Source: an uncultured Alphaproteobacteria bacterium (GTDB taxonomy: Bacteria; Pseudomonadota; Alphaproteobacteria; Caulobacterales; Aquidulcibacteraceae). From it: DNA of 64,000 nucleotides. The stretch lies in the NCBI GenBank assembly GCA_902826335.1, contig CADEEL010000008.1, positions 18,798 to 82,797 on the forward strand, written 5' to 3'. The notes under the pieces were generated by a model. The model saw only the letters and a list, made by a program, of their open reading frames with translations, had not been told where the DNA came from and searched no databases. Position 1 is the first letter of the stretch; every line of letters starts with the position of its first letter. The translations under genes were made by a program, and so were the position numbers. Below are positions 1 through 64,000 of the stretch, piece by piece.

Positions 1-374
1 TCGGCGCGCCAGATCGTATCGCCTAGATGCACACGGCCGACACCGTCAGCGAACTCGGCCTCCGCGCGCCCGCGCTGGCCGATCAATTGCGCCGAGCGTT
101 CATTGAGCGTGCCGGCTTCGCCTGGCTGCAGGATGCGGCGGCGCAAGCCGGGGCCCATCAGCGTCAACACAAGCGTCAGCGCGGCGAACACGCCCACTTG
201 CCAGGCGGGCGAGAGCGGCGTCAGCCAGGCGAACAGCGCGACGAGCCCCGCGGCCGCCGCCGGCCAGAGCAGAAACGTCGTGCCCGTCATCAGTTCGCCG
301 ATCAGCAGGACAAGCGCCAGCGCCGCCCAATGCCACGGTTCAATCTGGTTCACGAAGGAGAAGAGAGCGTCCAT
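1..374 (-). CDS. NfeD family membrane protein (3' end beyond window)
   Basis: The minus-strand frame starting at the ATG at 374-372 reads on without a stop to the left edge, so about 124 N-terminal residues are visible. It opens with MDALFSFVNQIEPWHW and has three hydrophobic stretches (about residues 15-36, 38-52 and 60-75). The start of a soluble C-terminal part follows (GRAEAEFADGVG), fitting the OB-fold of short NfeD proteins. NfeD proteins pair with SPFH/stomatin proteins in the inner membrane. The SPFH gene here lies upstream on the same strand at 1214-2167, which supports the call. The C-terminus is missing because of the window edge, not truncation of the gene. Confidence 0.8.
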   Translation of the reverse strand, partial: MDALFSFVNQIEPWHWAALALVLLIGELMTGTTFLLWPAAAAGLVALFAWLTPLSPAWQVGVFAALTLVLTLMGPGLRRRILQPGEAGTLNERSAQLIGQRGRAEAEFADGVGRVHLGDTIWRA

Positions 375-537
375 TCCGATCCCGCCGACACTTGAAGCAT
401 CCAATATGGAGGCATTCGCCGCCGAACGCCATTGCGCGTCAACGAGCCGAGTTGGCGCCGCGCCATCACGCCAAAGTGGGCGTGACCAGAAGCCCAGCCG
501 CGTCTATGGTCGGAAGCTTTTCAGAACCGGGGGGCCC

Positions 538-1173
538 ATGTCCATCGAGCGCGCGCCAGGCGGCAAAGTCACGATCCTGTTTGACGCCAAGCGCTGCATT
601 CACGCGCGCGAGTGCGTCACCGGCGCGCCAAAGACTTTCCTCGCCAATGTCGAAGGGCCATGGCTTCATCCCGATGAAACACCCGCCGACCTTTTGGTCG
701 AGATCGCCCACCGCTGCCCCTCTGGCGCCATCGCTTATGAGCGCCACGACGGCGCGCCGAACGAAGCGCCGCCGCAAGTGAATGTCGGCCATATCAGGGA
801 AAACGGGCCAATCGCGCTTCATGCTGAACTAACGCTGGAGGGACAGCCCATTGGCCCGCGCGCGACATTGTGCCGGTGCGGCGCCTCAAAGAACAAGCCC
901 TTCTGCGATGGCGCGCACGCCGCCAGCGGCTTCATCGCCAGCGGCGAGCCCGCTTCGCGCAAGACAGACGCCCTCGCCCAACGCGACGGGCCCCTCGCCA
1001 TTTCACCGCAACCAAACGGGCCGTTGAAGATCGAAGGAAATCTTGAACTCTGCTCGGGCACGGGCCGTGTCATCGAGCGCTGCGCCCAGGTGTTTTTGTG
1101 CCGCTGCGGCGCATCCAAGAATAAGCCGTTCTGCGATGGGTCACACAAGGCGGCCGGGTTTGTAGCGGGTTGA
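538..1173 (+). CDS. Iron-sulfur protein: divergent ferredoxin domain plus two CDGSH domains
   Basis: This 211-aa protein starts at the ATG at 538; the open frame continues upstream but has no homology-like content there. Residues 1-70 look like the Fer4_19 divergent mono-cluster domain (cysteines at about 20, 26 and 60, ending RCPSGAIAYE). Two CDGSH-type motifs follow: CRCGASKNKPFCDGAH in the middle and CRCGASKNKPFCDGSH near the C-terminus. CDGSH motifs bind a 2Fe-2S cluster through three Cys and one His, all present in both copies. The protein is probably soluble and cytoplasmic, with an electron-transfer or redox role of unknown partner. It is transcribed alone, opposite to the flanking SPFH and NfeD genes. 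Confidence 0.85.
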   Translation: MSIERAPGGKVTILFDAKRCIHARECVTGAPKTFLANVEGPWLHPDETPADLLVEIAHRCPSGAIAYERHDGAPNEAPPQVNVGHIRENGPIALHAELTLEGQPIGPRATLCRCGASKNKPFCDGAHAASGFIASGEPASRKTDALAQRDGPLAISPQPNGPLKIEGNLELCSGTGRVIERCAQVFLCRCGASKNKPFCDGSHKAAGFVAG

Positions 1174-1213
1174 GCGGCCGATCCATGCGTCAAACGTGAA
1201 GACGCGGGACGTA

Positions 1214-2167
1214 TCACGTCGTCGGCGGCGTCCCCGTGCGTGGCCGTTGCGCATTGCTCGCACGCTGCTCCGTAATGAGCGCCTTCAGGCTTTCCGCGAA
1301 GCCGGCGATGCCAGCGAGGTCCGCCGGCACAATCACCGTGCGTTGCTGCGGGCTTTCGGCCAGCTTGGCGAACGCATCAATATAGCGCTGACCCAGGAAA
1401 TAGTTGATGGCGTTGACGTCGCCCTTGGCGATCGCCTCGGAGACCATGTCGGTCGCCTTCGCTTCGGCCTGCGCGGCGCGTTCGCGCGCTTCGGCGTCGC
1501 GATAGGCGGCTTCACGGCGGCCCTCGGCTTGCAAGATCGCCGATTGCTTGGCGCCTTCGGCGACCAGGATAGCCGCCTGCTTTTCGCCTTCGGCTTCCAG
1601 GATGAGGGCGCGGCGTTCGCGTTCGGCCTTCATTTGCCGCGCCATCGCCTGATTGAGATCGGCGGGCGGAGACAAATCCTTGATCTCTATGCGCGTGACC
1701 TTGACGCCCCAGGGGTGCGTCGCCGCATCAATCACGGTGAGCAGGCGCGCATTGATGGAATCGCGCTGCGATAGCACTTCGTCCAACTCCATCGAGCCGA
1801 CGACGGTGCGCACATTGGTCAGCGCCAGATTGAGGATCGCCTGGTTGAGATTTTCGACCTCATAGGCGGCCTTGGCCGCGTCCACGACCTGAATGAACAC
1901 CACCGCGTCCACCGCGACGATGGCGTTATCCTTGGTGATCACCTCCTGGCGCGGCACATCGAGCACCGTCTCCATCATGGAAAGGCGCCGCCCAATCCGA
2001 TCCGCGAACGGCATAATGAAGGCGATGCCGGGGCGCAGCGTGCGCGTGTAACGCCCAAACCGTTCGACCGTCCATTGCCGCCCCTGCGGCACGGCCTTGA
2101 TCGAATTGAAGGCGACGACGATCGCCAGCGCGACGAAAACCAGCAGTGTGATGTCAGCGCCCAGCAT
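1214..2167 (-). CDS. SPFH/band-7 (stomatin-like, QmcA-type) membrane protein
   Basis: A 317-aa protein starting [10 protein letters not shown] chose this start over one 16 codons upstream because GAGAAG lies just before it and because the N-terminal membrane anchor (residues about 3-22) then begins at once. The prohibitin-homology domain follows ([20 protein letters not shown] onward). Next comes a long Ala/Glu-rich helical region with repeats of the type [22 protein letters not shown] (about 185-250), typical of the oligomerising coiled coil of stomatins. Such proteins form membrane scaffolds and work with NfeD; the NfeD gene lies downstream on the same strand at 1-374, separated by an opposing iron-sulfur gene. 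Confidence 0.92.
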
Positions 2168-2260
2168 GGAGCTTCTCCCCGTGCGCGGCGCTTCTCGCCG
2201 CGATCTGTCGTGCATAACGCAGACGCGTTACGCAAAGCTCTCCCAAAACCGAACGCCACC

Positions 2261-2740
2261 TTAAGAGAGCTGGCCGAGCATATGTTCGGCGCTCGACACC
2301 TTGAACTCGCCTGGCGCCTCGACGTTGAGCTCCGTCACAATTCCATCCTTAACAATCATTGAATAGCGCTGCGAGCGCCGGCCCATGCCGAATTTGGCGC
2401 CATCGAACGCAAGGCCGACCGCGTCGGCGAAGGCGCCGTTCCCGTCCGCCAGCATGAGCATGTCCGCCACGCCCTGGTCCTTTGCCCAGGCGCCCATGAC
2501 GAACACGTCATTTACGGCGGTGCAGGCGATCTGGTCCACGCCCTTGGCGCGCAGATCGGCGGCCTTGTCGCGGAAGCCCGGCAAGTGGCGGGCCGAGCAG
2601 GTTGGCGTGAAGGCGCCCGGCACCGCGAACAAGGCGACCGTCTTGCCGGCGAACGCCTCGGCGGTGGTGATAGGTTTGGGCCCGTCCGGCGTGGGCATGG
2701 TGAACGTGGCGTCCGGCAGTCTGTCCCCGACTTTGATCAT
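2261..2740 (-). CDS. Peroxiredoxin, Prx5 family
   Basis: A 159-aa thioredoxin-fold peroxidase that should reduce hydrogen peroxide and organic hydroperoxides. The peroxidatic-cysteine motif PGAFTPTCSARHLPG is present at about residues 42-56, and the conserved stretch KFGMGRRSQRYSMIV is characteristic of the Prx5/hybrid group. A second cysteine (IACTAVND) lies about 24 residues after the first, and it is not clear from sequence whether it resolves the disulfide. No glutaredoxin domain is fused. It is divergently oriented to yqgE. Confidence 0.92.
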   Translation of the reverse strand: MIKVGDRLPDATFTMPTPDGPKPITTAEAFAGKTVALFAVPGAFTPTCSARHLPGFRDKAADLRAKGVDQIACTAVNDVFVMGAWAKDQGVADMLMLADGNGAFADAVGLAFDGAKFGMGRRSQRYSMIVKDGIVTELNVEAPGEFKVSSAEHMLGQLS

Positions 2741-2839
2741 CGCATCGCCTTCATGTTGAAATGGTAGGCCTCACATAAGGGGTTCCTCCGCGGCGCGCGA
2801 CCCCCTTGCGGACGGACCCGGGAGGCGCGAGCATTCACC

Positions 2840-3406
2840 ATGGACGGGTCGCTGGCGGGCAAGCTCCTGATCGCGATGCCGGGGATCGGCGATCCCCGGT
2901 TCGAGAAGGCCGTGATCATGATGTGCGTGCACACCGAGGAGCACGCCATGGGCCTCGTGGTGAACAAGCCGCGCGAGGAATTGCGCCTGGGCGACGTGCT
3001 CGATCATTTGGGCATCCAGGCGGGCGCGAAGCTCGCGCCGCGCCAGGTGTTGGATGGCGGGCCGGTCCGCCCCGATCGCGGCTATGTGCTGCATTCGGAG
3101 GATTTCAAATCCGGCGACGCGACGCAACCGATCGCGCCCGGCATTTGCCTCACGGCGACGCGTGAAGTGCTGGAGGCGATGGCCGGCGAAGCGGCGCCGC
3201 AACGCTTCATGCTGGCGCTGGGATGCTCTGGCTGGGGCGCGGGCCAACTCGAAGATGAAATGAAGCAGAACGCCTGGCTGGTGGTCGACGCCGCAGCCGA
3301 TGACGCCATCATTTTCGGCGGCGATCACATGGGCAAATGGGGCGACGCGATCAAGCGCCTCGGATTCGATCCGGGCCAGATCGCCGGCGAAACCGGGCGG
3401 GCTTAG
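2840..3406 (+). CDS. yqgE: YqgE/AlgH family protein (UPF0301)
   Basis: A 188-aa protein with the family hallmarks GKLLIAMPGIGDPRFEKAV near the N-terminus, GLVVNKP in the first third, and LGCSGWGAGQLEDEM in the second half. The length matches the family. The molecular function is not established. In many proteobacteria the gene sits next to ruvX; here ruvX is 27 kb away, so that linkage is absent. Its 3' end faces the repeat element at about 3408-3612. Confidence 0.93.
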   Translation: MDGSLAGKLLIAMPGIGDPRFEKAVIMMCVHTEEHAMGLVVNKPREELRLGDVLDHLGIQAGAKLAPRQVLDGGPVRPDRGYVLHSEDFKSGDATQPIAPGICLTATREVLEAMAGEAAPQRFMLALGCSGWGAGQLEDEMKQNAWLVVDAAADDAIIFGGDHMGKWGDAIKRLGFDPGQIAGETGRA

Positions 3407-3407
3407 G

Positions 3408-3612
3408 GCCTGATCGTTTGAGATTGAATCTTTTCATCACCCATCCCCGGATTGGCGCGTGAGCGCCAAGTCCGGGGCCCATAAACACCGACGGCGTGTG
3501 CTTATGGGTCCCGGTCCCGTTGCGGAGTTTATCCTCGGGCCGGTCTATGGCCGGACCCGGGGGCAACGTCCCGGGAATGGGTGGTGTTTCAATCCGAAAA
3601 GATTAGGCGCTA
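3408..3612. repeat. Structured inverted-repeat element (MITE- or REP-like) between convergent genes
   Basis: The stretch has imperfect terminal inverted repeats. The left arm at about 3421-3450 and the reverse complement of the right arm at about 3571-3604 share GATTGAA and a following ACCCATYCCCGG block. Inside are at least three hairpins: 3447-3475 (7+5 bp stem TTGGCGC/GCGCCAA flanked by CCGGA/TCCGG), about 3475-3513 (GGGCCCATAA against TTATGGGTCCC), and about 3534-3560 (GGGCCGG against CCGGACCC). There is no convincing ORF. It lies between the 3' ends of yqgE and the EAL gene, reaching the latter's stop codon, and may also stop transcription from both sides. Confidence 0.65.
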
Positions 3613-4353
3613 AACCAAGCCCGCGAACGCCGCCTCGGCGGGCAAAGCCATACCAAAGAGGCGCCCCTGCGCCATCGTGCAGCCCAGTTCGCGCAGCAGG
3701 CGCGCGTGCGCCTCGGTCTCGACGCCCTCGGCGATCGTCGCCACGCCAAGGTCGCGCGCTAGCGTAAGGACGAATGCAAGCACCGTGTGCCCACGCGCCT
3801 CGCCCGCGCAAGCCACGAGCGTGCGGTCGATCTTGATCGCGTCGATGGGCAAGTGCGCGAGCCAGGCGAGCGAGGAATGGCCGGCGCCGAAGTCATCCAA
3901 GGCAATGCGGGCGCCGCGCTGGCGCAAGGCGGCGAGCGCGGCCGCCGCGCGCTCGAGATCCGGCAAGGTGTGGTGCTCCGTCAGCTCGAACAACAATGCG
4001 CCTTTGGCGAGGCCCAGCTTCTCCGCCGTATCGAGGAGGCGCTCAGCGCCGCCATCGAACAAATCCGTATCGATGATGTTAAGCGACAATGACAGCGCCG
4101 CGCCGCGAGACCGGCGCGCGAACGCGTTCAACGCCAACAGCGCCGCGTCGCGGCCGATGGCGGCGTGCTCATTAGTCCAATTCGCGGCGGGCAGAAAGTC
4201 AACGGCGTCCATCACCACGCCGTTCTCGCCGCGCCAACGCGCCAACGCTTCGAACCCCGCTATGGCGCCATCGTCCAAACGCACGATGGGTTGGAAGTGC
4301 GCTTCCAAGCGGCCTGGACCCGCCGCGGCGATCAAGGATGCGTGTGCGCTCAC
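3610..4353 (-). CDS. EAL-domain cyclic-di-GMP phosphodiesterase (stand-alone)
   Basis: A compact EAL protein of about 247 aa with no sensory domain. Key motifs are intact: GFEALARW, the metal-ligand Asn in LSLNI, ELTE, LDDFGAG, AIKID, AEGVETEA and QGRLFG. Active hydrolysis of c-di-GMP is therefore likely. The longest frame starts at an ATG at 4401 and would overlap the upstream GNAT gene by 52 bp. A GTG at 4353-4351 overlaps the GNAT stop as GTGA, so I prefer translational coupling from that codon; the extra N-terminal residues are not needed for the domain. It is the last gene of the minus-strand cytochrome-oxidase block. Confidence 0.88.
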   Translation of the reverse strand: MSAHASLIAAAGPGRLEAHFQPIVRLDDGAIAGFEALARWRGENGVVMDAVDFLPAANWTNEHAAIGRDAALLALNAFARRSRGAALSLSLNIIDTDLFDGGAERLLDTAEKLGLAKGALLFELTEHHTLPDLERAAAALAALRQRGARIALDDFGAGHSSLAWLAHLPIDAIKIDRTLVACAGEARGHTVLAFVLTLARDLGVATIAEGVETEAHARLLRELGCTMAQGRLFGMALPAEAAFAGLV

Positions 4354-4949
4354 ACGTTCGCGTCCGGGTTGATCCGCCCAAAGAGCAAATGATCGCGCCA
4401 CGCGCCATTGATCTTCAGGTAAGCGCGTGCGCGGCCTTCCGCCTCAAACCCGTTGTTCACGAGCACGCGCTGGGAGGCGATGTTATCCGGCTGGCAGGCG
4501 GCTTCGATACGGTGCAGACGCAAATCCGTGTATGCAAACCGCAGCACCGCCGCCACCGCCGCGCTTGTGTGGCCACGGCGCTGATAAGGCGCGCCGATCC
4601 AATAGCCAAGCGAAGCGGCCTGCGCCACGCCGCGCCGCACTTGACTCAAAGTGACGCCGCCGATCAGGCGCTCATCACCCGCCGCGAACACGTAAAACGG
4701 ATAAGCGCGCCCCTCCGCGATGTCGTGCAGGTAGCGGCGTATGCGCGCGCGAAACGCCGCCTTTGAAAACTCGTCCTCAGGCCAGGTCGGCTCCCAGGGC
4801 GTCAGGAAGGCGCGGCTCTGCTGGCGCAGCGCCGCCCAGTCCGGGAAGTCGCGGGTTTCCGGATGGCGCAGCGTGACGCCCTCTCCGCTCAAGACCGCGC
4901 CAGCCTGCGCCGCTCCCTCCCGCTTTGGAAACACCATCGCGCGCCTCAC
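4350..4949 (-). CDS. GNAT N-acetyltransferase, RimJ/RimL type
   Basis: A 199-aa protein with the RimJ-like fold signature: GVTLRHPETRDFPDW at the N-terminus, the acetyl-CoA loop GYWIGAPYQRRGHTSAAV, and the late motif ASQRVLVNNGFEAEGRAR. RimJ/RimL enzymes acetylate the N-termini of ribosomal proteins, but close relatives use other amine substrates, so the target is not certain. Its ATG overlaps the stop of the M16 peptidase by 4 bp (ATGA), and its own stop overlaps the likely GTG start of the EAL gene, indicating a coupled operon. Confidence 0.88.
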   Translation of the reverse strand: MRRAMVFPKREGAAQAGAVLSGEGVTLRHPETRDFPDWAALRQQSRAFLTPWEPTWPEDEFSKAAFRARIRRYLHDIAEGRAYPFYVFAAGDERLIGGVTLSQVRRGVAQAASLGYWIGAPYQRRGHTSAAVAAVLRFAYTDLRLHRIEAACQPDNIASQRVLVNNGFEAEGRARAYLKINGAWRDHLLFGRINPDANV

Positions 4950-6214
4950 CTGCCTTGCGCGAAGCGTGCATGAAAGGCGTCCGCCGCCGCAAGCCCGCTT
5001 TTGGGTCCGATCACAGCCACGCAGGCCGGGCCGTTGATAGCCAACTCCGCCGCGCGGCGCACATCTTCGATCGTCACCGCGTTCAGCTTGTCACGGATTT
5101 CATCAAACCCGATCAAGCGCCCGCGCAGAAACACCTGGGCGACGCGCGCCTCGGCCCGGCCCATCGGCGATTCCGCGCCCATCAGGATCGAGGCGGCGGC
5201 GATCGCCTTGGCGCGCGCAAGCTCACGCGCCGTTGGGCCTTCGCGCGCCAGCGCCGCTAGCAGATCGCCCGCCATCAGCGCGACAGTTTCAGCGTTGCGC
5301 GCCGCGCAACCGGCATAGACGCCAAGCCGCCCGCAATCCTCCAGCGCATCGATGAAGGCGTCGATCGCGTAGACGAGGCCGCGCGCTTCACGCACTTCTT
5401 GAAACAGGCGCGACGACATCCCCCCGCCATAGATTTCACACATCAGCCGCGCGGCGTAGAGCGCCTCATCCCCGGCCGGCGGCGCGGGCCAGGACAGCAC
5501 AAGGTGGGTCTGTTCAAGGCGCCGCGCCTCACGCGCGCACCCTGCCGCGGCGCGCGCGGGCGCGTAGGCGAGCACGGGGCGCGGCGCGAGCGCGCCGAAC
5601 CGCTCCTGCGCGCAGGCGAGGATGGCGTCGCGATCATAGGCCCCGGCGACGGCCACCAGCACACGCTCAGGCGCCATATGCGCCGCGCGAAATGCGGTCA
5701 GCGCCTCGACGCTCAGGGGCGCAATCGTTTCCTCCAGGCCAAGAATCGGCCGCCCCATCGGCTGATCCGGATAAAGAGCGGCTTGATGCAATTCAAAGAC
5801 ATGATCGTCAGGCTGATCGCGTGCTTCGCCCCGCTCCTGGGTTACGACATCCTTTTCCTTCTCGAAATCATCCGGCGCCCAGTGCGGGTCGAGCAGTGTA
5901 TCGGCGATCAGATGCAACGCGGCGCCGGCGTGTTCGCGCGTGACGCGGGCGAAGTAAGACGTGCGCTCATAGCTTGTCGCCGCGTTCATCACGCCGCCGA
6001 TTTCTTCCACCGCCTCGGCGAACGCGCGCGCATCACGCCCGCCCGCGCCCTTGAACGCCATGTGCTCGAAGAGATGCGCAACACCGTTTTCGTGCGCGGC
6101 TTCCCAACGCGCGCCGACGCGCTGCCACACGCCGACGGCCGCCGTCTCCAGATTCGCCATGGGGTCGAGCGCAACGCGCACGCCATTCGGCAAGGTGATG
6201 AGTTCTAGCGCCAT
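4946..6214 (-). CDS. M16 family zinc metallopeptidase (processing-peptidase-like)
   Basis: A 422-aa protein with the inverted zinc motif HLFEH at residues 47-51 and the third ligand Glu at about 127, 76 residues later as usual for the family. It resembles the beta subunit of mitochondrial processing peptidase and its bacterial homologues, including the NAATSYERTSYFARV and YGGGMSSRLFQEVREARGLVY segments. No signal peptide is visible, so it is probably cytoplasmic. It overlaps thrC by 10 bp and the GNAT gene by 4 bp. The thrC-M16-GNAT order after the cytochrome oxidase genes is common in alphaproteobacteria. Confidence 0.93.
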   Translation of the reverse strand: MALELITLPNGVRVALDPMANLETAAVGVWQRVGARWEAAHENGVAHLFEHMAFKGAGGRDARAFAEAVEEIGGVMNAATSYERTSYFARVTREHAGAALHLIADTLLDPHWAPDDFEKEKDVVTQERGEARDQPDDHVFELHQAALYPDQPMGRPILGLEETIAPLSVEALTAFRAAHMAPERVLVAVAGAYDRDAILACAQERFGALAPRPVLAYAPARAAAGCAREARRLEQTHLVLSWPAPPAGDEALYAARLMCEIYGGGMSSRLFQEVREARGLVYAIDAFIDALEDCGRLGVYAGCAARNAETVALMAGDLLAALAREGPTARELARAKAIAAASILMGAESPMGRAEARVAQVFLRGRLIGFDEIRDKLNAVTIEDVRRAAELAINGPACVAVIGPKSGLAAADAFHARFAQGR

Positions 6215-7605
6215 GCGCGCGTCCGTTCTTGAATAAGATGCTTCACAATCTCGGCGTTGGCCGGCAGGCGCTCTAAGCGCTCCTCGCGACCGAAAAGATC
6301 GGCGCAGCGTTGTGGGAGCGCTGGGCGCACGCCCGTTGCGTGCTCAACCGTATCGGGGAACTTGCCGGGGTGAGCCGTCGCCAGCGTCACGACAGGCCGA
6401 TGCGCGAATGCAGGCGCGCCTGTCGCCAACGCGCACTCTCCCACCGCCGTATGCGGGCAGATTAAATGGCCCTCATTCCATGCACGCGCGATCGTTTGCT
6501 CGGTCTCGTCGTCGCTTATCGCGACGGCGCTGAAGTCCGTGCGCAAGCGCTCCAACGCCAGCTTGGGAATGTCAAAGCCGCCGGATTGGCTGAAGCCCTC
6601 GTAAAGCCGCCGCACGTGCGCGCCATCGCGATCCAACGCCTCAAACAAGATGCGCTCGAAATTCGACGCGACCTGGATGTCCATGGCGGGAGACAAGGTC
6701 GCGCGCGAGGTCACCGCGCGCTCATACCGCCCAGTGTTCAAGGCGCGAGCCAATATGTCGTTCGCATTCGTAGCGATCAGAATGCGCCCAATCGGAGCGC
6801 CCATGCGCTTGGCGACCCAGCCGGAATAGGCGTCGCCGAAATTGCCGGTCGGCACGACGAAACTCACCGGCCCGGGCGCGCTCAGCGCGTGCGCCGCGAT
6901 GCAAAAATACACTGACTGCGCAACGATGCGGGCCCAATTTATCGAATTGACACCGCTGAGCGCGGCGCGAAGCGCGAAGTCGCCGTCCGCGAACAGAGCC
7001 TTAACGATCGCCTGGCAGGCGTCGAAATCCGCATCCAGTTCAAGCACGTGGACATTGTCCGCGCCGGACGTGGTCATGAACCGGCGCTGCACCTCCGACA
7101 CGCGCCCCTTCGGCGTCAGCACAAACAAGTCGACCCGCGTGCGGTTTTTCAACGCCTCGACCGCCGCGCCGCCCGTATCGCCGGAGGTTGCGCACACAAT
7201 CGTGGCCCGCGCGCCGGCGCGCTCCAGCGCGAGATCGTAGAGCGGGCCGATGAGTTGCATCGCTACATCTTTGAACGACAAGGACGGCCCGTGAATGAGC
7301 TCAAGGCGCCAAACGCCCGGGCCCGTCTGCACCAGGGGCGCGATAGGCGGCGGGAAATTCCGCGCCGTTCCATAAGCGCCATGCGCAAGTCGCGCCGCCT
7401 CTTCGGCGCCGATGTCTTCCCCCGCGAACGCACTCAAGACGCGCGCGGCGACGTCCGCGTAGGGCGCGACGGCGACATGCTCACGCGCGGCGGGAGGCGG
7501 CCATTCTTCCGGGACATAAAGTCCGCCATCGCGCGCCATGCCCGCGCGAATGGCGTCCATAAAGGAAACCGGCGCCGCATCTCCGCGCGTGGAGACGTAC
7601 CGCAC
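6205..7605 (-). CDS. thrC: Threonine synthase
   Basis: A 466-aa PLP enzyme converting O-phospho-L-homoserine to threonine. The PLP lysine is K112 in GPSLSFKDVAMQ. The phosphate-binding ATSGDTGGAAVEAL and later VPTGNFGDAYSGW motifs are intact. The length and YVSTRG start match the long thrC class of proteobacteria. Its ATG follows the SURF1 stop directly, so its expression is tied to the oxidase operon, a linkage seen in related genomes without an obvious biochemical reason. Confidence 0.97.
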   Translation of the reverse strand: MRYVSTRGDAAPVSFMDAIRAGMARDGGLYVPEEWPPPAAREHVAVAPYADVAARVLSAFAGEDIGAEEAARLAHGAYGTARNFPPPIAPLVQTGPGVWRLELIHGPSLSFKDVAMQLIGPLYDLALERAGARATIVCATSGDTGGAAVEALKNRTRVDLFVLTPKGRVSEVQRRFMTTSGADNVHVLELDADFDACQAIVKALFADGDFALRAALSGVNSINWARIVAQSVYFCIAAHALSAPGPVSFVVPTGNFGDAYSGWVAKRMGAPIGRILIATNANDILARALNTGRYERAVTSRATLSPAMDIQVASNFERILFEALDRDGAHVRRLYEGFSQSGGFDIPKLALERLRTDFSAVAISDDETEQTIARAWNEGHLICPHTAVGECALATGAPAFAHRPVVTLATAHPGKFPDTVEHATGVRPALPQRCADLFGREERLERLPANAEIVKHLIQERTRAWR

Positions 7606-8295
7606 CTAAGAGCTCCCGAGCCGAGGAGGGCCGAACCGCAAGCGCCCGACGCTGATGTGATAGGCGAAGTATACGCCGACCAGCACGATCGCCAGGCCCC
7701 ACCAGGTGAAGGCGTAGCCGAGATGGCGTTCGGGCGGGAGAAGATCGGCGCCGCCCGCCCGCGCGAACGGATTCTCGATCGGCCGGCCGTCCTCGCCGAC
7801 ATAGTCCGTGGCGAGATAAAAATCCGCCGCGCCGCTCATGCCGGCCGCGCGCGCCATTTCCGGCAGATCGACCGCGTACCACACACGGTCAACAGGTGAA
7901 GGCGCCGGCGTGAAGCGTGGCGAACGCGGCGGGCGGATCGAAGCGCCTTCAATTGGACCCGCGCCCCGCAACGCCGCGGGAAAGCGCAGGCTGCGCCAAT
8001 CCGGCGGCGTCGGCCCCGGCGCGAATGCGGCGTCGATGAAGAGATTGGTTTCGCCAAACCGCACCGGCGCAAACACGCGCCAGCCCGGCTCGCGATTGAG
8101 CACGCCATAAACCAGCTGCACGCCCTCCTCGATCGGCCGATAGGATTCGATCGTCATGCGCGCCACGGGCGCGGCGGCGAGCGCGCGCTTTTCCTCGAAC
8201 CGATCCCATTGCCAACGCCCGAGCACGATCAACGCCGCGAGCGCGACGATGGCGATCACGGTCATCGCCGGAAGCGGACGAAACTTCAGCATCAA
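7606..8295 (-). CDS. SURF1 family cytochrome oxidase assembly protein
   Basis: A 229-aa inner-membrane protein with the SURF1 layout: an N-terminal helix (about residues 10-27) followed by LGRWQWDR, a periplasmic domain, and a C-terminal helix (about 195-213, TWWGLAIVLVGVYFAYH). The family helps insert heme a into cytochrome oxidase subunit I. It overlaps the DUF983 gene by 4 bp and abuts thrC. The position within ctaC-ctaD-ctaB-ctaG-ctaE fits the role. Confidence 0.93.
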   Translation of the reverse strand: MMLKFRPLPAMTVIAIVALAALIVLGRWQWDRFEEKRALAAAPVARMTIESYRPIEEGVQLVYGVLNREPGWRVFAPVRFGETNLFIDAAFAPGPTPPDWRSLRFPAALRGAGPIEGASIRPPRSPRFTPAPSPVDRVWYAVDLPEMARAAGMSGAADFYLATDYVGEDGRPIENPFARAGGADLLPPERHLGYAFTWWGLAIVLVGVYFAYHISVGRLRFGPPRLGSS

Positions 8296-8666
8296 GCGTC
8301 TGGTGTGCGCGGGGCCGCGCGCGCTTCACCCGCCTTATGGCGCCATTGCATGGCGAACAGCGCGCCCTTGAACACCGGCAGCAGCGCCAGCGACAGCACG
8401 ATCACCGCCGCGCCCGTGAGCGCGAGCGCAAGCCAATCCGGCAAGTGCAGCCTTCGATCAAGGATGAAGCCCAGCGGCACGGCCAACGCGCCGACCACGA
8501 ACATCACGAAGACGGCGGGGCCATCCCCGGCGTCGGCGATCGAGAAATCTTCGCCGCACGCCGCGCATCGGTGCGCGAGCCTCAGATAGCCGCTGAACAA
8601 CGCGCCCCGGCCGCATGCGGGGCATTTGCCGCGTAGCCCCGCGAGAACTGGGGAAGAACCCGCCAA
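8292..8666 (-). CDS. DUF983 zinc-ribbon membrane protein
   Basis: A 124-aa protein with two CxxC pairs near the N-terminus (CPACGRGALF and CAACGEDF), as in DUF983, followed by two transmembrane helices (about residues 50-70 and 80-100). The biochemical function of DUF983 is not known. In alphaproteobacteria it is regularly encoded between ctaE and SURF1, so a part in oxidase biogenesis is inferred from context only. It starts 3 bp after the ctaE stop. Confidence 0.9.
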   Translation of the reverse strand: MAGSSPVLAGLRGKCPACGRGALFSGYLRLAHRCAACGEDFSIADAGDGPAVFVMFVVGALAVPLGFILDRRLHLPDWLALALTGAAVIVLSLALLPVFKGALFAMQWRHKAGEARAAPRTPDA

Positions 8667-8669
8667 TCC

Positions 8670-9602
8670 CTATTCCTGCATCGTCAAATACGGGGTGACG
8701 TAGACGAAGGTGAACAGGAAGAGCCAGACCACGTCCACGAAGTGCCAGTACCAGGCCGCCGCCTCGAGGCCAAAATGCTTGGTTGGCGTCATTTGCCCCA
8801 TCACCAAGCGCAGCAGGCAAACCGCCAGGAAGATCGTGCCGATGATGACGTGCGCGCCATGGAAGCCCGTCGCCATGAAAAACGCGGAGCCGTAAAGGTT
8901 CGCGGTTGTGGTGTCGCCCGTATTGCCGAACTGAAAGCCGGCGTGGGGGTATTCGAGCACGAACTGCACATAGGTGAAGGCCGCGCCAAGCAGCACAGTC
9001 AGCAACAAACCCCACATGGCGCCGCGGCGATCATTCTGCTGCAGCGCATGGTGGGCCCACGTCACCGTCGTGCCGGAGAGCAACAGGATCAGCGTGTTGA
9101 TCAAGGGCAGATGGAAGGGATCGAACGTCTCCACGTGCGGCGGCGGCCAAGTGGCCCAGGCCTGTGCGACGGCCTCATCCCAGGTCGGGATATGCCAGGC
9201 CGCGCGGTGCTCGTGGAAAATCGCGAGCTCGAAGAACACCCAGAACCACGCCACGAAGAACATGACTTCCGAGGCGATGAAAAGGATCATGCCGTAGCGA
9301 AATCCGATATCGACGACAGCCGTGTGCGAGCCTTTGCGCCCCTCGCGGATGACATCCATCCACCAGCCGATCATGGTGAGCGCAACGCCCGCGGCGCCGG
9401 CGAAGAACAGCGGCATGCTGCCACGCGTCAGCAGCATGTTGGAGATATTGGCCCAGAAATCGCCCGCCTCGGAGGCGGGGACAACGCCGCGCATCGCTGC
9501 CACCGCGCCAACCGCCAGGACAAACACCGAGACCGACCCAACGATGGGCCAGGGGCTTGGATCAACGAGGTGGTAATCGTGGCGAACGTCGGCGTGGGCC
9601 AT
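8670..9602 (-). CDS. ctaE: Cytochrome c oxidase subunit III (aa3 type)
   Basis: A 310-aa integral membrane protein with the seven-helix subunit III pattern. It starts with HDYHLVDPSPWPIVGS and includes RYGMILFIASEVMFFVAWF, GAHVIIGTIFLAV and the terminal HFVDVVWLFLFTFVYV. The length is somewhat above the usual 260-290 because of an insert near residues 30-65. It is part of the terminal aa3 oxidase with the ctaC and ctaD products. Confidence 0.96.
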   Translation of the reverse strand: MAHADVRHDYHLVDPSPWPIVGSVSVFVLAVGAVAAMRGVVPASEAGDFWANISNMLLTRGSMPLFFAGAAGVALTMIGWWMDVIREGRKGSHTAVVDIGFRYGMILFIASEVMFFVAWFWVFFELAIFHEHRAAWHIPTWDEAVAQAWATWPPPHVETFDPFHLPLINTLILLLSGTTVTWAHHALQQNDRRGAMWGLLLTVLLGAAFTYVQFVLEYPHAGFQFGNTGDTTTANLYGSAFFMATGFHGAHVIIGTIFLAVCLLRLVMGQMTPTKHFGLEAAAWYWHFVDVVWLFLFTFVYVTPYLTMQE

Positions 9603-9696
9603 TGGGGTCTCTCGAGCGTTGTGAGTCCGGGGAGTGTCTAGCGGAGGCCGGCGCGTGGGCCAAGCGGCGGGAGGTCACGGGGGCGGTGCAGGCCGA

Positions 9697-10269
9697 TCAT
9701 GAGGGCGGCGTCGGCGCGTCCTCGATTGAGCGGAAAAAAGTGTAGGAGAGCGTGATGGACTGCACGTCCGTCGTGTTCGGATCGTCCACCAGGGCGGGAT
9801 CGACGAAATAGACCACCGGCATATCGATCTCGGCGCCCGGCGCGATGGTCTGCTCACGGAAGCAGAAGCATTGCAGCTTCTGGAAATAGCGCCCCGTCGA
9901 ATGGGGAACGACATTAAACGTCGCGATCGCCGTCACCGGCGCGCCGGATAGATTCCGCACACGGTAAAAGGCGAGGCCCGTCTCACCGATCCGTAAATGC
10001 TCGCTGAGCTGGGCGGGGGCGAACTCCAGCGGCAAGCCGGGCGCGACGTTCGCGTCAAACCGCACCTCGATACGGCGCTCTAGGATGCGGTCCGGCGCGG
10101 CGGTCGCCGTGCGTGTGGTGCCGCCATACCCAGTGATCTGGCAGAACGCGCGATAGAGCGGCGGCGCGGCGAACGCCAGGCCCACCATGGCCAGAAACGC
10201 CGCCACGCACGCGCCAGCCGTCAGCGCCATGCGTCGGCGGGCGCGCGAATCGAGCGGCGGCCTGTTCAT
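9697..10269 (-). CDS. ctaG: Cytochrome oxidase copper chaperone CtaG/Cox11
   Basis: A 190-aa membrane-anchored copper chaperone that delivers copper to the CuB site of subunit I. It has one N-terminal helix (about residues 13-35) and the copper motif CFCF within KLQCFCFREQT, followed by DMPVVYFVDP. The start at 10269 was chosen because this ATG overlaps the stop of the small upstream gene (TGATG) and the protein then begins MNRPPLDS as a normal short cytoplasmic tail. The longer open frame upstream is out-of-frame coding of the small gene. Confidence 0.95.
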   Translation of the reverse strand: MNRPPLDSRARRRMALTAGACVAAFLAMVGLAFAAPPLYRAFCQITGYGGTTRTATAAPDRILERRIEVRFDANVAPGLPLEFAPAQLSEHLRIGETGLAFYRVRNLSGAPVTAIATFNVVPHSTGRYFQKLQCFCFREQTIAPGAEIDMPVVYFVDPALVDDPNTTDVQSITLSYTFFRSIEDAPTPPS

Positions 10270-10421
10270 CACAGGGGCCGATTGAGTACGCCGGCGCCCA
10301 GTTGCGCCAGCGTGACGGCGAACACCAGCGCCATGAACGCCGCCAGCGCGAGCGCGATCCACAGATTTCGCCGGCGGCGCGCGCGTTCCTGCTCGGGCGT
10401 CAAGCGAATTGTGGCGTTCAT
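10269..10421 (-). CDS. Small CoxF-like membrane protein of the oxidase operon
   Basis: A 50-aa ORF reading MNATIRLTPEQERARRRR and then one hydrophobic helix (about residues 20-42), ending GVLNRPL. It sits between ctaB and ctaG, overlapping both (4 bp with ctaB, 1 bp with ctaG), so it is almost certainly translated. A similar very short TPEQ-RRRN-helix protein is found at this position in other alphaproteobacterial oxidase operons and is often annotated CoxF or left out. Its function is unknown; a role in assembly or as a small subunit is inferred from position. Confidence 0.8.
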   Translation of the reverse strand: MNATIRLTPEQERARRRRNLWIALALAAFMALVFAVTLAQLGAGVLNRPL

Positions 10422-11323
10422 CCCCTCACCAACGGCGCAAGGCCCGCCCAGCGCTCAAGGAGCAGTGTCGCAAACAGGGCGAACAGATAAAAAATGGAGA
10501 ACCCAAACAAATTCCGCGCGGGGCGCAAATCCTCTGAGCCGCGCACCTGCGCCGCAAGCCAAACAAAAACCAACCCGCCCATGCCGGCGACTGAAGCGTA
10601 AGCATAGCCGCCGAGCCCCGCCGCGATGGGAGCGAGGCCGAGCGGCGCGAGCGCCAGCGCGTAGAGAAAAATATGCGCACGAGTCGTCACCGCCCCGTGC
10701 GTCACCGGCAGCATCGGCACGCGCGCGGCGCGATATTCCTCCGCGCGCAGCAGCGCCAGGGACCAGAAGTGCGGCGGCGTCCATACAAAAATGATCGCCA
10801 CCAGGATGAGCGGCTCAATCGCGATCGCACCGGTTTTGGCGACCCACGCGATCGCCGGCGGCAGGGCGCCGGCCAGCCCGCCAATCACGATGTTCTGCGG
10901 CGTGCGCCGCTTCAGCCACATCGTGTAAATGACGGCGTAGAAGAAGATCGTGAAGGCGAGCAACGCGGCCGCCGCGATGTTGGCGGACAGCAGCATGATC
11001 AGCACGCTGATTACGCTCATCACCACGCCAAGGGCGAGCGCTTCCTGCGGCGCGACGCGCCCGGATGGAATCGGGCGCATCCGCGTACGCGCCATGACAG
11101 CGTCGATATCGGCGTCAAACCACATATTGAGCGCGCCAGCCGCGCCCGCTCCGATGGCGATGGCGAGAATGCTGGCGAAGCCGAGCACGGCATTCCCCGC
11201 GCCGGGCGCCACCGCATAGCCAACGAGCCCCGTGAACACGACGAGGCTCATCACGCGCGGCTTCATCAGGGCGACATAATCGCCCGCCGTCGCCGCGCTG
11301 ACTTGATGCTCAACTACGCTCAT
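10418..11323 (-). CDS. ctaB: Protoheme IX farnesyltransferase (heme O synthase)
   Basis: A 301-aa UbiA-family prenyltransferase that adds a farnesyl group to heme b to give heme o, the precursor of heme a. The Asp-rich substrate motif is present as NMWFDADIDAVMARTRMRP (about residues 66-84), with the second conserved loop YTMWLKRRTPQNIVIGG. About eight to nine hydrophobic helices are evident. It lies between ctaD and the CoxF-like gene, consistent with an aa3 oxidase. Confidence 0.96.
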   Translation of the reverse strand: MSVVEHQVSAATAGDYVALMKPRVMSLVVFTGLVGYAVAPGAGNAVLGFASILAIAIGAGAAGALNMWFDADIDAVMARTRMRPIPSGRVAPQEALALGVVMSVISVLIMLLSANIAAAALLAFTIFFYAVIYTMWLKRRTPQNIVIGGLAGALPPAIAWVAKTGAIAIEPLILVAIIFVWTPPHFWSLALLRAEEYRAARVPMLPVTHGAVTTRAHIFLYALALAPLGLAPIAAGLGGYAYASVAGMGGLVFVWLAAQVRGSEDLRPARNLFGFSIFYLFALFATLLLERWAGLAPLVRG

Positions 11324-11347
11324 GGCCGTTGTCCGGCGAACACTTTT

Positions 11348-13935
<2,588 letters not shown>

Positions 13936-14041
13936 TGCGGTATGGCGCTCCCACTTTGCAAGCTCTATAGTTCCAGGCGCGGCAAATAGACCACACAGCG
14001 TGGCCGGCCGCGCCCGATCCAGATCAGCGAGGGTTGCTAGC

Positions 14042-14701
14042 ATGAGCCGGCGCGGCGATCCAAGGCGCTTCCTTGCGATCCTTGTTATTGGGTTCGCGCC
14101 CATTGTGGCCGTCGGCGCCGCCGCACACGCGCAGCCGAGGCGGCAAGACGCGGTCGCGCGCACCACAATCGGCAGCGGCGGCCCGCTGGCGGAATGCAAC
14201 GCCGCCGCCGGCGCTGGAACGGTCACGGACTCTGGAATCGCCGCCTGCACCCGCGCCATCGAACGCGGGCGGCTCGCGCGGCCCGATCTGGCCACCACCC
14301 ACGTCAATCGCGGCGTGCTGCATCTGCGCCGCCGCGCGGGCGAGGCCGCCCTCGCCGATTTCGACGCGGCCCTGGCCATCAACGCGGAGTTCGCCGAAGC
14401 CCATTTGAACCGGGGCGCGGCGTTGGTGCTGCTCCACCAGCCCGGCCCGGCCGTCGCGGCGATCACGCAGGCGCTCGGCTTCGGCGTGCGCGAGCCGCAC
14501 AAGGCCTATTTCAATCGCGGCGCGGCGCGCGAGGCGCTGGGCGATCTGCGCGGCGCCTATGAGGACTATTCAACGGCGCTGGAGATTCAACCCAATTGGG
14601 ACCCGGCGGAAGCCGAGCTTCAGCGCTTCGTGCGGGCGCGGCGCGAGCATCTCGCCCAGGTCATCGGCGTCAACGATCCGGGCGCGCAAGCGCAGCCATA
14701 A
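14042..14701 (+). CDS. Secreted TPR-repeat protein (first of tandem pair)
   Basis: A 219-aa protein with an N-terminal signal-like segment (about residues 9-30, ending AHAQ) and about three tetratricopeptide repeats: around HVNRGVLHLRRRAGEAALAD, EAHLNRGAALVLL and HKAYFNRGAAREALGDLRGA. The start at 14042 was preferred over an ATG 14 codons upstream because it places the charged n-region directly before the hydrophobic stretch. TPR proteins bind partner proteins; no partner can be named. It is clearly related to the next gene, 29 bp downstream, and is divergent from ctaC. Confidence 0.82.
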   Translation: MSRRGDPRRFLAILVIGFAPIVAVGAAAHAQPRRQDAVARTTIGSGGPLAECNAAAGAGTVTDSGIAACTRAIERGRLARPDLATTHVNRGVLHLRRRAGEAALADFDAALAINAEFAEAHLNRGAALVLLHQPGPAVAAITQALGFGVREPHKAYFNRGAAREALGDLRGAYEDYSTALEIQPNWDPAEAELQRFVRARREHLAQVIGVNDPGAQAQP

Positions 14702-14730
14702 GTGGAAGCCATATCTTGAGAGGACAGGCC

Positions 14731-15279
14731 ATGAAGAGAGTGCTCCTCACCGCAATCGCCGCGTTCGCCCTCGCTGGAAACGCCTCGGCATCGGTGTTCA
14801 CCATCGGAACCGGCGTCGCTTCCGAATGCTACCAAGCCGCCACGGCCGAGCGCTCCGATCAGGCCGCCCTGCGCGTGTGCGACTTGGCCCTGGACGATCA
14901 GGCGCTCATGGGCCGCGACCGCGCGGCGACGTTCGTCAATCGCGGCATCATCCTGCTCAATCGGCGCGAGGCGAGCGCCGCGCTTGCCGATTTCGACGCG
15001 GCCATTCGCCTGTCGGCGCGATCTGGGGAAGCCCATGTCAATCGCGGCGCCGCGCTTATCTTGATGAGGGACTATTCGGGCGCGATCGCAGCCATCACGC
15101 ATGGCCTCACGCTCGATCCGGACGATCCGCACAAGGCGTATTTCAACCGCGCCATCGCGAACGAGGAATTGGGCGATTTGCGCGCGGCCTATGGAGACTT
15201 CCGCCGCGCGGCCGAGCTTGCGCCCGATTGGGCCCTCGTGCAGCGGGAATTGTCACGCTACACGGTGTCTGCGCGCTAA
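14731..15279 (+). CDS. Secreted TPR-repeat protein (second of tandem pair)
   Basis: A 182-aa protein starting MKRVLLTAIAAFALAGNASA, a clear Sec signal peptide, preceded by AGAGGA. It has the same repeat plan as its neighbour: TFVNRGIILLNRREASAALAD, EAHVNRGAALILM and HKAYFNRAIANEELGDLRAA. The mature part also begins with a cysteine-containing segment (SECYQAATAE) and has a second Cys (RVCDLALDD), similar to the first paralogue. It is probably periplasmic. Its stop overlaps the convergent lpxL-like stop by 4 bp. Confidence 0.85.
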   Translation: MKRVLLTAIAAFALAGNASASVFTIGTGVASECYQAATAERSDQAALRVCDLALDDQALMGRDRAATFVNRGIILLNRREASAALADFDAAIRLSARSGEAHVNRGAALILMRDYSGAIAAITHGLTLDPDDPHKAYFNRAIANEELGDLRAAYGDFRRAAELAPDWALVQRELSRYTVSAR

Positions 15280-16187
15280 AGAACGCCCGCCGCGCGCCAG
15301 GCCTCCTTCGGCCAGCGCCTGTGCACCCAGAACCATTGTTCCGGCGCCTCACGCACGCGCGTCTCCATGAACGCGTTGATGCGCCGTACGGCGGCGGGCG
15401 CGGCCGTTTCAGAAGGATCGTCATAATCTATCGGGATGGGTTCGTGCACGGTGACCCGAAACCGCACATCGCCCAGCCGCCTGAGCGTGAGCGGAACCAG
15501 CGGCCGGCGGAAACGCAGCGCCAGGCGCGCCGGGCCATCGGCGGTCATACAGTCATGGCCGAAGAACGGCGCGGCGACGCCCTCATTATATTTCTGATCG
15601 TTCATGAGGACGACCGTCTCGCGCCGCGCCAGCGCGCGCAGCAAGCCGACGCCCCCCTCCACGCCTTTGGCGGCCTGAAGGCGAATTCCGTAGCGCCGCC
15701 GTGTTTCGATGATGCGGCGATCGATGATTGGGTTGTTCGCGGGCCGATAGGTGACGTGGCAGACGATGCCGCTCTCCACCACGGCGACGGCCATGATCTC
15801 CCAATTGGAAAAATGGCCGGCGATAAACACAGCCCCTGCAGCCGCCGCTTCGGCAAAGCGCTCATTGTGGACAACTTCCACCGTCCCGCCGCGCGCGGCG
15901 GTGTGAAAGGCGTGCATGTGCGGGAATTCGCCGAACGTGCGGCCGAGGTCGCGCCACATCGCCTCGGCGATCTCGCGCCGGTGGGTCTCGCTCTCATTGG
16001 GATAAGCCATGCGCAGATTGCGCAGCGCGGTTTTATGCGCGCCGGTCAACGGGCCGAGTGCGCGCGCCCAGGCCGCCCCCCGCGCCGAGGCCCGCTCAAG
16101 GCGCATGGCGCCGAACAGGGCCGTATACGCATCGAAGGCCGCGGCCTCGACCCGATGGCCAAGCGTGACGCGGGTGGACACCGCCAT
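15276..16187 (-). CDS. Lysophospholipid/lipid A acyltransferase, LpxL/HtrB family
   Basis: A 303-aa member of the lauroyl/myristoyl acyltransferase family that adds secondary acyl chains to lipid A from acyl-ACP. The catalytic HX4E motif appears in AGHFSNWEIMA, and the RNLRMAYP and NDQKYNEG segments match the family. It is the last gene of a minus-strand run DUF374-waaA-lpxK-lpxL-like, overlapping lpxK by 1 bp. Whether it works before or after Kdo addition cannot be decided from sequence. Confidence 0.9.
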   Translation of the reverse strand: MAVSTRVTLGHRVEAAAFDAYTALFGAMRLERASARGAAWARALGPLTGAHKTALRNLRMAYPNESETHRREIAEAMWRDLGRTFGEFPHMHAFHTAARGGTVEVVHNERFAEAAAAGAVFIAGHFSNWEIMAVAVVESGIVCHVTYRPANNPIIDRRIIETRRRYGIRLQAAKGVEGGVGLLRALARRETVVLMNDQKYNEGVAAPFFGHDCMTADGPARLALRFRRPLVPLTLRRLGDVRFRVTVHEPIPIDYDDPSETAAPAAVRRINAFMETRVREAPEQWFWVHRRWPKEAWRAAGVL

Positions 16188-17161
16188 CAGCGCGCCTCCA
16201 TCGCCGCGCGGATCGGCGCGAGCAGCGCGTCAAACGCGGCGTCATCCTCAAACACGGCGCGCACCGGCAGCGTGCGGATGCGCGTGCGCCAAGCGTGGCC
16301 CAGGCGCACCCAATCCTTCTCGGTGGTGATGAGGCGCGCGCCGCGCTCCTCGGCCAGACGCGCGAGCCATGTCAGTTCGCCATCAGAGAACGGATGATGA
16401 TCCGGATACGGAATGCACTCGGCCAGTTCGCCGCCCTCGGCGCGCAATGTATCGAAAAACTTGTCTGGCCGCGCGATGCCCGCGAACGCCACAAGTGGTC
16501 CAGGCGGCGGCGGCGCCAGCGGCGCCAACCGCGCGCGCGCCACGGCGCGCCCGGAAATCCACTGCGGGGCCGCGCCCTCCCCAACCAGCACAAATCCATC
16601 CGCGCGCGCCAATCCATCGGCCAGGCGCTCGCGCAACGGGCCGGCCGGGAAGACTTTTCCATTGCCGATTCCGGCGCCGGCGTCGATCACCACGATGGAT
16701 ACATCCTTTTGTAGGCGCGAATTCTGATGTCCATCATCCAGGATGAGCGCGCGCGCGCCCATCGATGCGGCGAGCCGCGCGCCAGCGGCGCGATCACGAG
16801 CGATGAGCGTCGCCCCATCGCGTGCGTGTAGCAGCGCTTCATCCCCCACATCACGCGCCGAAGCTTCGGGCTGAACCCGCGCGGGGCCGGCGCTGCGCCC
16901 GCCATAGCCGCGCAAAAGTACAAACGCGCCCTCGCCCAGGCGTGCGCGCGCCGCCCGCGCGATCGGCGTCTTGCCCGCGCCGCCGAGCGTCAAATTGCCA
17001 ATTGAGAGCACGGGTATGTCGACGCAGATTGGTTTGGCGAGCGTCATGCGCACGCGCGCGCCATGCCCGTAGAACCATCCCAGCGGCGCGAGCGCGGCCT
17101 GCAGCGCGGGCGCGCGGTCGCGGCCGGCCGCCTCGGCGGACCAGAATTCAGGTGGGCGCAT
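16187..17161 (-). CDS. lpxK: Tetraacyldisaccharide 4'-kinase
   Basis: A 324-aa inner-membrane-associated kinase that phosphorylates the 4' position of the lipid A disaccharide. The P-loop is SIGNLTLGGAGKTP (about residues 53-66), and the downstream ILDDGHQN motif carries the catalytic Asp/His pair. The N-terminal hydrophobic segment around PLGWFYGHGARVR anchors it. It overlaps waaA by 14 bp, as expected for a lipid A operon. Confidence 0.96.
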   Translation of the reverse strand: MRPPEFWSAEAAGRDRAPALQAALAPLGWFYGHGARVRMTLAKPICVDIPVLSIGNLTLGGAGKTPIARAARARLGEGAFVLLRGYGGRSAGPARVQPEASARDVGDEALLHARDGATLIARDRAAGARLAASMGARALILDDGHQNSRLQKDVSIVVIDAGAGIGNGKVFPAGPLRERLADGLARADGFVLVGEGAAPQWISGRAVARARLAPLAPPPPGPLVAFAGIARPDKFFDTLRAEGGELAECIPYPDHHPFSDGELTWLARLAEERGARLITTEKDWVRLGHAWRTRIRTLPVRAVFEDDAAFDALLAPIRAAMEAR

Positions 17162-18440
17162 GCGCGCGCGCCTCGGCCGAGTTGAGCGCCAGGCGCGCGC
17201 ACAGGGCGTCTATCGTCCGCTCGAGCGAAGGGCCGCCCTGCGCCGCCACGCGGCGCGCGGCGACTGTCATCGCCGCGCGGGCGCCTTCATCCGCCCACAG
17301 ATCATGCACAGCTTGCGCAATGACTTGCGCGGTATCGGCGCGCCGCGTCGCCCGCGCCGCGCTTAGAGCCTCATAAATATCGGCGAAACTCGATACATAT
17401 GGCCCGTGAAGGATCGCCGCATCGAGTTGCGCGGGTTCGACCGGATTGTGCCCGCGCAAGTCCGGCCGCAGGCTGCCGGCGATGAACGCCACGGGCGCGG
17501 CCGCATAGAAAAGGCCCATCTCCCCAATCGTATCGACCACATAGATAGGCGCGGCGCCGATCGGCTCGCCACGAGACCGGCGCGGCGCCGAACCAAGGCG
17601 CGCGGCCACCCGCTCGCCGCGCTCGGGGTGGCGGACCGCCAGGATCAGCAAGGCGTTCGGCGCGCGCGCGCGCACAAGATCATGCGCGGCGGCGAGAATC
17701 TCTTCCTCGCCCTCATGCGTGCTCGACGCGACCCAGACTGGTCGATCACCGATCTCCGAGCGCAGGGCGGCCAAGGCCGCCGCGTCAAAGGCCGGCGCGG
17801 CCGCGGCGAGTTTGAGATTGCCAGCCAACACAACATCTCGGCCCGCCACGTCGCGCAGCGCATCGGCTGTGCGTGCATCGGCCGCGATGATGGGATCGAA
17901 TGCGGCAAGCACCCGCCGCATGCTGACGCGCATACGCCGCCAACTAGCTATGGTTCGCTCGCTCACCCGCGCATTGACTAGCGCCAGGGGAACACCCGCC
18001 GCTTGCGCCTCGAACGCCAAATTCGGCCAGAGTTCGCTTTCGATGAAGACGCCAAGACTGGGGCGCCAATGCGCGAGAAAGCGCCGCGCCGCAGAAGCGC
18101 GATCGAGCGGCGCATATTGGTGAATCGCATCCGGCGCGCGGCGCGCGAACAACTCCGCCGAGGTGCGCGTGCCGGTCGTGACCAGAAACGATAGATCGGG
18201 CGTACGCGCCGCCAATCCGGCGCGCACCTGCAGCACAACGCCCAATTCGCCCACGCTGGCGCCATGCAGCCACACAAGGCGGCCTGGCGGGCGCGGCGCG
18301 GAGGCGCGCCCCGCCCGTTCCCCAAGGCGCGCCCAATCTTCCTTTCCCGCGGCGGCCCGGAGCGCCAGCCACGGCGACAAGGCGGGCGCGAGCGCGCGCG
18401 ATGCGGCGCGATAGAGCGCGAGCGCGGGCGGGTGCGTCAC
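17148..18440 (-). CDS. waaA: 3-deoxy-D-manno-octulosonic acid (Kdo) transferase
   Basis: A 430-aa GT30 glycosyltransferase that adds Kdo to lipid IVA. The N-terminal half has the acceptor motif WLHGASVGELG. The C-terminal half has the donor-binding Rossmann domain, with PVWVASSTHEGEEE and GHNPVEPAQLDAAILHGPY. The length matches the family. It is coupled to the DUF374 gene (4-bp overlap) and to lpxK. Whether it is mono- or bifunctional cannot be read from the sequence. Confidence 0.96.
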   Translation of the reverse strand: MTHPPALALYRAASRALAPALSPWLALRAAAGKEDWARLGERAGRASAPRPPGRLVWLHGASVGELGVVLQVRAGLAARTPDLSFLVTTGTRTSAELFARRAPDAIHQYAPLDRASAARRFLAHWRPSLGVFIESELWPNLAFEAQAAGVPLALVNARVSERTIASWRRMRVSMRRVLAAFDPIIAADARTADALRDVAGRDVVLAGNLKLAAAAPAFDAAALAALRSEIGDRPVWVASSTHEGEEEILAAAHDLVRARAPNALLILAVRHPERGERVAARLGSAPRRSRGEPIGAAPIYVVDTIGEMGLFYAAAPVAFIAGSLRPDLRGHNPVEPAQLDAAILHGPYVSSFADIYEALSAARATRRADTAQVIAQAVHDLWADEGARAAMTVAARRVAAQGGPSLERTIDALCARLALNSAEARAHAPT

Positions 18441-19186
18441 GTGCGCGCCGGCTGCTTGGCGAGGTCGGACGCAATGTCCGCTGGCTCAATCACGCCGCGC
18501 CCCGCGCACCGGTCCGCCTCCGCCGTGACGCGCGTCAGCTCGTCTTCCAGCATCAGGCGCGCACGCTCCAGCGCCGCATCGTCCGCGTCCGGCGGAACAT
18601 TGATCACATCGCCCCACACATAATAGCCGCGCGAGAATGGCGCGGGCAGCACGAACCGATCCCAGGAATTGAAGACGTTCGCGCCGCGCGTCGCCCAGCC
18701 GAAACAGACGATCGGCGCGTTCATGCGCTTGGCGAGTTGGATCGGCCCCATCTGCGCGCGCATGCGCGGCCCCCTCGGCCCATCCGGGGCGATCGCCACC
18801 GCCCCGCCCGCGCCCATATGACGGATCATCTGGCGCATGGCCTCGACTCCGCCCTTGCGCTGATCGCCCTTGGCGGAGGAGCCGCGAATGACATCATGAC
18901 CGACCGTACGCGTCGCGGCGGTGACAATCCCGCCTTCGCGCGAATGGGAGATCAACACTTTCGCCGGCTGGGCGCCGTCCTTCTTCATCCAGCCTATATG
19001 GGACAGCACGATGCGCCCGTGCCAAAAACAGATCACGGCCGGCCCGCCGGCGGCCCAGACGCGCTCGGCGGCCGCGCGGTTCACATAGGTCCAGCGCGTG
19101 GTCCAGCCGCACAGCGCCATATAGGCGCCGAGCAGGCGGCCGAAGAGCATTTGCATGAAGGGAAAGCTGAGCAGGCGTTTGAGCAT
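18437..19186 (-). CDS. DUF374 lysophospholipid acyltransferase-like protein
   Basis: A 249-aa protein of the DUF374 group within the PlsC-like acyltransferase superfamily. It has FWHGRIVLSHIGW as the counterpart of the HX4D box and APDGPRGPRMRAQMG as the second acyltransferase block. In alphaproteobacteria it commonly precedes waaA and lpxK, as here, where it is the first gene of the run. A role in acylating lipid A or a lipid precursor is likely but the substrate is not known. Confidence 0.87.
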   Translation of the reverse strand: MLKRLLSFPFMQMLFGRLLGAYMALCGWTTRWTYVNRAAAERVWAAGGPAVICFWHGRIVLSHIGWMKKDGAQPAKVLISHSREGGIVTAATRTVGHDVIRGSSAKGDQRKGGVEAMRQMIRHMGAGGAVAIAPDGPRGPRMRAQMGPIQLAKRMNAPIVCFGWATRGANVFNSWDRFVLPAPFSRGYYVWGDVINVPPDADDAALERARLMLEDELTRVTAEADRCAGRGVIEPADIASDLAKQPART

Positions 19187-19264
19187 GGCGGGGAGGGGCT
19201 TTGTATCAAGCCGCGCGGCCCTTTATAGGGGGCGCCCGCCCCTCGGCGCCAATTTGACGAGCCC

Positions 19265-19945
19265 ATGGCCGACGCCGCCCTTCCCTCGCGCTTCGACTTA
19301 TCCACACCAGCGGGGCGCCGCCGCGCCGAGGCGGACCTTATGTGGGCCGATCACGGCTTCCTGCGCCTGGCCTTCCACAATTTCCATTGGATTGGGCCGG
19401 GCATGGCGCGCGCGAACCAGCCCTCCCCCAAGCAGATCACCCGCTACGCCGCCGAGGGCTTCCGCACCATCATCAATCTCAGGGGCCGCAGCGACACCGG
19501 TTATTACGCCTTGGAGCGGGAGGCGTGCGCCACGCACGGGCTTGCCCTGATTGACGCGCCTTTGGGCTCGCGCGAGGCGCCATCGAAGGCGCGCGTCCAC
19601 CGCGCCAAGGAGATTTTCGAGACCATCGAATACCCCGCCCTCATGCATTGCAAATCGGGCGCGGACCGCGCCGGCATCATGGCCGTGTTCTACAAGCACT
19701 TTCACCTCGGGCGCCCGATCGGCGAGGCGATGGATCAGCTGGACGGCAAGTATCTCCATGTCAAAGCCGGCAAGACCGGCATGCTCGACTTTTTCTTCGA
19801 GACGTATCTCAGCGAAACAGCAGCGACTGGAAAGCCATTCCTGAAATGGATCGACGAGGATTATGAACCAGAGCGCGTCAAGGCCTCGTTCCACGCGCAA
19901 TGGTGGGGCACATTGCTGACCGAAGGCATATTGCGGCGCGAGTAA
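19265..19945 (+). CDS. Dual-specificity/tyrosine phosphatase-fold protein
   Basis: A 226-aa protein with the CX5R active-site loop HCKSGADRAGI, preceded by YAAEGFRTIINLRGRS, a typical DSP substrate-side strand. The general-acid Asp would lie in ALIDAPLGSREAP. The signature occurs in bacterial phosphatases acting on phosphoproteins, phosphoinositides or phosphatidylglycerophosphate, so the substrate is open. It is transcribed away from the lipid A operon, 78 bp from its first gene, which makes a lipid or envelope substrate a reasonable guess but not more. Confidence 0.8.
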   Translation: MADAALPSRFDLSTPAGRRRAEADLMWADHGFLRLAFHNFHWIGPGMARANQPSPKQITRYAAEGFRTIINLRGRSDTGYYALEREACATHGLALIDAPLGSREAPSKARVHRAKEIFETIEYPALMHCKSGADRAGIMAVFYKHFHLGRPIGEAMDQLDGKYLHVKAGKTGMLDFFFETYLSETAATGKPFLKWIDEDYEPERVKASFHAQWWGTLLTEGILRRE

Positions 19946-20572
19946 TTAGGCCGCGACCTGGCCCGCCGCCCGCTCGGCGAAGCGATCACGCCATCGCTGC
20001 AAATTGGGCAATTCCTCGCCTGGCCGCCATTTCATCATCTTGGCGAAATCCATGCCGCAGGCGGCGGTGATGTCGGCGATGGTGAAGCGATCGCCTGCAA
20101 TCCAGGACCGGCTCGCCAATTCGTCATTCAACCATTTGGCCATGCGCATCGCCTGAGCCTGATTGAGCGCGGCGACATCCGGGTTCTGGTTGCGCTCCAG
20201 CATGGCGAGCACTGGGTTGCCGTGTCGCACCCACATCATCAGCGGCATGGAGAACATCAACTCCATGCGACGGTCCCACATCTCGATGAAGGCGCGCTCA
20301 AACGCATCGCGGCCCATCAAATTTGGTTCGGGATGGAGCGCTTCAAGATACTGGCAGATGGCGCGGCTTTCGGTGAGGCAGCGCCCGTCATCAAGCTCCA
20401 GCGTTGGGATCTGCGCCAGCGGGGATTTCTTGCGGAAATCTTCCGTCCGGTGCTCGCCCGCCTGCAGATTGAGCGTGACGACCTCTATATCCGTGATCGC
20501 CTTTTCGGCGATGAACATGGTGACGCGGCGCGGATTCGGCGCGTAGGGCGCGACATAGAGCTTCATAGGCAT
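19946..20572 (-). CDS. Glutathione S-transferase family protein
   Basis: A 208-aa protein with an N-terminal thioredoxin-like domain (LYVAPYAPNPRRV, PLAQIPTLELDDGRCLTES with the cis-Pro and Glu-Ser glutathione-binding pair) and a helical C-terminal domain containing WIAGDRFTIADITA. No catalytic Cys is seen at the N-terminal active site; a Tyr or Ser would serve. A second ATG two codons on is an equally good start. It lies 3 bp downstream of the nucleoside transporter gene and is likely co-transcribed. Confidence 0.88.
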   Translation of the reverse strand: MPMKLYVAPYAPNPRRVTMFIAEKAITDIEVVTLNLQAGEHRTEDFRKKSPLAQIPTLELDDGRCLTESRAICQYLEALHPEPNLMGRDAFERAFIEMWDRRMELMFSMPLMMWVRHGNPVLAMLERNQNPDVAALNQAQAMRMAKWLNDELASRSWIAGDRFTIADITAACGMDFAKMMKWRPGEELPNLQRWRDRFAERAAGQVAA

Positions 20573-20575
20573 TGT

Positions 20576-21856
20576 CTATCGCGCGAAGAGGCCGGCCGGC
20601 AATGCCGCGACGATGGCGGCGGTCATCAGCGTCGCCAGAAAACCAGGCGCCAGCGCTTTCCAGGCGAGCGCGCCGATTTCGCCGCGCCGCTCCGGCATGA
20701 GCGCGCTCATGCCCCCCGTCATGATCCCGACGGACGCCACATTGGCGAAGCCGCACAGGGCGTAGGTGGCGATCATGCGGGAGCGCGCGCTCAATTGATC
20801 CGCTGGAATGGCGCCGAGATCGATGAACGCAACGAATTCCGTCAAGAACAACTTTGCGCCCAGAAGCGCGCCGACGCTGTGCGCCTCGGCCCACGGCACG
20901 CCGATGAGGTAAGCCGCTGGCGCAAACGCCCAGCCGAATATGCGTTGCAGCGTCAGAGGCGCCCCATCCACTGGCGGCGCCAGCGCGAGGAGATTATTGG
21001 CGATCCACACGAAGGCGACGAACACGATAAGATAAGCCGCGACATTGACGACGACCATGATCCCATCGGTCACGCCCTTGGTGATGGCGTCCATCGTCCC
21101 GTCATAGCGAAGCGCCGACGTGTAATCATAGCCGGCGCCTGCGTGCGTTTCGGGAATCATGATCCGCGCCAGCAGCACGCCCGCCGGCGCGGAGATGATC
21201 GAGGCGACCAAGACGTGCCCTGCCGCATTGGGCAGCGTGTCACGCAGAATAACCGCATACGCCACCATTGTTGAGCCGGCGACCGTCGCCAAGCCGACGA
21301 CCATCATCAAAAACAGCTCGGACCGGGAGAGCTTGTCCAAATAGGCGCGAATGACGATCGGGCTTTCCACCATGCCCATGAAGATATTGGCGGCGACGGC
21401 GAGCGCCGAGGCGCCGCCCAGCCCCATCGTCCGCTCGAAGATGAGGCCGAAGAGGCGCGTTAGCCATCGCAAGATACGCCAGTGCCATAACAGCGCCGAC
21501 AAGGCCGAAATCACGAGGATCAGCGGCAGCACGCGAAATCCAAAAATGAACGGCGCGGGCGCGCCCGCCCGGGGCTGTGGGAAGGGCTGATCGCCGCCGC
21601 TCAAATAGCCGAACACGAATTGCGCGCCGCGATCGGACGCGGCCGCGAGCCCATCGACGGCGCCGTTCACACCCGACAGAAATGTCCGCGCATCCGGCAG
21701 CGCGAATAACAGCAGCACGAGCCCCGCCTGCACAGTCAGCGCGCCGAACATCAGCAGAAATGGAAAGCGCCGCTTATTCTCGGAGAATATCCAGCAGACC
21801 AAAACGATGAGCGCGATCGCCGCGAGTGGGCGGGCGCTCTCCAGATCGAACGACAC
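20576..21856 (-). CDS. Concentrative nucleoside transporter (CNT/NupC family)
   Basis: A 426-aa membrane protein with the CNT plan: an N-terminal three-helix region, the re-entrant/core motif AANIFMGMVESPIVIRAYL in the middle, and the second core motif LGAKLFLTEFVAFIDLGAI near the C-terminus, followed by CGFANVASVGIMTGGMSAL. CNTs import nucleosides with Na+ or H+. The usual Gln in the first core motif (GQTEAP) is Met here, which may change substrate preference. Confidence 0.9.
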   Translation of the reverse strand: MSFDLESARPLAAIALIVLVCWIFSENKRRFPFLLMFGALTVQAGLVLLLFALPDARTFLSGVNGAVDGLAAASDRGAQFVFGYLSGGDQPFPQPRAGAPAPFIFGFRVLPLILVISALSALLWHWRILRWLTRLFGLIFERTMGLGGASALAVAANIFMGMVESPIVIRAYLDKLSRSELFLMMVVGLATVAGSTMVAYAVILRDTLPNAAGHVLVASIISAPAGVLLARIMIPETHAGAGYDYTSALRYDGTMDAITKGVTDGIMVVVNVAAYLIVFVAFVWIANNLLALAPPVDGAPLTLQRIFGWAFAPAAYLIGVPWAEAHSVGALLGAKLFLTEFVAFIDLGAIPADQLSARSRMIATYALCGFANVASVGIMTGGMSALMPERRGEIGALAWKALAPGFLATLMTAAIVAALPAGLFAR

Positions 21857-21966
21857 GCACGCCCCTCCCTTGGCGTCAGCCGCGTCTGCGCGCCGCGCCC
21901 GCCTTGACGAGACCCGCGCCCTGCCGCCATCAAGCGCGCGAACGCAATATCATCAGGGTGAAGATC

Positions 21967-22872
21967 ATGGCCGATATCCGGTTTGACGGCAAAGTCGCGA
22001 TTGTGACAGGCGCCGGGGGCGGCCTCGGGGAACAGCACGCCAAGGAATTGGCGCGCCGCGGCGCCAAGGTGGTGGTCAACGATCTGGGCGGCTCGGTCGA
22101 TGGAACGGGCGGATCGTCACAGGCCGCGCAGCGTGTCGTGTCCGAGATCAAGGCGGCCGGCGGCGCGGCGATCGCCAACGGCGCTTCGGTGACGGATGAC
22201 GCCGGCGTCGCCGCCATGATCAAGCAGACGATGGATGAATGGGGCCGGATCGACATCATCATCGCCAATGCCGGCATCCTGCGCGACAAAAGCTTTTCCA
22301 AAATGGAGATCAAGGATTTTGAGGCGGTGATGGCCGTGCACGTCATGGGCACGGTCAAGCCCGTGAAGGCCGCCTGGGAGATTATGAAGGAGCAGAATTA
22401 CGGGCGCATCGTCGTCACTACCTCGTCCACCGGCCTCTACGGCAATTTCGGCCAATCGAATTACGGCGCGGCGAAACTCGCTTTGGTCGGGTTCATCAAC
22501 ACGATGAAAATCGAGGGCGCGAAGAACAATATCCGCTTCAACGCCATCTGCCCCGTCGCCGCCACGCGGATGACCGAAGGGCTGATGCCGCCGGCGATGC
22601 TGGAAAAGCTCCGGCCAGACTATGTGACGCCGGGCGTTATTCACCTGGTGAGCGAGGAAGCGCCCACGGGCGCGGTCCTCACCGCCGGCGCGGGCGTCTT
22701 CTCGCTTGCCCGCATCTACGAGACCGAGGGCGTCTATCTCGGCGAAGGCGGGCTTTCCGCAGAGGAAGTGCGCGACAGTTGGGACAAGATCGCCGATCCG
22801 GCCGGCCAGCAAGCCTATCAGGCGGGCGGCGAGCAGGGCGCGAAGCTATTCCGGCGCATGACGGCCGGCTAA
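21967..22872 (+). CDS. Short-chain dehydrogenase (hydroxyacyl-CoA dehydrogenase-like)
   Basis: A 301-aa classical SDR. The cofactor motif TGAGGGLGEQHA is at residues 14-25, the NAG motif in IIIANAGILRDKS, and the catalytic Ser and YxxxK in TTSSTGLYGNFGQ and SNYGAAK. Overall it resembles the dehydrogenase domain of peroxisomal multifunctional enzyme 2 (LGGSVDGTGGSSQAAQ), including an extended C-terminus, so a D-3-hydroxyacyl-CoA dehydrogenase role in beta-oxidation is likely. The start at 21967 is preceded by AGGGTGAAG; an in-frame extension upstream is not family-like. Confidence 0.9.
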   Translation: MADIRFDGKVAIVTGAGGGLGEQHAKELARRGAKVVVNDLGGSVDGTGGSSQAAQRVVSEIKAAGGAAIANGASVTDDAGVAAMIKQTMDEWGRIDIIIANAGILRDKSFSKMEIKDFEAVMAVHVMGTVKPVKAAWEIMKEQNYGRIVVTTSSTGLYGNFGQSNYGAAKLALVGFINTMKIEGAKNNIRFNAICPVAATRMTEGLMPPAMLEKLRPDYVTPGVIHLVSEEAPTGAVLTAGAGVFSLARIYETEGVYLGEGGLSAEEVRDSWDKIADPAGQQAYQAGGEQGAKLFRRMTAG

Positions 22873-22945
22873 AGCCCTAGTTTTATCCACACCCCCGGCT
22901 GCGCTAGACTGACGCCTTGGGGGCGAGGAACGCGTTCTGGGTTAT

Positions 22946-25048
22946 TTGCTGTTCTTGACGGCCGTACTTGGCCTGGGCGCCGCACTCCTGTGGCGCCGCG
23001 CGCTGGCGCACGCGAACGAGGCGCAGCGTCTGGACGACCGTGCGCGCGCCTATTCCGTCACCGCGCCCGTCGCTGGCGATCGGGACGAGGATGTCCTGAC
23101 GCTCACCGAGGTCTGGTCCCCGCCGAGCCCAGTTGGGGACCTGCGCTGGATCGCGGGCGCCGGCGCGATGCTCACACCCGGCGCGGTGTTTCTGCTGCAG
23201 GGGCCGAGCGCATCGGCCCTGCTCTGGATCACGGGCGCGCTCGCCCTGGGCGGCGTCATGGTCGCCGAGCGATTGGGGTGGCGCCCGGCGGCCTGGCTCG
23301 CCGTTTGCGGCGCCAGCTTGTGGTCCCTCGCGGCGTTCGCCTGGCTTCCCCCGCGCCCTGACGAGGCCGCGCCGCCAATACTCTTGGCGCTGCTCGCGCT
23401 CGCCGGCCTCGTCCATGCGCGGCGAAATCCCTGGGCCGGCATGGCGCTGCTGATCGCCATGGCCGCGATGCTGCTTGTGGGCGCCTACCTGCTCGGCGCC
23501 GACACACTTTATGGCCTGGCTCTCTGCGTGCTCGTGATCGTGGCCGCCCTAAGCGGCGCCATGTGGCGCAGGCTTGAGCGCGCGCTCGCCGCCGCGTGGA
23601 TCATTGCATGCACGGCGCTGCTTATATTGAGCGGTCAGAGCAGCGGTGAAATTTGGCTCGCGCCTTCAGCCATTTTCGCGGGCGCGCTGTTCCTGGCGAT
23701 CGAAGCGATTGTGCTGCCCATGCGAGGGCGGGCGGCGCTGCTGCACTCCGTGGCGGGCGCTGTCGCCGCGCCGTTCGCCGTCGGCGTGCTTTACGGCGCC
23801 GGCCAAGGCCCAAGTTTGCCGTTCCTCACCGGGGACTCACCCATCGCGTCGGCCTTGATGCAGAGCGTGTTCCTGATCATCACCGCCGCGGCCCAGGGCG
23901 CGATCATTTATTCATCGGCGCGCCGGTTGAACGGATTATCCGAACTCGGCCTTTCCATTGTGGCGCCGGCCTTGTCCATCGCGGCCTGCCTCATCGGCGT
24001 GGCGATCGTGACGCTTGGCCCGCTCTGGTCGGCCGCGCCGCTCGCCGCGCTGGCGATTGCGGCCGCCTATGTGGAGCTGCGCGCATCGAACCCAATGTGG
24101 AACGTGCTCGCGCTGCTCTTTGCATTCGCCGCGCTGACGCAAGCCGCGCGGGCGATCATTCTGCTATTGCTTGGTCTGAATGGCGCGACAGCGCTCACCT
24201 TCATCGCCTTCGGGCTCGCCTTGCCAGCGGTGTTGATCGGCGTCGCGGCCCGCCTCAAGGGCGCGCGCTCATCCTGGACATCCGCCGCGCTCGAAGCGGC
24301 GGCGCTCGTGCTGGGGTTCGCCGCGCTGATCGCAATCGTTCGCTGGATCGCGAGCGCGGGCGCGCCGGGAGATTTCTTCGTCACCTTCGCTGAAGCAGGC
24401 GTATTGGCCGGCCTGCTCACGACAGGCGCCATCGCGCTCATGTTGCGTGAGGCGCGCGGCGCTTTTTTCATTCGTCGCGGCGCGGCGGTGTTCGCAATCC
24501 TGGGCGCGCTTGCGCTGGTGTTTGCTGGAATGTTCGGGCGCCTCAATCCGTGGTGGGGGGCGACACCCGCGCCGATGTTCGGCCTCCCCCTTGTGAACCT
24601 CACCACACTGGGCGTCGCGGCGCCGCTCGCGGCGTTCGTTGGCCTTGCCTGGCTCGCGCACCGACGCGTGTGGGATCGAACCAACCTGCTCGCGCAGGCC
24701 ACGATTGGCGGCTTAAGTTTGCTATGGTTGGCGCTTGAAGTTCACCGCGCGTTTCATGGAGCGGACCTCTCCGCCGGCGCGATCGGCGGCGCGGAAAGCC
24801 TCGCTTTATCCCTCGCCGCGCTTGCGGTGGCGATATCGCTCTTTTCAGTGCGTGAATTGTTCACGGCGAGCGAACGCGCCGTTGCGATCCTCTTATCGGC
24901 CGCGATCTTCGCCAAGATCGCCTTCATCGATCTTCATTTGCCGGGGGACGGCTGGCGCGCGGCCTCGTTCACCAGTCTCGCACTCGCCTTGGCGCTTATT
25001 CTCGCGCCGCGCGGCGACGTCACAGCCCGAGCACGAGCTTGGCCATGA
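22946..25048 (+). CDS. DUF2339-like polytopic membrane protein
   Basis: A 700-aa protein with roughly 20 or more hydrophobic helices. The segment LALEVHRAFHGAD and the C-terminal IAFIDLHLPGDGWRAASFTSL match the DUF2339 family pattern, whose function is unknown. The first in-frame start is a TTG at 22946. A GAGGAA at 22925-22930 sits better before an in-frame CTG at 22937, so the true start may be a rare codon there. The 3' end overlaps the convergent acyl-CoA dehydrogenase by 29 bp. Confidence 0.78.
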   Translation: MLFLTAVLGLGAALLWRRALAHANEAQRLDDRARAYSVTAPVAGDRDEDVLTLTEVWSPPSPVGDLRWIAGAGAMLTPGAVFLLQGPSASALLWITGALALGGVMVAERLGWRPAAWLAVCGASLWSLAAFAWLPPRPDEAAPPILLALLALAGLVHARRNPWAGMALLIAMAAMLLVGAYLLGADTLYGLALCVLVIVAALSGAMWRRLERALAAAWIIACTALLILSGQSSGEIWLAPSAIFAGALFLAIEAIVLPMRGRAALLHSVAGAVAAPFAVGVLYGAGQGPSLPFLTGDSPIASALMQSVFLIITAAAQGAIIYSSARRLNGLSELGLSIVAPALSIAACLIGVAIVTLGPLWSAAPLAALAIAAAYVELRASNPMWNVLALLFAFAALTQAARAIILLLLGLNGATALTFIAFGLALPAVLIGVAARLKGARSSWTSAALEAAALVLGFAALIAIVRWIASAGAPGDFFVTFAEAGVLAGLLTTGAIALMLREARGAFFIRRGAAVFAILGALALVFAGMFGRLNPWWGATPAPMFGLPLVNLTTLGVAAPLAAFVGLAWLAHRRVWDRTNLLAQATIGGLSLLWLALEVHRAFHGADLSAGAIGGAESLALSLAALAVAISLFSVRELFTASERAVAILLSAAIFAKIAFIDLHLPGDGWRAASFTSLALALALILAPRGDVTARARAWP

Positions 25049-26240
25049 TGTTGCGTTGCACCTCGTTCGATCCCGCATAGATCGAGGCTTTGCGGTAATT
25101 GAAATAGCCGGGCGCGACGGGGCCCGCATAATCGGGGCCTGGACGCGGCTCATTGGAACGCCCCTTCACCTCCGCCCAGGTGTCGCGCACGAACGGCGCG
25201 GCGTAGGCGCCGACAGCCTCCAGCGCCAATTCTGTGATCGCCTGCTGGACTTCCGTGCCCGCGCATTTCAGCATGGATGAGGACGGCCCCATGCGCGCGC
25301 CGCCGGCCCGCCCTGAAAAGAGGCGCAGCTCAGCGGCGTTGAGCGCCTCGATGCGGATCGACAAGTCCGCGACCTTTCTCCGAAAGTCCGGGTCGTCAAT
25401 GACGCGCGCGCCGCCCTGAGCCTCCATCGATGCGATGCGCGACACTTTCTCCAATTGTCGCTTGAGCGCCGGCGCATACGCGTTGCCGCGTTCGAATTCG
25501 AGCAGATATTTCGCATAGGTCCAGCCCATGCCTTCTTCGCCGATCCGATTTGAATCGGGAACGCGAACATCATCGAAGAAGACCTGGTTGATCTCCTGCT
25601 GGCCTTCCATCGGCCCGTCGAGCGTCGGCAACGCTTTCACGTTGATGCCCGCCGTGCGCATATCCACAAGCAGAAATGAGATGCCGTCCTGCGGCTTCTT
25701 TTCGTGGCTGGTGCGCACGAGGCAGAATATCCAATCGGCCCACTGCGCGTGCGTCGTCCAGATTTTCGAGCCGTTGAGCACATAATCGCCGCCTTCGCGC
25801 TCGGCCTTCATTTGCAGCGAGGCGAGATCAGAGCCCGATCCGGGCTCGCTATAGCCCTGACACCACCAAATGTCGGACCGCAAGATAGGCGGCAGGTGTC
25901 GTTGCTTTTGCTTATCGGTTCCGAAGGCGAGGATCACAGGCGCGACCATCTTCACGCCCATGGGCGAACTGACGGGAACGCCCGCAGCGCTCATCTCCCT
26001 GTTGAAAATGCTGCGCTGCGCGGCTGTCCAATCGCAACCGCCCCACTCGACGGGCCAGTCCGGCGCCATCCAGCCGCGCTCAAAGAGCTTCTTCTGCCAA
26101 CGAACCTGGCCTTCCTTGTCGAGATAGCCATTCTTCGATTGCGCGACCATGTCCTTGAGATCGGAATCGAAATTGGCCGCGATCCAGGCGCGCACCTCTT
26201 CGCCGAATGCGATCTCCTCAGGCGTGAAAGCCAAATCCAT
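25020..26240 (-). CDS. Acyl-CoA dehydrogenase
   Basis: A 406-aa FAD-dependent dehydrogenase with the family signatures GYSEPGSGSDLAS (about residues 130-142), an ILNG-like YVLNGSKIWTTHA and the C-terminal IYAGSNEVQRNIMAK. The family introduces a trans-2 double bond into acyl-CoA and passes electrons to ETF. The long subgroup with WWCQGYSEPG and QEINQVFFDDVRVPDSN resembles the large subunit of two-component pimeloyl-CoA-type dehydrogenases, but no second subunit is adjacent. The substrate is not determinable. Confidence 0.94.
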   Translation of the reverse strand: MDLAFTPEEIAFGEEVRAWIAANFDSDLKDMVAQSKNGYLDKEGQVRWQKKLFERGWMAPDWPVEWGGCDWTAAQRSIFNREMSAAGVPVSSPMGVKMVAPVILAFGTDKQKQRHLPPILRSDIWWCQGYSEPGSGSDLASLQMKAEREGGDYVLNGSKIWTTHAQWADWIFCLVRTSHEKKPQDGISFLLVDMRTAGINVKALPTLDGPMEGQQEINQVFFDDVRVPDSNRIGEEGMGWTYAKYLLEFERGNAYAPALKRQLEKVSRIASMEAQGGARVIDDPDFRRKVADLSIRIEALNAAELRLFSGRAGGARMGPSSSMLKCAGTEVQQAITELALEAVGAYAAPFVRDTWAEVKGRSNEPRPGPDYAGPVAPGYFNYRKASIYAGSNEVQRNIMAKLVLGL

Positions 26241-26299
26241 GATGCACTCCTCGCCCGCATCCTAACGGGCGAGGAAGCATCGGCAACGGCGCCGCCGCG

Positions 26300-26782
26300 T
26301 CAGCTGCCGGTCGGCCAGCACGAATTGGCGACAAGCGCGATTTTCTCGATGGCGCCCTCGGCGTAGGTCACGGTTCTTCCGCCCACGATCAACGACACCG
26401 GCTCACGCGAGACATGCGCATAAGCCTGCAGATTCGGCGGCCGGCGCGGCATGCGCACGACAAGCGCGCCGCCCTCAACTGCGCCACGCACGGAGATGGC
26501 TTCATTGCCGACACGGAATTGCACGTTCTGCTGCCCACGCAGGCGCCCGCCCGCCATGATGGAGGAATCGCGGATTGTCAGCTCCCCGTCGGGCGCCTGG
26601 CACGTCACGCGCACAGTCACATTCCCGGACGCATCCGCCTGCTGCGCGGAAGCGACGCCAGAGGCCGCGTCATAAGCCCACGTCCAGCCTCCGGTCGCGC
26701 GCGTGGTTTGGCGCGGCGCGGAAGAAGCGCAGGACGCCGTCAGCGCGGCGGCGAACAAACAGATCATCAAGGCCCGGCGCAT
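26300..26782 (-). CDS. Hypothetical lipoprotein
   Basis: A 160-aa protein beginning MRRALMICLFAAALTASCAS, with a lipobox LTASC at about residues 14-18, so it is probably a lipid-anchored envelope protein. It is preceded by a GGAGA ribosome site. The mature part is beta-rich (GELTIRDSSIMAGGRLRGQQ and similar), with two further cysteines (VTCQAPDGE and NSCWPTGS) that could pair. I do not recognise a family. It lies between the acyl-CoA dehydrogenase and another lipoprotein on the same strand. Confidence 0.75.
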   Translation of the reverse strand: MRRALMICLFAAALTASCASSAPRQTTRATGGWTWAYDAASGVASAQQADASGNVTVRVTCQAPDGELTIRDSSIMAGGRLRGQQNVQFRVGNEAISVRGAVEGGALVVRMPRRPPNLQAYAHVSREPVSLIVGGRTVTYAEGAIEKIALVANSCWPTGS

Positions 26783-26808
26783 ATTGAATTCTCCCTCGCT
26801 TTATTCCC

Positions 26809-27339
26809 TCAGCCCGCGCGGCGGGCGAATGTCAGATTATCCTGGCCGCGCCCGTCGCGCCCGGGAAGCACGAGGCGCAGCTCCGCGCCCGACGCCTCCC
26901 ACGAAACGCTCGACGCGCCCTCCCCGCCGCAGGTTCGGATCAGCCGCGCGGGCGGGCCTTCTTCAAGCCGAGCCGTTGACCGGATCGGCGTGGCATTGGC
27001 GGCGCCGATGGCGACCGCGAAATCCAACGTGACGCCGCTCTCGCTCTCACGCACCCGGAGGCTTTCCCAGACGGCCTCGCTTGGAGGCGTGGACCCACCC
27101 TGGGGCGCAATCCGCACGAGATCGTAGATGCCCGGCGTGATCGGCCCGCCCAACAAGGCCGGCGCGGTTGAAACTTCCACCATCGCCCCGATCTCGGCGC
27201 GCACGGCGGGATTGATCGAAACGTCGTTGCATGCGCGGGCGACTGGCGCTGGCGTGTTTGCCGGCGCTTGCGGGGTTTGGGCCGATTGCCCGCACGCCGC
27301 AAGCACAGCAGCAACAAGCAGCACACACACAAATCGCAT
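26809..27339 (-). CDS. Hypothetical lipoprotein with Pro/Ala linker
   Basis: A 176-aa protein starting MRFVCVLLVAAVLAACGQSA; the lipobox LAAC is at about residues 13-16. A short low-complexity linker (TPQAPANTPAP) follows, then a beta-rich domain of about 140 residues with two cysteines (ARACNDVS and RTCGGEGA). No known family is recognised. It sits 26 bp upstream of the other lipoprotein gene and just downstream of the enoyl-CoA hydratase gene, all on the minus strand. Confidence 0.75.
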   Translation of the reverse strand: MRFVCVLLVAAVLAACGQSAQTPQAPANTPAPVARACNDVSINPAVRAEIGAMVEVSTAPALLGGPITPGIYDLVRIAPQGGSTPPSEAVWESLRVRESESGVTLDFAVAIGAANATPIRSTARLEEGPPARLIRTCGGEGASSVSWEASGAELRLVLPGRDGRGQDNLTFARRAG

Positions 27340-27342
27340 CGT

Positions 27343-28143
27343 TCAGGTCCCCGTGAACTTGGCGGGCCGTTTCTCGAGCAGCGCCGCGACGCCCTCGGCG
27401 TGATCGTTCGTGTGATGCATCAAGGCCTGCCCCGCCGCCGACAATTCAAGGAGCGTGTCATACGTGGTCGTCTGCCCTTGGCGGAGTAAAGTTTTTGCAA
27501 GACGCAGCGCCTGGGGCGGTTGCTGGGCGATTTGATCGGCGAGCGCGGCCGCCTCGGCCCGCAGCGACTCGCTCGATACGACCCGTGAAACGAGGCCCCA
27601 GCGCTCCGCCGTCGCCGCATCCACCACCTCGCCGGTGAACAATAATTCCGCCGCCCGGCTCATGCCGATCGTGCGCGGCAACAACCATGCGCCGCCATCG
27701 CCCGGGATAAGGCCGAGCTTCAAAAACGTGACCCCGAATTTCGCCGTATCGGCCGCGATGCGGATGTCGGCCATGCACGCCACATCGCAGCCGAGCCCGA
27801 TGGCCGGGCCGTTTACAGCCGCGACGCACGGGACTTCGAGCCCATAAAGAGAACGAACGATCGGGTGGATATTGGTGCGGTAGGAATCGCGGATATCGGC
27901 CGGCGCGCCCGCGAAGGCGCCGGCCCGCTCCTTCATGGCCTTGACGTTACCTCCGGCTGAAAACGCCCGCCCGGCCCCGGTGAGGATAACGCACCGGATG
28001 GCGCGATCCGCGTTGATTTCGGCGCAGGCGTCCGCGAACGCCGCGCCGTCCCCAAGCTCGCCCAAGGCATTCATGGCGTCTGGGCGATTGATGGTCAGCG
28101 TGGCGACCGGGCCATCGCGTTCAAGGATCAGAAGTCCGCTCAT
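27343..28143 (-). CDS. Enoyl-CoA hydratase/isomerase family protein
   Basis: A 266-aa crotonase-fold protein starting MSGLLILERDGPVATLTINR. The oxyanion-hole segments are RAFSAGGNVKAM and NGPAIGLGCDVACMADIRIA. In the region of the catalytic acids, LGLIPGDGGAWLLPRTIG has Asp/Gly in place of the second Glu, so hydration may be weak and isomerase or other crotonase chemistry is possible. The longer open frame to 28413 is shadow sequence antisense-free of homology, and the chosen ATG gives the normal family length. Confidence 0.9.
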   Translation of the reverse strand: MSGLLILERDGPVATLTINRPDAMNALGELGDGAAFADACAEINADRAIRCVILTGAGRAFSAGGNVKAMKERAGAFAGAPADIRDSYRTNIHPIVRSLYGLEVPCVAAVNGPAIGLGCDVACMADIRIAADTAKFGVTFLKLGLIPGDGGAWLLPRTIGMSRAAELLFTGEVVDAATAERWGLVSRVVSSESLRAEAAALADQIAQQPPQALRLAKTLLRQGQTTTYDTLLELSAAGQALMHHTNDHAEGVAALLEKRPAKFTGT

Positions 28144-28169
28144 CGCGGGGGTTGTAACGGGCTTCGCCC

Positions 28170-28649
28170 CTACAGCAAGGGCGCTTCGCCGCGCTCCAGG
28201 GCCAACAGGAAGCGCTTTCGATCCAGCCCGCCGCCAAAGCCTGTCAGCGAACCATCCGCCCCGATCACACGGTGGCACGGAATAATGATGCAGATCGGGT
28301 TGGCCCCGTTCGCGGCGCCAACCGCGCGCACCGCCTTGGGGCCGCCGATCTTGCGGGCGAGTTCGCCATAGCTCGTCGTGCGTCCATGCGGGATGGACTG
28401 AAGGCCTTTCCACACCTTGCGCTGAAACTCGGTGCCGCGCGGCGCGACCGGCACGGTGAAGGTGCGCAAGGCGCCGGCGAAAAACGCCGCGAGCTCCTGG
28501 CGCGCCAAATCGAGAATGGGGTCACGCCCACGCGGCGCACCGGCCATGGCCGCAGGCGCCCGCCCATCGAAAAAGCAACCAATGAGCTTTCCCTCGTCGC
28601 TCACCAGCATCAGTGGGCCGACCGGGCTTTCTACAATTGCGCTGTTCAT
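28170..28649 (-). CDS. ogt: Methylated-DNA-protein cysteine methyltransferase
   Basis: A 159-aa suicide repair protein that removes methyl groups from O6-methylguanine. The active-site motif IIIPCHRVIGADGSLTGF and the helix RTTSYGELARKIGGPKAVRA are complete. The N-terminal part is the short ribonuclease-H-like domain of Ogt. The start at 28649 overlaps the stop of the upstream Ada/AlkA gene by 4 bp (ATGA), so the two repair proteins are translationally coupled. Confidence 0.94.
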   Translation of the reverse strand: MNSAIVESPVGPLMLVSDEGKLIGCFFDGRAPAAMAGAPRGRDPILDLARQELAAFFAGALRTFTVPVAPRGTEFQRKVWKGLQSIPHGRTTSYGELARKIGGPKAVRAVGAANGANPICIIIPCHRVIGADGSLTGFGGGLDRKRFLLALERGEAPLL

Positions 28650-30085
28650 GCCGCCGCGCGTCCTTCCTTCAAAGCATGGCGCCGCCACAGGCGCGCCGCT
28701 GCATAGGCCCGCCAGGGCCGCCAACGTTCGTGCGCGCGCGTGAGGTCCCCGTCGAAGGCGGCGCGCAAGGCGCTGTCGCCCAGCGGAAAAGCATCGGGAT
28801 CGCCGAGCCCGCGCAAAGCCACATATTCAATCGTCCACGGGCCAATGCCGGGGATCGCCGCAAGGCCGGCGCGGCCAGCGGCAACGGCGCCGCGCGCCAA
28901 TTTCAAGTCGCCCACGGCAACCGCGTGCGCCACGCGCTGCAGGGTTTCCGCGCGCGCGCGCGGCAGGCCGAGCGCGGCGAGCGCTGCGATCGGCGCCTCG
29001 GCGATCCGCGCGGGTGATGGAAACAGGCGATCGAGCCCAGGCGCATCGGTTTCTATCGGCGCGCCGCAGTGTGCGACCAGCCTTGATGTTATGGTCGTCG
29101 CCGCTTTCACGGTCACCTGCTGGCCGATGATGGCGCGCACCGTCAGTTCGAATGGATCAAGCCCGCCCGGCAGACGCACAATCGGATCCGCGCGCACATC
29201 GGGCGCCAAGCCCGAATCGGCTGCGATAAAGGCGTTTATCGCCTCGATGTCCGCGTCGAGATCGAGCGCGCCGCGCATCGCCGCGATGATCGGGCGGAAG
29301 GCGGGAATGAGCCCGTCCGACAGCGTCAACACCGGCGCTTCGCCAGAAACGTCCAAACGCAGCCGGCCCACATGCGAGCCTACAGCAAAGGTCCGCGTCC
29401 ACATGAGAGGCGCGGGCGCGGCCTCCACGCGCGCCAGCCCGCGTAACGCAAGGTGGGCGAACACCGGCGCGCCGGCGAAGGCGCCGCGCGGCGCGAGCAC
29501 GAATGTTAATCCCGCATCCTTTGCCGGCCCTCTGCCGCGCACACGTGAGGGCGCCAGGCTGTAGCGCTCTCGGAACAACGCATTGAACCGCCTCACGCTT
29601 TGAAAGCCCGCCGCAAACGCAATCTGCGTCATCGTGAGATTGGTTTCCTTGAGCAATCGCTTCGCCGTCAGCAGGCGATGCGTCTGCGCGATCTCCACGG
29701 GCGCGGCGCCGAAGGTGCGAATCATCACCCGCCGTAAATGACGCCCCGTAACGCCCAGTTCTCGCGCCAGGGCCTCAAGCCCTTGTTCTTCAAGTGCGCC
29801 GGATTCGATGCGCTTGACTGCGTCATGCGCCAGGCGTTCGGCCGCGTCGATGGGCGCCGCGCCTGGCGCGCATTCGGGCCGGCACAGCAGGCACGGGCGA
29901 AACCCCGCTTTCTCGGCCGCGGCCGCCGATGAAAAAAAACGGCGGTTCTCGCGCTTCGGCGTTCGCGCCGGACACACACAGCGACAATAAATCCCCGTCG
30001 AAGTGACGCCGGTGAAGAAGAGGCCGTCGAAGCGGCGGTCCTTCGCCTCGGCGGCGGCATGGCAGGCTTCGGCGTCGAGGATCAT
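28646..30085 (-). CDS. Ada-type regulator fused to AlkA DNA-3-methyladenine glycosylase
   Basis: A 479-aa three-part protein. Residues 1-75 are the Ada metal-binding domain with GIYCRCVCPARTP and FRPCLLCRPE supplying the zinc cysteines, one of which accepts methyl from phosphotriesters. Residues about 80-190 are an AraC-type helix-turn-helix (ARELGVTGRHLRRVM, FQSVRRFNALFRE). The rest is an AlkA glycosylase with the helix-hairpin-helix IPGIGPWTIEYVALR and the catalytic Asp in FPLGDSALR. It probably both senses alkylation damage and excises alkylated bases. The start at 30085 gives MILDAEACHAAAE. Confidence 0.93.
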   Translation of the reverse strand: MILDAEACHAAAEAKDRRFDGLFFTGVTSTGIYCRCVCPARTPKRENRRFFSSAAAAEKAGFRPCLLCRPECAPGAAPIDAAERLAHDAVKRIESGALEEQGLEALARELGVTGRHLRRVMIRTFGAAPVEIAQTHRLLTAKRLLKETNLTMTQIAFAAGFQSVRRFNALFRERYSLAPSRVRGRGPAKDAGLTFVLAPRGAFAGAPVFAHLALRGLARVEAAPAPLMWTRTFAVGSHVGRLRLDVSGEAPVLTLSDGLIPAFRPIIAAMRGALDLDADIEAINAFIAADSGLAPDVRADPIVRLPGGLDPFELTVRAIIGQQVTVKAATTITSRLVAHCGAPIETDAPGLDRLFPSPARIAEAPIAALAALGLPRARAETLQRVAHAVAVGDLKLARGAVAAGRAGLAAIPGIGPWTIEYVALRGLGDPDAFPLGDSALRAAFDGDLTRAHERWRPWRAYAAARLWRRHALKEGRAAA

Positions 30086-30190
30086 GGCGTGTTTATGCCC
30101 CGCGTTTGGCCGCCCGTCTCGCCGAAATCGGACATGCGCATGAAGGCGCCGTTGACGCGGACGGCGCTTCCAGCCCACTGAAGCCGGTTT

Positions 30191-30661
30191 ATGGCTCTTA
30201 TGGATTCCTCGCCGTTCGCGGCGGCGCTGGCGCCCGTCGGCGCGCTGCTCGGCCTCGATCCGGGAGACAAGCGCATCGGCGTGGCCGTCAGCGATCCCAC
30301 ACGCCTCATCGCCTCCCCGGTGGGGACGATCGCGCGCACCAAGTTCGCGGCCGACGCCGCGGCGATCCTGAAGCTTTATGATGCGCGCAAATGCGTGGGG
30401 CTGGTCATCGGCTTGCCGCTCAACATGGCGGGCGGAGCGGGCCCTTCGGCGCAGGCCGCGCGCGCCTTCGCGCGCAACCTCTTGGCCGTGCGCGACACAC
30501 CAATTCTGTTGTGGGATGAGCGGCTCTCCACGGCGGCGGTGACGCGCACCTTGATCGAGGCAGACGCCTCGCGCGCGCGCCGCGCCGAAGTGATCGATAA
30601 ACTCGCAGCGGCCTACATGCTGCAAGGCGCGCTGGATTACTTTCGAGAGCGCCATGGGTGA
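30191..30661 (+). CDS. ruvX: Holliday junction resolvase RuvX (YqgF)
   Basis: A 156-aa RNase H-fold protein. [16 protein letters not shown] carries the first catalytic Asp, [13 protein letters not shown] the substrate loop, [10 protein letters not shown] the catalytic Glu, and [14 protein letters not shown] the last Asp. The family is implicated in processing of pre-16S rRNA ends and possibly in recombination. A second ATG three codons in is an alternative start. Its 3' end overlaps the transporter gene by 8 bp. Confidence 0.95.
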
Positions 30662-31568
30662 CGTTCTCTCCGCGCTCGCGCCCGTCTTCCTGCTGATCAT
30701 GATCGGCTGGGGCGCGCGGCGCGCGCGTTTCCTGCCGGAAGAGGCGTGGGCGGGCGTCAACCGCTTCGGCTATCTCGTGCTTTATCCAGCGTTTCTCTTC
30801 ACCACCATCGCCGGCGCCGATCTCGGCGCGGCGGACGCGTTCAGCTTTATCGGCGCCACGCTCTGCGGATTTGCGGCCGTCGGCCTCCTCGCGCTGATGA
30901 CGCGTTTTCTGTTTCGCGCCGACGGGCCGGCCTTCACCAGCGTGTTTCAAGGCGCGCTGCGCTGGAATGGATTTGCGCTCCTGGCGGCGGCGGATTCTCT
31001 TTACGGGCCAGGCGGCGCCGCGCGCATCGCGCTCGCGTTCGGGCCGCTTGTGCTTCTGATCAATCTCGCCAGCGTCGCCGTGCTGGCGCGCTGGGGCGCC
31101 GGCGGCGGGAGCGATGCGCGCGCCATACTTGGGCAAGTGATCGCCAACCCCATCATTCTGGCGTGCGCGGCGGGCCTTACGTTCAATCTCGCCGGGTTCG
31201 GCGATCTTGGCGTCGTCACGGGAACGCTCGAACTCATCGGGCAGGCGGCGATGCCAATTGCGTTGATCTGTGTCGGCGCTGGCCTCGATTTCGAACCGCT
31301 GCGCCGCGCGGGGCCGGAAGTCGCCGTCGCCAGCGCGCTGAAGCTCATCGCCGCGCCCGCCCTGCTCACCCTCTCAGCGCTTGTCTGGCGGCTCGATCCG
31401 TTGAACGCGGCGATCTCGATCGGCATCGGGTCCACCTCGACGGCGGCGGCAAGCTACACGCTGGCGCGCGAAATGGGCGGCGACGCGCGCTTGATGGCCG
31501 CCATCGTCACCGCCACGACTTTGCTCTCCTTCGTGACCATGCCGATCGTCATCGCTTTGAGCCGTTAA
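30654..31568 (+). CDS. AEC family transporter (auxin efflux carrier type)
   Basis: A 304-aa membrane protein with the AEC layout of two five-helix halves. The N-terminal half has [20 protein letters not shown] and the C-terminal half begins with the [20 protein letters not shown] motif, followed by [18 protein letters not shown]. The family exports organic anions such as malate or auxin; the substrate here is unknown. It is coupled to ruvX by an 8-bp overlap. Confidence 0.9.
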
Positions 31569-31578
31569 TAGTCAGGCC

Positions 31579-31613
31579 AAAAAAAGCCGCGCCCCCATTT
31601 CTGGAGGCGCGGC
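31579..31613 (-). terminator. Intrinsic terminator
   Basis: On the minus strand a perfect 8-bp stem (GCCGCGCC/GGCGCGGC at 31586-31593 and 31606-31613) with a 12-nt loop is followed by seven T residues (the A-run at 31579-31585 on the plus strand). This fits rho-independent termination of the 79-aa gene at 31652-31891. It could also reduce read-through from the AEC gene on the other strand. Confidence 0.75.
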
Positions 31614-31651
31614 CGATGCGCACTCACCACTCGCGCATCAAGGTTCGATAT

Positions 31652-31891
31652 CTAAAGGTCGAAGAGGTCCGTCTGCCGCGCGGCGGGCGCGGCGAACGGC
31701 TCTGTCGGCGTGCTCGGGCCCAGGATTAGCGTGGGATCTTCGCCCGCGCGCGGGTCCTGCGACGGATCGACGGTGAGATCGGCGGGCTGCGCCATTTCAG
31801 CCACGGCGCCGCCCGGCCCAACGCCGGCCACGACCGCGGCGAGCGCCAGACCGATCGGCTTGAATGTCGATGCACCCGCGAACGTCCGCAT
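31652..31891 (-). CDS. Small secreted or membrane-anchored hypothetical protein
   Basis: A 79-aa ORF with a strong ribosome site (AAGGAG, 8 nt before the ATG) and a terminator just downstream, so it is a self-contained gene. The N-terminal part (about residues 8-32, ending GGAVAEMA) looks like a signal peptide, and the mature part is acidic and Pro-rich (DPSQDPRAGEDPTLILGP), ending TDLFDL. I do not recognise a family. It is divergent from pyrB. Confidence 0.65.
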   Translation of the reverse strand: MRTFAGASTFKPIGLALAAVVAGVGPGGAVAEMAQPADLTVDPSQDPRAGEDPTLILGPSTPTEPFAAPAARQTDLFDL

Positions 31892-31950
31892 GGGTCAGCT
31901 CCTTCCAGTCCAGTTTAGCCGCCGATTTCGACCTTGGTCTTAATCTTTGG

Positions 31951-31978
31951 TTCACCATAAGAACAAATCATGTACAAT
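31951..31978 (+). promoter_or_regulatory. Candidate promoter upstream of pyrB
   Basis: In an unusually AT-rich patch, TTCACC (31951-31956) and TACAAT (31973-31978) are spaced by 16 nt and point toward pyrB, whose ATG is 85 nt further on. The sequence TTAA-N7-TTCA at 31940-31954 overlaps the -35 element and is one base off the CtrA box. This is pattern matching only. Confidence 0.35.
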
Positions 31979-32063
31979 ACAGAGTCGGGGGCGACAACAA
32001 GGCGGTGGGAAAGATTCTTGGCGGCGCTTGCGGCGGTTTCGCCTTAGGCGTTAACAAGCGCGC

Positions 32064-33050
32064 ATGGCGGTTCGATCGGGACAAAGCGCGGCGCGACCTC
32101 CCGCGCCGCGATTCCCGCATCGCCATCTCCTGTCCGTGTCGGAGCTGACGCGCGCCGATGTCGCCAACCTCATGGCGCGCGCGGAAGCGTTCATTCCGCT
32201 GCTCGAACAGCGCGTGAAGAAGCTGGACACGCTGCGCGGACGCACGCTGATCAACCTGTTCTTCGAAGCGTCAACCCGAACGCAGAGTTCATTCGAGCTC
32301 GCCGGCAAGCGCATGGGCGCGGACGTGGTCAACATGTCAGTGCGCACGTCTTCCGTGTCGAAGGGTGAGACGCTGATCGACACGGCGGCGACGTTGAACG
32401 CCATGTGCCCCGATCTTCTGGTCATTCGGCACCCATCGTCCGGCGCCGCGCACTTGCTTGCGCGCAAGGTGAGCTGCTCGGTGATCAATGCCGGGGATGG
32501 CGGCCATGAGCACCCGACCCAGGCCCTGCTCGACGCCCTGACCATCCGCCGCGCGCGCGGCGAAATTGAAGGGCTCGAAATCGCGATCTGCGGAGATGTG
32601 CTGCATTCGCGCGTAGCGCGCTCGAACGTGCAATTGCTGACCATGCTCGGCGCGCACGTGCGCCTCATTGCGCCGCCGACGCTGATGCCGGCGGACGCCG
32701 AGCGCTGGGGCGCGAGCCTTTATCACGATATGAAACATGGGCTTGTCGGCGCGGACGTGGTGATGATGCTGCGCCTGCAATTGGAACGCATGCAGGGCGG
32801 CTTTATTCCAAGTGCGCGGGAATATTTCTGGTTCTATGGGCTGGACGAAGACAAATTGCGCCACGCCAAGCCAGGCGCGCTCGTCATGCATCCCGGGCCG
32901 ATGAATCGCGGCGTCGAAATCGACAGCGCCGTAGCGGACGATGCGACTGTCTCGCTGATCGAACGCCAGGTGCGCATGGGCGTGGCGATGCGGATGGGCG
33001 TTCTGGAAGCGCTCGCCGAGCACGGCGCCAATGAGCAGCCAGACCAATGA
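32064..33050 (+). CDS. pyrB: Aspartate carbamoyltransferase catalytic subunit
   Basis: A 328-aa enzyme that condenses aspartate and carbamoyl phosphate in pyrimidine synthesis. The carbamoyl-phosphate site [13 protein letters not shown] and the [22 protein letters not shown] and [12 protein letters not shown] motifs are intact. The length is that of the class that assembles with a dihydroorotase-like partner rather than PyrI, and such a partner gene follows at 33256. No strong Shine-Dalgarno sequence precedes the ATG. Confidence 0.97.
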
Positions 33051-33083
33051 GGCCCAATTCATCCCGCGCGAACGGAGCAAGCC

Positions 33084-33233
33084 ATGTGGATGTTTCTTCT
33101 ATGGTGGTGCGTGGACGATCATCTGGCCGCGGCGCTCAATGCGCCGAACCTCGGCCATTTGCCGCTCTGGGTGCCGCTGATCGTGGCCTTCGCATTCTCG
33201 ACAACGGTTTCGCTCTCGCGGCCGAACCGCTGA
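33084..33233 (+). CDS. 49-aa single-helix membrane protein between pyrB and pyrC
   Basis: The ORF starts MWMFLLWWCVDDHLAAALN, has one hydrophobic helix in the second half (about residues 27-42) and ends SLSRPNR. A GGAGC ribosome site lies 8 nt before the ATG. It fills the otherwise empty gap between pyrB and the dihydroorotase gene in the same direction. No family is recognised and no function is suggested. Its Trp-rich start and the good ribosome site argue that it is translated. Confidence 0.6.
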   Translation: MWMFLLWWCVDDHLAAALNAPNLGHLPLWVPLIVAFAFSTTVSLSRPNR

Positions 33234-33255
33234 CGGCGTTGGCAGGGCGCGCCCG

Positions 33256-34533
33256 ATGAAGCCCACGCTGATCACCAATGCGCGCCTGATCGATCCCGCG
33301 TCCGGCCGCGACGAGATGGGTTCAATCCTGTTCGACGCCGCTATTCTCGATATTGGTTCACGCATTACGGCGCCAAACGCCACGACAATCGACGCGCAAG
33401 GCGCCTGCGTGATGCCGGGGCTTATCGATCTGCGCGTCGTCGTCGGCGAACCGGGCGCGGAGCATAAAGAGACGTTCAAGAGCGCGGGGCGCGCGGCCGT
33501 CGCCGGGGGCGTAACCACGTTTGTCATGGCGCCGAACACGACGCCCGTGCTTGACGATGCGAGCCTTATAGATTTCGTGCTCCATCGCGCGCCTGAGCGC
33601 TCGCCCGCCCGCATCTTGCCCGCCGCGGCGCTGACGCGCGGCCTCGCCGGCGAAACCATGACGGAGATGGGCCTTCTCAAAGAGGCCGGCGCGGTCATGT
33701 TCTCGAATGGCGATACGCCGATCACGGACAGCCGCGTGTTGCGCCGCGCGCTCTCCTATTCCACTGCATTCGACGCGCTGGTGGCGCATCGGCCCGAAGA
33801 TTCATTCCTCGCGGCGGGCGGCGCCATGCACGAGGGCGAATTGGCCGCGCGCCTGGGCCTGCCGGGCATACCCGCCGCCGCCGAATTCATCGCCGCTGAA
33901 CGCGATCTGGCCCTCGCGGAACTCACCGGCGCGCGCCTGCTGCTCGATATGATTTCATCGGCGCGCACGCTCGAGCCGCTGGCGCGCGCAAAGGATCGCG
34001 GCGTCAAGGCGAGCGCCAGCGTCAGCGTGCACCACATCGCGCTCAACGAGCAGGATGTTGATGGCTACCGCACATTCGCGAAGCTTTCTCCGCCGCTGCG
34101 GACTGAATCCGATCGCACCGCCCTCGCCGACGCGATTTCAACCGGCCTCATCGACGTGATCGTCTCGGGCCATGATCCGCGCCCGGCCGAGGAAAAGCGC
34201 CTGCCATTCTCTGAGGCCGCATCGGGCGCCGCCGCTCTGGAAATGCTGCTGCCCGGCGCGCTGACGCTTCATCACAACGGCGTCGCCGCGCTCATCGATG
34301 TCATTCGCGCGATGACGCTCAATCCCGCCAACTTGTTGGGATTGCCGCACGGCCGCCTCGCCATGCGCGCGCCCGCTGATATCATTCTTGTCGATCTCGG
34401 CGCGCCATTCCGGGTGAGCGCGGCCAACCTCAAGTCCAAATCGAAGAACACGCCGTTCGATGAAAAACTCATGCAAGGCCGCGTGCTCCGTACGTTTGTC
34501 TCCGGCGCGTGCGTCTATGAGAACCAGGATTAG
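33256..34533 (+). CDS. pyrC: Dihydroorotase-like protein, probably non-catalytic
   Basis: A 425-aa amidohydrolase-fold protein of the dihydroorotase family that follows pyrB. The metal-binding HxH after the GLID motif is absent: the sequence reads MPGLIDLRVVVGEPGAEHK instead of a D-x-H-x-H. Of the later ligands a single His survives in SVSVHHIALNEQD, and the C-terminal Asp region reads SGHDPRP. Such degenerate homologues (PyrC' type) support assembly of aspartate carbamoyltransferase in other bacteria, with the real dihydroorotase elsewhere in the genome. The gene symbol describes family, not proven activity. Confidence 0.85.
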   Translation: MKPTLITNARLIDPASGRDEMGSILFDAAILDIGSRITAPNATTIDAQGACVMPGLIDLRVVVGEPGAEHKETFKSAGRAAVAGGVTTFVMAPNTTPVLDDASLIDFVLHRAPERSPARILPAAALTRGLAGETMTEMGLLKEAGAVMFSNGDTPITDSRVLRRALSYSTAFDALVAHRPEDSFLAAGGAMHEGELAARLGLPGIPAAAEFIAAERDLALAELTGARLLLDMISSARTLEPLARAKDRGVKASASVSVHHIALNEQDVDGYRTFAKLSPPLRTESDRTALADAISTGLIDVIVSGHDPRPAEEKRLPFSEAASGAAALEMLLPGALTLHHNGVAALIDVIRAMTLNPANLLGLPHGRLAMRAPADIILVDLGAPFRVSAANLKSKSKNTPFDEKLMQGRVLRTFVSGACVYENQD

Positions 34534-34541
34534 GAGGCGTC

Positions 34542-34850
34542 ATGCGGAACATCCTTCTCGTCAGCGCGGCGATTCTTCTTCTGGCCGCGTGCGCGACCAG
34601 CGCGCCCCCACCGCTGCCGCCAGACGGCCCAATCGTCTATTCCTGCGCGGATGGAACGCAGCTTCAGGTCGATTTCTCCGGCCAAGAGGCGCGCGTGGCG
34701 ATCGTCGGCGGGCGTTCGTTCGTGCTGCCAAATCGCGGCGACCCGACCGCGCCCTATTACACCAATGGCCGCTATGGCTTGCGTGGACGCGGCGCTGCGG
34801 CGACCTGGCAATCAGGCGCCGGTGCGCCGGTCGCGTGTCGCGGCGGCTAA
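34542..34850 (+). CDS. MliC-like lipoprotein (lysozyme-inhibitor fold)
   Basis: A 102-aa protein starting MRNILLVSAAILLLAACATS with the lipobox LAAC. The mature domain has the MliC pattern: IVYSCADGTQLQVDFSGQEA, then VLPN and YYTNGRYGLRGRGAAATW, with two cysteines placed to form the conserved disulfide. MliC proteins inhibit C-type lysozyme in the periplasm. The signature Ser and Lys cannot be judged without an alignment. It starts 8 bp after pyrC. Confidence 0.75.
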   Translation: MRNILLVSAAILLLAACATSAPPPLPPDGPIVYSCADGTQLQVDFSGQEARVAIVGGRSFVLPNRGDPTAPYYTNGRYGLRGRGAAATWQSGAGAPVACRGG

Positions 34851-34905
34851 AGCGGCGCCGACGATCGCACTCCCATTGCACGCCGCGCCCTGTTAAGGCT
34901 GGACC

Positions 34906-35499
34906 ATGGCGCTGAGTTACATTCTGGCCGCGCTGGGCGGCTACCTGCTTGGATCGATCCCGTTCGGCTTGCTGCTGACACGCGCTGCGGGTCTGGGCGA
35001 CATCCGCAGTGTGGGCTCCGGCAATATCGGCGCGACCAATGTGTTGCGAACCGGCCGGCGCGACATCGCGCTCGCAACGCTTCTGCTCGATGCCGGCAAG
35101 GCCGCCGCCGCCCTTCTCATCGCACGCCAACTCTGGGGCGCCGAGGCAGGGTTCATCGCCGGCGGTGCGGCCTTCATCGGCCATTGCTTTCCGATTTGGC
35201 TCGGATTCAAGGGCGGCAAAGGCGTTGCGACCTTCTTCGGCGTGCTGTTCGCTGGCCTGTGGCCCGTCGCCCTGATCGCGGGCGCGACATGGCTCATCAC
35301 CGTCGCGCTCTTCCGTATTTCCTCGCTTGGCGCCTTGGCCGCCGCTCTGTGTGCGCCGATCACCGCCTACCTGCTCAATTCTGGGTGGTGGGCGATTGGA
35401 TTTTGCGCCGTGATCGCCGCGCTCATCTATTGGCGGCACGGCCCAAACATCGCGCGACTGTTGAAGGGCGAAGAGCCGAAGATCGGCCAAAAGAAATGA
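34906..35499 (+). CDS. plsY: Glycerol-3-phosphate acyltransferase PlsY
   Basis: A 197-aa inner-membrane enzyme that transfers acyl from acyl phosphate to glycerol 3-phosphate, the first step of phospholipid synthesis. The signature motifs are present: GSIPFGLLL, the phosphate-binding SVGSGNIGATNVLRTG, and the active-site loop GHCFPIWLGFKGGKGVAT. The stop overlaps the dprA start as ATGA. Confidence 0.96.
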   Translation: MALSYILAALGGYLLGSIPFGLLLTRAAGLGDIRSVGSGNIGATNVLRTGRRDIALATLLLDAGKAAAALLIARQLWGAEAGFIAGGAAFIGHCFPIWLGFKGGKGVATFFGVLFAGLWPVALIAGATWLITVALFRISSLGALAAALCAPITAYLLNSGWWAIGFCAVIAALIYWRHGPNIARLLKGEEPKIGQKK

Positions 35500-36602
35500 A
35501 CCGGCCGCTGACGCGCGGCGAACTCATCGACTGGACGCGGCTGGCGCGCACGCCGCGGATCGGCCCGCTCACGTTTCAGCGGTTGATCGGCAGATTTGGA
35601 GCGCCCGCCGCCGCGCTTGAAGCGCTGCCGCGCCTCTCGCATGGCGCCTTCACGCCGCCGGACGCCGGACGAATCGAACGTGAGATGGAGGCGCTCGCCC
35701 GCCTCGGCGCGCGCCTCGTGGCGGCCTGTGAGCCTGATTATCCGACGCTGCTGCGCAGCGTTGATCCACCGCCGCCTGTCATCAGTCTACGCGGCGATAT
35801 TTCTCTGGCCGCCAAGCGGACGGTCGCGCTGGTCGGCGCGCGCGAAGCCTCGGGCGCGGGGCTGAAACTGGCGCAGACCATCGCCCACGATCTCGGCGCC
35901 ATGGGCTTTGTGGTGGTGTCCGGCCTCGCACGCGGCGTCGACGCGGCCGCTCACGCCGCCGCGCTCGAAACAGGTACGATCGCGGTGCTCGCCGGCGGGC
36001 TCGATCAACCCTATCCGCCGCAAAACCTTGATCTCCATACCCGCATCGTTGGGCGCGGCCTCGTCGTGTCCGAAGCGCCGCTGGGCGCCGTGGCGCGCGC
36101 GCGTGATTTTCCGCGACGCAACCACATCATCTCCGGCCTCTCCCTTGGTGTGGTGGTGATCGAGGCGGCGGTGCGCTCCGGCTCGCTGATCACCGCGCGC
36201 GCCGCCGCCGATCAGGGCCGGGAGGTTATGGCCGCGCCGGCCTCCCCGCTCGACCCGCGTGGACGCGGCGGCAATGCGCTCATCAAGAGCGGCGCGGCTT
36301 TGGTGGAAAGCGCGGAGGACATCGCCGCTCACCTGGGCGCCGCGCCACGCGCGTTTCGGGGCGCGCCGGCGCTGCCCCTGTTCGCAACTGACGCCGCCGC
36401 GCCGTTGGATGACCACAATATGGCGCGGCTGGCGCGCCTGCTGTCGCCGACGCCGATGCACATCAACGATCTGGCGCGGCTCGCCGAGATGAGCCTGCCG
36501 GCCACGGCCGCCGCGCTGTTTGAGCTTGAATTGGCTGGGCGAGCCGCCACGTTGCCGGGAGGCTACGCCGCCACAGGCGCCGCAGCCTATGCGCCGCCCT
36601 GA
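35496..36602 (+). CDS. dprA: DNA processing protein DprA
   Basis: A 368-aa protein that loads RecA on incoming single-stranded DNA during natural transformation. The N-terminal SAM-like region (ARTPRIGPLTFQRLIGRFG) is followed by the Rossmann DprA core with ALVGAREAS, VVSGLARGVDAAAH, FPRRNHIISGLS and AAPASPLDPRGRGGNALI. A winged-helix domain is at the C-terminus. The start at 35496 overlaps the plsY stop by 4 bp and gives the usual length. Its end overlaps the convergent small gene by 16 bp. Confidence 0.95.
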   Translation: MNRPLTRGELIDWTRLARTPRIGPLTFQRLIGRFGAPAAALEALPRLSHGAFTPPDAGRIEREMEALARLGARLVAACEPDYPTLLRSVDPPPPVISLRGDISLAAKRTVALVGAREASGAGLKLAQTIAHDLGAMGFVVVSGLARGVDAAAHAAALETGTIAVLAGGLDQPYPPQNLDLHTRIVGRGLVVSEAPLGAVARARDFPRRNHIISGLSLGVVVIEAAVRSGSLITARAAADQGREVMAAPASPLDPRGRGGNALIKSGAALVESAEDIAAHLGAAPRAFRGAPALPLFATDAAAPLDDHNMARLARLLSPTPMHINDLARLAEMSLPATAAALFELELAGRAATLPGGYAATGAAAYAPP

Positions 36603-36793
36603 CCGAGCCGTTCAAGCGCTGACACAGTCTTGCTCTGCACCTCATCCAGGGCCGCCACGATGTCCTCGAAGCCAGCGCCCCGCGCGATCGGGCGCATCTC
36701 CTGAACCAGCAGGTAGATGTACGAGGCTGCATCGAACGGCGTGATCGCCTGGCCGTCGCCTTCCTCAGCCTCGTGGGACCGCTTCACAACCAT
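36587..36793 (-). CDS. Small helical hypothetical protein
   Basis: A 68-aa ORF with a charged, helical composition (SHEAEEGDGQAITPFDAASY, EDIVAALDEVQSKTVSALER) and no membrane segment. Its codon use is like that of real genes in the window and it occupies the space between dprA and topA on the opposite strand. No clear ribosome site is seen before the ATG. The family is not recognised. It overlaps the dprA 3' end by 16 bp, tail to tail. Confidence 0.55.
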   Translation of the reverse strand: MVVKRSHEAEEGDGQAITPFDAASYIYLLVQEMRPIARGAGFEDIVAALDEVQSKTVSALERLGQGGA

Positions 36794-36813
36794 AGGTTAT
36801 TTTATTTGCATGT

Positions 36814-36830
36814 TTCCCTTTAAAAGGGAA
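36814..36830. promoter_or_regulatory. AT-rich inverted repeat between the small gene and topA
   Basis: TTCCCTT (36814-36820) and AAGGGAA (36824-36830) flank TAA, giving 7-bp perfect arms within an AT-rich stretch (about 36795-36830). It lies 20-37 bp upstream of the minus-strand small gene and about 95 bp upstream of topA. It could be an operator or a small hairpin; it lacks a GC-rich terminator stem. A TTGACA at 36857-36862 points toward topA but has no good -10 partner. Confidence 0.4.
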
Positions 36831-36923
36831 GCGGCGCCTCGACTGGGCACGCGTGATTGACAAGCACCGCCCCCCTGCCCAGGTTCCGCCGCCCTCGCCC
36901 TCCTCATCGGAAGCGCCCCCTGC

Positions 36924-39521
36924 ATGGCCGTTGTCGTCGTTGAATCGCCCGCCAAGGCGAAAACCATCAACAAGTACCTCGGCCCGGGCTTCACGGTGCT
37001 CGCCAGCTATGGCCACGTAAGGGACCTGCCCTCCAAGGATGGCTCCGTGCGTCCGGACGAGGATTTCGCGCTCGAATGGGAAATCGATCCAGCCAGCGCC
37101 AAGCGCATCCGCGACATCGCCGAAGCGCTCAAAAACGATGATAAGCTGGTGCTCGCCACCGACCCCGACCGCGAAGGCGAGGCGATCTCCTGGCATGTCC
37201 TCGAGGCCCTGGAGAAAAGGAAGGCGCTCAAAGGCAAGGAAGTCGAGCGCGTCACCTTCAACGCCATCACCAAGGACGCGGTGCGGGCGGCGATGGCCGC
37301 CCCACGCGCCATCGACATGGAATTGGTGGACGCCTATCTCGCGCGGCGCGCGCTCGACTATCTCGTCGGTTTCACCCTCTCACCCATTTTGTGGCGCAAG
37401 CTGCCGGGCGCGCGCTCCGCTGGCCGCGTGCAATCGGTGGCGCTGCGCCTCGTCACCGAACGAGAAATGGAGATCGAGCGGTTTCGCCCGCAGGAATATT
37501 GGTCGATCGAGGCCCAGCTTGAGACCACGCGCAGCGAGGCTGTGCTCGCGCGCGTCTCGTCGTTCGAGGGCAAGAAGCTCAAGCGGCTGGACATCGCCAC
37601 GCGCGATGTCGCCATGCGGGCGCTTGATGCGGTCAAGTCCGGCGCCTTCAAAGTGTCCGCCGTCGAAGCAAAGCCGCTGAAGCGAAATCCCCCGCCGCCT
37701 TTCACGACCTCGACGCTGCAGCAGGAAGCCGCGCGCAAGCTGGGATTCTCCGCCACGCGCACGATGCAGGCGGCGCAGCGGCTCTATGAAGGCGTTGACG
37801 CCAACGGCGAGACGACCGGCCTCATCACCTATATGCGGACCGACGGCGTCTCCATGGACGAGAGCGCCTATAGGGATCTGCGCCGCGTCATCGGCTCTGA
37901 CTTCGGCGATAAATACGTGCCCGAGCACCCGCGCCGTTACGCCAACAAGGCCAAGAACGCGCAAGAGGCGCACGAAGCGATCCGGCCGACCGATGCCTCG
38001 CGCCGTCCTGATCGGCTGCACCTGCAAGGCGACCTCGCCCGCCTATACGACCTCATCTGGAAACGCGCGATCGCCTCTCAAATGGAAGCCGCGAGCCTTG
38101 AGCGCACCAGTGTGGACTTCACCGAGCCCGCGGGCCGCGTGGAATTACGCGCCACCGGCCAAGTCATTCTGTTCGATGGGTTTTTGAGACTCTATCAAGA
38201 GGGCCGTGACGACGAGGAAGACGAGGAAAATCGCCGTTTGCCCGCGATGCGCGAAGGCGAAGCGATGAAAGTGCGCGACGCCAAGGCCGATCAGCACTTC
38301 ACCGAACCGCCGCCGCGCTTCTCGGAGGCGAGCCTCGTCAAGCGCCTGGAAGAACTTGGCATCGGGCGCCCTTCCACCTACGCAGCCATTTTGGAGAAGC
38401 TGCGCGAGCGCAATTATGTGCGAATGGACAAGAACCGCTTCATCCCCGACGATCGCGGGCGCATCGTCACGGCGTTTCTCGAAAATTTCTTCCGCCGTTA
38501 CGTCGAGTATGATTTCACCGCCGATCTCGAGGAGAAACTCGACAAGGTCTCCGCCGGCGAATTGCAGTGGAAGGAATTCTTGCGCGATTTCTGGAAGGAT
38601 TTTTCGGTCGCTATCAGCGAAATCGGCGAATTGCGCATCGGCGACGTGCTCGAAGCGCTGAATGAATCGCTTGGCCCCCATATCTTTCCCGCGCGCGAGG
38701 ATGGCTCAGCGCCGCGCTCGTGCCCGACCTGCAAGGAAGGCACGCTTTCGCTGCGTCTCGGCAAGTTCGGCGCGTTCGTGGGCTGCTCGAACTATCCAGA
38801 CTGCAAATATACGCGCCAACTTGCGCCGGCCGAGAATGGCGACGCCGCACTGCCCGCCGAAGGCAAAGTGCTGGGCGCGGACCCCGACAGCGGCGTTGAT
38901 GTGACACTGAAGAACGGCCGGTTCGGCCTCTATGTCGAAATGGCCAACGGTGAGAAACCCAAGCGCGCCGGACTGCCAAAGGGCTGGGACCCAGAGACGC
39001 TCGATCTTGTGCGCGCGCTCTCCTTGCTGCGGCTGCCGCGCGAAGTCGGCCCCCATCCGGCGGACGCGGAAATGATCCTCGCTAATATCGGCCGTTACGG
39101 GCCCTACATTCAAAAGGGCAAGACCTATGTGAATCTGCCGAGCGTCGAGGACGTATTTGAAATCCAGATGAACCGCGCGGTCGTGCTGCTGGAAGAGAAA
39201 GCCAAGGGCGGCGGGCGGTTTGGGCGCGGGCGCACGCCGGCCGAGCCGATCAAGGAACTGGGCGAAAGCCCGGTGACCGGCAAACAGGTCAAAGTGATGC
39301 CGGGACGCTATGGGCCGTACGTGACCGATGGCGACGTCAACGCGACAATCCCGAAGGATGTGAAGCCGGAAGAGCTGACGTTCGACGCCGCGCTGCCCCT
39401 CCTCGCCGCGCGCGCGGCCGCTGGCGGCGGGAAGAAAAAGCGCGCGCCCGCGAAGAAGGCCGCAGCCCCGAAAGCCGCGAAGAAGGCGCCGGCGAAAAAG
39501 AAGGTAAGGGCGGAGGCGTGA
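36924..39521 (+). CDS. topA: DNA topoisomerase I (type IA)
   Basis: An 865-aa enzyme that relaxes negative supercoils. The TOPRIM domain starts VVVESPAKAKTINKYLG and has ATDPDREGEAISWH. The catalytic Tyr is in GLITYMRTDGVSMDESAY (about residue 306). A four-Cys zinc finger (CPTCKEGTL, GCSNYPDCKYTR) lies near residue 595-625, followed by further degenerate C-terminal repeats and a Lys/Ala-rich tail of about 30 residues that should bind DNA. It follows dprA, a common order. Confidence 0.98.
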   Translation: MAVVVVESPAKAKTINKYLGPGFTVLASYGHVRDLPSKDGSVRPDEDFALEWEIDPASAKRIRDIAEALKNDDKLVLATDPDREGEAISWHVLEALEKRKALKGKEVERVTFNAITKDAVRAAMAAPRAIDMELVDAYLARRALDYLVGFTLSPILWRKLPGARSAGRVQSVALRLVTEREMEIERFRPQEYWSIEAQLETTRSEAVLARVSSFEGKKLKRLDIATRDVAMRALDAVKSGAFKVSAVEAKPLKRNPPPPFTTSTLQQEAARKLGFSATRTMQAAQRLYEGVDANGETTGLITYMRTDGVSMDESAYRDLRRVIGSDFGDKYVPEHPRRYANKAKNAQEAHEAIRPTDASRRPDRLHLQGDLARLYDLIWKRAIASQMEAASLERTSVDFTEPAGRVELRATGQVILFDGFLRLYQEGRDDEEDEENRRLPAMREGEAMKVRDAKADQHFTEPPPRFSEASLVKRLEELGIGRPSTYAAILEKLRERNYVRMDKNRFIPDDRGRIVTAFLENFFRRYVEYDFTADLEEKLDKVSAGELQWKEFLRDFWKDFSVAISEIGELRIGDVLEALNESLGPHIFPAREDGSAPRSCPTCKEGTLSLRLGKFGAFVGCSNYPDCKYTRQLAPAENGDAALPAEGKVLGADPDSGVDVTLKNGRFGLYVEMANGEKPKRAGLPKGWDPETLDLVRALSLLRLPREVGPHPADAEMILANIGRYGPYIQKGKTYVNLPSVEDVFEIQMNRAVVLLEEKAKGGGRFGRGRTPAEPIKELGESPVTGKQVKVMPGRYGPYVTDGDVNATIPKDVKPEELTFDAALPLLAARAAAGGGKKKRAPAKKAAAPKAAKKAPAKKKVRAEA

Positions 39522-39575
39522 TCGAGCTGAGGCATCCATATATCGCGCAGAACAACAGAGCGGCCGTTCGGTCCC

Positions 39576-41825
39576 ATGGCTCGCAAGCCTAACCGATCGC
39601 CAGCGCCGCTGACGCGCGAACGCGTGCTCGCCGCGCTTGAAAAGCTCGGCGGCGTCGGCGCAAAGCGTGATCTGGCGCGCGAACTCAATGTCAGCGCGGA
39701 CGATAAGCCTGAACTGCGCCGCATCCTGCGCGAACTGGAATCCGAAGGTGCGCTCGGCCGCGCTGGGCGGCGGACGTTCCAAAGCGCAAGCGCGCTGCCC
39801 GCCACCGGCGTCATGGACATCATCGACCGCGACGGCGATGGCGAGCTCCTTGGTCGCATGCGCGGCGAAGCCGGTCTTTATGGGCCGACCATTCGCTTGG
39901 CCCCCGGCGAAGGCCGCGCGCGCCAGGGCGAAGCGGCGATCGGGCTGGGTGACCGCGTGCTCGCCCGCATCGAGAAGGACGCGGACGGGCCAATCGCGCG
40001 CGTCATCAAGAGACTCGGCCAGAGCGCGCATCGCATTCTCGGCGTGTTTCACGCCGATAAGCGCGGCGGCGGACGCATCGAACCCGCCGATCGCAAGGCG
40101 CGCCAATCACTTCTCGTTCTTTCGGAACATCAAGGCGGCGCGCGCGACGGCGATCTCGTGCTCGCGGAATTGGCGCATGGCGCGCGTGCGCACGGGCCGA
40201 AACGCGGGTTGATCAAGGAAGTGGTCGGACGCGAGGACGATCCGCGCGCCGCGTCCATCCTGGCGATCCACACGCACGGCATTCCGATCGGCTTTTCGGA
40301 TGAAGAAGACCGCGAGGCGCGCTTCGCCAAACCGGCGGAACTCAAGGGTCGCACTGATTTGCGCACGCTGCCGCTGATCACCATCGACCCAGAAGATGCA
40401 CGCGATCATGACGATGCGGTCTATGCGCAGACGGACGACGATCCCAAAAATGCGGGCGGCTGGCGCGTTTGGGTGGCGATCGCGGATGTCTCGCACTATG
40501 TGACCGGCGCCTCCGCGCTCGACCGCGGCGCGCTGAAGCGCGGCAATTCCACCTATTTTCCCGATCGCGTGGCGCCGATGCTGCCGGAGCGGCTCTCCGC
40601 CGATCTGTGTTCGCTTATGGAAGGCGTTGATCGCGCCTGCCTCGCCGTTGAAATCGTGTTCGACAAAGAGGGGCGCAAAAAATCACACCGCTTCGCACGC
40701 GGCCTCATGCGCAGTGCGGCGAAGCTTTCTTACGGCCAGGCGCAGGCCGCAATCGATGGCGAGCCTGACGAAAAAACAAGGTCGCTGCTTGGTCCCGTGC
40801 TGAAGCCGCTGTGGGCCGCTTACGCCTGCGCGATGAAGGGCCGCGCGGCGCGCGAGCCGCTCGAAATAGATGCGCCCGAACACAAGATTTTCTTTTCCGA
40901 GGATGGGCGCGTGGCCGGCGTTCGGCGGCGCGACCGCTTCGATGCGCACAAGCTCATCGAGGAATTCATGATCCAGGCCAATGTCTGCGCGGCCGAGACA
41001 TTGGAGCAGAAATCGACGCCGCTTCTTTATCGCATCCACGATCAACCGAGCGACGAGAAAATCGCCGCGCTCATGGATTTCCTGCCGACGATTGGCCTGT
41101 CTTGGTCAAAGGGGCAGACTGTGCAGGCCGCCCGCTTCAACCGCATCCTAAACGCGGCGGCCAAGACCGAGCATGCGGAAATCGCCAATGAAGTAATCCT
41201 GCGCACGCAAGCCCAAGCCGTCTATGCGCCGGACAATATCGGCCACTTCGGATTGAACCTGGCGCGCTACGCCCATTTCACCTCGCCCATTCGCCGCTAC
41301 GCTGATCTTGTCGTGCACCGCGCGCTCATCCGCGCGCTGAAACTCGGCGATGATGGGCAAAGCGATGGCGAACGCACACGGCTCACGGACATCGCCGAGC
41401 ACATCACCATGTGCGAGCGCCGCTCCATGGCCGCCGAGCGCGACGCGACAAGCCGCTACATCGCTTCATTCCTGGCGGATCGCGTCGGCGCGACCTTCGC
41501 GGGCAAGGTGAGCGGAGTCACGCGCTTCGGTCTCTTCATCCGCCTTGAGGAAACGCAGGCCGATGGCTTGGCGCCGATCTCCACCCTTGGCGCGGAGCGT
41601 TGGCGCCATGAGGAGGCCGCGCACGCACTGGTCGGCGAGGACACGGGGCGGCGCTACCCACTGGGCATGAGCGTCGAAGTCCGTCTGGAAGAAGCCACGC
41701 CGATTTCAGGCGGCCTCCTCTTCAAAGTCATTAGCGAACCGCTCACGCCCGCTCCCGGCTGGCGGCGCACGCGGCAAAGCGGCCAACGCGCGGGCGATGA
41801 TCGCCGCAGGCGCCGCCGCTCATGA
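39576..41825 (+). CDS. rnr: Ribonuclease R
   Basis: A 749-aa 3'-5' exoribonuclease. An N-terminal helix-turn-helix-like domain (residues 1-60) and cold-shock domains precede the RNB catalytic domain with ITIDPEDARDHDDAVYA, which carries the metal-binding Asp residues, and YAHFTSPIRRYADLVVHRAL. An S1 domain (FAGKVSGVTRFGLFIRLEE) and a basic tail end the protein. It degrades structured RNA. It overlaps the Nudix gene by 4 bp. Confidence 0.96.
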   Translation: MARKPNRSPAPLTRERVLAALEKLGGVGAKRDLARELNVSADDKPELRRILRELESEGALGRAGRRTFQSASALPATGVMDIIDRDGDGELLGRMRGEAGLYGPTIRLAPGEGRARQGEAAIGLGDRVLARIEKDADGPIARVIKRLGQSAHRILGVFHADKRGGGRIEPADRKARQSLLVLSEHQGGARDGDLVLAELAHGARAHGPKRGLIKEVVGREDDPRAASILAIHTHGIPIGFSDEEDREARFAKPAELKGRTDLRTLPLITIDPEDARDHDDAVYAQTDDDPKNAGGWRVWVAIADVSHYVTGASALDRGALKRGNSTYFPDRVAPMLPERLSADLCSLMEGVDRACLAVEIVFDKEGRKKSHRFARGLMRSAAKLSYGQAQAAIDGEPDEKTRSLLGPVLKPLWAAYACAMKGRAAREPLEIDAPEHKIFFSEDGRVAGVRRRDRFDAHKLIEEFMIQANVCAAETLEQKSTPLLYRIHDQPSDEKIAALMDFLPTIGLSWSKGQTVQAARFNRILNAAAKTEHAEIANEVILRTQAQAVYAPDNIGHFGLNLARYAHFTSPIRRYADLVVHRALIRALKLGDDGQSDGERTRLTDIAEHITMCERRSMAAERDATSRYIASFLADRVGATFAGKVSGVTRFGLFIRLEETQADGLAPISTLGAERWRHEEAAHALVGEDTGRRYPLGMSVEVRLEEATPISGGLLFKVISEPLTPAPGWRRTRQSGQRAGDDRRRRRRS

Positions 41826-42490
41826 CCGGCCCCGACGATGCGCCGTTCGACCCGAGCGACCCGACTCGCCCCGCCCGCGCGCCAAAACCGCGCGACGCGG
41901 CGACGCTCATTTTAATCAAGGATGCGGCGCGGGCGCCGAAAGTGCTGATGGGCCAGCGCGCCAAGGGCCACGTATTCATGCCCGACAAATGGGTGTTTCC
42001 CGGCGGGCGCGTTGATCCCGGCGACGCGCGCGCGGGCGCCGCCAGCGAGCTTTCCCCCGCCGACGAGGCGTTGATCAGCCTGGGAACAAGGCGAGCGCCC
42101 CGCGCCTTCGCCCTGGCCGCCGTGCGAGAGACCTGGGAGGAGACGGGGCTCAAGGTAGGCGGGGTCGCCGGCCCCTCACTCGCGGACCTCGCCTTCATCT
42201 GCCGCGCGATCACCCCGCCCTACCGCCCGCGCCGGTTCGACGCGCACTTTTTTCTGGCCGAAGCAGAGGCGGTGCTCGCGAACGATCGCCCGGTCGCGGG
42301 GCCTGAATTGCTGCACACGGAGTGGTTTCCCATGGCGGCGGCGCTGGCGCTCGATTTGCCGAACGTCACCCGTTTCGTGCTGGGCGAGGTGGCCGCCCGG
42401 CTCGCGGGCGAGCGGCCGGCCCCGCCTTTCCTGCGCTGGACACGCACCGGCCACCGCATGGACCGGCTCGTCCTATCCTGCCCGACTTGA
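41822..42490 (+). CDS. Nudix hydrolase with an insert in the Nudix box
   Basis: A 222-aa protein of the Nudix superfamily. The box is split: GGRVDPGD is followed by about 35 extra residues before AAVRETWEETGLKVGG, whereas the classic spacing is short. Such inserts are known in the NUDT7/8/19-like CoA and acyl-CoA diphosphatase group, so a CoA-type substrate is possible. The catalytic REx2EE is intact. It is coupled to rnr by a 4-bp overlap. Confidence 0.87.
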   Translation: MTGPDDAPFDPSDPTRPARAPKPRDAATLILIKDAARAPKVLMGQRAKGHVFMPDKWVFPGGRVDPGDARAGAASELSPADEALISLGTRRAPRAFALAAVRETWEETGLKVGGVAGPSLADLAFICRAITPPYRPRRFDAHFFLAEAEAVLANDRPVAGPELLHTEWFPMAAALALDLPNVTRFVLGEVAARLAGERPAPPFLRWTRTGHRMDRLVLSCPT

Positions 42491-42560
42491 CAATACGGGC
42501 GCCCTTCCCCCATGTGCGCGCCTTCCGAATTTCCGCTAATCTCCCCTCGGGACTACCGCC

Positions 42561-42728
42561 ATGGCCAAGCCAACCGTCATTAAAATCCGCCTCAATTCCT
42601 CGGCGGACACGGGTTTTTTCTACGTGACCAAGAAGAACCCACGCACCAAGACCGAGAAGCTGAAATTCAAGAAGTACGATCCGATCGCGCGCAAGCACGT
42701 CGAATTCGTCGAAGGTAAGATCAAGTAG
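42561..42728 (+). CDS. rpmG: 50S ribosomal protein L33
   Basis: A 55-aa protein, [20 protein letters not shown] followed by [14 protein letters not shown] and [19 protein letters not shown]. This matches the cysteine-free L33 type of proteobacteria, which does not bind zinc. The stop overlaps the convergent Mur ligase gene by 8 bp. It is the last gene of the plus-strand dprA-topA-rnr-Nudix-rpmG run. Confidence 0.97.
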
Positions 42729-44130
42729 AAGCGCCGAGGCGCGCCAACAGATCGCGCGCGAATTCGCTCAGCGTATCATCGCGCGCGCCCATAACGATGA
42801 TCCGATCGCCCGGCCGCGCCAATTCGAGGAGCGCGGCGCCCGCCTCCGCGCGCGCGGGGATGTGGCGCGCCTCGCGCCCGCGCGCCGAAACGCCGGCGAC
42901 GACGTGCTCGCTCGACACGCTCTTATCCGTCGTGCCGCCGAAATAGGCCGGATCGGGAAGGATTAGCACATCGTCCGGCGCGAGCGCGCGTGCGAACACG
43001 TCGATGAAGGCGTCCTTCATCAGGCGCAGCGGCCCATAACCATGTGGTTGGAAGAAAATGAGCAGCCGCCCCGGCGCGGCATGGAGCGCGGCCAAACTCG
43101 CCTCGATCTTATCGGGATTGTGAGCGAAATCGTCGATCACACCGACGCCCGCCGCCGCGCCGACATACTCAAGCCGTCTGCGGACGCCGCGAAATGTCTG
43201 CAACGCGGCCGCGGCGCCAGCCAGCGTGACGCCCAGCGCGCGCGCGGCGGCGAGCGCGGCCAGCGCGTTCGACACATTGTGCGCGCCGATCATGCTCAGG
43301 CGAACTGATGCGCGCGCTTGGTTGGATCGCTCAACCACATCAAACCCAACGCCCGCCGCGTCTTGGCTAGTCTCCTCGGCGTAAAGGTCAGCCTCGCTGT
43401 TCTCCAGGCTGTAGGTGATCACTTTGTCCCGCGCCGTTTGCGCCGCGATCCGCGCGGTCTCAGCATTATCCAGATTAAGAACGGCGCGGTCCGCGCGCGC
43501 CACATAGGCTGCAAATAGCGTGCGCAATTCCTCCATGCTCTTGTGATCGAGCGAGATATTCGTGACCAGCGCGATGGTGGGATCGTAACCTGCGATCGAC
43601 CCATCGCTTTCATCGACTTCGCTGACGAAGAGATCGGGATCGCCCACGCGCGCGCTGGCGAACAGCGCATCGGGCGTGGCGAAATTCGTCATCACCGCGC
43701 CGTTCATGATCGTGGGGTCGCGCCCCGCCTCGTCCAGTATCCATCCGATCATGCCGGTCGTGGTCGATTTGCCGCTGGTGCCCGCCACGCCGATGCGCAC
43801 GCACGCGGCGTTGAACAGTTCGGCCAGCAAGGCGGGCCGGCGCACAATCTGCCCGCCAAGTACGCGCGCCTGGGCCATGTCGGGCACGCTGTCTTCAACC
43901 GCCGCCGAAGCGACGAGGATTTGATCCGCCCGCGTCAGACCTGATCCGTCCTGCGCGAAGAGATCGACGCCCTGCGCACGGAGATAATCGAACTTGGCGC
44001 TCGTGCGCCCCTGATCGAGGGCGCGATCGGAGCCCTTCACCTCGTGCCCGCGCCCCGCCACGATCAAGGCCAGGGGCAGCATGCCGCTGCCGCCGATTCC
44101 GCAGAAAAAATAGCTTTTGGGAGGACTCAT
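42721..44130 (-). CDS. Mur ligase family protein (MurC/Mpl-like)
   Basis: A 469-aa ATP-dependent ligase. The N-terminal UDP-binding motif is [15 protein letters not shown], the P-loop is [15 protein letters not shown], and the central and C-terminal domains have NISLDHKSM and [13 protein letters not shown]. It is closest in pattern to the MurC and Mpl branch, which attach L-Ala or recycled tripeptide to UDP-MurNAc. Because an LD-carboxypeptidase gene is divergently adjacent and no other division or cell-wall genes are near, I favour a recycling (Mpl-type) role over MurC. The start at 44130 follows a GGGAGGA site on its strand. Confidence 0.85.
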
Positions 44131-44186
44131 CGAGCCCGCTATGAAGCCCACGGCACAAGGGCTGGCAACCGGCGGGATGGCGTGAA

Positions 44187-45014
44187 ATGAGCGCGGACAA
44201 GGTTCGAATTGGCGTCGCGGCGCCCGGATCGCGCATGGAATTCGACATCGCCGAGGCGACAGCCGCGCTGGCCGCCGCCATCTACGGGGACCGTGTCGAG
44301 ATCGTCTTCCGCCCGCAATGTTACGAAAGCTGGGGCCACTTCGCGGGGACCGACGAAAGCCGCGCGGCGGCATTTGTGGAGATCGCCAATGACCCAGCGT
44401 TCGATGCGCTCTGGATCGGGCGCGGCGGCTATGGCGCGTGCCGCGTAGCGCCGCTGGTTTTGCCGCGTCTCACGCCCGCCGCGCAGGCAAAGACTTATCT
44501 GGGCTACAGCGACGCCGGCGCGCTGCTCGGCGCGCTGCAGCGCGCCGGGTTCCAGCATATCGCGCACGGGCCGATGCCCACTGATATCCGCCGCACGGGC
44601 GGCGCGGCGGCGGTCAAGCGCGCGCTTGGTTGGCTCGTCGACCGCACGCCCGAAGCCGTTGAGCCACATGCGCGCGCCGCGCCAAGCGTTGCGTTCAACG
44701 TAACGATCCTCAGCAATCTCATCGGCACGCCGCATCAACCCGATGTCGCCGGCCGCGTGCTGATGCTCGAGGAGGTGTCCGAATACGCGTATCGGATCGA
44801 TCGCTCGTTGTGCCACATCACCAGCAACGCCGAGGTCCGGCGCGCGGCGGGCCTCCGCCTTGGCCGTTGCAGCGACATTCCGAAAAACGATGTGGATTTC
44901 GGCCAGACGGAAGAGGAGATCGCGCGCCATTGGTGCGCGATCTCAGGCATTCCCTATCTCGGCCGCGCCGATATCGGTCACGACATCGACAACAAGATCG
45001 TGCCGTTTTCTTAA
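44187..45014 (+). CDS. ldcA: LD-carboxypeptidase (peptidase S66)
   Basis: A 275-aa cytoplasmic serine peptidase that trims the terminal D-Ala from recycled murein tetrapeptides. IGVAAPGSRMEF opens the fold, WIGRGGYGACRVAP and YLGYSDAGALLGAL contain the substrate loop and nucleophilic Ser, and LEEVSEYAYRIDR and LGRADIGHDIDN supply the Glu and His of the triad. The family usually has GGYGSNR; here the loop reads GGYGACR. It is divergent from the Mur ligase gene with a 56-bp gap. Confidence 0.88.
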   Translation: MSADKVRIGVAAPGSRMEFDIAEATAALAAAIYGDRVEIVFRPQCYESWGHFAGTDESRAAAFVEIANDPAFDALWIGRGGYGACRVAPLVLPRLTPAAQAKTYLGYSDAGALLGALQRAGFQHIAHGPMPTDIRRTGGAAAVKRALGWLVDRTPEAVEPHARAAPSVAFNVTILSNLIGTPHQPDVAGRVLMLEEVSEYAYRIDRSLCHITSNAEVRRAAGLRLGRCSDIPKNDVDFGQTEEEIARHWCAISGIPYLGRADIGHDIDNKIVPFS

Positions 45015-46228
45015 GGCGACGCCGCGCCTGGACGCGGAATCGACTCCAAGCGCCGCCACACCTGCGTTTGGCAAAACGGTCCAGCGCAGCCGCGCAGACG
45101 CAGCACATCCCCATCAAGCGTGATCTGGCCCCGATAGGCGCGCCCATCTTCTGGGCTGACGAGCACGCCATCGCGAAACGCGCCGTCCCGCCAGGCCGCG
45201 TCGCGCAGCATGAGGCCGCCCACGGCGCCTGCACGCATGGAGCGCGGATCCCACGCCCAGACAAGGCGCCCACACAGGTGCGCCGCGTTCTCGGCGCAGG
45301 GCGCCAGGCGCACAACCGCGCCGAGGCCGGGCGTGGCCCAGTCTCCAGCCACCGCGCTCGGCGCCACGGCATGCGCCTGCTGCGGCGCGCCGAGGAGGGC
45401 GAAGGCCGCGACGCCGGCGGCCACGGCGCCGGTCTGCGCGCGGCTCGCGCCATGCGCGGCGCCCTTCCGCACCGCGGCGGCGAAGCGCTGCGCGTATTCG
45501 GGATGCTCAGTGCCCATCGCCCGATCCCAGAACGTGAAATAGAGGCCGTAATTCCAGCCCGATTGCGCATGGTGCAGATCGTGGTGGGTTGTGGTGGTGA
45601 GCCAGTCGAACAGCGGGCGCCCATCGCGCGTGGCCGGCATCAGCTCATAGCCCGCGTGGCCAAGCGTGTTGCGCACGATCTGATGCAGCATGAAGAGGCC
45701 CACGGCCGGCCATTGCGTCGGCACGAGGATCATCCACACCGGCACGAAGGACGCCATGATCGCCGCCTCGCCGAGATCGAAGCTGTACGCGGTGAAGGGC
45801 GAGGGATTGTGGCTCCTATGGTGGCGGCGATGAAAGCGCCGGAACAGGCGCGGATCGTGCATCAGTCGATGCGCCCAATAGAAATAGGCGTCATGCGCGA
45901 GGATCATCAGCGCCAAGCTCGCCCAGAACCAGACTGGGCCCCAGCCACGCGCGATGTCCGGCCCCGGCAGCCAGCCCGCCCGCTCCAGCATGAATGTGCC
46001 GAGCCCGATTGTGGAGAAAATCGCGATGGAGCGGATCGAGACCAGAAACTCGATCACCAATTGACGCGCGGGCGGGCTCTCCGGGCGAATTTTGCGCCCA
46101 CGCAGGGGGATGGCTAGCGCCACCCACAGCACTAGCCAAACGCCGATGGCGAAGATGACATAGCGGCCGAGATCGGTTGACATATTTTCGAGCCATTGGC
46201 GGCCCGTATCGAGTATGAGGTCATACAT
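45011..46228 (-). CDS. Sterol desaturase-family membrane protein fused to a DUF2147 domain
   Basis: A 405-aa protein starting MYDLILDTGRQWL. Residues about 1-245 are a fatty acid hydroxylase/sterol desaturase domain with several helices and the di-iron His clusters HRLMH (120-124), HRRHHRSHN (133-141) and HHDLHH (215-220). Residues about 258-287 form a basic then hydrophobic stretch ending QQAHA, like an internal signal peptide. Residues about 290-405 match DUF2147 (VAGDWATPG, CGRLVWAWDP, YRGQITLDGDVLRLRGC). The DUF2147 part should then be periplasmic. The substrate is unknown. An AraC-type regulator gene lies 92 bp upstream on the same strand. Confidence 0.85.
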   Translation of the reverse strand: MYDLILDTGRQWLENMSTDLGRYVIFAIGVWLVLWVALAIPLRGRKIRPESPPARQLVIEFLVSIRSIAIFSTIGLGTFMLERAGWLPGPDIARGWGPVWFWASLALMILAHDAYFYWAHRLMHDPRLFRRFHRRHHRSHNPSPFTAYSFDLGEAAIMASFVPVWMILVPTQWPAVGLFMLHQIVRNTLGHAGYELMPATRDGRPLFDWLTTTTHHDLHHAQSGWNYGLYFTFWDRAMGTEHPEYAQRFAAAVRKGAAHGASRAQTGAVAAGVAAFALLGAPQQAHAVAPSAVAGDWATPGLGAVVRLAPCAENAAHLCGRLVWAWDPRSMRAGAVGGLMLRDAAWRDGAFRDGVLVSPEDGRAYRGQITLDGDVLRLRGCAGPFCQTQVWRRLESIPRPGAASP

Positions 46229-46319
46229 GAAAGCGACTCCGTGGTTCGGATCGCCTTGCAGGCCAGATACGGGCGGGCTTCGTCTCGCCGTGCGCGAATA
46301 ACCCTGATCGATTTCAGAT

Positions 46320-47396
46320 TCAGCGAGGATTTTCGGGAATCGGCGCACCTTCGGCCAAAGCGCGGCGACGCCATTGGGTCGGCGTTTCGCCTGTCTCCTC
46401 CTTGAACGCGCGGTTGAAGGGCCCGAGCGACCCAAAGCCCAAATCGAAGGCGATGGCGGAGACCGGGCGTAGCGCCTGGGCGGGATCGGCGAGCGCGCGC
46501 CGCGCGGCCTCGATGCGGCGGGCGTTTACGAACGCCGCGAAGTTGCGATGACCCAGCCTGTCATTGATGAGGCGGCGCAGGCGATGCTCTGGCGCGCCGA
46601 CCTCCTCGGCCAGCGCGCCGATGGTGAGCCCCTCGCGCCGCCAGCCTTCGCCGGCGCTCATGGTAGTCTCAAGCCGGTCCAGGATCGCGCGGTCCGCGCC
46701 ATCTGACGCCTCCGGCGCCGCGTGCTGGCCCTCGCCGGCAAGCGAGGCTCCAAACAGCCCCTCCCGCGCTTCGAGGAACCACGCCGCGCCGGCGACGCTG
46801 AAAACGGCCAGCGCACCCGCGCCCGCCAGGCGGAACCACCAGGCGAACACGCCCAGCCCCTCTTCGGCGATTTCAAATCCAGCGAGCACGATCGTGAACA
46901 ACGTCACGAACGCCATGAACGGGCCGCGCATGCGCCGGCGCGCCTCAACCAAATCCCCGCGCCAGGACCGGCGAATGACGATCAGAACATGGGCGGCCAG
47001 CGACACCTCGAGCAGATTGTGCGCCACCCATATTCCGTTGCGGAGGGGCGGTTGCACGGAGAGGCCAAAGAAGCCCACACCCAGCAACACGAGGGCCGGC
47101 GCAAATAGCGGCCAATCCGGCCGCCGATCCTCGAAGAGCGTGACGACGAACATCCAAAACAGGCCGCTGCCGCCCATCGACAAGACATGCACAACCGGCA
47201 GGAAGGGCCCGAGCGCATTGTGCGTGGCCGGCGTCGAATTGAGCGCATAGGCGACGACGCTCGCGAAAAAGAGCGCGCTGGCGACGCGCATGCCAAGCGT
47301 TGAGGCGCCGCGATGAACGCCGGCTGCGGTGGCGATCAGCGCGCCGATGGCGACGCCGCGCAGCACCAATTCAAATATCAGGATTGGGTCAGGCAC
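46320..47396 (-). CDS. Membrane-bound AraC-family transcriptional regulator
   Basis: A 358-aa protein with about seven hydrophobic helices in residues 1-215 and a C-terminal AraC helix-turn-helix domain (about 250-350). The recognition elements are LTIGALAEEVGAPEHRLRRL and AIAFDLGFGSLGPFNRAFKE. Membrane-tethered AraC proteins sense a lipid or envelope signal by an unknown mechanism. It precedes the desaturase-DUF2147 gene on the same strand, which makes that gene its likely target. Confidence 0.88.
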   Translation of the reverse strand: MPDPILIFELVLRGVAIGALIATAAGVHRGASTLGMRVASALFFASVVAYALNSTPATHNALGPFLPVVHVLSMGGSGLFWMFVVTLFEDRRPDWPLFAPALVLLGVGFFGLSVQPPLRNGIWVAHNLLEVSLAAHVLIVIRRSWRGDLVEARRRMRGPFMAFVTLFTIVLAGFEIAEEGLGVFAWWFRLAGAGALAVFSVAGAAWFLEAREGLFGASLAGEGQHAAPEASDGADRAILDRLETTMSAGEGWRREGLTIGALAEEVGAPEHRLRRLINDRLGHRNFAAFVNARRIEAARRALADPAQALRPVSAIAFDLGFGSLGPFNRAFKEETGETPTQWRRRALAEGAPIPENPR

Positions 47397-47435
47397 GCAG
47401 GCGCTATGCCACCGCGCCGCTGCGCTGACCAGTGA

Positions 47436-48806
47436 TCAGGCTGCGCGCGTCGCCGCCTTGCCAACCACGCGGTTACGCCCACCGCGCTTGGCTTGATAAA
47501 GGGCCTCGTCGGCGCGCTTGAGCAAGCTCTCGGCCGTTTCGTCCGCGCCGGCGCTGGCCGCAACGCCGATGGACACCGTCACATCCAGGCGCTCGGCGCC
47601 GTGCGCGACGATAAAGGGTGCGCCCGCGATCTGCCTGCGCAAGCGCTCCCCCGCCAAGCAGCCCACATCGCCGCTCGTGTTCGGCATCACCACGGCGAAT
47701 TCCTCACCGCCCATGCGGCAAGCGAAATCGCTCGGCCGCACGTTCGAAGCCATGCGCGCGGCGAATTCTCTCAACACGTCATCGCCCACGTCGTGACCAT
47801 ACGTATCGTTGATCTTTTTGAAGTGGTCGATGTCGGCGATCATCACCGCCAGGGGCTCGCCGCCGCAGGATGCGCGCAGAACGAGGGGCTCGATCTGCGT
47901 CATCAGAAAACGGCGATTGAAGAGCCCGGTGAGTTGATCCGTCACCGCCATTTCAAGGCCGGCGTCGAGGGTTGCGCGCAGTGCGTCGATTCCACGCTTG
48001 CGCTTCACGAGCGTACGCACCCGCGCGCGCAATTCTTCTTCATCGATTGGTTGGTCGATCACATCATGAGCGCCGAGTTCCAATGCGCGCAAGGTACGTT
48101 CGGGCACGCCGGGATCGGTGATGGCGAGCACGGGTAGATGCCGCGTCGGCTGCGCGGAACGCATTTTCGCGATCACACGAAAACCATCGAACGTACGCGC
48201 GAACAAGGATACGATCAGCAGATCGGGCCCGACGCGCGCATCGCCCGCTTCGTTGTAGAGCGCCACGCGATGATCTGGCGTAAGCGCGATGCGCACACGC
48301 GCCGATTGGCGGGGATTGTCATCGACGACGAGGATATCCGCGCGCGCCTCGCGGCGCGCCTCGTTGCTTTTCTCCTGGTCCAGCACGCCCAGGCGCGCGC
48401 CGCTGGCTTCGCGGGCGCGCAATTCGTCGCTCACCACTTTGAGGCGCGCGAGGCTTTTGACGCGCGCGATCAGGTGAATATCATTGATCGGCTTGGTGAG
48501 AAAATCGTCCGCGCCGGCCTCGAGCCCACGCACGCGATCCTCGCGGCCATCCAGCGCGGTGACGAGCACGACCGGAATATGACTCGTCGCCCTGTCCGCC
48601 TTAAGCCGCCGGCAGACCTCAAATCCGTCCATGCCGGGCATCATGACATCGAGCAGGATCACGTCCGGATTGGCTTCCCGCGCCATCGCCAGCGCCGGTT
48701 CGCCGCGTGATGCGGAGATGACATCGAAATACTCGGCGCTGAGACGCGCTTCGAGCAGGCGGACATTCGCCTCTATGTCATCGACGACGAGAACCCGCGC
48801 GCTCAT
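47436..48806 (-). CDS. pleD: PleD-type response regulator diguanylate cyclase
   Basis: A 456-aa protein with two receiver domains and a GGDEF domain, the PleD architecture. The first receiver has the phosphoacceptor Asp in PDVILLDVMMPGMDGF. The second is degenerate (LLIVSLFARTFDGF in place of the Asp block). The GGDEF active site is CRMGGEEFAVVMP and is preceded by an RPSD allosteric inhibition site. The enzyme makes c-di-GMP upon phosphorylation. It follows divK by 9 bp, the conserved arrangement. Confidence 0.96.
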   Translation of the reverse strand: MSARVLVVDDIEANVRLLEARLSAEYFDVISASRGEPALAMAREANPDVILLDVMMPGMDGFEVCRRLKADRATSHIPVVLVTALDGREDRVRGLEAGADDFLTKPINDIHLIARVKSLARLKVVSDELRAREASGARLGVLDQEKSNEARREARADILVVDDNPRQSARVRIALTPDHRVALYNEAGDARVGPDLLIVSLFARTFDGFRVIAKMRSAQPTRHLPVLAITDPGVPERTLRALELGAHDVIDQPIDEEELRARVRTLVKRKRGIDALRATLDAGLEMAVTDQLTGLFNRRFLMTQIEPLVLRASCGGEPLAVMIADIDHFKKINDTYGHDVGDDVLREFAARMASNVRPSDFACRMGGEEFAVVMPNTSGDVGCLAGERLRRQIAGAPFIVAHGAERLDVTVSIGVAASAGADETAESLLKRADEALYQAKRGGRNRVVGKAATRAA

Positions 48807-48815
48807 GAAGGCGCC

Positions 48816-49181
48816 TCAGCCGATGAAACGGCGAACGGTTTCGAGGAAAGACGTCACCGAAATTGGCTTGGACAGATAGGCCTCGCAGCCGCGATCGCGG
48901 ATTTTTTGCTCATCGCCGCGCATGGCGAACGCCGTCACCGCCACGATCGGTATGGATTTCAGCGCCGCGTCCCCCTTGAGGGTCTCGGTGATTTCAAGGC
49001 CCGACATGCCGGGCAATTGAATGTCCATGACGATGAGGTCAGGCATGTGCGCTTGTGCGAGCGGAACCGCCTGGCGCCCATCGCGCGTTTTGACGGTCTT
49101 GTAGCCGAACGCCTCAAGCAGATCGTTGAACAGGCGCATGTTCAACTCGTTGTCTTCGACAATGAGGACAGTCTTGGCCAT
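48816..49181 (-). CDS. divK: Single-domain response regulator DivK
   Basis: A 121-aa receiver protein with no output domain. The phosphoacceptor is D53 in [14 protein letters not shown], with Asp9-10 in VEDNE and the conserved Lys in AYLSKPIS. DivK controls the CtrA phosphorelay and cell polarity in stalked alphaproteobacteria. It is the first gene of the divK-pleD pair. The open frame upstream to 49418 is not part of it; the ATG at 49181 gives [14 protein letters not shown], as in known DivK proteins. Confidence 0.97.
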
Positions 49182-49326
49182 GCGCTTTTCATCCGTCGCG
49201 GGCGCGGCCCGGGGCGACCCGCCCCGCCGGGGGACAGAAACTTTCGCCGTACTTCTTAACGTCAAGGGCTTAATACTCCCTTCAATCGGCAGCGCCGAAT
49301 CGTGATGAATGTGCGTAAAGGCTTGA

Positions 49327-50235
49327 ATGCGCATCGGAATTGATCTCGGCGGCACCAAGATCGAAGCCGCTCTAATGGATTCGCGCGGCGGCATCGTGGC
49401 GCGCCTGCGCATCGCCACCCCGCCGGATTATCACCGCCTGCTCGTGGCCATGGCCGAGGCGGTTGAGGAGGTCGAGAAGGAGGCGAGCGCGGCGGGCAAG
49501 GTGGTGGGCCTCGCCATGCCCGGTTCGTTGTCGCCCGCGACGGGCCTGGTGCGCAACGCAAATTCCGTGTGGCTGAATGGCAAACCATTCCTGCAGGATT
49601 TGACCCGCGTGCTCGCGCGCCCGGTGCGGATCGCCAACGACGCCAATTGTTTCGCCCTCTCGGAAGCGACCGACGGCGCCGGCGCAGGCGCCAAACTGGT
49701 GTTCGGCGCTATACTCGGCACAGGCTGTGGCGGCGGCGTCGTCATCGACGGGAAAGTGATCGAAGGGGCCAGCGGCATCGCCGGCGAATGGGGCCACATG
49801 CCCCTGCCCTGGCCGCGCCCGGATGAATTGCCTTTTCCCACCTGCTGGTGCGGCCGGCCCGGCTGCCTCGAGACCTGGATTTCAGGATCCGGCTTCGCGC
49901 GCTGGGGCTCGCACCGGCTCGGGCGCGCCCTTCAGGCCGAGGAGATTGTCGCGCAAGCGCGCGCGGGCGATGGCGCCGCCAAGGCTTGCCTCGATCTTTA
50001 TTGCGACCGGCTGGCCCGCGCCCTCGCCGTGATCATGGACGTGATCGATCCTGACGTGATCGTATTCGGCGGCGGCATGTCGAACACCGAGGAAATTTAC
50101 CCGCTGGTTCGCGAGAAGCTCGCGCCCTACGTGTTTTCAGATGTCATCGCCGCGCGCATTCTGCCCAATATGCACGGAGACTCCAGCGGCATTCGCGGCG
50201 CGGCATGGTTATGGAGCGCGGACGAGGCGACGTGA
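49327..50235 (+). CDS. ROK family sugar kinase
   Basis: A 302-aa kinase. The phosphate-binding [14 protein letters not shown] opens it, the zinc motif [12 protein letters not shown] and the GEWGH active-site region are intact, and the catalytic Asp lies in [15 protein letters not shown] kinases of this length phosphorylate fructose, N-acetylglucosamine or other hexoses; the substrate cannot be fixed. It precedes dinB, overlapping it by GTGA or more. Confidence 0.92.
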
Positions 50236-51497
50236 TCTTGTGTAGGGACTGCGCGGAATGGACGGATCAAACCTCCCGGTGCGCGCGCTGCGGCGGTGCG
50301 CAGCTCATCGCCCATGCGGAACTTGCGGCCCTCACCATCGCGCACATAGATTGCGACGCTTTCTACGCCTCGATTGAAAAGCGGGACGACCCCGCCCTCG
50401 CGGCGCGGCCCGTCATTGTCGGGGGCGGAACACGCGGTGTTGTGTCCACCGCCTGCTATGTCGCGCGCGCCTACGGCGTCAAAAGCGCGATGGCGAGTTT
50501 CAAGGCCAAACAGCTTTGCCCGAGCGCCGTGTTCGTGAAGCCAAACATGGCCAAGTACGCCGAGGAGGGCCGCATTGTGCGCGCCATGATGCAGGAATTG
50601 ACGCCGCTGGTGGAGCCTGTGTCGATCGATGAAGCGTTTCTCGATCTCTCGGGCACGGAAGCGCTGCACGCGGCAGCGCCAGCTCAATCACTCGCCAAAT
50701 TGCAGGCGCGCATCGCGCGCGAGCGCGGCCTCACGGTTTCTGTCGGCCTCTCCTTCAACAAGTTCCTCGCCAAAACCGCCTCCGACCTCGATAAGCCGCG
50801 CGGGTTTTCCGTGATCGGGCGTGCTGAAGCCTTGAATTTTCTGGCCCCGCGCCCAGTGGCGTCGCTGCCAGGCGTTGGCCCGGCTGGCGCGGCGGCCTTG
50901 GAGAAACGCGGCTGGCGCACGATCGGCGATCTGCGCGCGGCGGGCGAACATGAACTCATGCGCGCGCTGGGCGATTGGGGCCGGCGGCTTTATCGCCTGT
51001 CCATCGCCGAGGATGGGCGGCGCGTCGATCCTGGCGGTGAACGCAAAAGCATCTCAGCGGAGACAACTTTTTTCACGGACATCGCCGCGCTTGGCGAACT
51101 CGAGGACGCGCTCTGGCCGCTGTGCGACAAGGTCGCCGGCCGGGCGCGCGCGGCTGAATTGGCGGGCCGCACCCTGACGCTCAAGCTCCGCGACGCGCGC
51201 TTTCGCACCATCACGCGGCGCCAGCAATTCACCGAGCCGACCTTGCTGGCGCAGCGCATATTCGAGGCCGCACGCGCACTGCTGGCCGCGGAAGTAAGAC
51301 CCGGCCTCGCCTTCCGGCTGATCGGCGTCGGGCTCGCCGATTTCACGCCCGCCGCGGACGCGGACAAGGGTGACCTGCTGGATTCGCGCACACCCAAGAT
51401 CGCCGCGGCCGAACGCGCCGTGGCGAAGGCGCGGGGCCGGTTCGGCCGTTCGGCGCTCGTATCCGCCCGGACCTTGAAGCCGCGCCGAGATGATTGA
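50232..51497 (+). CDS. dinB: DNA polymerase IV with N-terminal zinc-ribbon extension
   Basis: A Y-family error-prone polymerase of about 421 aa. An N-terminal extension carries CxxC pairs (LCRDCAEW and CARCGG), unlike E. coli DinB but seen in alphaproteobacterial relatives. The catalytic motifs HIDCDAFYASIE and SIDEAFLDLSG are intact, with the ASLPGVGPAGAAALEKRG hairpins after. A GTG at 50232 overlaps the ROK stop (GTGA) and is my preferred start; an ATG at 50205 would overlap the ROK gene by 31 bp. The clamp-binding motif could not be assigned. Confidence 0.93.
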   Translation: MILCRDCAEWTDQTSRCARCGGAQLIAHAELAALTIAHIDCDAFYASIEKRDDPALAARPVIVGGGTRGVVSTACYVARAYGVKSAMASFKAKQLCPSAVFVKPNMAKYAEEGRIVRAMMQELTPLVEPVSIDEAFLDLSGTEALHAAAPAQSLAKLQARIARERGLTVSVGLSFNKFLAKTASDLDKPRGFSVIGRAEALNFLAPRPVASLPGVGPAGAAALEKRGWRTIGDLRAAGEHELMRALGDWGRRLYRLSIAEDGRRVDPGGERKSISAETTFFTDIAALGELEDALWPLCDKVAGRARAAELAGRTLTLKLRDARFRTITRRQQFTEPTLLAQRIFEAARALLAAEVRPGLAFRLIGVGLADFTPAADADKGDLLDSRTPKIAAAERAVAKARGRFGRSALVSARTLKPRRDD

Positions 51498-51554
51498 GAA
51501 GCTTGAACATTCGCCGAAGCGGCGGCACACCCTGCCCCGATCAGGAGCCGCAGC

Positions 51555-52016
51555 ATGCCGCGAATTGAAGCACGATTGACAGAATTGGGCGTCACCTTGC
51601 CGACCCCGCCCGCGCCGGTGGCGTCTTACGTGCCGTTCACAATCGTGGGCGCGCTTGTTCACGTGTCCGGTCAGGTCTCGATGGATGGGGCCGGCGGCGC
51701 CAAGGGCCGTGTTGGGGCTGGACTAAGCCTCGAAGACGGCCAGGCGGCCGCGCGCATATGTGGACTCAATCTCATCGCGCAAGTCAAAGCCGCATGCGGG
51801 GGCGATCTCGACCGCGTTCGACGCGTCGTGAAGCTGAACGGCTTCGTCAATGTCACGCCTGATTTTGACGCCATACCCGCCGTGGTGAACGGCTGCTCCA
51901 ATCTCATGGTGGACGTGTTTGGCGACATTGGCCGCCATGCACGCTCGGCCGTGGGCGTGGCCAATCTGCCGCTCGGCTTCGCGGTGGAAGTCGATGGTGT
52001 GTTCGAGATTGCATGA
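51555..52016 (+). CDS. RidA family protein
   Basis: A 153-aa protein of the YjgF/YER057c/UK114 family. The segments LVHVSGQVSMDG, VKLNGFVNVTPDFDAIPAV and GRHARSAVGVANLPLGFAVE match, with the conserved Arg of the active cleft in HARSAVG. RidA deaminates reactive enamine/imine intermediates; other members differ in activity. It overlaps the next gene by 4 bp. Confidence 0.93.
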   Translation: MPRIEARLTELGVTLPTPPAPVASYVPFTIVGALVHVSGQVSMDGAGGAKGRVGAGLSLEDGQAAARICGLNLIAQVKAACGGDLDRVRRVVKLNGFVNVTPDFDAIPAVVNGCSNLMVDVFGDIGRHARSAVGVANLPLGFAVEVDGVFEIA

Positions 52017-52786
52017 CAACCGCGCCGATCCCCTGGCTGCTTGACTACGCCTACGCTCATCGTGGGCTGTGGGGCCCCAAGCACGGTCCTGAAAACAGCC
52101 TCGCGGCGTTCGAGGCAGCGCGCTCTTTCGGGCTCGGCGTGGAATTGGATGTGCGCCTCTCGGCCGATGGCGAGGCGATGGTCTTTCACGATGAAACACT
52201 CGATCGCATGACCGCCGCGCGCGGCTACACGAACGGGCGCACCGCTGCCGAGCTGGGCCGCTTGCTCTTGAAGGGAAGCGAAGAAACCATTCCGACGCTG
52301 GCTGAAGCGCTCGAGGCGTTGGAAGACACCCCGGTCCTCGTTGAACTCAAAGTCAATCGCGGCTCGGAAGGCCCGCTCGAACGGCGGGTCGCATACGCCA
52401 TGTCCCACCATCACGGACCGGCCGCGATCATGAGTTTCAACAGCGCGACCTTGCGTGAAATGGCCGAGCACGCGCCGGATCTGCCGCGCGGCCAATTGTG
52501 CACTGGATGGCGGCGCGGCCATGCGCCCATGATGCCCTGGTCGCGGCGCGGCGCGATCCGCGCCTTCATCGAAGAGCAGCATCCGCGCCCGGATTTCATT
52601 GCGTGCGAGTTGGAGGCGCTGGCGACGTTTGGCCGCCCAGCCGCCAATGCGCTGCGCACGCCGCTGCTGGCATGGACCGTGCGGCGCCGCCACCAGATCG
52701 AGCGCGCGGAGCGCTATGCCGACGCATTGATTTTCGAGTCCCTGGAGCCCGGGCTTGTAAAGCCGACCCAGCCCGCGTTTGCATGA
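52013..52786 (+). CDS. Glycerophosphodiester phosphodiesterase
   Basis: A 257-aa TIM-barrel enzyme that cleaves glycerophosphodiesters to glycerol 3-phosphate. The GDPD signatures are AYAHRGLWGP, PENSLAAFEAARS, VELDVRLSADGEAMVFHDE and the GDPD insert after. No signal peptide is visible, so it is a cytosolic type. It overlaps both neighbours by 4 bp. Confidence 0.92.
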   Translation: MTTAPIPWLLDYAYAHRGLWGPKHGPENSLAAFEAARSFGLGVELDVRLSADGEAMVFHDETLDRMTAARGYTNGRTAAELGRLLLKGSEETIPTLAEALEALEDTPVLVELKVNRGSEGPLERRVAYAMSHHHGPAAIMSFNSATLREMAEHAPDLPRGQLCTGWRRGHAPMMPWSRRGAIRAFIEEQHPRPDFIACELEALATFGRPAANALRTPLLAWTVRRRHQIERAERYADALIFESLEPGLVKPTQPAFA

Positions 52787-53937
52787 TGGATGGCGCCGAT
52801 GCGCTGCGCATCGAGGCGATCGATGGCCTCGCGAAAATAAACGAGGCGACTTGGGATGCGTGCGCAAATCCGCCGGGCGCGCCTTATGATCCCTTTGCAT
52901 CTTGGGCGTTCCTGGAGGCGCTGGAATCGTCCGGATGCGTGTCAGCGGAAGCTGGATGGCGCCCGCTTCACCTGATCGCCCGCGAACACGGCGCCATCGT
53001 CGGCGCCATGCCGCTCTACCTCAAGGATCATTCCTACGGGGAATATGTGTTCGATCACGCCTGGGCCGATGCGTTGATGCGCGCGGGCGGGCGTTATTAT
53101 CCAAAGCTTCAATGCGCGATCCCGTTCACGCCCGTAACCGGGCGCAGGATCATGGCGTCGACGCCCACCATTCGGCGCGCCTTGGCCGCCGGCGCACTTG
53201 ATGTGCTGCGCCGCACCCGCGCCTCTTCACTGCATGTGACGTTCGCAGATAGCGGCCAAGCGGGCGAACTCGCCGCGCTTGGCCTCTTGCGGCGCACGGG
53301 CGTGCAATTTCACTGGTTCAATGACGGCTATCAGACATTCGAAGATTTTCTGGCGGCGCTGTCTTCCCAGAAGCGCAAAGGCATACGCCGTGAGCGTGAA
53401 CGCGCGCACGAGGGCCTCACCATTCGGCGGCTGACCGCTGGTGAATCGTCCGAACGTGATTGGGACTTTTTCTTCGCCTGCTACATGGATACGGGCTCAC
53501 GCAAATGGGGCAGCCCCTATCTCAACCGGGATTTCTTTCGCCTGCTTGGTGAGCGGCTGGCCGATCGGGTTTTGCTGATCATCGCCGAGGATCGCGGCAA
53601 GCCGATCGCGGCGGCCCTCAATCTGATCGGATCGGATGCGTTGTATGGCCGCTATTGGGGCTCGATAGAACGGCGCGACTTTCTGCACTTTGAACTCTGC
53701 TATTATCAGGCGATCGACTTCGCCATCGAACGCGGCCTCGCGCGCGTCGAGGCGGGCGCGCAGGGCGAGCACAAATTGACGCGCGGCTACGCGCCGGTGG
53801 CGACGCACTCCGCACACTGGATCGCGCATGCGGGCCTACGCGACGCCGTCTCCCGCTATCTCGACAGCGAGACGCCCGCGATGGCCGAGGAAATCGAAAT
53901 GCTGGCCGCGCATACGCCGTTCAAGGACTGCACGTGA
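52783..53937 (+). CDS. COG3146/FemAB-like GNAT protein (predicted N-acyltransferase)
   Basis: A 384-aa member of the COG3146 group (DUF482), a double-GNAT fold related to FemAB and peptidoglycan aminoacyl transferases. The hallmark stretches are PYDPFASWAFLEALESSG, YGEYVFDHAWADAL, RYYPKLQCAIPFTPVTG and EAGAQGEHKLTRGYAP. The substrate is unknown. The start ATG at 52783 overlaps the previous stop, though a second ATG follows at once. It is flanked by GDPD and HIT genes in one run. Confidence 0.87.
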   Translation: MMDGADALRIEAIDGLAKINEATWDACANPPGAPYDPFASWAFLEALESSGCVSAEAGWRPLHLIAREHGAIVGAMPLYLKDHSYGEYVFDHAWADALMRAGGRYYPKLQCAIPFTPVTGRRIMASTPTIRRALAAGALDVLRRTRASSLHVTFADSGQAGELAALGLLRRTGVQFHWFNDGYQTFEDFLAALSSQKRKGIRRERERAHEGLTIRRLTAGESSERDWDFFFACYMDTGSRKWGSPYLNRDFFRLLGERLADRVLLIIAEDRGKPIAAALNLIGSDALYGRYWGSIERRDFLHFELCYYQAIDFAIERGLARVEAGAQGEHKLTRGYAPVATHSAHWIAHAGLRDAVSRYLDSETPAMAEEIEMLAAHTPFKDCT

Positions 53938-53944
53938 GGATTTA

Positions 53945-54379
53945 ATGAGCTTGTTTGGAACCTACGACGATCAAAACATCTTCGCGAAAATCCTGCGCGG
54001 CGAGGCGCCGGCGGTGAAAGTGTGGGAAGATGACGTCGCCCTCGCTTTCATGGATTTGTTTCCCCAGGCGCCCGGCCACACGCTCGTGGTGCCGAAGCGC
54101 GCGCGGGCGCGCACTTTTCTGGACTTTCCCGCCGATGAGCTTGGCCCCTTCATGGAGCGGGTGCAGCGCGTGGCGCGCGCGGTTGCACGCGGCCTCGTCG
54201 CCGAAGGCGTCACCATCATGCAGTTCAACGGCGCCGCGGGCGGCCAAACCGTGTTTTACCTGCATGTTCACGTCATTCCGCGCAGCGCCGGCGCGCCGCT
54301 CACTGGTCACGGCGCCGCGCGTAAGGCCGACGCGGCCGACCTTCAGGCGCTCGCGGCGAAAATCGCCGCGGCGATGTGA
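53945..54379 (+). CDS. HIT family nucleotide-binding protein
   Basis: A 144-aa protein with the histidine-triad fold (QNIFAKILRGEAPAVKVWED, ALAFMDLFPQAPGHTLVVPK). The triad reads VFYLHVHVIPR. Two His residues are in place but the first position of HxHxH is Tyr. It would bind or hydrolyse nucleotide phosphoramidates or dinucleotides. An AGGA ribosome site precedes the ATG at 53945. It ends 6 bp before the convergent clpA stop. Confidence 0.88.
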   Translation: MSLFGTYDDQNIFAKILRGEAPAVKVWEDDVALAFMDLFPQAPGHTLVVPKRARARTFLDFPADELGPFMERVQRVARAVARGLVAEGVTIMQFNGAAGGQTVFYLHVHVIPRSAGAPLTGHGAARKADAADLQALAAKIAAAM

Positions 54380-54385
54380 CCACGC

Positions 54386-56710
<2,325 letters not shown>

Positions 56711-56716
56711 GAGGGG

Positions 56717-57064
56717 CTAGTCCTTTTCCATCGTGCATTGCAGCGGATGTTCATTCCGCCGCGCCAAATCCATCACCTGCGCGACCTTTGTTTCCGCGAC
56801 CTCGAATGTATAGACGCCGCACAAACCCACGCCATGCTGATGAACATGCAGCATGACGCGCGTGGCCTCCTCCCGTGACTTCTTGAAGAACCGCTCCAGC
56901 ACATAGACGACGAATTCCATCGGCGTGTAATCGTCGTTTAGCAGCAGCACCCGATAGAGCGATGGCTTTTTGGTGCGCGTGCGCGTTTTGGTGGCGACGC
57001 CGGCCTCGCGGCCGTCATCGCCATCCAAGTTCTCGTCGTTCTCGTTCCACCGATCGTCCGACAT
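56717..57064 (-). CDS. clpS: ClpA adaptor ClpS
   Basis: A 115-aa adaptor. The acidic N-terminal tail (EDENLDG-like) is followed by the core [20 protein letters not shown], which holds the N-degron pocket, and by [20 protein letters not shown]. It directs N-end-rule substrates to ClpA. It is the gene upstream of clpA on the same strand. Confidence 0.96.
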
Positions 57065-57208
57065 GAACGCCCGCGCACGCGCCTCGTGATCGCGCGCCTA
57101 CGCCGTTCGGGACCGAACGCCGCGCGCGCCTGGGGATCAATTTATGAACTCGGCTGGTTAATGGAAGCCCTTGACAGCCGCGCGCGGCAGCCGTTCGGCG
57201 CGAAACGT

Positions 57209-57247
57209 AAAAAAAACGGGCCCAGCCGAGAGCGGCCGAGCCCGTTT
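57209..57247 (-). terminator. Intrinsic terminator of the phasin gene
   Basis: On the minus strand an outer 7-bp stem (AACGGGC against GCCCGTT at 57215-57221 and 57240-57246) encloses a GCCG/CGGC inner stem and is followed by an eight-T run (57209-57216 on the plus strand as A). It lies 24 bp after the stop codon of the phasin gene. Confidence 0.8.
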
Positions 57248-57270
57248 CGTCCTCGAAAGGAGCGGCTAGC

Positions 57271-57744
57271 TTAGCGCGTTGCGCCGGATTGCATCAGATG
57301 CGAGACGGCGCTCATACGTTCATTGAGCGGCTTCATCGCTTCCTTGGCCACGCCCCCAAACACGTCGGACAGCGAATTCAATTCAGCGACATAAGCGTCG
57401 AACGAAGAGCGGGCGTACGCGGTTTGGCGCTCGACGAGCTCTTGAACGCTCTTGGCCGTCATCAGCGACTTCGCCGCCGCAACATGATTTTCCATCGCGT
57501 TCTTGGAATAGGCGACCGCGCGGGCCGAAAGGGTCTCAAAGCCCTTTTGCGCAACCGCCGCGGAGGCGACCATGGCTTCCACATTCTGCTTGCCGAACGC
57601 GCCGAACTCGGAAATGGCGGCCATCGAACGGTCCACATTGTCCCGCATCGCGTCGGCGGAGGCCGCATTCACCTGCGCAAACGCAGTGCGGGCGGTATCC
57701 GTCGCTTCGGTGGTGCGGCGCGCGGCCGAACGTGCATTCGCCAT
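57271..57744 (-). CDS. Phasin family protein
   Basis: A 157-aa helical protein starting MANARSAARRTTEATDTA. The phasin-like heptad pattern runs through residues 40-150, with FGKQNVEAMVASAAVAQKG and NHVAAAKSLMTAKSVQELV. Phasins coat polyhydroxyalkanoate granules, though many members act elsewhere. The start was chosen at 57744 because a GGAGAG site lies just before it; an upstream ATG would add 11 residues. Promoter-like and terminator sequences flank it, so it is a monocistronic gene. Confidence 0.9.
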   Translation of the reverse strand: MANARSAARRTTEATDTARTAFAQVNAASADAMRDNVDRSMAAISEFGAFGKQNVEAMVASAAVAQKGFETLSARAVAYSKNAMENHVAAAKSLMTAKSVQELVERQTAYARSSFDAYVAELNSLSDVFGGVAKEAMKPLNERMSAVSHLMQSGATR

Positions 57745-57819
57745 GTGAAACTCTCCTATTTGGGGCGCACGGCCCACTAGAAAACATACCGGCGCGCCCG
57801 TTCCGGCCGCCGTGACGGG

Positions 57820-57848
57820 GATATGTTATGCTGCAAGTGCGAAGTCAA
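57820..57848 (-). promoter_or_regulatory. Candidate phasin promoter
   Basis: On the minus strand TTGACT (57848-57843) and CATATC (57825-57820) are spaced 17 nt apart, about 75 bp upstream of the phasin start. The -35 hexamer is one base from TTGACA; the -10 hexamer is weak, as is usual in alphaproteobacteria. Confidence 0.45.
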
Positions 57849-58024
57849 GAGCTATTTTGCTGCATTGCACCAATTCGTACTCGCCGGCCGTTTCGGAACT
57901 GCCGCCGACGCTTGCCTCCGGCCCAAACGTGGTTAATCGCGCATTCAGGGACGGTAATGACTTCGTAAGGTGCGCGGCATAGCGTTTGCCTTGATAGTCC
58001 GCTTTGGAACAGGATCGGGCGGCG

Positions 58025-59065
58025 ATGAAGCAATTTGGGGCTCTGCCACTACGCTCCGCCGCCTTCGCCGGCGCGGTTCTGTTCGCCGCCAGCGCGGCCC
58101 CGGCCTTTGCTCAAGATCGCTACGCCGCCATCGTCATCGACGCGGAAACCCGGGAAGTCCTGCATCAGGATGCAGCGGACGAGCAGCGGTTCCCCGCTTC
58201 GCTCACCAAGATGATGACGCTCTATATGCTGTTCGAGGCGATGGAGCGGGGCGAGGTCAGCCTGGAAGACCGGATCGTGGCCTCCCGCCATGCCGCCCGC
58301 CAGCCGCCCTCGCGGCTGGGCGTCCGCCGCGGCGATTCGCTCAGTGTCGAGCAGGCCATTGGGGCGCTGGTGGTCCAATCCGCCAACGATGTAGCGGTCA
58401 TGGTCGGTGAGCGCCTGGGCGGCACGGAGGCGAATTTCGCTGAGCAGATGACCGCGCGGGCGCGTCAGCTCGGCATGGCCAGCACGCGTTTTATGAACGC
58501 GAGCGGCCTGCCCAATCCGCACATCCGCACCACCGCGCGCGATATGGCGACGCTGAGCCTCGCCCTGTGGCGGGATTTTCCGCAATACTATCATTATTTT
58601 CAAACGCCATCGAACGCCTGGCGCGGGCGCGAGGGGCGCAATCACAATCACCTGCTGGGCCAGGTTGAGGGCGTCGACGGCATCAAGACCGGCTATACCC
58701 GCGCCTCGGGCTACAACCTCGCCTCCGCGGCCGTGCGCAATGGCCGGCGTGTCATCGCGGTGGTCCTTGGCGGGGAAACCTCGGCCGCGCGTGATGCGCA
58801 AGTCGCCTATCTGATCGAGTCCGCCTATGAGGAATTGGCGCGCCGCCAACAGCTCGACCCGGCCGGAATCACCTATGCGAGCCGCGAGGTGCAGACTGTA
58901 AACGCCACATTGGCCCGCAACGGCCAGACTATTCTCCCAGGCGGCCCGCGCGCGAATGGCCCGGTGGGGCCATTACGGGGTCCGCTTGAGCCTGTCCCTC
59001 TTGCGCCTGTCGAACAGGGTGACGCCGCCGATGGCGACGCCGGGGACGGCGAAGCCGCACGTTGA
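58025..59065 (+). CDS. D-alanyl-D-alanine carboxypeptidase (peptidase S11)
   Basis: A 346-aa periplasmic penicillin-binding enzyme. A signal peptide (about residues 1-29, ending PAFAQ) precedes the catalytic motifs SLTKMM, SAN and KTG, all intact. The family trims the terminal D-Ala from murein pentapeptide. The C-terminus is Gly/Pro-rich, with no clear amphipathic anchor helix. The start at 58025 gives MKQFGALPLRSAAF. Confidence 0.95.
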   Translation: MKQFGALPLRSAAFAGAVLFAASAAPAFAQDRYAAIVIDAETREVLHQDAADEQRFPASLTKMMTLYMLFEAMERGEVSLEDRIVASRHAARQPPSRLGVRRGDSLSVEQAIGALVVQSANDVAVMVGERLGGTEANFAEQMTARARQLGMASTRFMNASGLPNPHIRTTARDMATLSLALWRDFPQYYHYFQTPSNAWRGREGRNHNHLLGQVEGVDGIKTGYTRASGYNLASAAVRNGRRVIAVVLGGETSAARDAQVAYLIESAYEELARRQQLDPAGITYASREVQTVNATLARNGQTILPGGPRANGPVGPLRGPLEPVPLAPVEQGDAADGDAGDGEAAR

Positions 59066-59503
59066 TCAGCGCCGCAGCAGTGCGTCCCGCGCCGCGCTGA
59101 GCCGCGCGGCCTCCTCCGTCGAACCACCAAGGTCCGGGTGCGCCCGCGCGATGCGCTGGCGAAAGGCCGAACGAATTTCCGTCTCACTTGCGCCCGGCCG
59201 CACGCCCAAAATCGCCCGCGCTTGTGCTTCGCTCATGCCTTCGCCCCCCGGCGCCCGTGGCGGACGCGGCGCGGCTTCAGGATCGATCCGGTCACGCTGC
59301 GACCATAGCCACAAGGCGAACGCGCCCAGGCCGATGATCGCGGCGGGAACCAGCCAGCCGCGCAGCGCGAAGAGAATCGCCACCGCACCCGCGATTATAG
59401 TCGGTGCGTGGCGCATCGCCGAACGCCGACGCGCGCCGATAAAGCGCAGCACGCCCAACGCCGCGAAGATCGCCGCGACGACAATGAGAACGGCCACCAG
59501 CAC
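59066..59503 (-). CDS. Membrane-anchored J-domain protein (Tim14/Pam18-like)
   Basis: A 145-aa protein with two or three hydrophobic helices in residues 1-70 and a short J domain at the C-terminus (about 88-145) containing the HPD tripeptide in ARAHPDLGGSTEEAARLSAA. The layout, N-terminal membrane anchor then J domain with no zinc finger, matches bacterial homologues of the mitochondrial import motor subunit Tim14. It should stimulate DnaK ATPase at the inner membrane; no client is known. The stop abuts that of the D,D-carboxypeptidase gene. Confidence 0.9.
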   Translation of the reverse strand: MLVAVLIVVAAIFAALGVLRFIGARRRSAMRHAPTIIAGAVAILFALRGWLVPAAIIGLGAFALWLWSQRDRIDPEAAPRPPRAPGGEGMSEAQARAILGVRPGASETEIRSAFRQRIARAHPDLGGSTEEAARLSAARDALLRR

Positions 59504-59541
59504 CGGCTTTTACCCGCTCCCCGCCCAGCCGCTGTCCGGCG

Positions 59542-60411
59542 TCAGAACCGTAGAGGCTCACCCTCCACCCCCGGCAGTTTGAGCGCGATGAAGAGGTCCC
59601 GCAACTCCTGGCGCGCGGCGAGATGCGTCATGCGCAGATCTCCCTGCTCGCGCCCGTCGAGATCGAGCAGCGTCAGCCCCTGCAGAAATAGTTCCCGAAA
59701 AATCACCCGCTCCGATAGGCCCGGCGAGAGGCGAAATCCGATGCGGGCCGAAAGCGTCTTAAGCGCGGCGCCCACGGCCTGCTTGTTCTTGGCTTCGATG
59801 CGGCTCGCCGAGGTGCGATTGCGCATCACGATCCAATCGATCGGCTTATGCGCCATATGGGCTTTGCGCTTGCGGCTTTCCCAGACCATTTCGCTATAGA
59901 TGCTTGGCCGCACGGCCTCGGGCTCGTTGGGATCGATCGCGCCCAGCAGGTCGAAATCGACGAAACTATCGTTCAAGGGCGTGATCAGCGTATCGGCATA
60001 GCCGTGCGCGAGGCGGGTAAGAAACGTATCGCCGCCCGGCGCATCGATGACGATGAAATCGCACGTGGTGGACAGGCGCTTCAGCGCGGTCACAAACGCG
60101 CCCTCGTCCTCGAACTCCGCGAGATCGAGCTGGCGCGCCGCGCTCGCTTCGATATCCAGCATTTGCGGCTGGGGCACGCCGCCGCCCTTGCGCGCAATCC
60201 AGCGCCCGCGATTTTCGACATAGCGGGTCAAGGTGCGCTGACGTACATCGAGATCGAGGCAGCCCGTGCGCCGGCCCATGCGCATCAGCGCCACCGCGAG
60301 ATGCATCGCGACGGTGGACTTTCCGGCGCCCCCTTTTTGGTTGCCGACGACGATGACATGCGCCAAACGCGGCGGCGCATCCGAGAGCGGCTGCGCGAAC
60401 GCCAAACTCAT
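59542..60411 (-). CDS. mipZ: Division plane positioning ATPase MipZ
   Basis: A 289-aa deviant-Walker ATPase of the ParA/MinD family. The motif VVGNQKGGAGKSTVAMHLAV is at about residues 22-41, with switch residues in IDAPGGDTFLTRLAHGYAD. Residues after DWIVMRNRTSASRIEAKNK match MipZ. MipZ follows ParB and inhibits FtsZ near the poles. The start at 60411 gives MSLAFAQPLSDA; the N-terminus is slightly longer than in typical MipZ. It is divergent from panC, with a CtrA-type box in the shared region. Confidence 0.95.
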   Translation of the reverse strand: MSLAFAQPLSDAPPRLAHVIVVGNQKGGAGKSTVAMHLAVALMRMGRRTGCLDLDVRQRTLTRYVENRGRWIARKGGGVPQPQMLDIEASAARQLDLAEFEDEGAFVTALKRLSTTCDFIVIDAPGGDTFLTRLAHGYADTLITPLNDSFVDFDLLGAIDPNEPEAVRPSIYSEMVWESRKRKAHMAHKPIDWIVMRNRTSASRIEAKNKQAVGAALKTLSARIGFRLSPGLSERVIFRELFLQGLTLLDLDGREQGDLRMTHLAARQELRDLFIALKLPGVEGEPLRF

Positions 60412-60488
60412 GCCGGCGCCTCGCCATGAAGGGCGCCCTCCGCTGTGACGCAAATCTCACGCATGAGCCGACCATTGTGCCGATGCGG

Positions 60489-60503
60489 TTAAGGCGCGCT
60501 TAA
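60489..60503. promoter_or_regulatory. CtrA-type binding site
   Basis: TTAA at 60489-60492, seven bases, TTAA at 60500-60503: an exact match to the TTAA-N7-TTAA consensus of the cell-cycle regulator CtrA. It lies 78 bp upstream of mipZ and 43 bp upstream of panC. A GANTC (CcrM) site follows at 60552-60556, inside the start of panC. Confidence 0.55.
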
Positions 60504-60545
60504 ATTTCCTTGACGAAACCATGACATGCGCTCCATGCGGCGGAC

Positions 60546-61433
60546 ATGATTGAGTCGCGCCTGCCGATCGTACGCACCGTTGCGGATCTGCGCTCTGTTA
60601 CGGCGACGTGGCGGCGCGAGGGCAAGCGCTTTGCGCTCGTTCCGACCATGGGCGCGCTGCATGAGGGCCATCTATCTCTCGTGCGCCTGGCGCGCGCCCG
60701 CGCCGGACGCGTCGTCGCCAGTCTCTTTGTCAATCCCCGCCAATTCGCCGCGCATGAGGATTTGGATATTTATCCGCGCGACGAGGCTGGAGACGCCGCG
60801 CTCCTTGCATCGGCTGGATGCGATATCTTGTTCGCCCCCGCCCCCGGCGAAATCTACCCGCCGGGGTTCTCAACCTCGGTGTCGGTCGGCGCCGTCTCCG
60901 AGCCGCTTGAAGGCGCGGTGCGCCCGCACTTCTTCGGCGGCGTGGCGACGGTGGTGACGAAATTGTTGCTTCAAGCCTTGCCCGATATCGCCGTGTTTGG
61001 TGAGAAGGATTATCAGCAGATCCTGGTTATCAAACGCCTGGCGCGTGACCTTGATATTCCCGTGGAGATCATTGGCGGCGAAACGGTGCGTGAAGCCGAT
61101 GGGCTCGCAATGTCCTCCCGCAACGCCTACCTCGCGCCGGCGGAGCGGGCGATCGCCGGGCGTCTCAACGCCATCCTGCGCGAGGGCGCGCTTGCGCTGG
61201 AGCGCCGCCGCCCAATTGAAACGGCCGAAGCCGAACTCAAGCAGCACATCGTCGCCGCCGGGTTTTCCAAGATCGATTATGTTTCCGTGCGCGACGCGGA
61301 GGACTTAACGCCTTTGCCCCACGCGACGGTCGATCGCCCCGCGCGCCTGCTCGCCGCCGCCTGGGTGGGCGCGACGCGCCTTATAGACAATTTGCCCGTG
61401 ATGGCGACGCCGCGCGCGGTCAATGATGTCTGA
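60546..61433 (+). CDS. panC: Pantothenate synthetase
   Basis: A 295-aa enzyme ligating pantoate and beta-alanine with ATP. The nucleotide motif PTMGALHEGHLSLVRLA, the EKDYQQ loop and the SSRNAYL segment are complete. The length is normal. It is divergent from mipZ, a frequent alphaproteobacterial arrangement. Confidence 0.97.
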   Translation: MIESRLPIVRTVADLRSVTATWRREGKRFALVPTMGALHEGHLSLVRLARARAGRVVASLFVNPRQFAAHEDLDIYPRDEAGDAALLASAGCDILFAPAPGEIYPPGFSTSVSVGAVSEPLEGAVRPHFFGGVATVVTKLLLQALPDIAVFGEKDYQQILVIKRLARDLDIPVEIIGGETVREADGLAMSSRNAYLAPAERAIAGRLNAILREGALALERRRPIETAEAELKQHIVAAGFSKIDYVSVRDAEDLTPLPHATVDRPARLLAAAWVGATRLIDNLPVMATPRAVNDV

Positions 61434-61442
61434 GTCTTCCAG

Positions 61443-61853
61443 TCACCACGCGCCGAGTTCAACCAGTTTTCGCTGCAACTCCTCCGGCAGCGAAGAGCGC
61501 GCGCGTTTCGATAGGTCCGGTGGCGCATCCGTGGGCTCAAGATAGCGCCAGCCCTGAAAGGCGCGCCGCTTCTGTGGCGATACGCGCACCAGCTTCGGAT
61601 CGAGCCACAAGCCACAGCGCAGACCGTGATCGTCCCGCACCTCGGCGATCGCGACGATGCGTTGGCGCACGATGACGACGCCTTTGATCACCCAATAGAG
61701 CGAGCCGCCGGCAAGCACGTCGTCCGCGCGCTTGGGCCACATGCGCGTGCCGCAGACGGGCCGGCCGCGCTTCTTCATCTGCTTGGCCTGCCATTGCGCC
61801 AAATCTTCAACAGTCTCGGCGCCGACGCAGAGCTTGATGATGTGAAGGCTCAT
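61443..61853 (-). CDS. DUF1489 family protein
   Basis: A 136-aa protein starting MSLHIIKLCVGAETVEDL. The pattern HIIKLCVGA, TRMWPKRADDVLAGGSLYWV and GLWLDPKLVRVSPQKRRAFQ is that of DUF1489, a family of unknown function common in alphaproteobacteria. It is soluble. Its ATG overlaps the stop of the upstream membrane-protein gene by 4 bp, so the two are probably translated together. Confidence 0.88.
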   Translation of the reverse strand: MSLHIIKLCVGAETVEDLAQWQAKQMKKRGRPVCGTRMWPKRADDVLAGGSLYWVIKGVVIVRQRIVAIAEVRDDHGLRCGLWLDPKLVRVSPQKRRAFQGWRYLEPTDAPPDLSKRARSSLPEELQRKLVELGAW

Positions 61854-62341
61854 ACTTCTTGCCGGAGTGTGTTCTCCAATTTTTCTCCGTCCACGTGACC
61901 GCACCTCATGCAGCGTAATTGTCCTGAGAGTGCCATATCAACCTCTGCCCCTAGCCTGTATGAATTCCAGATTCTTTTCGCACGGTAATCGACCGGGCCA
62001 ATCTCTCTATCGCTGAGACCTATTGGCGGGGAGGGCGCGCAAACCGCCGCAAACGCAAACGGCTCTGAGAACAAGCGGCGCGCGCACCGGTCACAGCGAC
62101 GCCAGTAAAGGTGAACATATTCCGCCAAGTAAAGCGGAGTAACGACCGCCAGCACAAAATAGGGATGGGCAAAGGCAATGGCGATGAGCGCTTCCAAGCG
62201 CGGCATACCCGCCAACAGGTACACCACGACAGCGACGCTCGCTACAATTGCGATGACTCTGCGACCAAGACTTATCCAACACAGCACACGCGTCAGAAGC
62301 GCCCGAGTTTTTGTGCCTATTGGATAGTACAACCACCACAT
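61850..62341 (-). CDS. Uncharacterised membrane protein with two CxxC pairs
   Basis: A 163-aa protein with two hydrophobic segments (about residues 29-45 and 50-72) and a soluble tail. The CxxC pairs CDRCARRLF and CMRCGHVDG are 60 residues apart and could bind a metal. The base composition is visibly less GC-rich than its neighbours, hinting at a different origin. It overlaps the DUF1489 gene start as ATGA. I do not recognise the family. Confidence 0.7.
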   Translation of the reverse strand: MWWLYYPIGTKTRALLTRVLCWISLGRRVIAIVASVAVVVYLLAGMPRLEALIAIAFAHPYFVLAVVTPLYLAEYVHLYWRRCDRCARRLFSEPFAFAAVCAPSPPIGLSDREIGPVDYRAKRIWNSYRLGAEVDMALSGQLRCMRCGHVDGEKLENTLRQEV

Positions 62342-62375
62342 GCTCAGTCAGTCTTTTGCCGTGGCTCTCTCTGCT

Positions 62376-63290
62376 TCATTCCGCCGCGACGCGCGCCGCC
62401 CAAGCCGCCTTGAGGCTCGCGCTTGTCTTGCGCGACCCATCCGGGCTCCAACCGGGCGGACCGAACATATAGCCCACCACCTCGCCAATGTTGCGCGCGC
62501 CGCGCACATCGCGCCAGATTCCCACCCATTCATGAAACGCGATGCGGAACGGATTGAACGAACCCAGATTAGAAATCACGCCATAGCGCGGCCGATCATC
62601 ATCGCGTTCGGCCACGAACGTGCCGAACAGGCGATCCCAAATAATGAGCACGCCGGCATAGTTCGCGTCGAGATAGCGCGGATTGGTGGCGTGGTGCACG
62701 CGGTGGTGCGAGGGCGTGTTCATCACCCATTCAAGCGGGCCCATGCGGCCGATCAGCTCCGTGTGAATCCAGAATTGATAGACAAGACTGATGCCGGAGA
62801 AGAGCAGCGTCATCGCCGGCGGAAAGCCGAGCAAGGTCAGCGGCAGCCAGAAGATCCAGGAGAGCGAGACCGCGCCCGTCCAAGTTTGGCGCAGCGCCGT
62901 GCTGAGATTGTAGTGCTGCGACGTGTGATGGATGACATGGCTGGCCCAGAACCAGCGCCGCTCATGGGCGATGCGATGAAACCAATAATAGGCGAGGTCC
63001 TCGCCGAAGAAGCAGAGCGCCATCGACCACCAGGCCCAGGGAATGTCGAACGCGCGATACTCATAAAGAACAACGTGCGCGGCCAGCACCAGCCCGCCAA
63101 GCAGCGCGCCGACCACGGAATTGCCAAACCCCATCATCAGGCTCGATGCGGAATCCGCCGCGTTGTATTGGCCTCGCCCGGTGATCCGCACCACGATCAT
63201 CTCAAGGATGACGAGCGCCACGAAGCCCGGCACCGCGAGGGTGACGATATCCAGACTGGCGAGACGCGCCTGCAGTTCCGGCGAAATCAT
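62376..63290 (-). CDS. Sterol desaturase/fatty acid hydroxylase family protein
   Basis: A 304-aa membrane protein with the di-iron histidine clusters HRIAHE, HVIHHTSQHYN and HHRVHH, and about five hydrophobic helices. The family hydroxylates or desaturates sterols, carotenoids, fatty acids or sphinganine; the substrate is unknown. The start at 63290 was chosen because its ATG overlaps the stop of the upstream gene (ATGA). It is the second desaturase-family gene in the window and lacks the DUF2147 tail of the first. Confidence 0.91.
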   Translation of the reverse strand: MISPELQARLASLDIVTLAVPGFVALVILEMIVVRITGRGQYNAADSASSLMMGFGNSVVGALLGGLVLAAHVVLYEYRAFDIPWAWWSMALCFFGEDLAYYWFHRIAHERRWFWASHVIHHTSQHYNLSTALRQTWTGAVSLSWIFWLPLTLLGFPPAMTLLFSGISLVYQFWIHTELIGRMGPLEWVMNTPSHHRVHHATNPRYLDANYAGVLIIWDRLFGTFVAERDDDRPRYGVISNLGSFNPFRIAFHEWVGIWRDVRGARNIGEVVGYMFGPPGWSPDGSRKTSASLKAAWAARVAAE

Positions 63291-63694
63291 GAGCCCGTCT
63301 CCATCTTGGTCTTGAGCCAATCTGGCGGCGCATCGTCAATGCGCACGCGCAACGGCGGATAGCCGATGTCCGGCAAAGTCGCGATCAGGCCAGCCTTCAT
63401 CATCCGAACACGCACGTTGCGCGAAGGCGCGGTTCGCACCGCGATGCGATCGCCCATCGATCGCGCGAGCGCCAGGCGCCCATCGGCCAAACGCGCCAGG
63501 GCGGATAACCCCTTCGTATCCAACACTACGCCCGCCACCGCCGCGCCAGGCTCACAGGCCTCAATCGCCGCACGCGCATCCTCTTCACTTGCGAGGCGCG
63601 CGCGCACGCGAAATCCGAGCAACCAGGCGATGACGACCAGAGCGGCCACCGCGGCGGCCGAACCAAGCATGGTGAGGAGTTCGCCCTCGCTCAT
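63287..63694 (-). CDS. Small single-pass membrane protein of unknown function
   Basis: A 135-aa protein starting MSEGELLTMLGSAAAVAALV, with one N-terminal helix (about residues 10-28) and a soluble domain of about 100 residues rich in Arg/Ala. No family is recognised. It is coupled by 4-bp overlaps to the biotin-carboxylase gene upstream and the desaturase gene downstream, so it is likely part of an operon with them. Confidence 0.7.
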   Translation of the reverse strand: MSEGELLTMLGSAAAVAALVVIAWLLGFRVRARLASEEDARAAIEACEPGAAVAGVVLDTKGLSALARLADGRLALARSMGDRIAVRTAPSRNVRVRMMKAGLIATLPDIGYPPLRVRIDDAPPDWLKTKMETGS

Positions 63695-64000
63695 TCGTCG
63701 GCCGCCTCGAGGCGCACGAGCACGGCGCCTTCCTTCACTTGCGCGCCTGTCTCCGCCGCGATGTCGGCAATCACGCCATCGCGCGGCGCCTTCAGCGCAT
63801 GCTCCATCTTCATCGCTTCGAGCGTAACCAGCGGGTCGCCCTTTTTTACACTTTGTCCCGTTCGCGCCGTCAGCGCGACGATCTTGCCCGGCAGCGGCGC
63901 CTTTACTTCATCGCTCGCCGCGCCATCGGCGAGATCGCGCCGCGCGCCGGGGGCGGCGAAGGCGGCCGTATCGCCGCCGAGAGATACAATCGTGTCGGCG
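63691..64000 (-). CDS. Biotin carboxylase/BCCP alpha subunit, C-terminal part (5' end beyond window)
   Basis: The frame enters from the right edge and ends at the stop at 63691-63693. The last 80 residues are a biotinyl domain with PLPGKIVALTARTGQSVKKG and the biotin-accepting Lys in LEAMKMEHAL. This is the C-terminus of an acyl-CoA carboxylase alpha subunit such as propionyl-, acetyl- or methylcrotonyl-CoA carboxylase; the rest of the gene is outside the window. It is the first gene of the run to the small membrane protein and the desaturase. Confidence 0.88.
   Translation of the reverse strand, partial: ADTIVSLGGDTAAFAAPGARRDLADGAASDEVKAPLPGKIVALTARTGQSVKKGDPLVTLEAMKMEHALKAPRDGVIADIAAETGAQVKEGAVLVRLEAADE

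Follow-up and report, generated by a model that had tools for sequence, protein, structure and literature searches.

To our knowledge, bacterial proteins with a cleavable signal in the middle of the chain have rarely been described. FbcH of Bradyrhizobium is a cytochrome b/c1 precursor which is cut at an internal signal sequence, and its cleavage has been demonstrated. In the FA_hydroxylase superfamily (PF04116), to which sterol desaturases and lipid hydroxylases belong, the His boxes bind the iron of a di-iron site. As judged by titles and the openings of abstracts, a literature search brought up no recognisable bacterial polyprotein with a mid-chain signal of this kind; in full text, no paper combined DUF2147 with 'desaturase', and none was obtained for sterol desaturase combined with Caulobacter and AraC.

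The window, i.e., the whole stretch of DNA analysed here, comprises 64,000 nucleotides of an uncultured Alphaproteobacteria bacterium (contig CADEEL010000008.1), and positions 46228-45011 of its minus strand were found to form a single uninterrupted frame of 405 amino acids and a stop codon, with zero internal stops. A preliminary description had proposed a sterol desaturase fused in one frame to a DUF2147 domain; its coordinates (45011-46228) are correct, the strand, which it left unstated, is minus, both domains score above the Pfam gathering cut-offs, and its overall reading is upheld. The features of the locus are the following:

46320-47396, minus strand: upstream regulator with about seven hydrophobic N-terminal segments and a C-terminal AraC-type HTH (HTH_18)
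45464-46228, minus strand: desaturase/hydroxylase half, membrane (residues 1-255)
45509-45913, minus strand: match to FA_hydroxylase PF04116, sterol desaturase superfamily (residues 106-240; Pfam 97.6 bits, cut-off 31)
45368-45463, minus strand: internal segment resembling a signal peptide (residues 256-287; a basic start precedes a hydrophobic core, and A285-H-A287 occupies -3/-1)
45014-45367, minus strand: predicted mature DUF2147 lipocalin-like domain (residues 288-405; C311, C319, C381 and C386 conserved)
45050-45346, minus strand: match to DUF2147 PF09917 (residues 295-393, whole profile 1-112; Pfam 48 bits, cut-off 27)
45011-45013, minus strand: stop codon of the fusion gene

PF04116 and PF09917 were each matched by Pfam in all 14 aligned fusions, PF04116 above its cut-off in every one. 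Our preferred reading, held with moderate confidence, is that the gene encodes a polyprotein, in which signal peptidase I would part a lipid oxygenase of the membrane from a lipocalin-like partner in the periplasm, with the AraC regulator adjoining. The 3' ends of the fusion gene and of a convergent LD-carboxypeptidase gene (44187-45014) share four bases, 45011-45014.

The distribution of the fusion is sparse. In a survey of 60 genomes of the same family, it was present at 14 loci in 13 genomes, 13 of the frames being complete and one ended by a contig edge, while a class sample of 385 genomes held the full-length fusion in 5, the window's own included, with 4 further genomes outside the same family. 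In a phylum sample of 398 genomes searched at E 1e-40, the only full-length match was the window's own. A set of 101 distinct desaturases was drawn from the same-family loci, the best 80 of 560 confirmed named loci and the class sample; 35 of them are fused, 6 adjoin a separate DUF2147 gene and 60 are without DUF2147 in the sequence examined (L148 and L195 were labelled as fused by hand, as were all six pairs), and the fusion sequences are akin to one another, so that these counts are not independent events. The preliminary description had named relatives that always keep two separate genes as a finding against it, and the 35 fused desaturases in this set, which includes the best 80 of the 560 loci, contradict that. 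The 60 desaturases without a DUF2147 partner indicate that the partner is dispensable for the enzyme as such, which counts against the preferred reading. Among the best 80 of 560 loci and the class sample, the fusion-bearing records are named Caulobacter, Phenylobacterium, Hyphomonadaceae, Marinicaulis, Hyphomicrobiales and Ruegeria isolates. On the complete plasmids of Ruegeria sp. THAF33 (NZ_CP045385.1) and of Haliscomenobacter hydrossis DSM 1100 (Bacteroidota; NC_015511.1), the fusion is annotated as one CDS, and CP096134.1 is another complete record which carries it. In the H. hydrossis fusion (L246 5115-6536), the DUF2147 domain is doubled in tandem; the plasmid stretch around it encodes a further sterol desaturase as well as an MFS transporter and an MBL-fold hydrolase. 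Genome G068, which has an intact fusion, also contains a second desaturase copy (L078 3768-4488) whose match is spread over two frames and which is probably a broken gene.

Residues 1-255 are most likely a membrane di-iron lipid oxygenase or desaturase, an activity predicted from the family match and from His 120, 124, 133, 136, 137, 191, 215, 216, 219, 220 and 242, which are invariant in the 14 fusions. NCBIfam supplies no specific enzyme name for this half; OlsE, an ornithine-lipid hydroxylase and the one lipid hydroxylase listed there (NF052566), scored 14.5 bits where the cut-off is 475, a similarity at chance level only. Zero matches were obtained among PDB sequences, either with the whole fusion protein in phmmer or with profile A1. 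Elsewhere in the window, a distant FA_hydroxylase-type match lies at about 62616-63050 on the minus strand (33% identity over 96-241).

The AF2 model of the DUF2147 domain, made with an alignment of 62 of the 74 domains collected, is an eight-strand barrel (pLDDT 91.5, pTM 0.84), and the closest solved structure is the Helicobacter pylori lipocalin HP1028 (PDB 4INN; Foldseek E 4.6e-4), which compares with the model at Z 12.2 and rmsd 3.1 over 109 residues, while the next natural proteins reach Z of about 8 and fatty-acid- and retinol-binding proteins rank below HP1028 in Foldseek. The profile of the 62 domains also matches HP1028 at 3.5e-6, the only PDB sequence with E below 1. As the predicted model shows the eight-strand barrel of a solved lipocalin, by which a lipocalin/calycin-like fold is recognised, DUF2147 is on this model lipocalin-like, and it may bind a hydrophobic ligand. 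In PMC10600179, HP1028 is given as the modelled match of a DUF2147 protein from Treponema, and so the relation between DUF2147 and HP1028 is already in print for that protein. That DUF2147 here serves as a lipid-binding partner of the enzyme is a tentative suggestion, to which we give slightly less than an even chance. A second type of DUF2147 fusion was seen in the window's genome (contig C23 27713-28525; L087, oriented 3967-4791), where the domain follows a small membrane domain with roughly four helices, and likewise at L092 2616-3695, both being joined via a signal-like stretch with the end TPAAAQ. The L087 gene adjoins another FA_hydroxylase gene (Pfam 7.9e-25), and a full-length relative occurs in 1 other genome among 249 of the order (G053, 63%).

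The linker between the two domains had been noted in the preliminary description for its likeness to a Sec signal at about residues 258-287, basic at the start, hydrophobic in the core and ending in QQAHA, and this likeness is borne out at residues 256-287: a net positive start is followed by a Kyte-Doolittle peak at 264-282 and then by QQAHA-V (hyphen at the candidate site), so that, as in a Sec signal, a basic start and a hydrophobic core precede small residues at -3/-1. A285 and A287 are Ala in all 14 aligned fusions and are the sole invariant columns from the desaturase end to the first DUF2147 strand, while the window protein's linker (257-292) has 13 further Ala positions, at which the other sequences retain Ala in 44 of 164 cells (27%). 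In an unconstrained alignment of 34 fusions, from which L195 with its short degenerate tail was left out, Ala stands at column 287 in 30 fusions and one of A/S/V/G at column 285 in 30, and the segment start is net positive in 31. The shuffle, site-score and start-codon tests covered 33 of the 35 fusions, L148 (ended by the contig edge) and L195 being left out. With a matrix derived from 21 E. coli signal peptides, the median site score was 4.13 for the fusion segments (n=33), -3.56 for TM helices of the same proteins (n=132) and 7.00 for signal peptides of separate DUF2147 proteins (n=37); 24 of the 33 segments score above 95% of the TM-helix controls and 9 do not, and the fusion segments score below the separate signal peptides (p 0.02). 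After the core, [AVSGT]x[AGS] was found in 33/33 fusions against 30.6 expected from shuffled linkers, and strict AxA in 22 of 33 against 14.8, neither being separated from chance; the plain -3/-1 rule test is uninformative because the linkers are so Ala-rich.

Residue +1 of the candidate site (column 288) is Gln in 10/14 fusions and in 17 of the 27 occupied positions of the 34-row alignment, and the internal segment of H. hydrossis reads LLASQAVSA-QSVAG. According to PMC5837995, most signal peptidase I substrates of Bacteroidetes expose an N-terminal Gln (the Q-rule), and AVSA-Q of H. hydrossis fits this rule. The Gln preference after the predicted cut is strong in the fusions, although the Q-rule was described for Bacteroidetes. 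Judged from its sequence, the fusion protein is probably cleaved; the earlier idea that cleavage could free the second domain gains support from the invariant Ala at -3/-1 (14/14), and the cut itself is what we infer from them.

As for topology, the medians of Lys/Arg are 6.0 in the His-box loops, 4.5 in the helix 1-2 loop and 1.0 in the helix 2-3 loop, a pattern which, together with the positive start of the segment, fits His boxes inside and DUF2147 outside. Moreover, cysteines 311, 319 and 381 are kept in 33/34 fusions and cysteine 386 in 32/34, as might be expected for periplasmic disulfides. The DUF2147 domain is thus placed very probably in the periplasm; the preliminary description had put it there, and the conserved cysteines and the lipocalin-type fold speak for that location within a topology that is itself predicted.

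In the scheme which we infer for topology, cleavage, disulfides, ligand and pathway, residues 1-255 would be embedded in the inner membrane with the His boxes on the cytoplasmic face, while residues 256-287 would act as an internal Sec signal peptide and start translocation of the remaining chain. Signal peptidase I would then cut after A287, the spent signal might stay in the membrane as the last helix of the oxygenase, and the released product would be a disulfide-bonded, lipocalin-like DUF2147 protein of 118 residues, delivered to the periplasm in a fixed ratio to the enzyme. Most likely the enzyme would modify a membrane lipid and the periplasmic barrel would bind, carry or sense the lipid or its product, with the adjacent membrane-bound AraC regulator controlling the enzyme/barrel pair.

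Instead of being cut, the segment might remain as a permanent extra anchor, so that DUF2147 would be periplasmic but tethered to the desaturase in one bifunctional protein. By 19-residue Kyte-Doolittle hydrophobicity, the segment is indistinguishable from the enzyme's TM helices, and so could be such an anchor, and it is likewise indistinguishable from real signal peptides; the weak site scores of 9/33 fusions also agree with an anchor, as does the AF2 model, which draws one long helix (244-275) into the segment with pLDDT below 50 from residue 258 on. A tether, however, needs no Ala at -3/-1, and both are kept while the linker drifts, its identity falling to 38-39% and its dN/dS reaching 0.59-0.78 in two comparisons with the window's gene; in the natural gene pairs, moreover, this partner is secreted as a protein of its own. 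We therefore regard a permanent anchor as unlikely, though it deserves to be taken seriously, and prefer a cleaved polyprotein.

It would be very improbable, by comparison, that the DUF2147 half is also translated from an internal start in the linker, with the fusion a by-product of overlapping genes. In-frame ATG/GTG/TTG codons do occur in 31/33 linkers, and pairs with overlapping stop and start exist, but ATG is present in only 11/33 linkers, ATG with a ribosome-site-like stretch in 1/33 and any start with such a stretch in 5/33, while the window's gene has two GTGs, neither of which has one. Scarcely credible is an artefact of assembly or sequencing, or a chance run-on of two adjoining genes, for which it may be said that many of the genomes are draft MAGs and that long open frames arise in GC-rich DNA. 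Against it stand the fusions in complete records (CP096134.1, NZ_CP045385.1 and NC_015511.1) and in many lineages, as well as nine pairwise comparisons with dN/dS of 0.06-0.21 in the desaturase, 0.08-0.34 in DUF2147 and 0.10-0.78 in the linker; because the values of the desaturase and DUF2147 are low, each half is kept by purifying selection. The frameshift or assembly error which the preliminary description had weighed against its own reading does not apply, as the frame is intact and conserved in relatives, and the fusion is practically certain to be real.

Six natural desaturase/DUF2147 gene pairs were found (L005, L143, L173, L140, L165 and L176). Stop and start overlap as ATGA in L005, L143 and L173 and as TGATG in L140, while a short gap lies between the genes in L165 and L176; the separate DUF2147 protein has its own clear signal peptide in five pairs (L005, L143, L140, L173 and L176), that of L165 being diverged and of uncertain start. 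On the desaturase tree, which was built by a quick method and has long branches as a caveat, no fewer than 15 changes of the fused label are required, of which well-supported branches force 6, and on the DUF2147 tree, whose resolution is poor for so short a domain, 7 are required and 3 of these are forced. L115 and L109 pair as sisters among the desaturases (support 96), yet their DUF2147 domains come from different clades, and the second domain was therefore swapped or joined more than once. Pairs L005 and L143 have near fused relatives in both trees, and in these two fission is as possible as fusion, since the trees give no direction of change. The earlier proposal that a desaturase gene was joined to a secreted DUF2147 gene is thus matched by the six pairs, while on its direction, fused or split ancestor, the trees are silent. 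We lean slightly towards a recurrent polyprotein, divided by signal peptidase I, that originated or exchanged its second domain on more than one occasion in Alphaproteobacteria and occurs in Bacteroidota too, with the AraC regulator as its constant neighbour.

The AraC-type regulator lies 91 nt upstream of the fusion gene, and each of the 34 fused loci that offer over 900 nt of sequence has a homologue upstream, 28 of these homologues being on the same strand and 6 on the opposite one; in Haliscomenobacter, an AraC-type gene (HTH_18) likewise precedes the fusion. Since same-strand homologues also occur at 5/5 pairs and 53/58 lone desaturases, the regulator is a partner of the desaturase and not specifically of the fusion, possibly a membrane-bound transcription factor kept beside this desaturase family. 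Muropeptide-recycling neighbours, namely the LD-carboxypeptidase (Pfam) and what we take to be an Mpl-type ligase, were considered as functional partners and rejected, since of the 35 fused loci the window's is the only one that has them nearby.

If the preferred reading is true, a single chain supplies the cell with two proteins, each in its own compartment. The natural fused and split versions offer a ready comparison for the making of a secreted protein from the tail of a membrane protein. The link to a desaturase also provides the DUF2147 family (unknown function) with a fold and with lipid modification as its likely field. Like the FA_hydroxylase superfamily, the fusion protein has the Pfam match and the invariant His residues in 14 fusions; unlike it, the fusion protein bears a secreted domain at its C-terminus. 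Compared with HP1028, DUF2147 shares the predicted fold and the profile match and here makes up the tail of an enzyme in the membrane, whereas most DUF2147 matches in the order are short frames which fit separate secreted proteins. The closest parallel in design is FbcH, in which an internal signal, cut by signal peptidase, similarly links a membrane protein to a periplasmic one; the proteins themselves are unrelated, and the cleavage demonstrated for FbcH is predicted for the desaturase-DUF2147 fusion.
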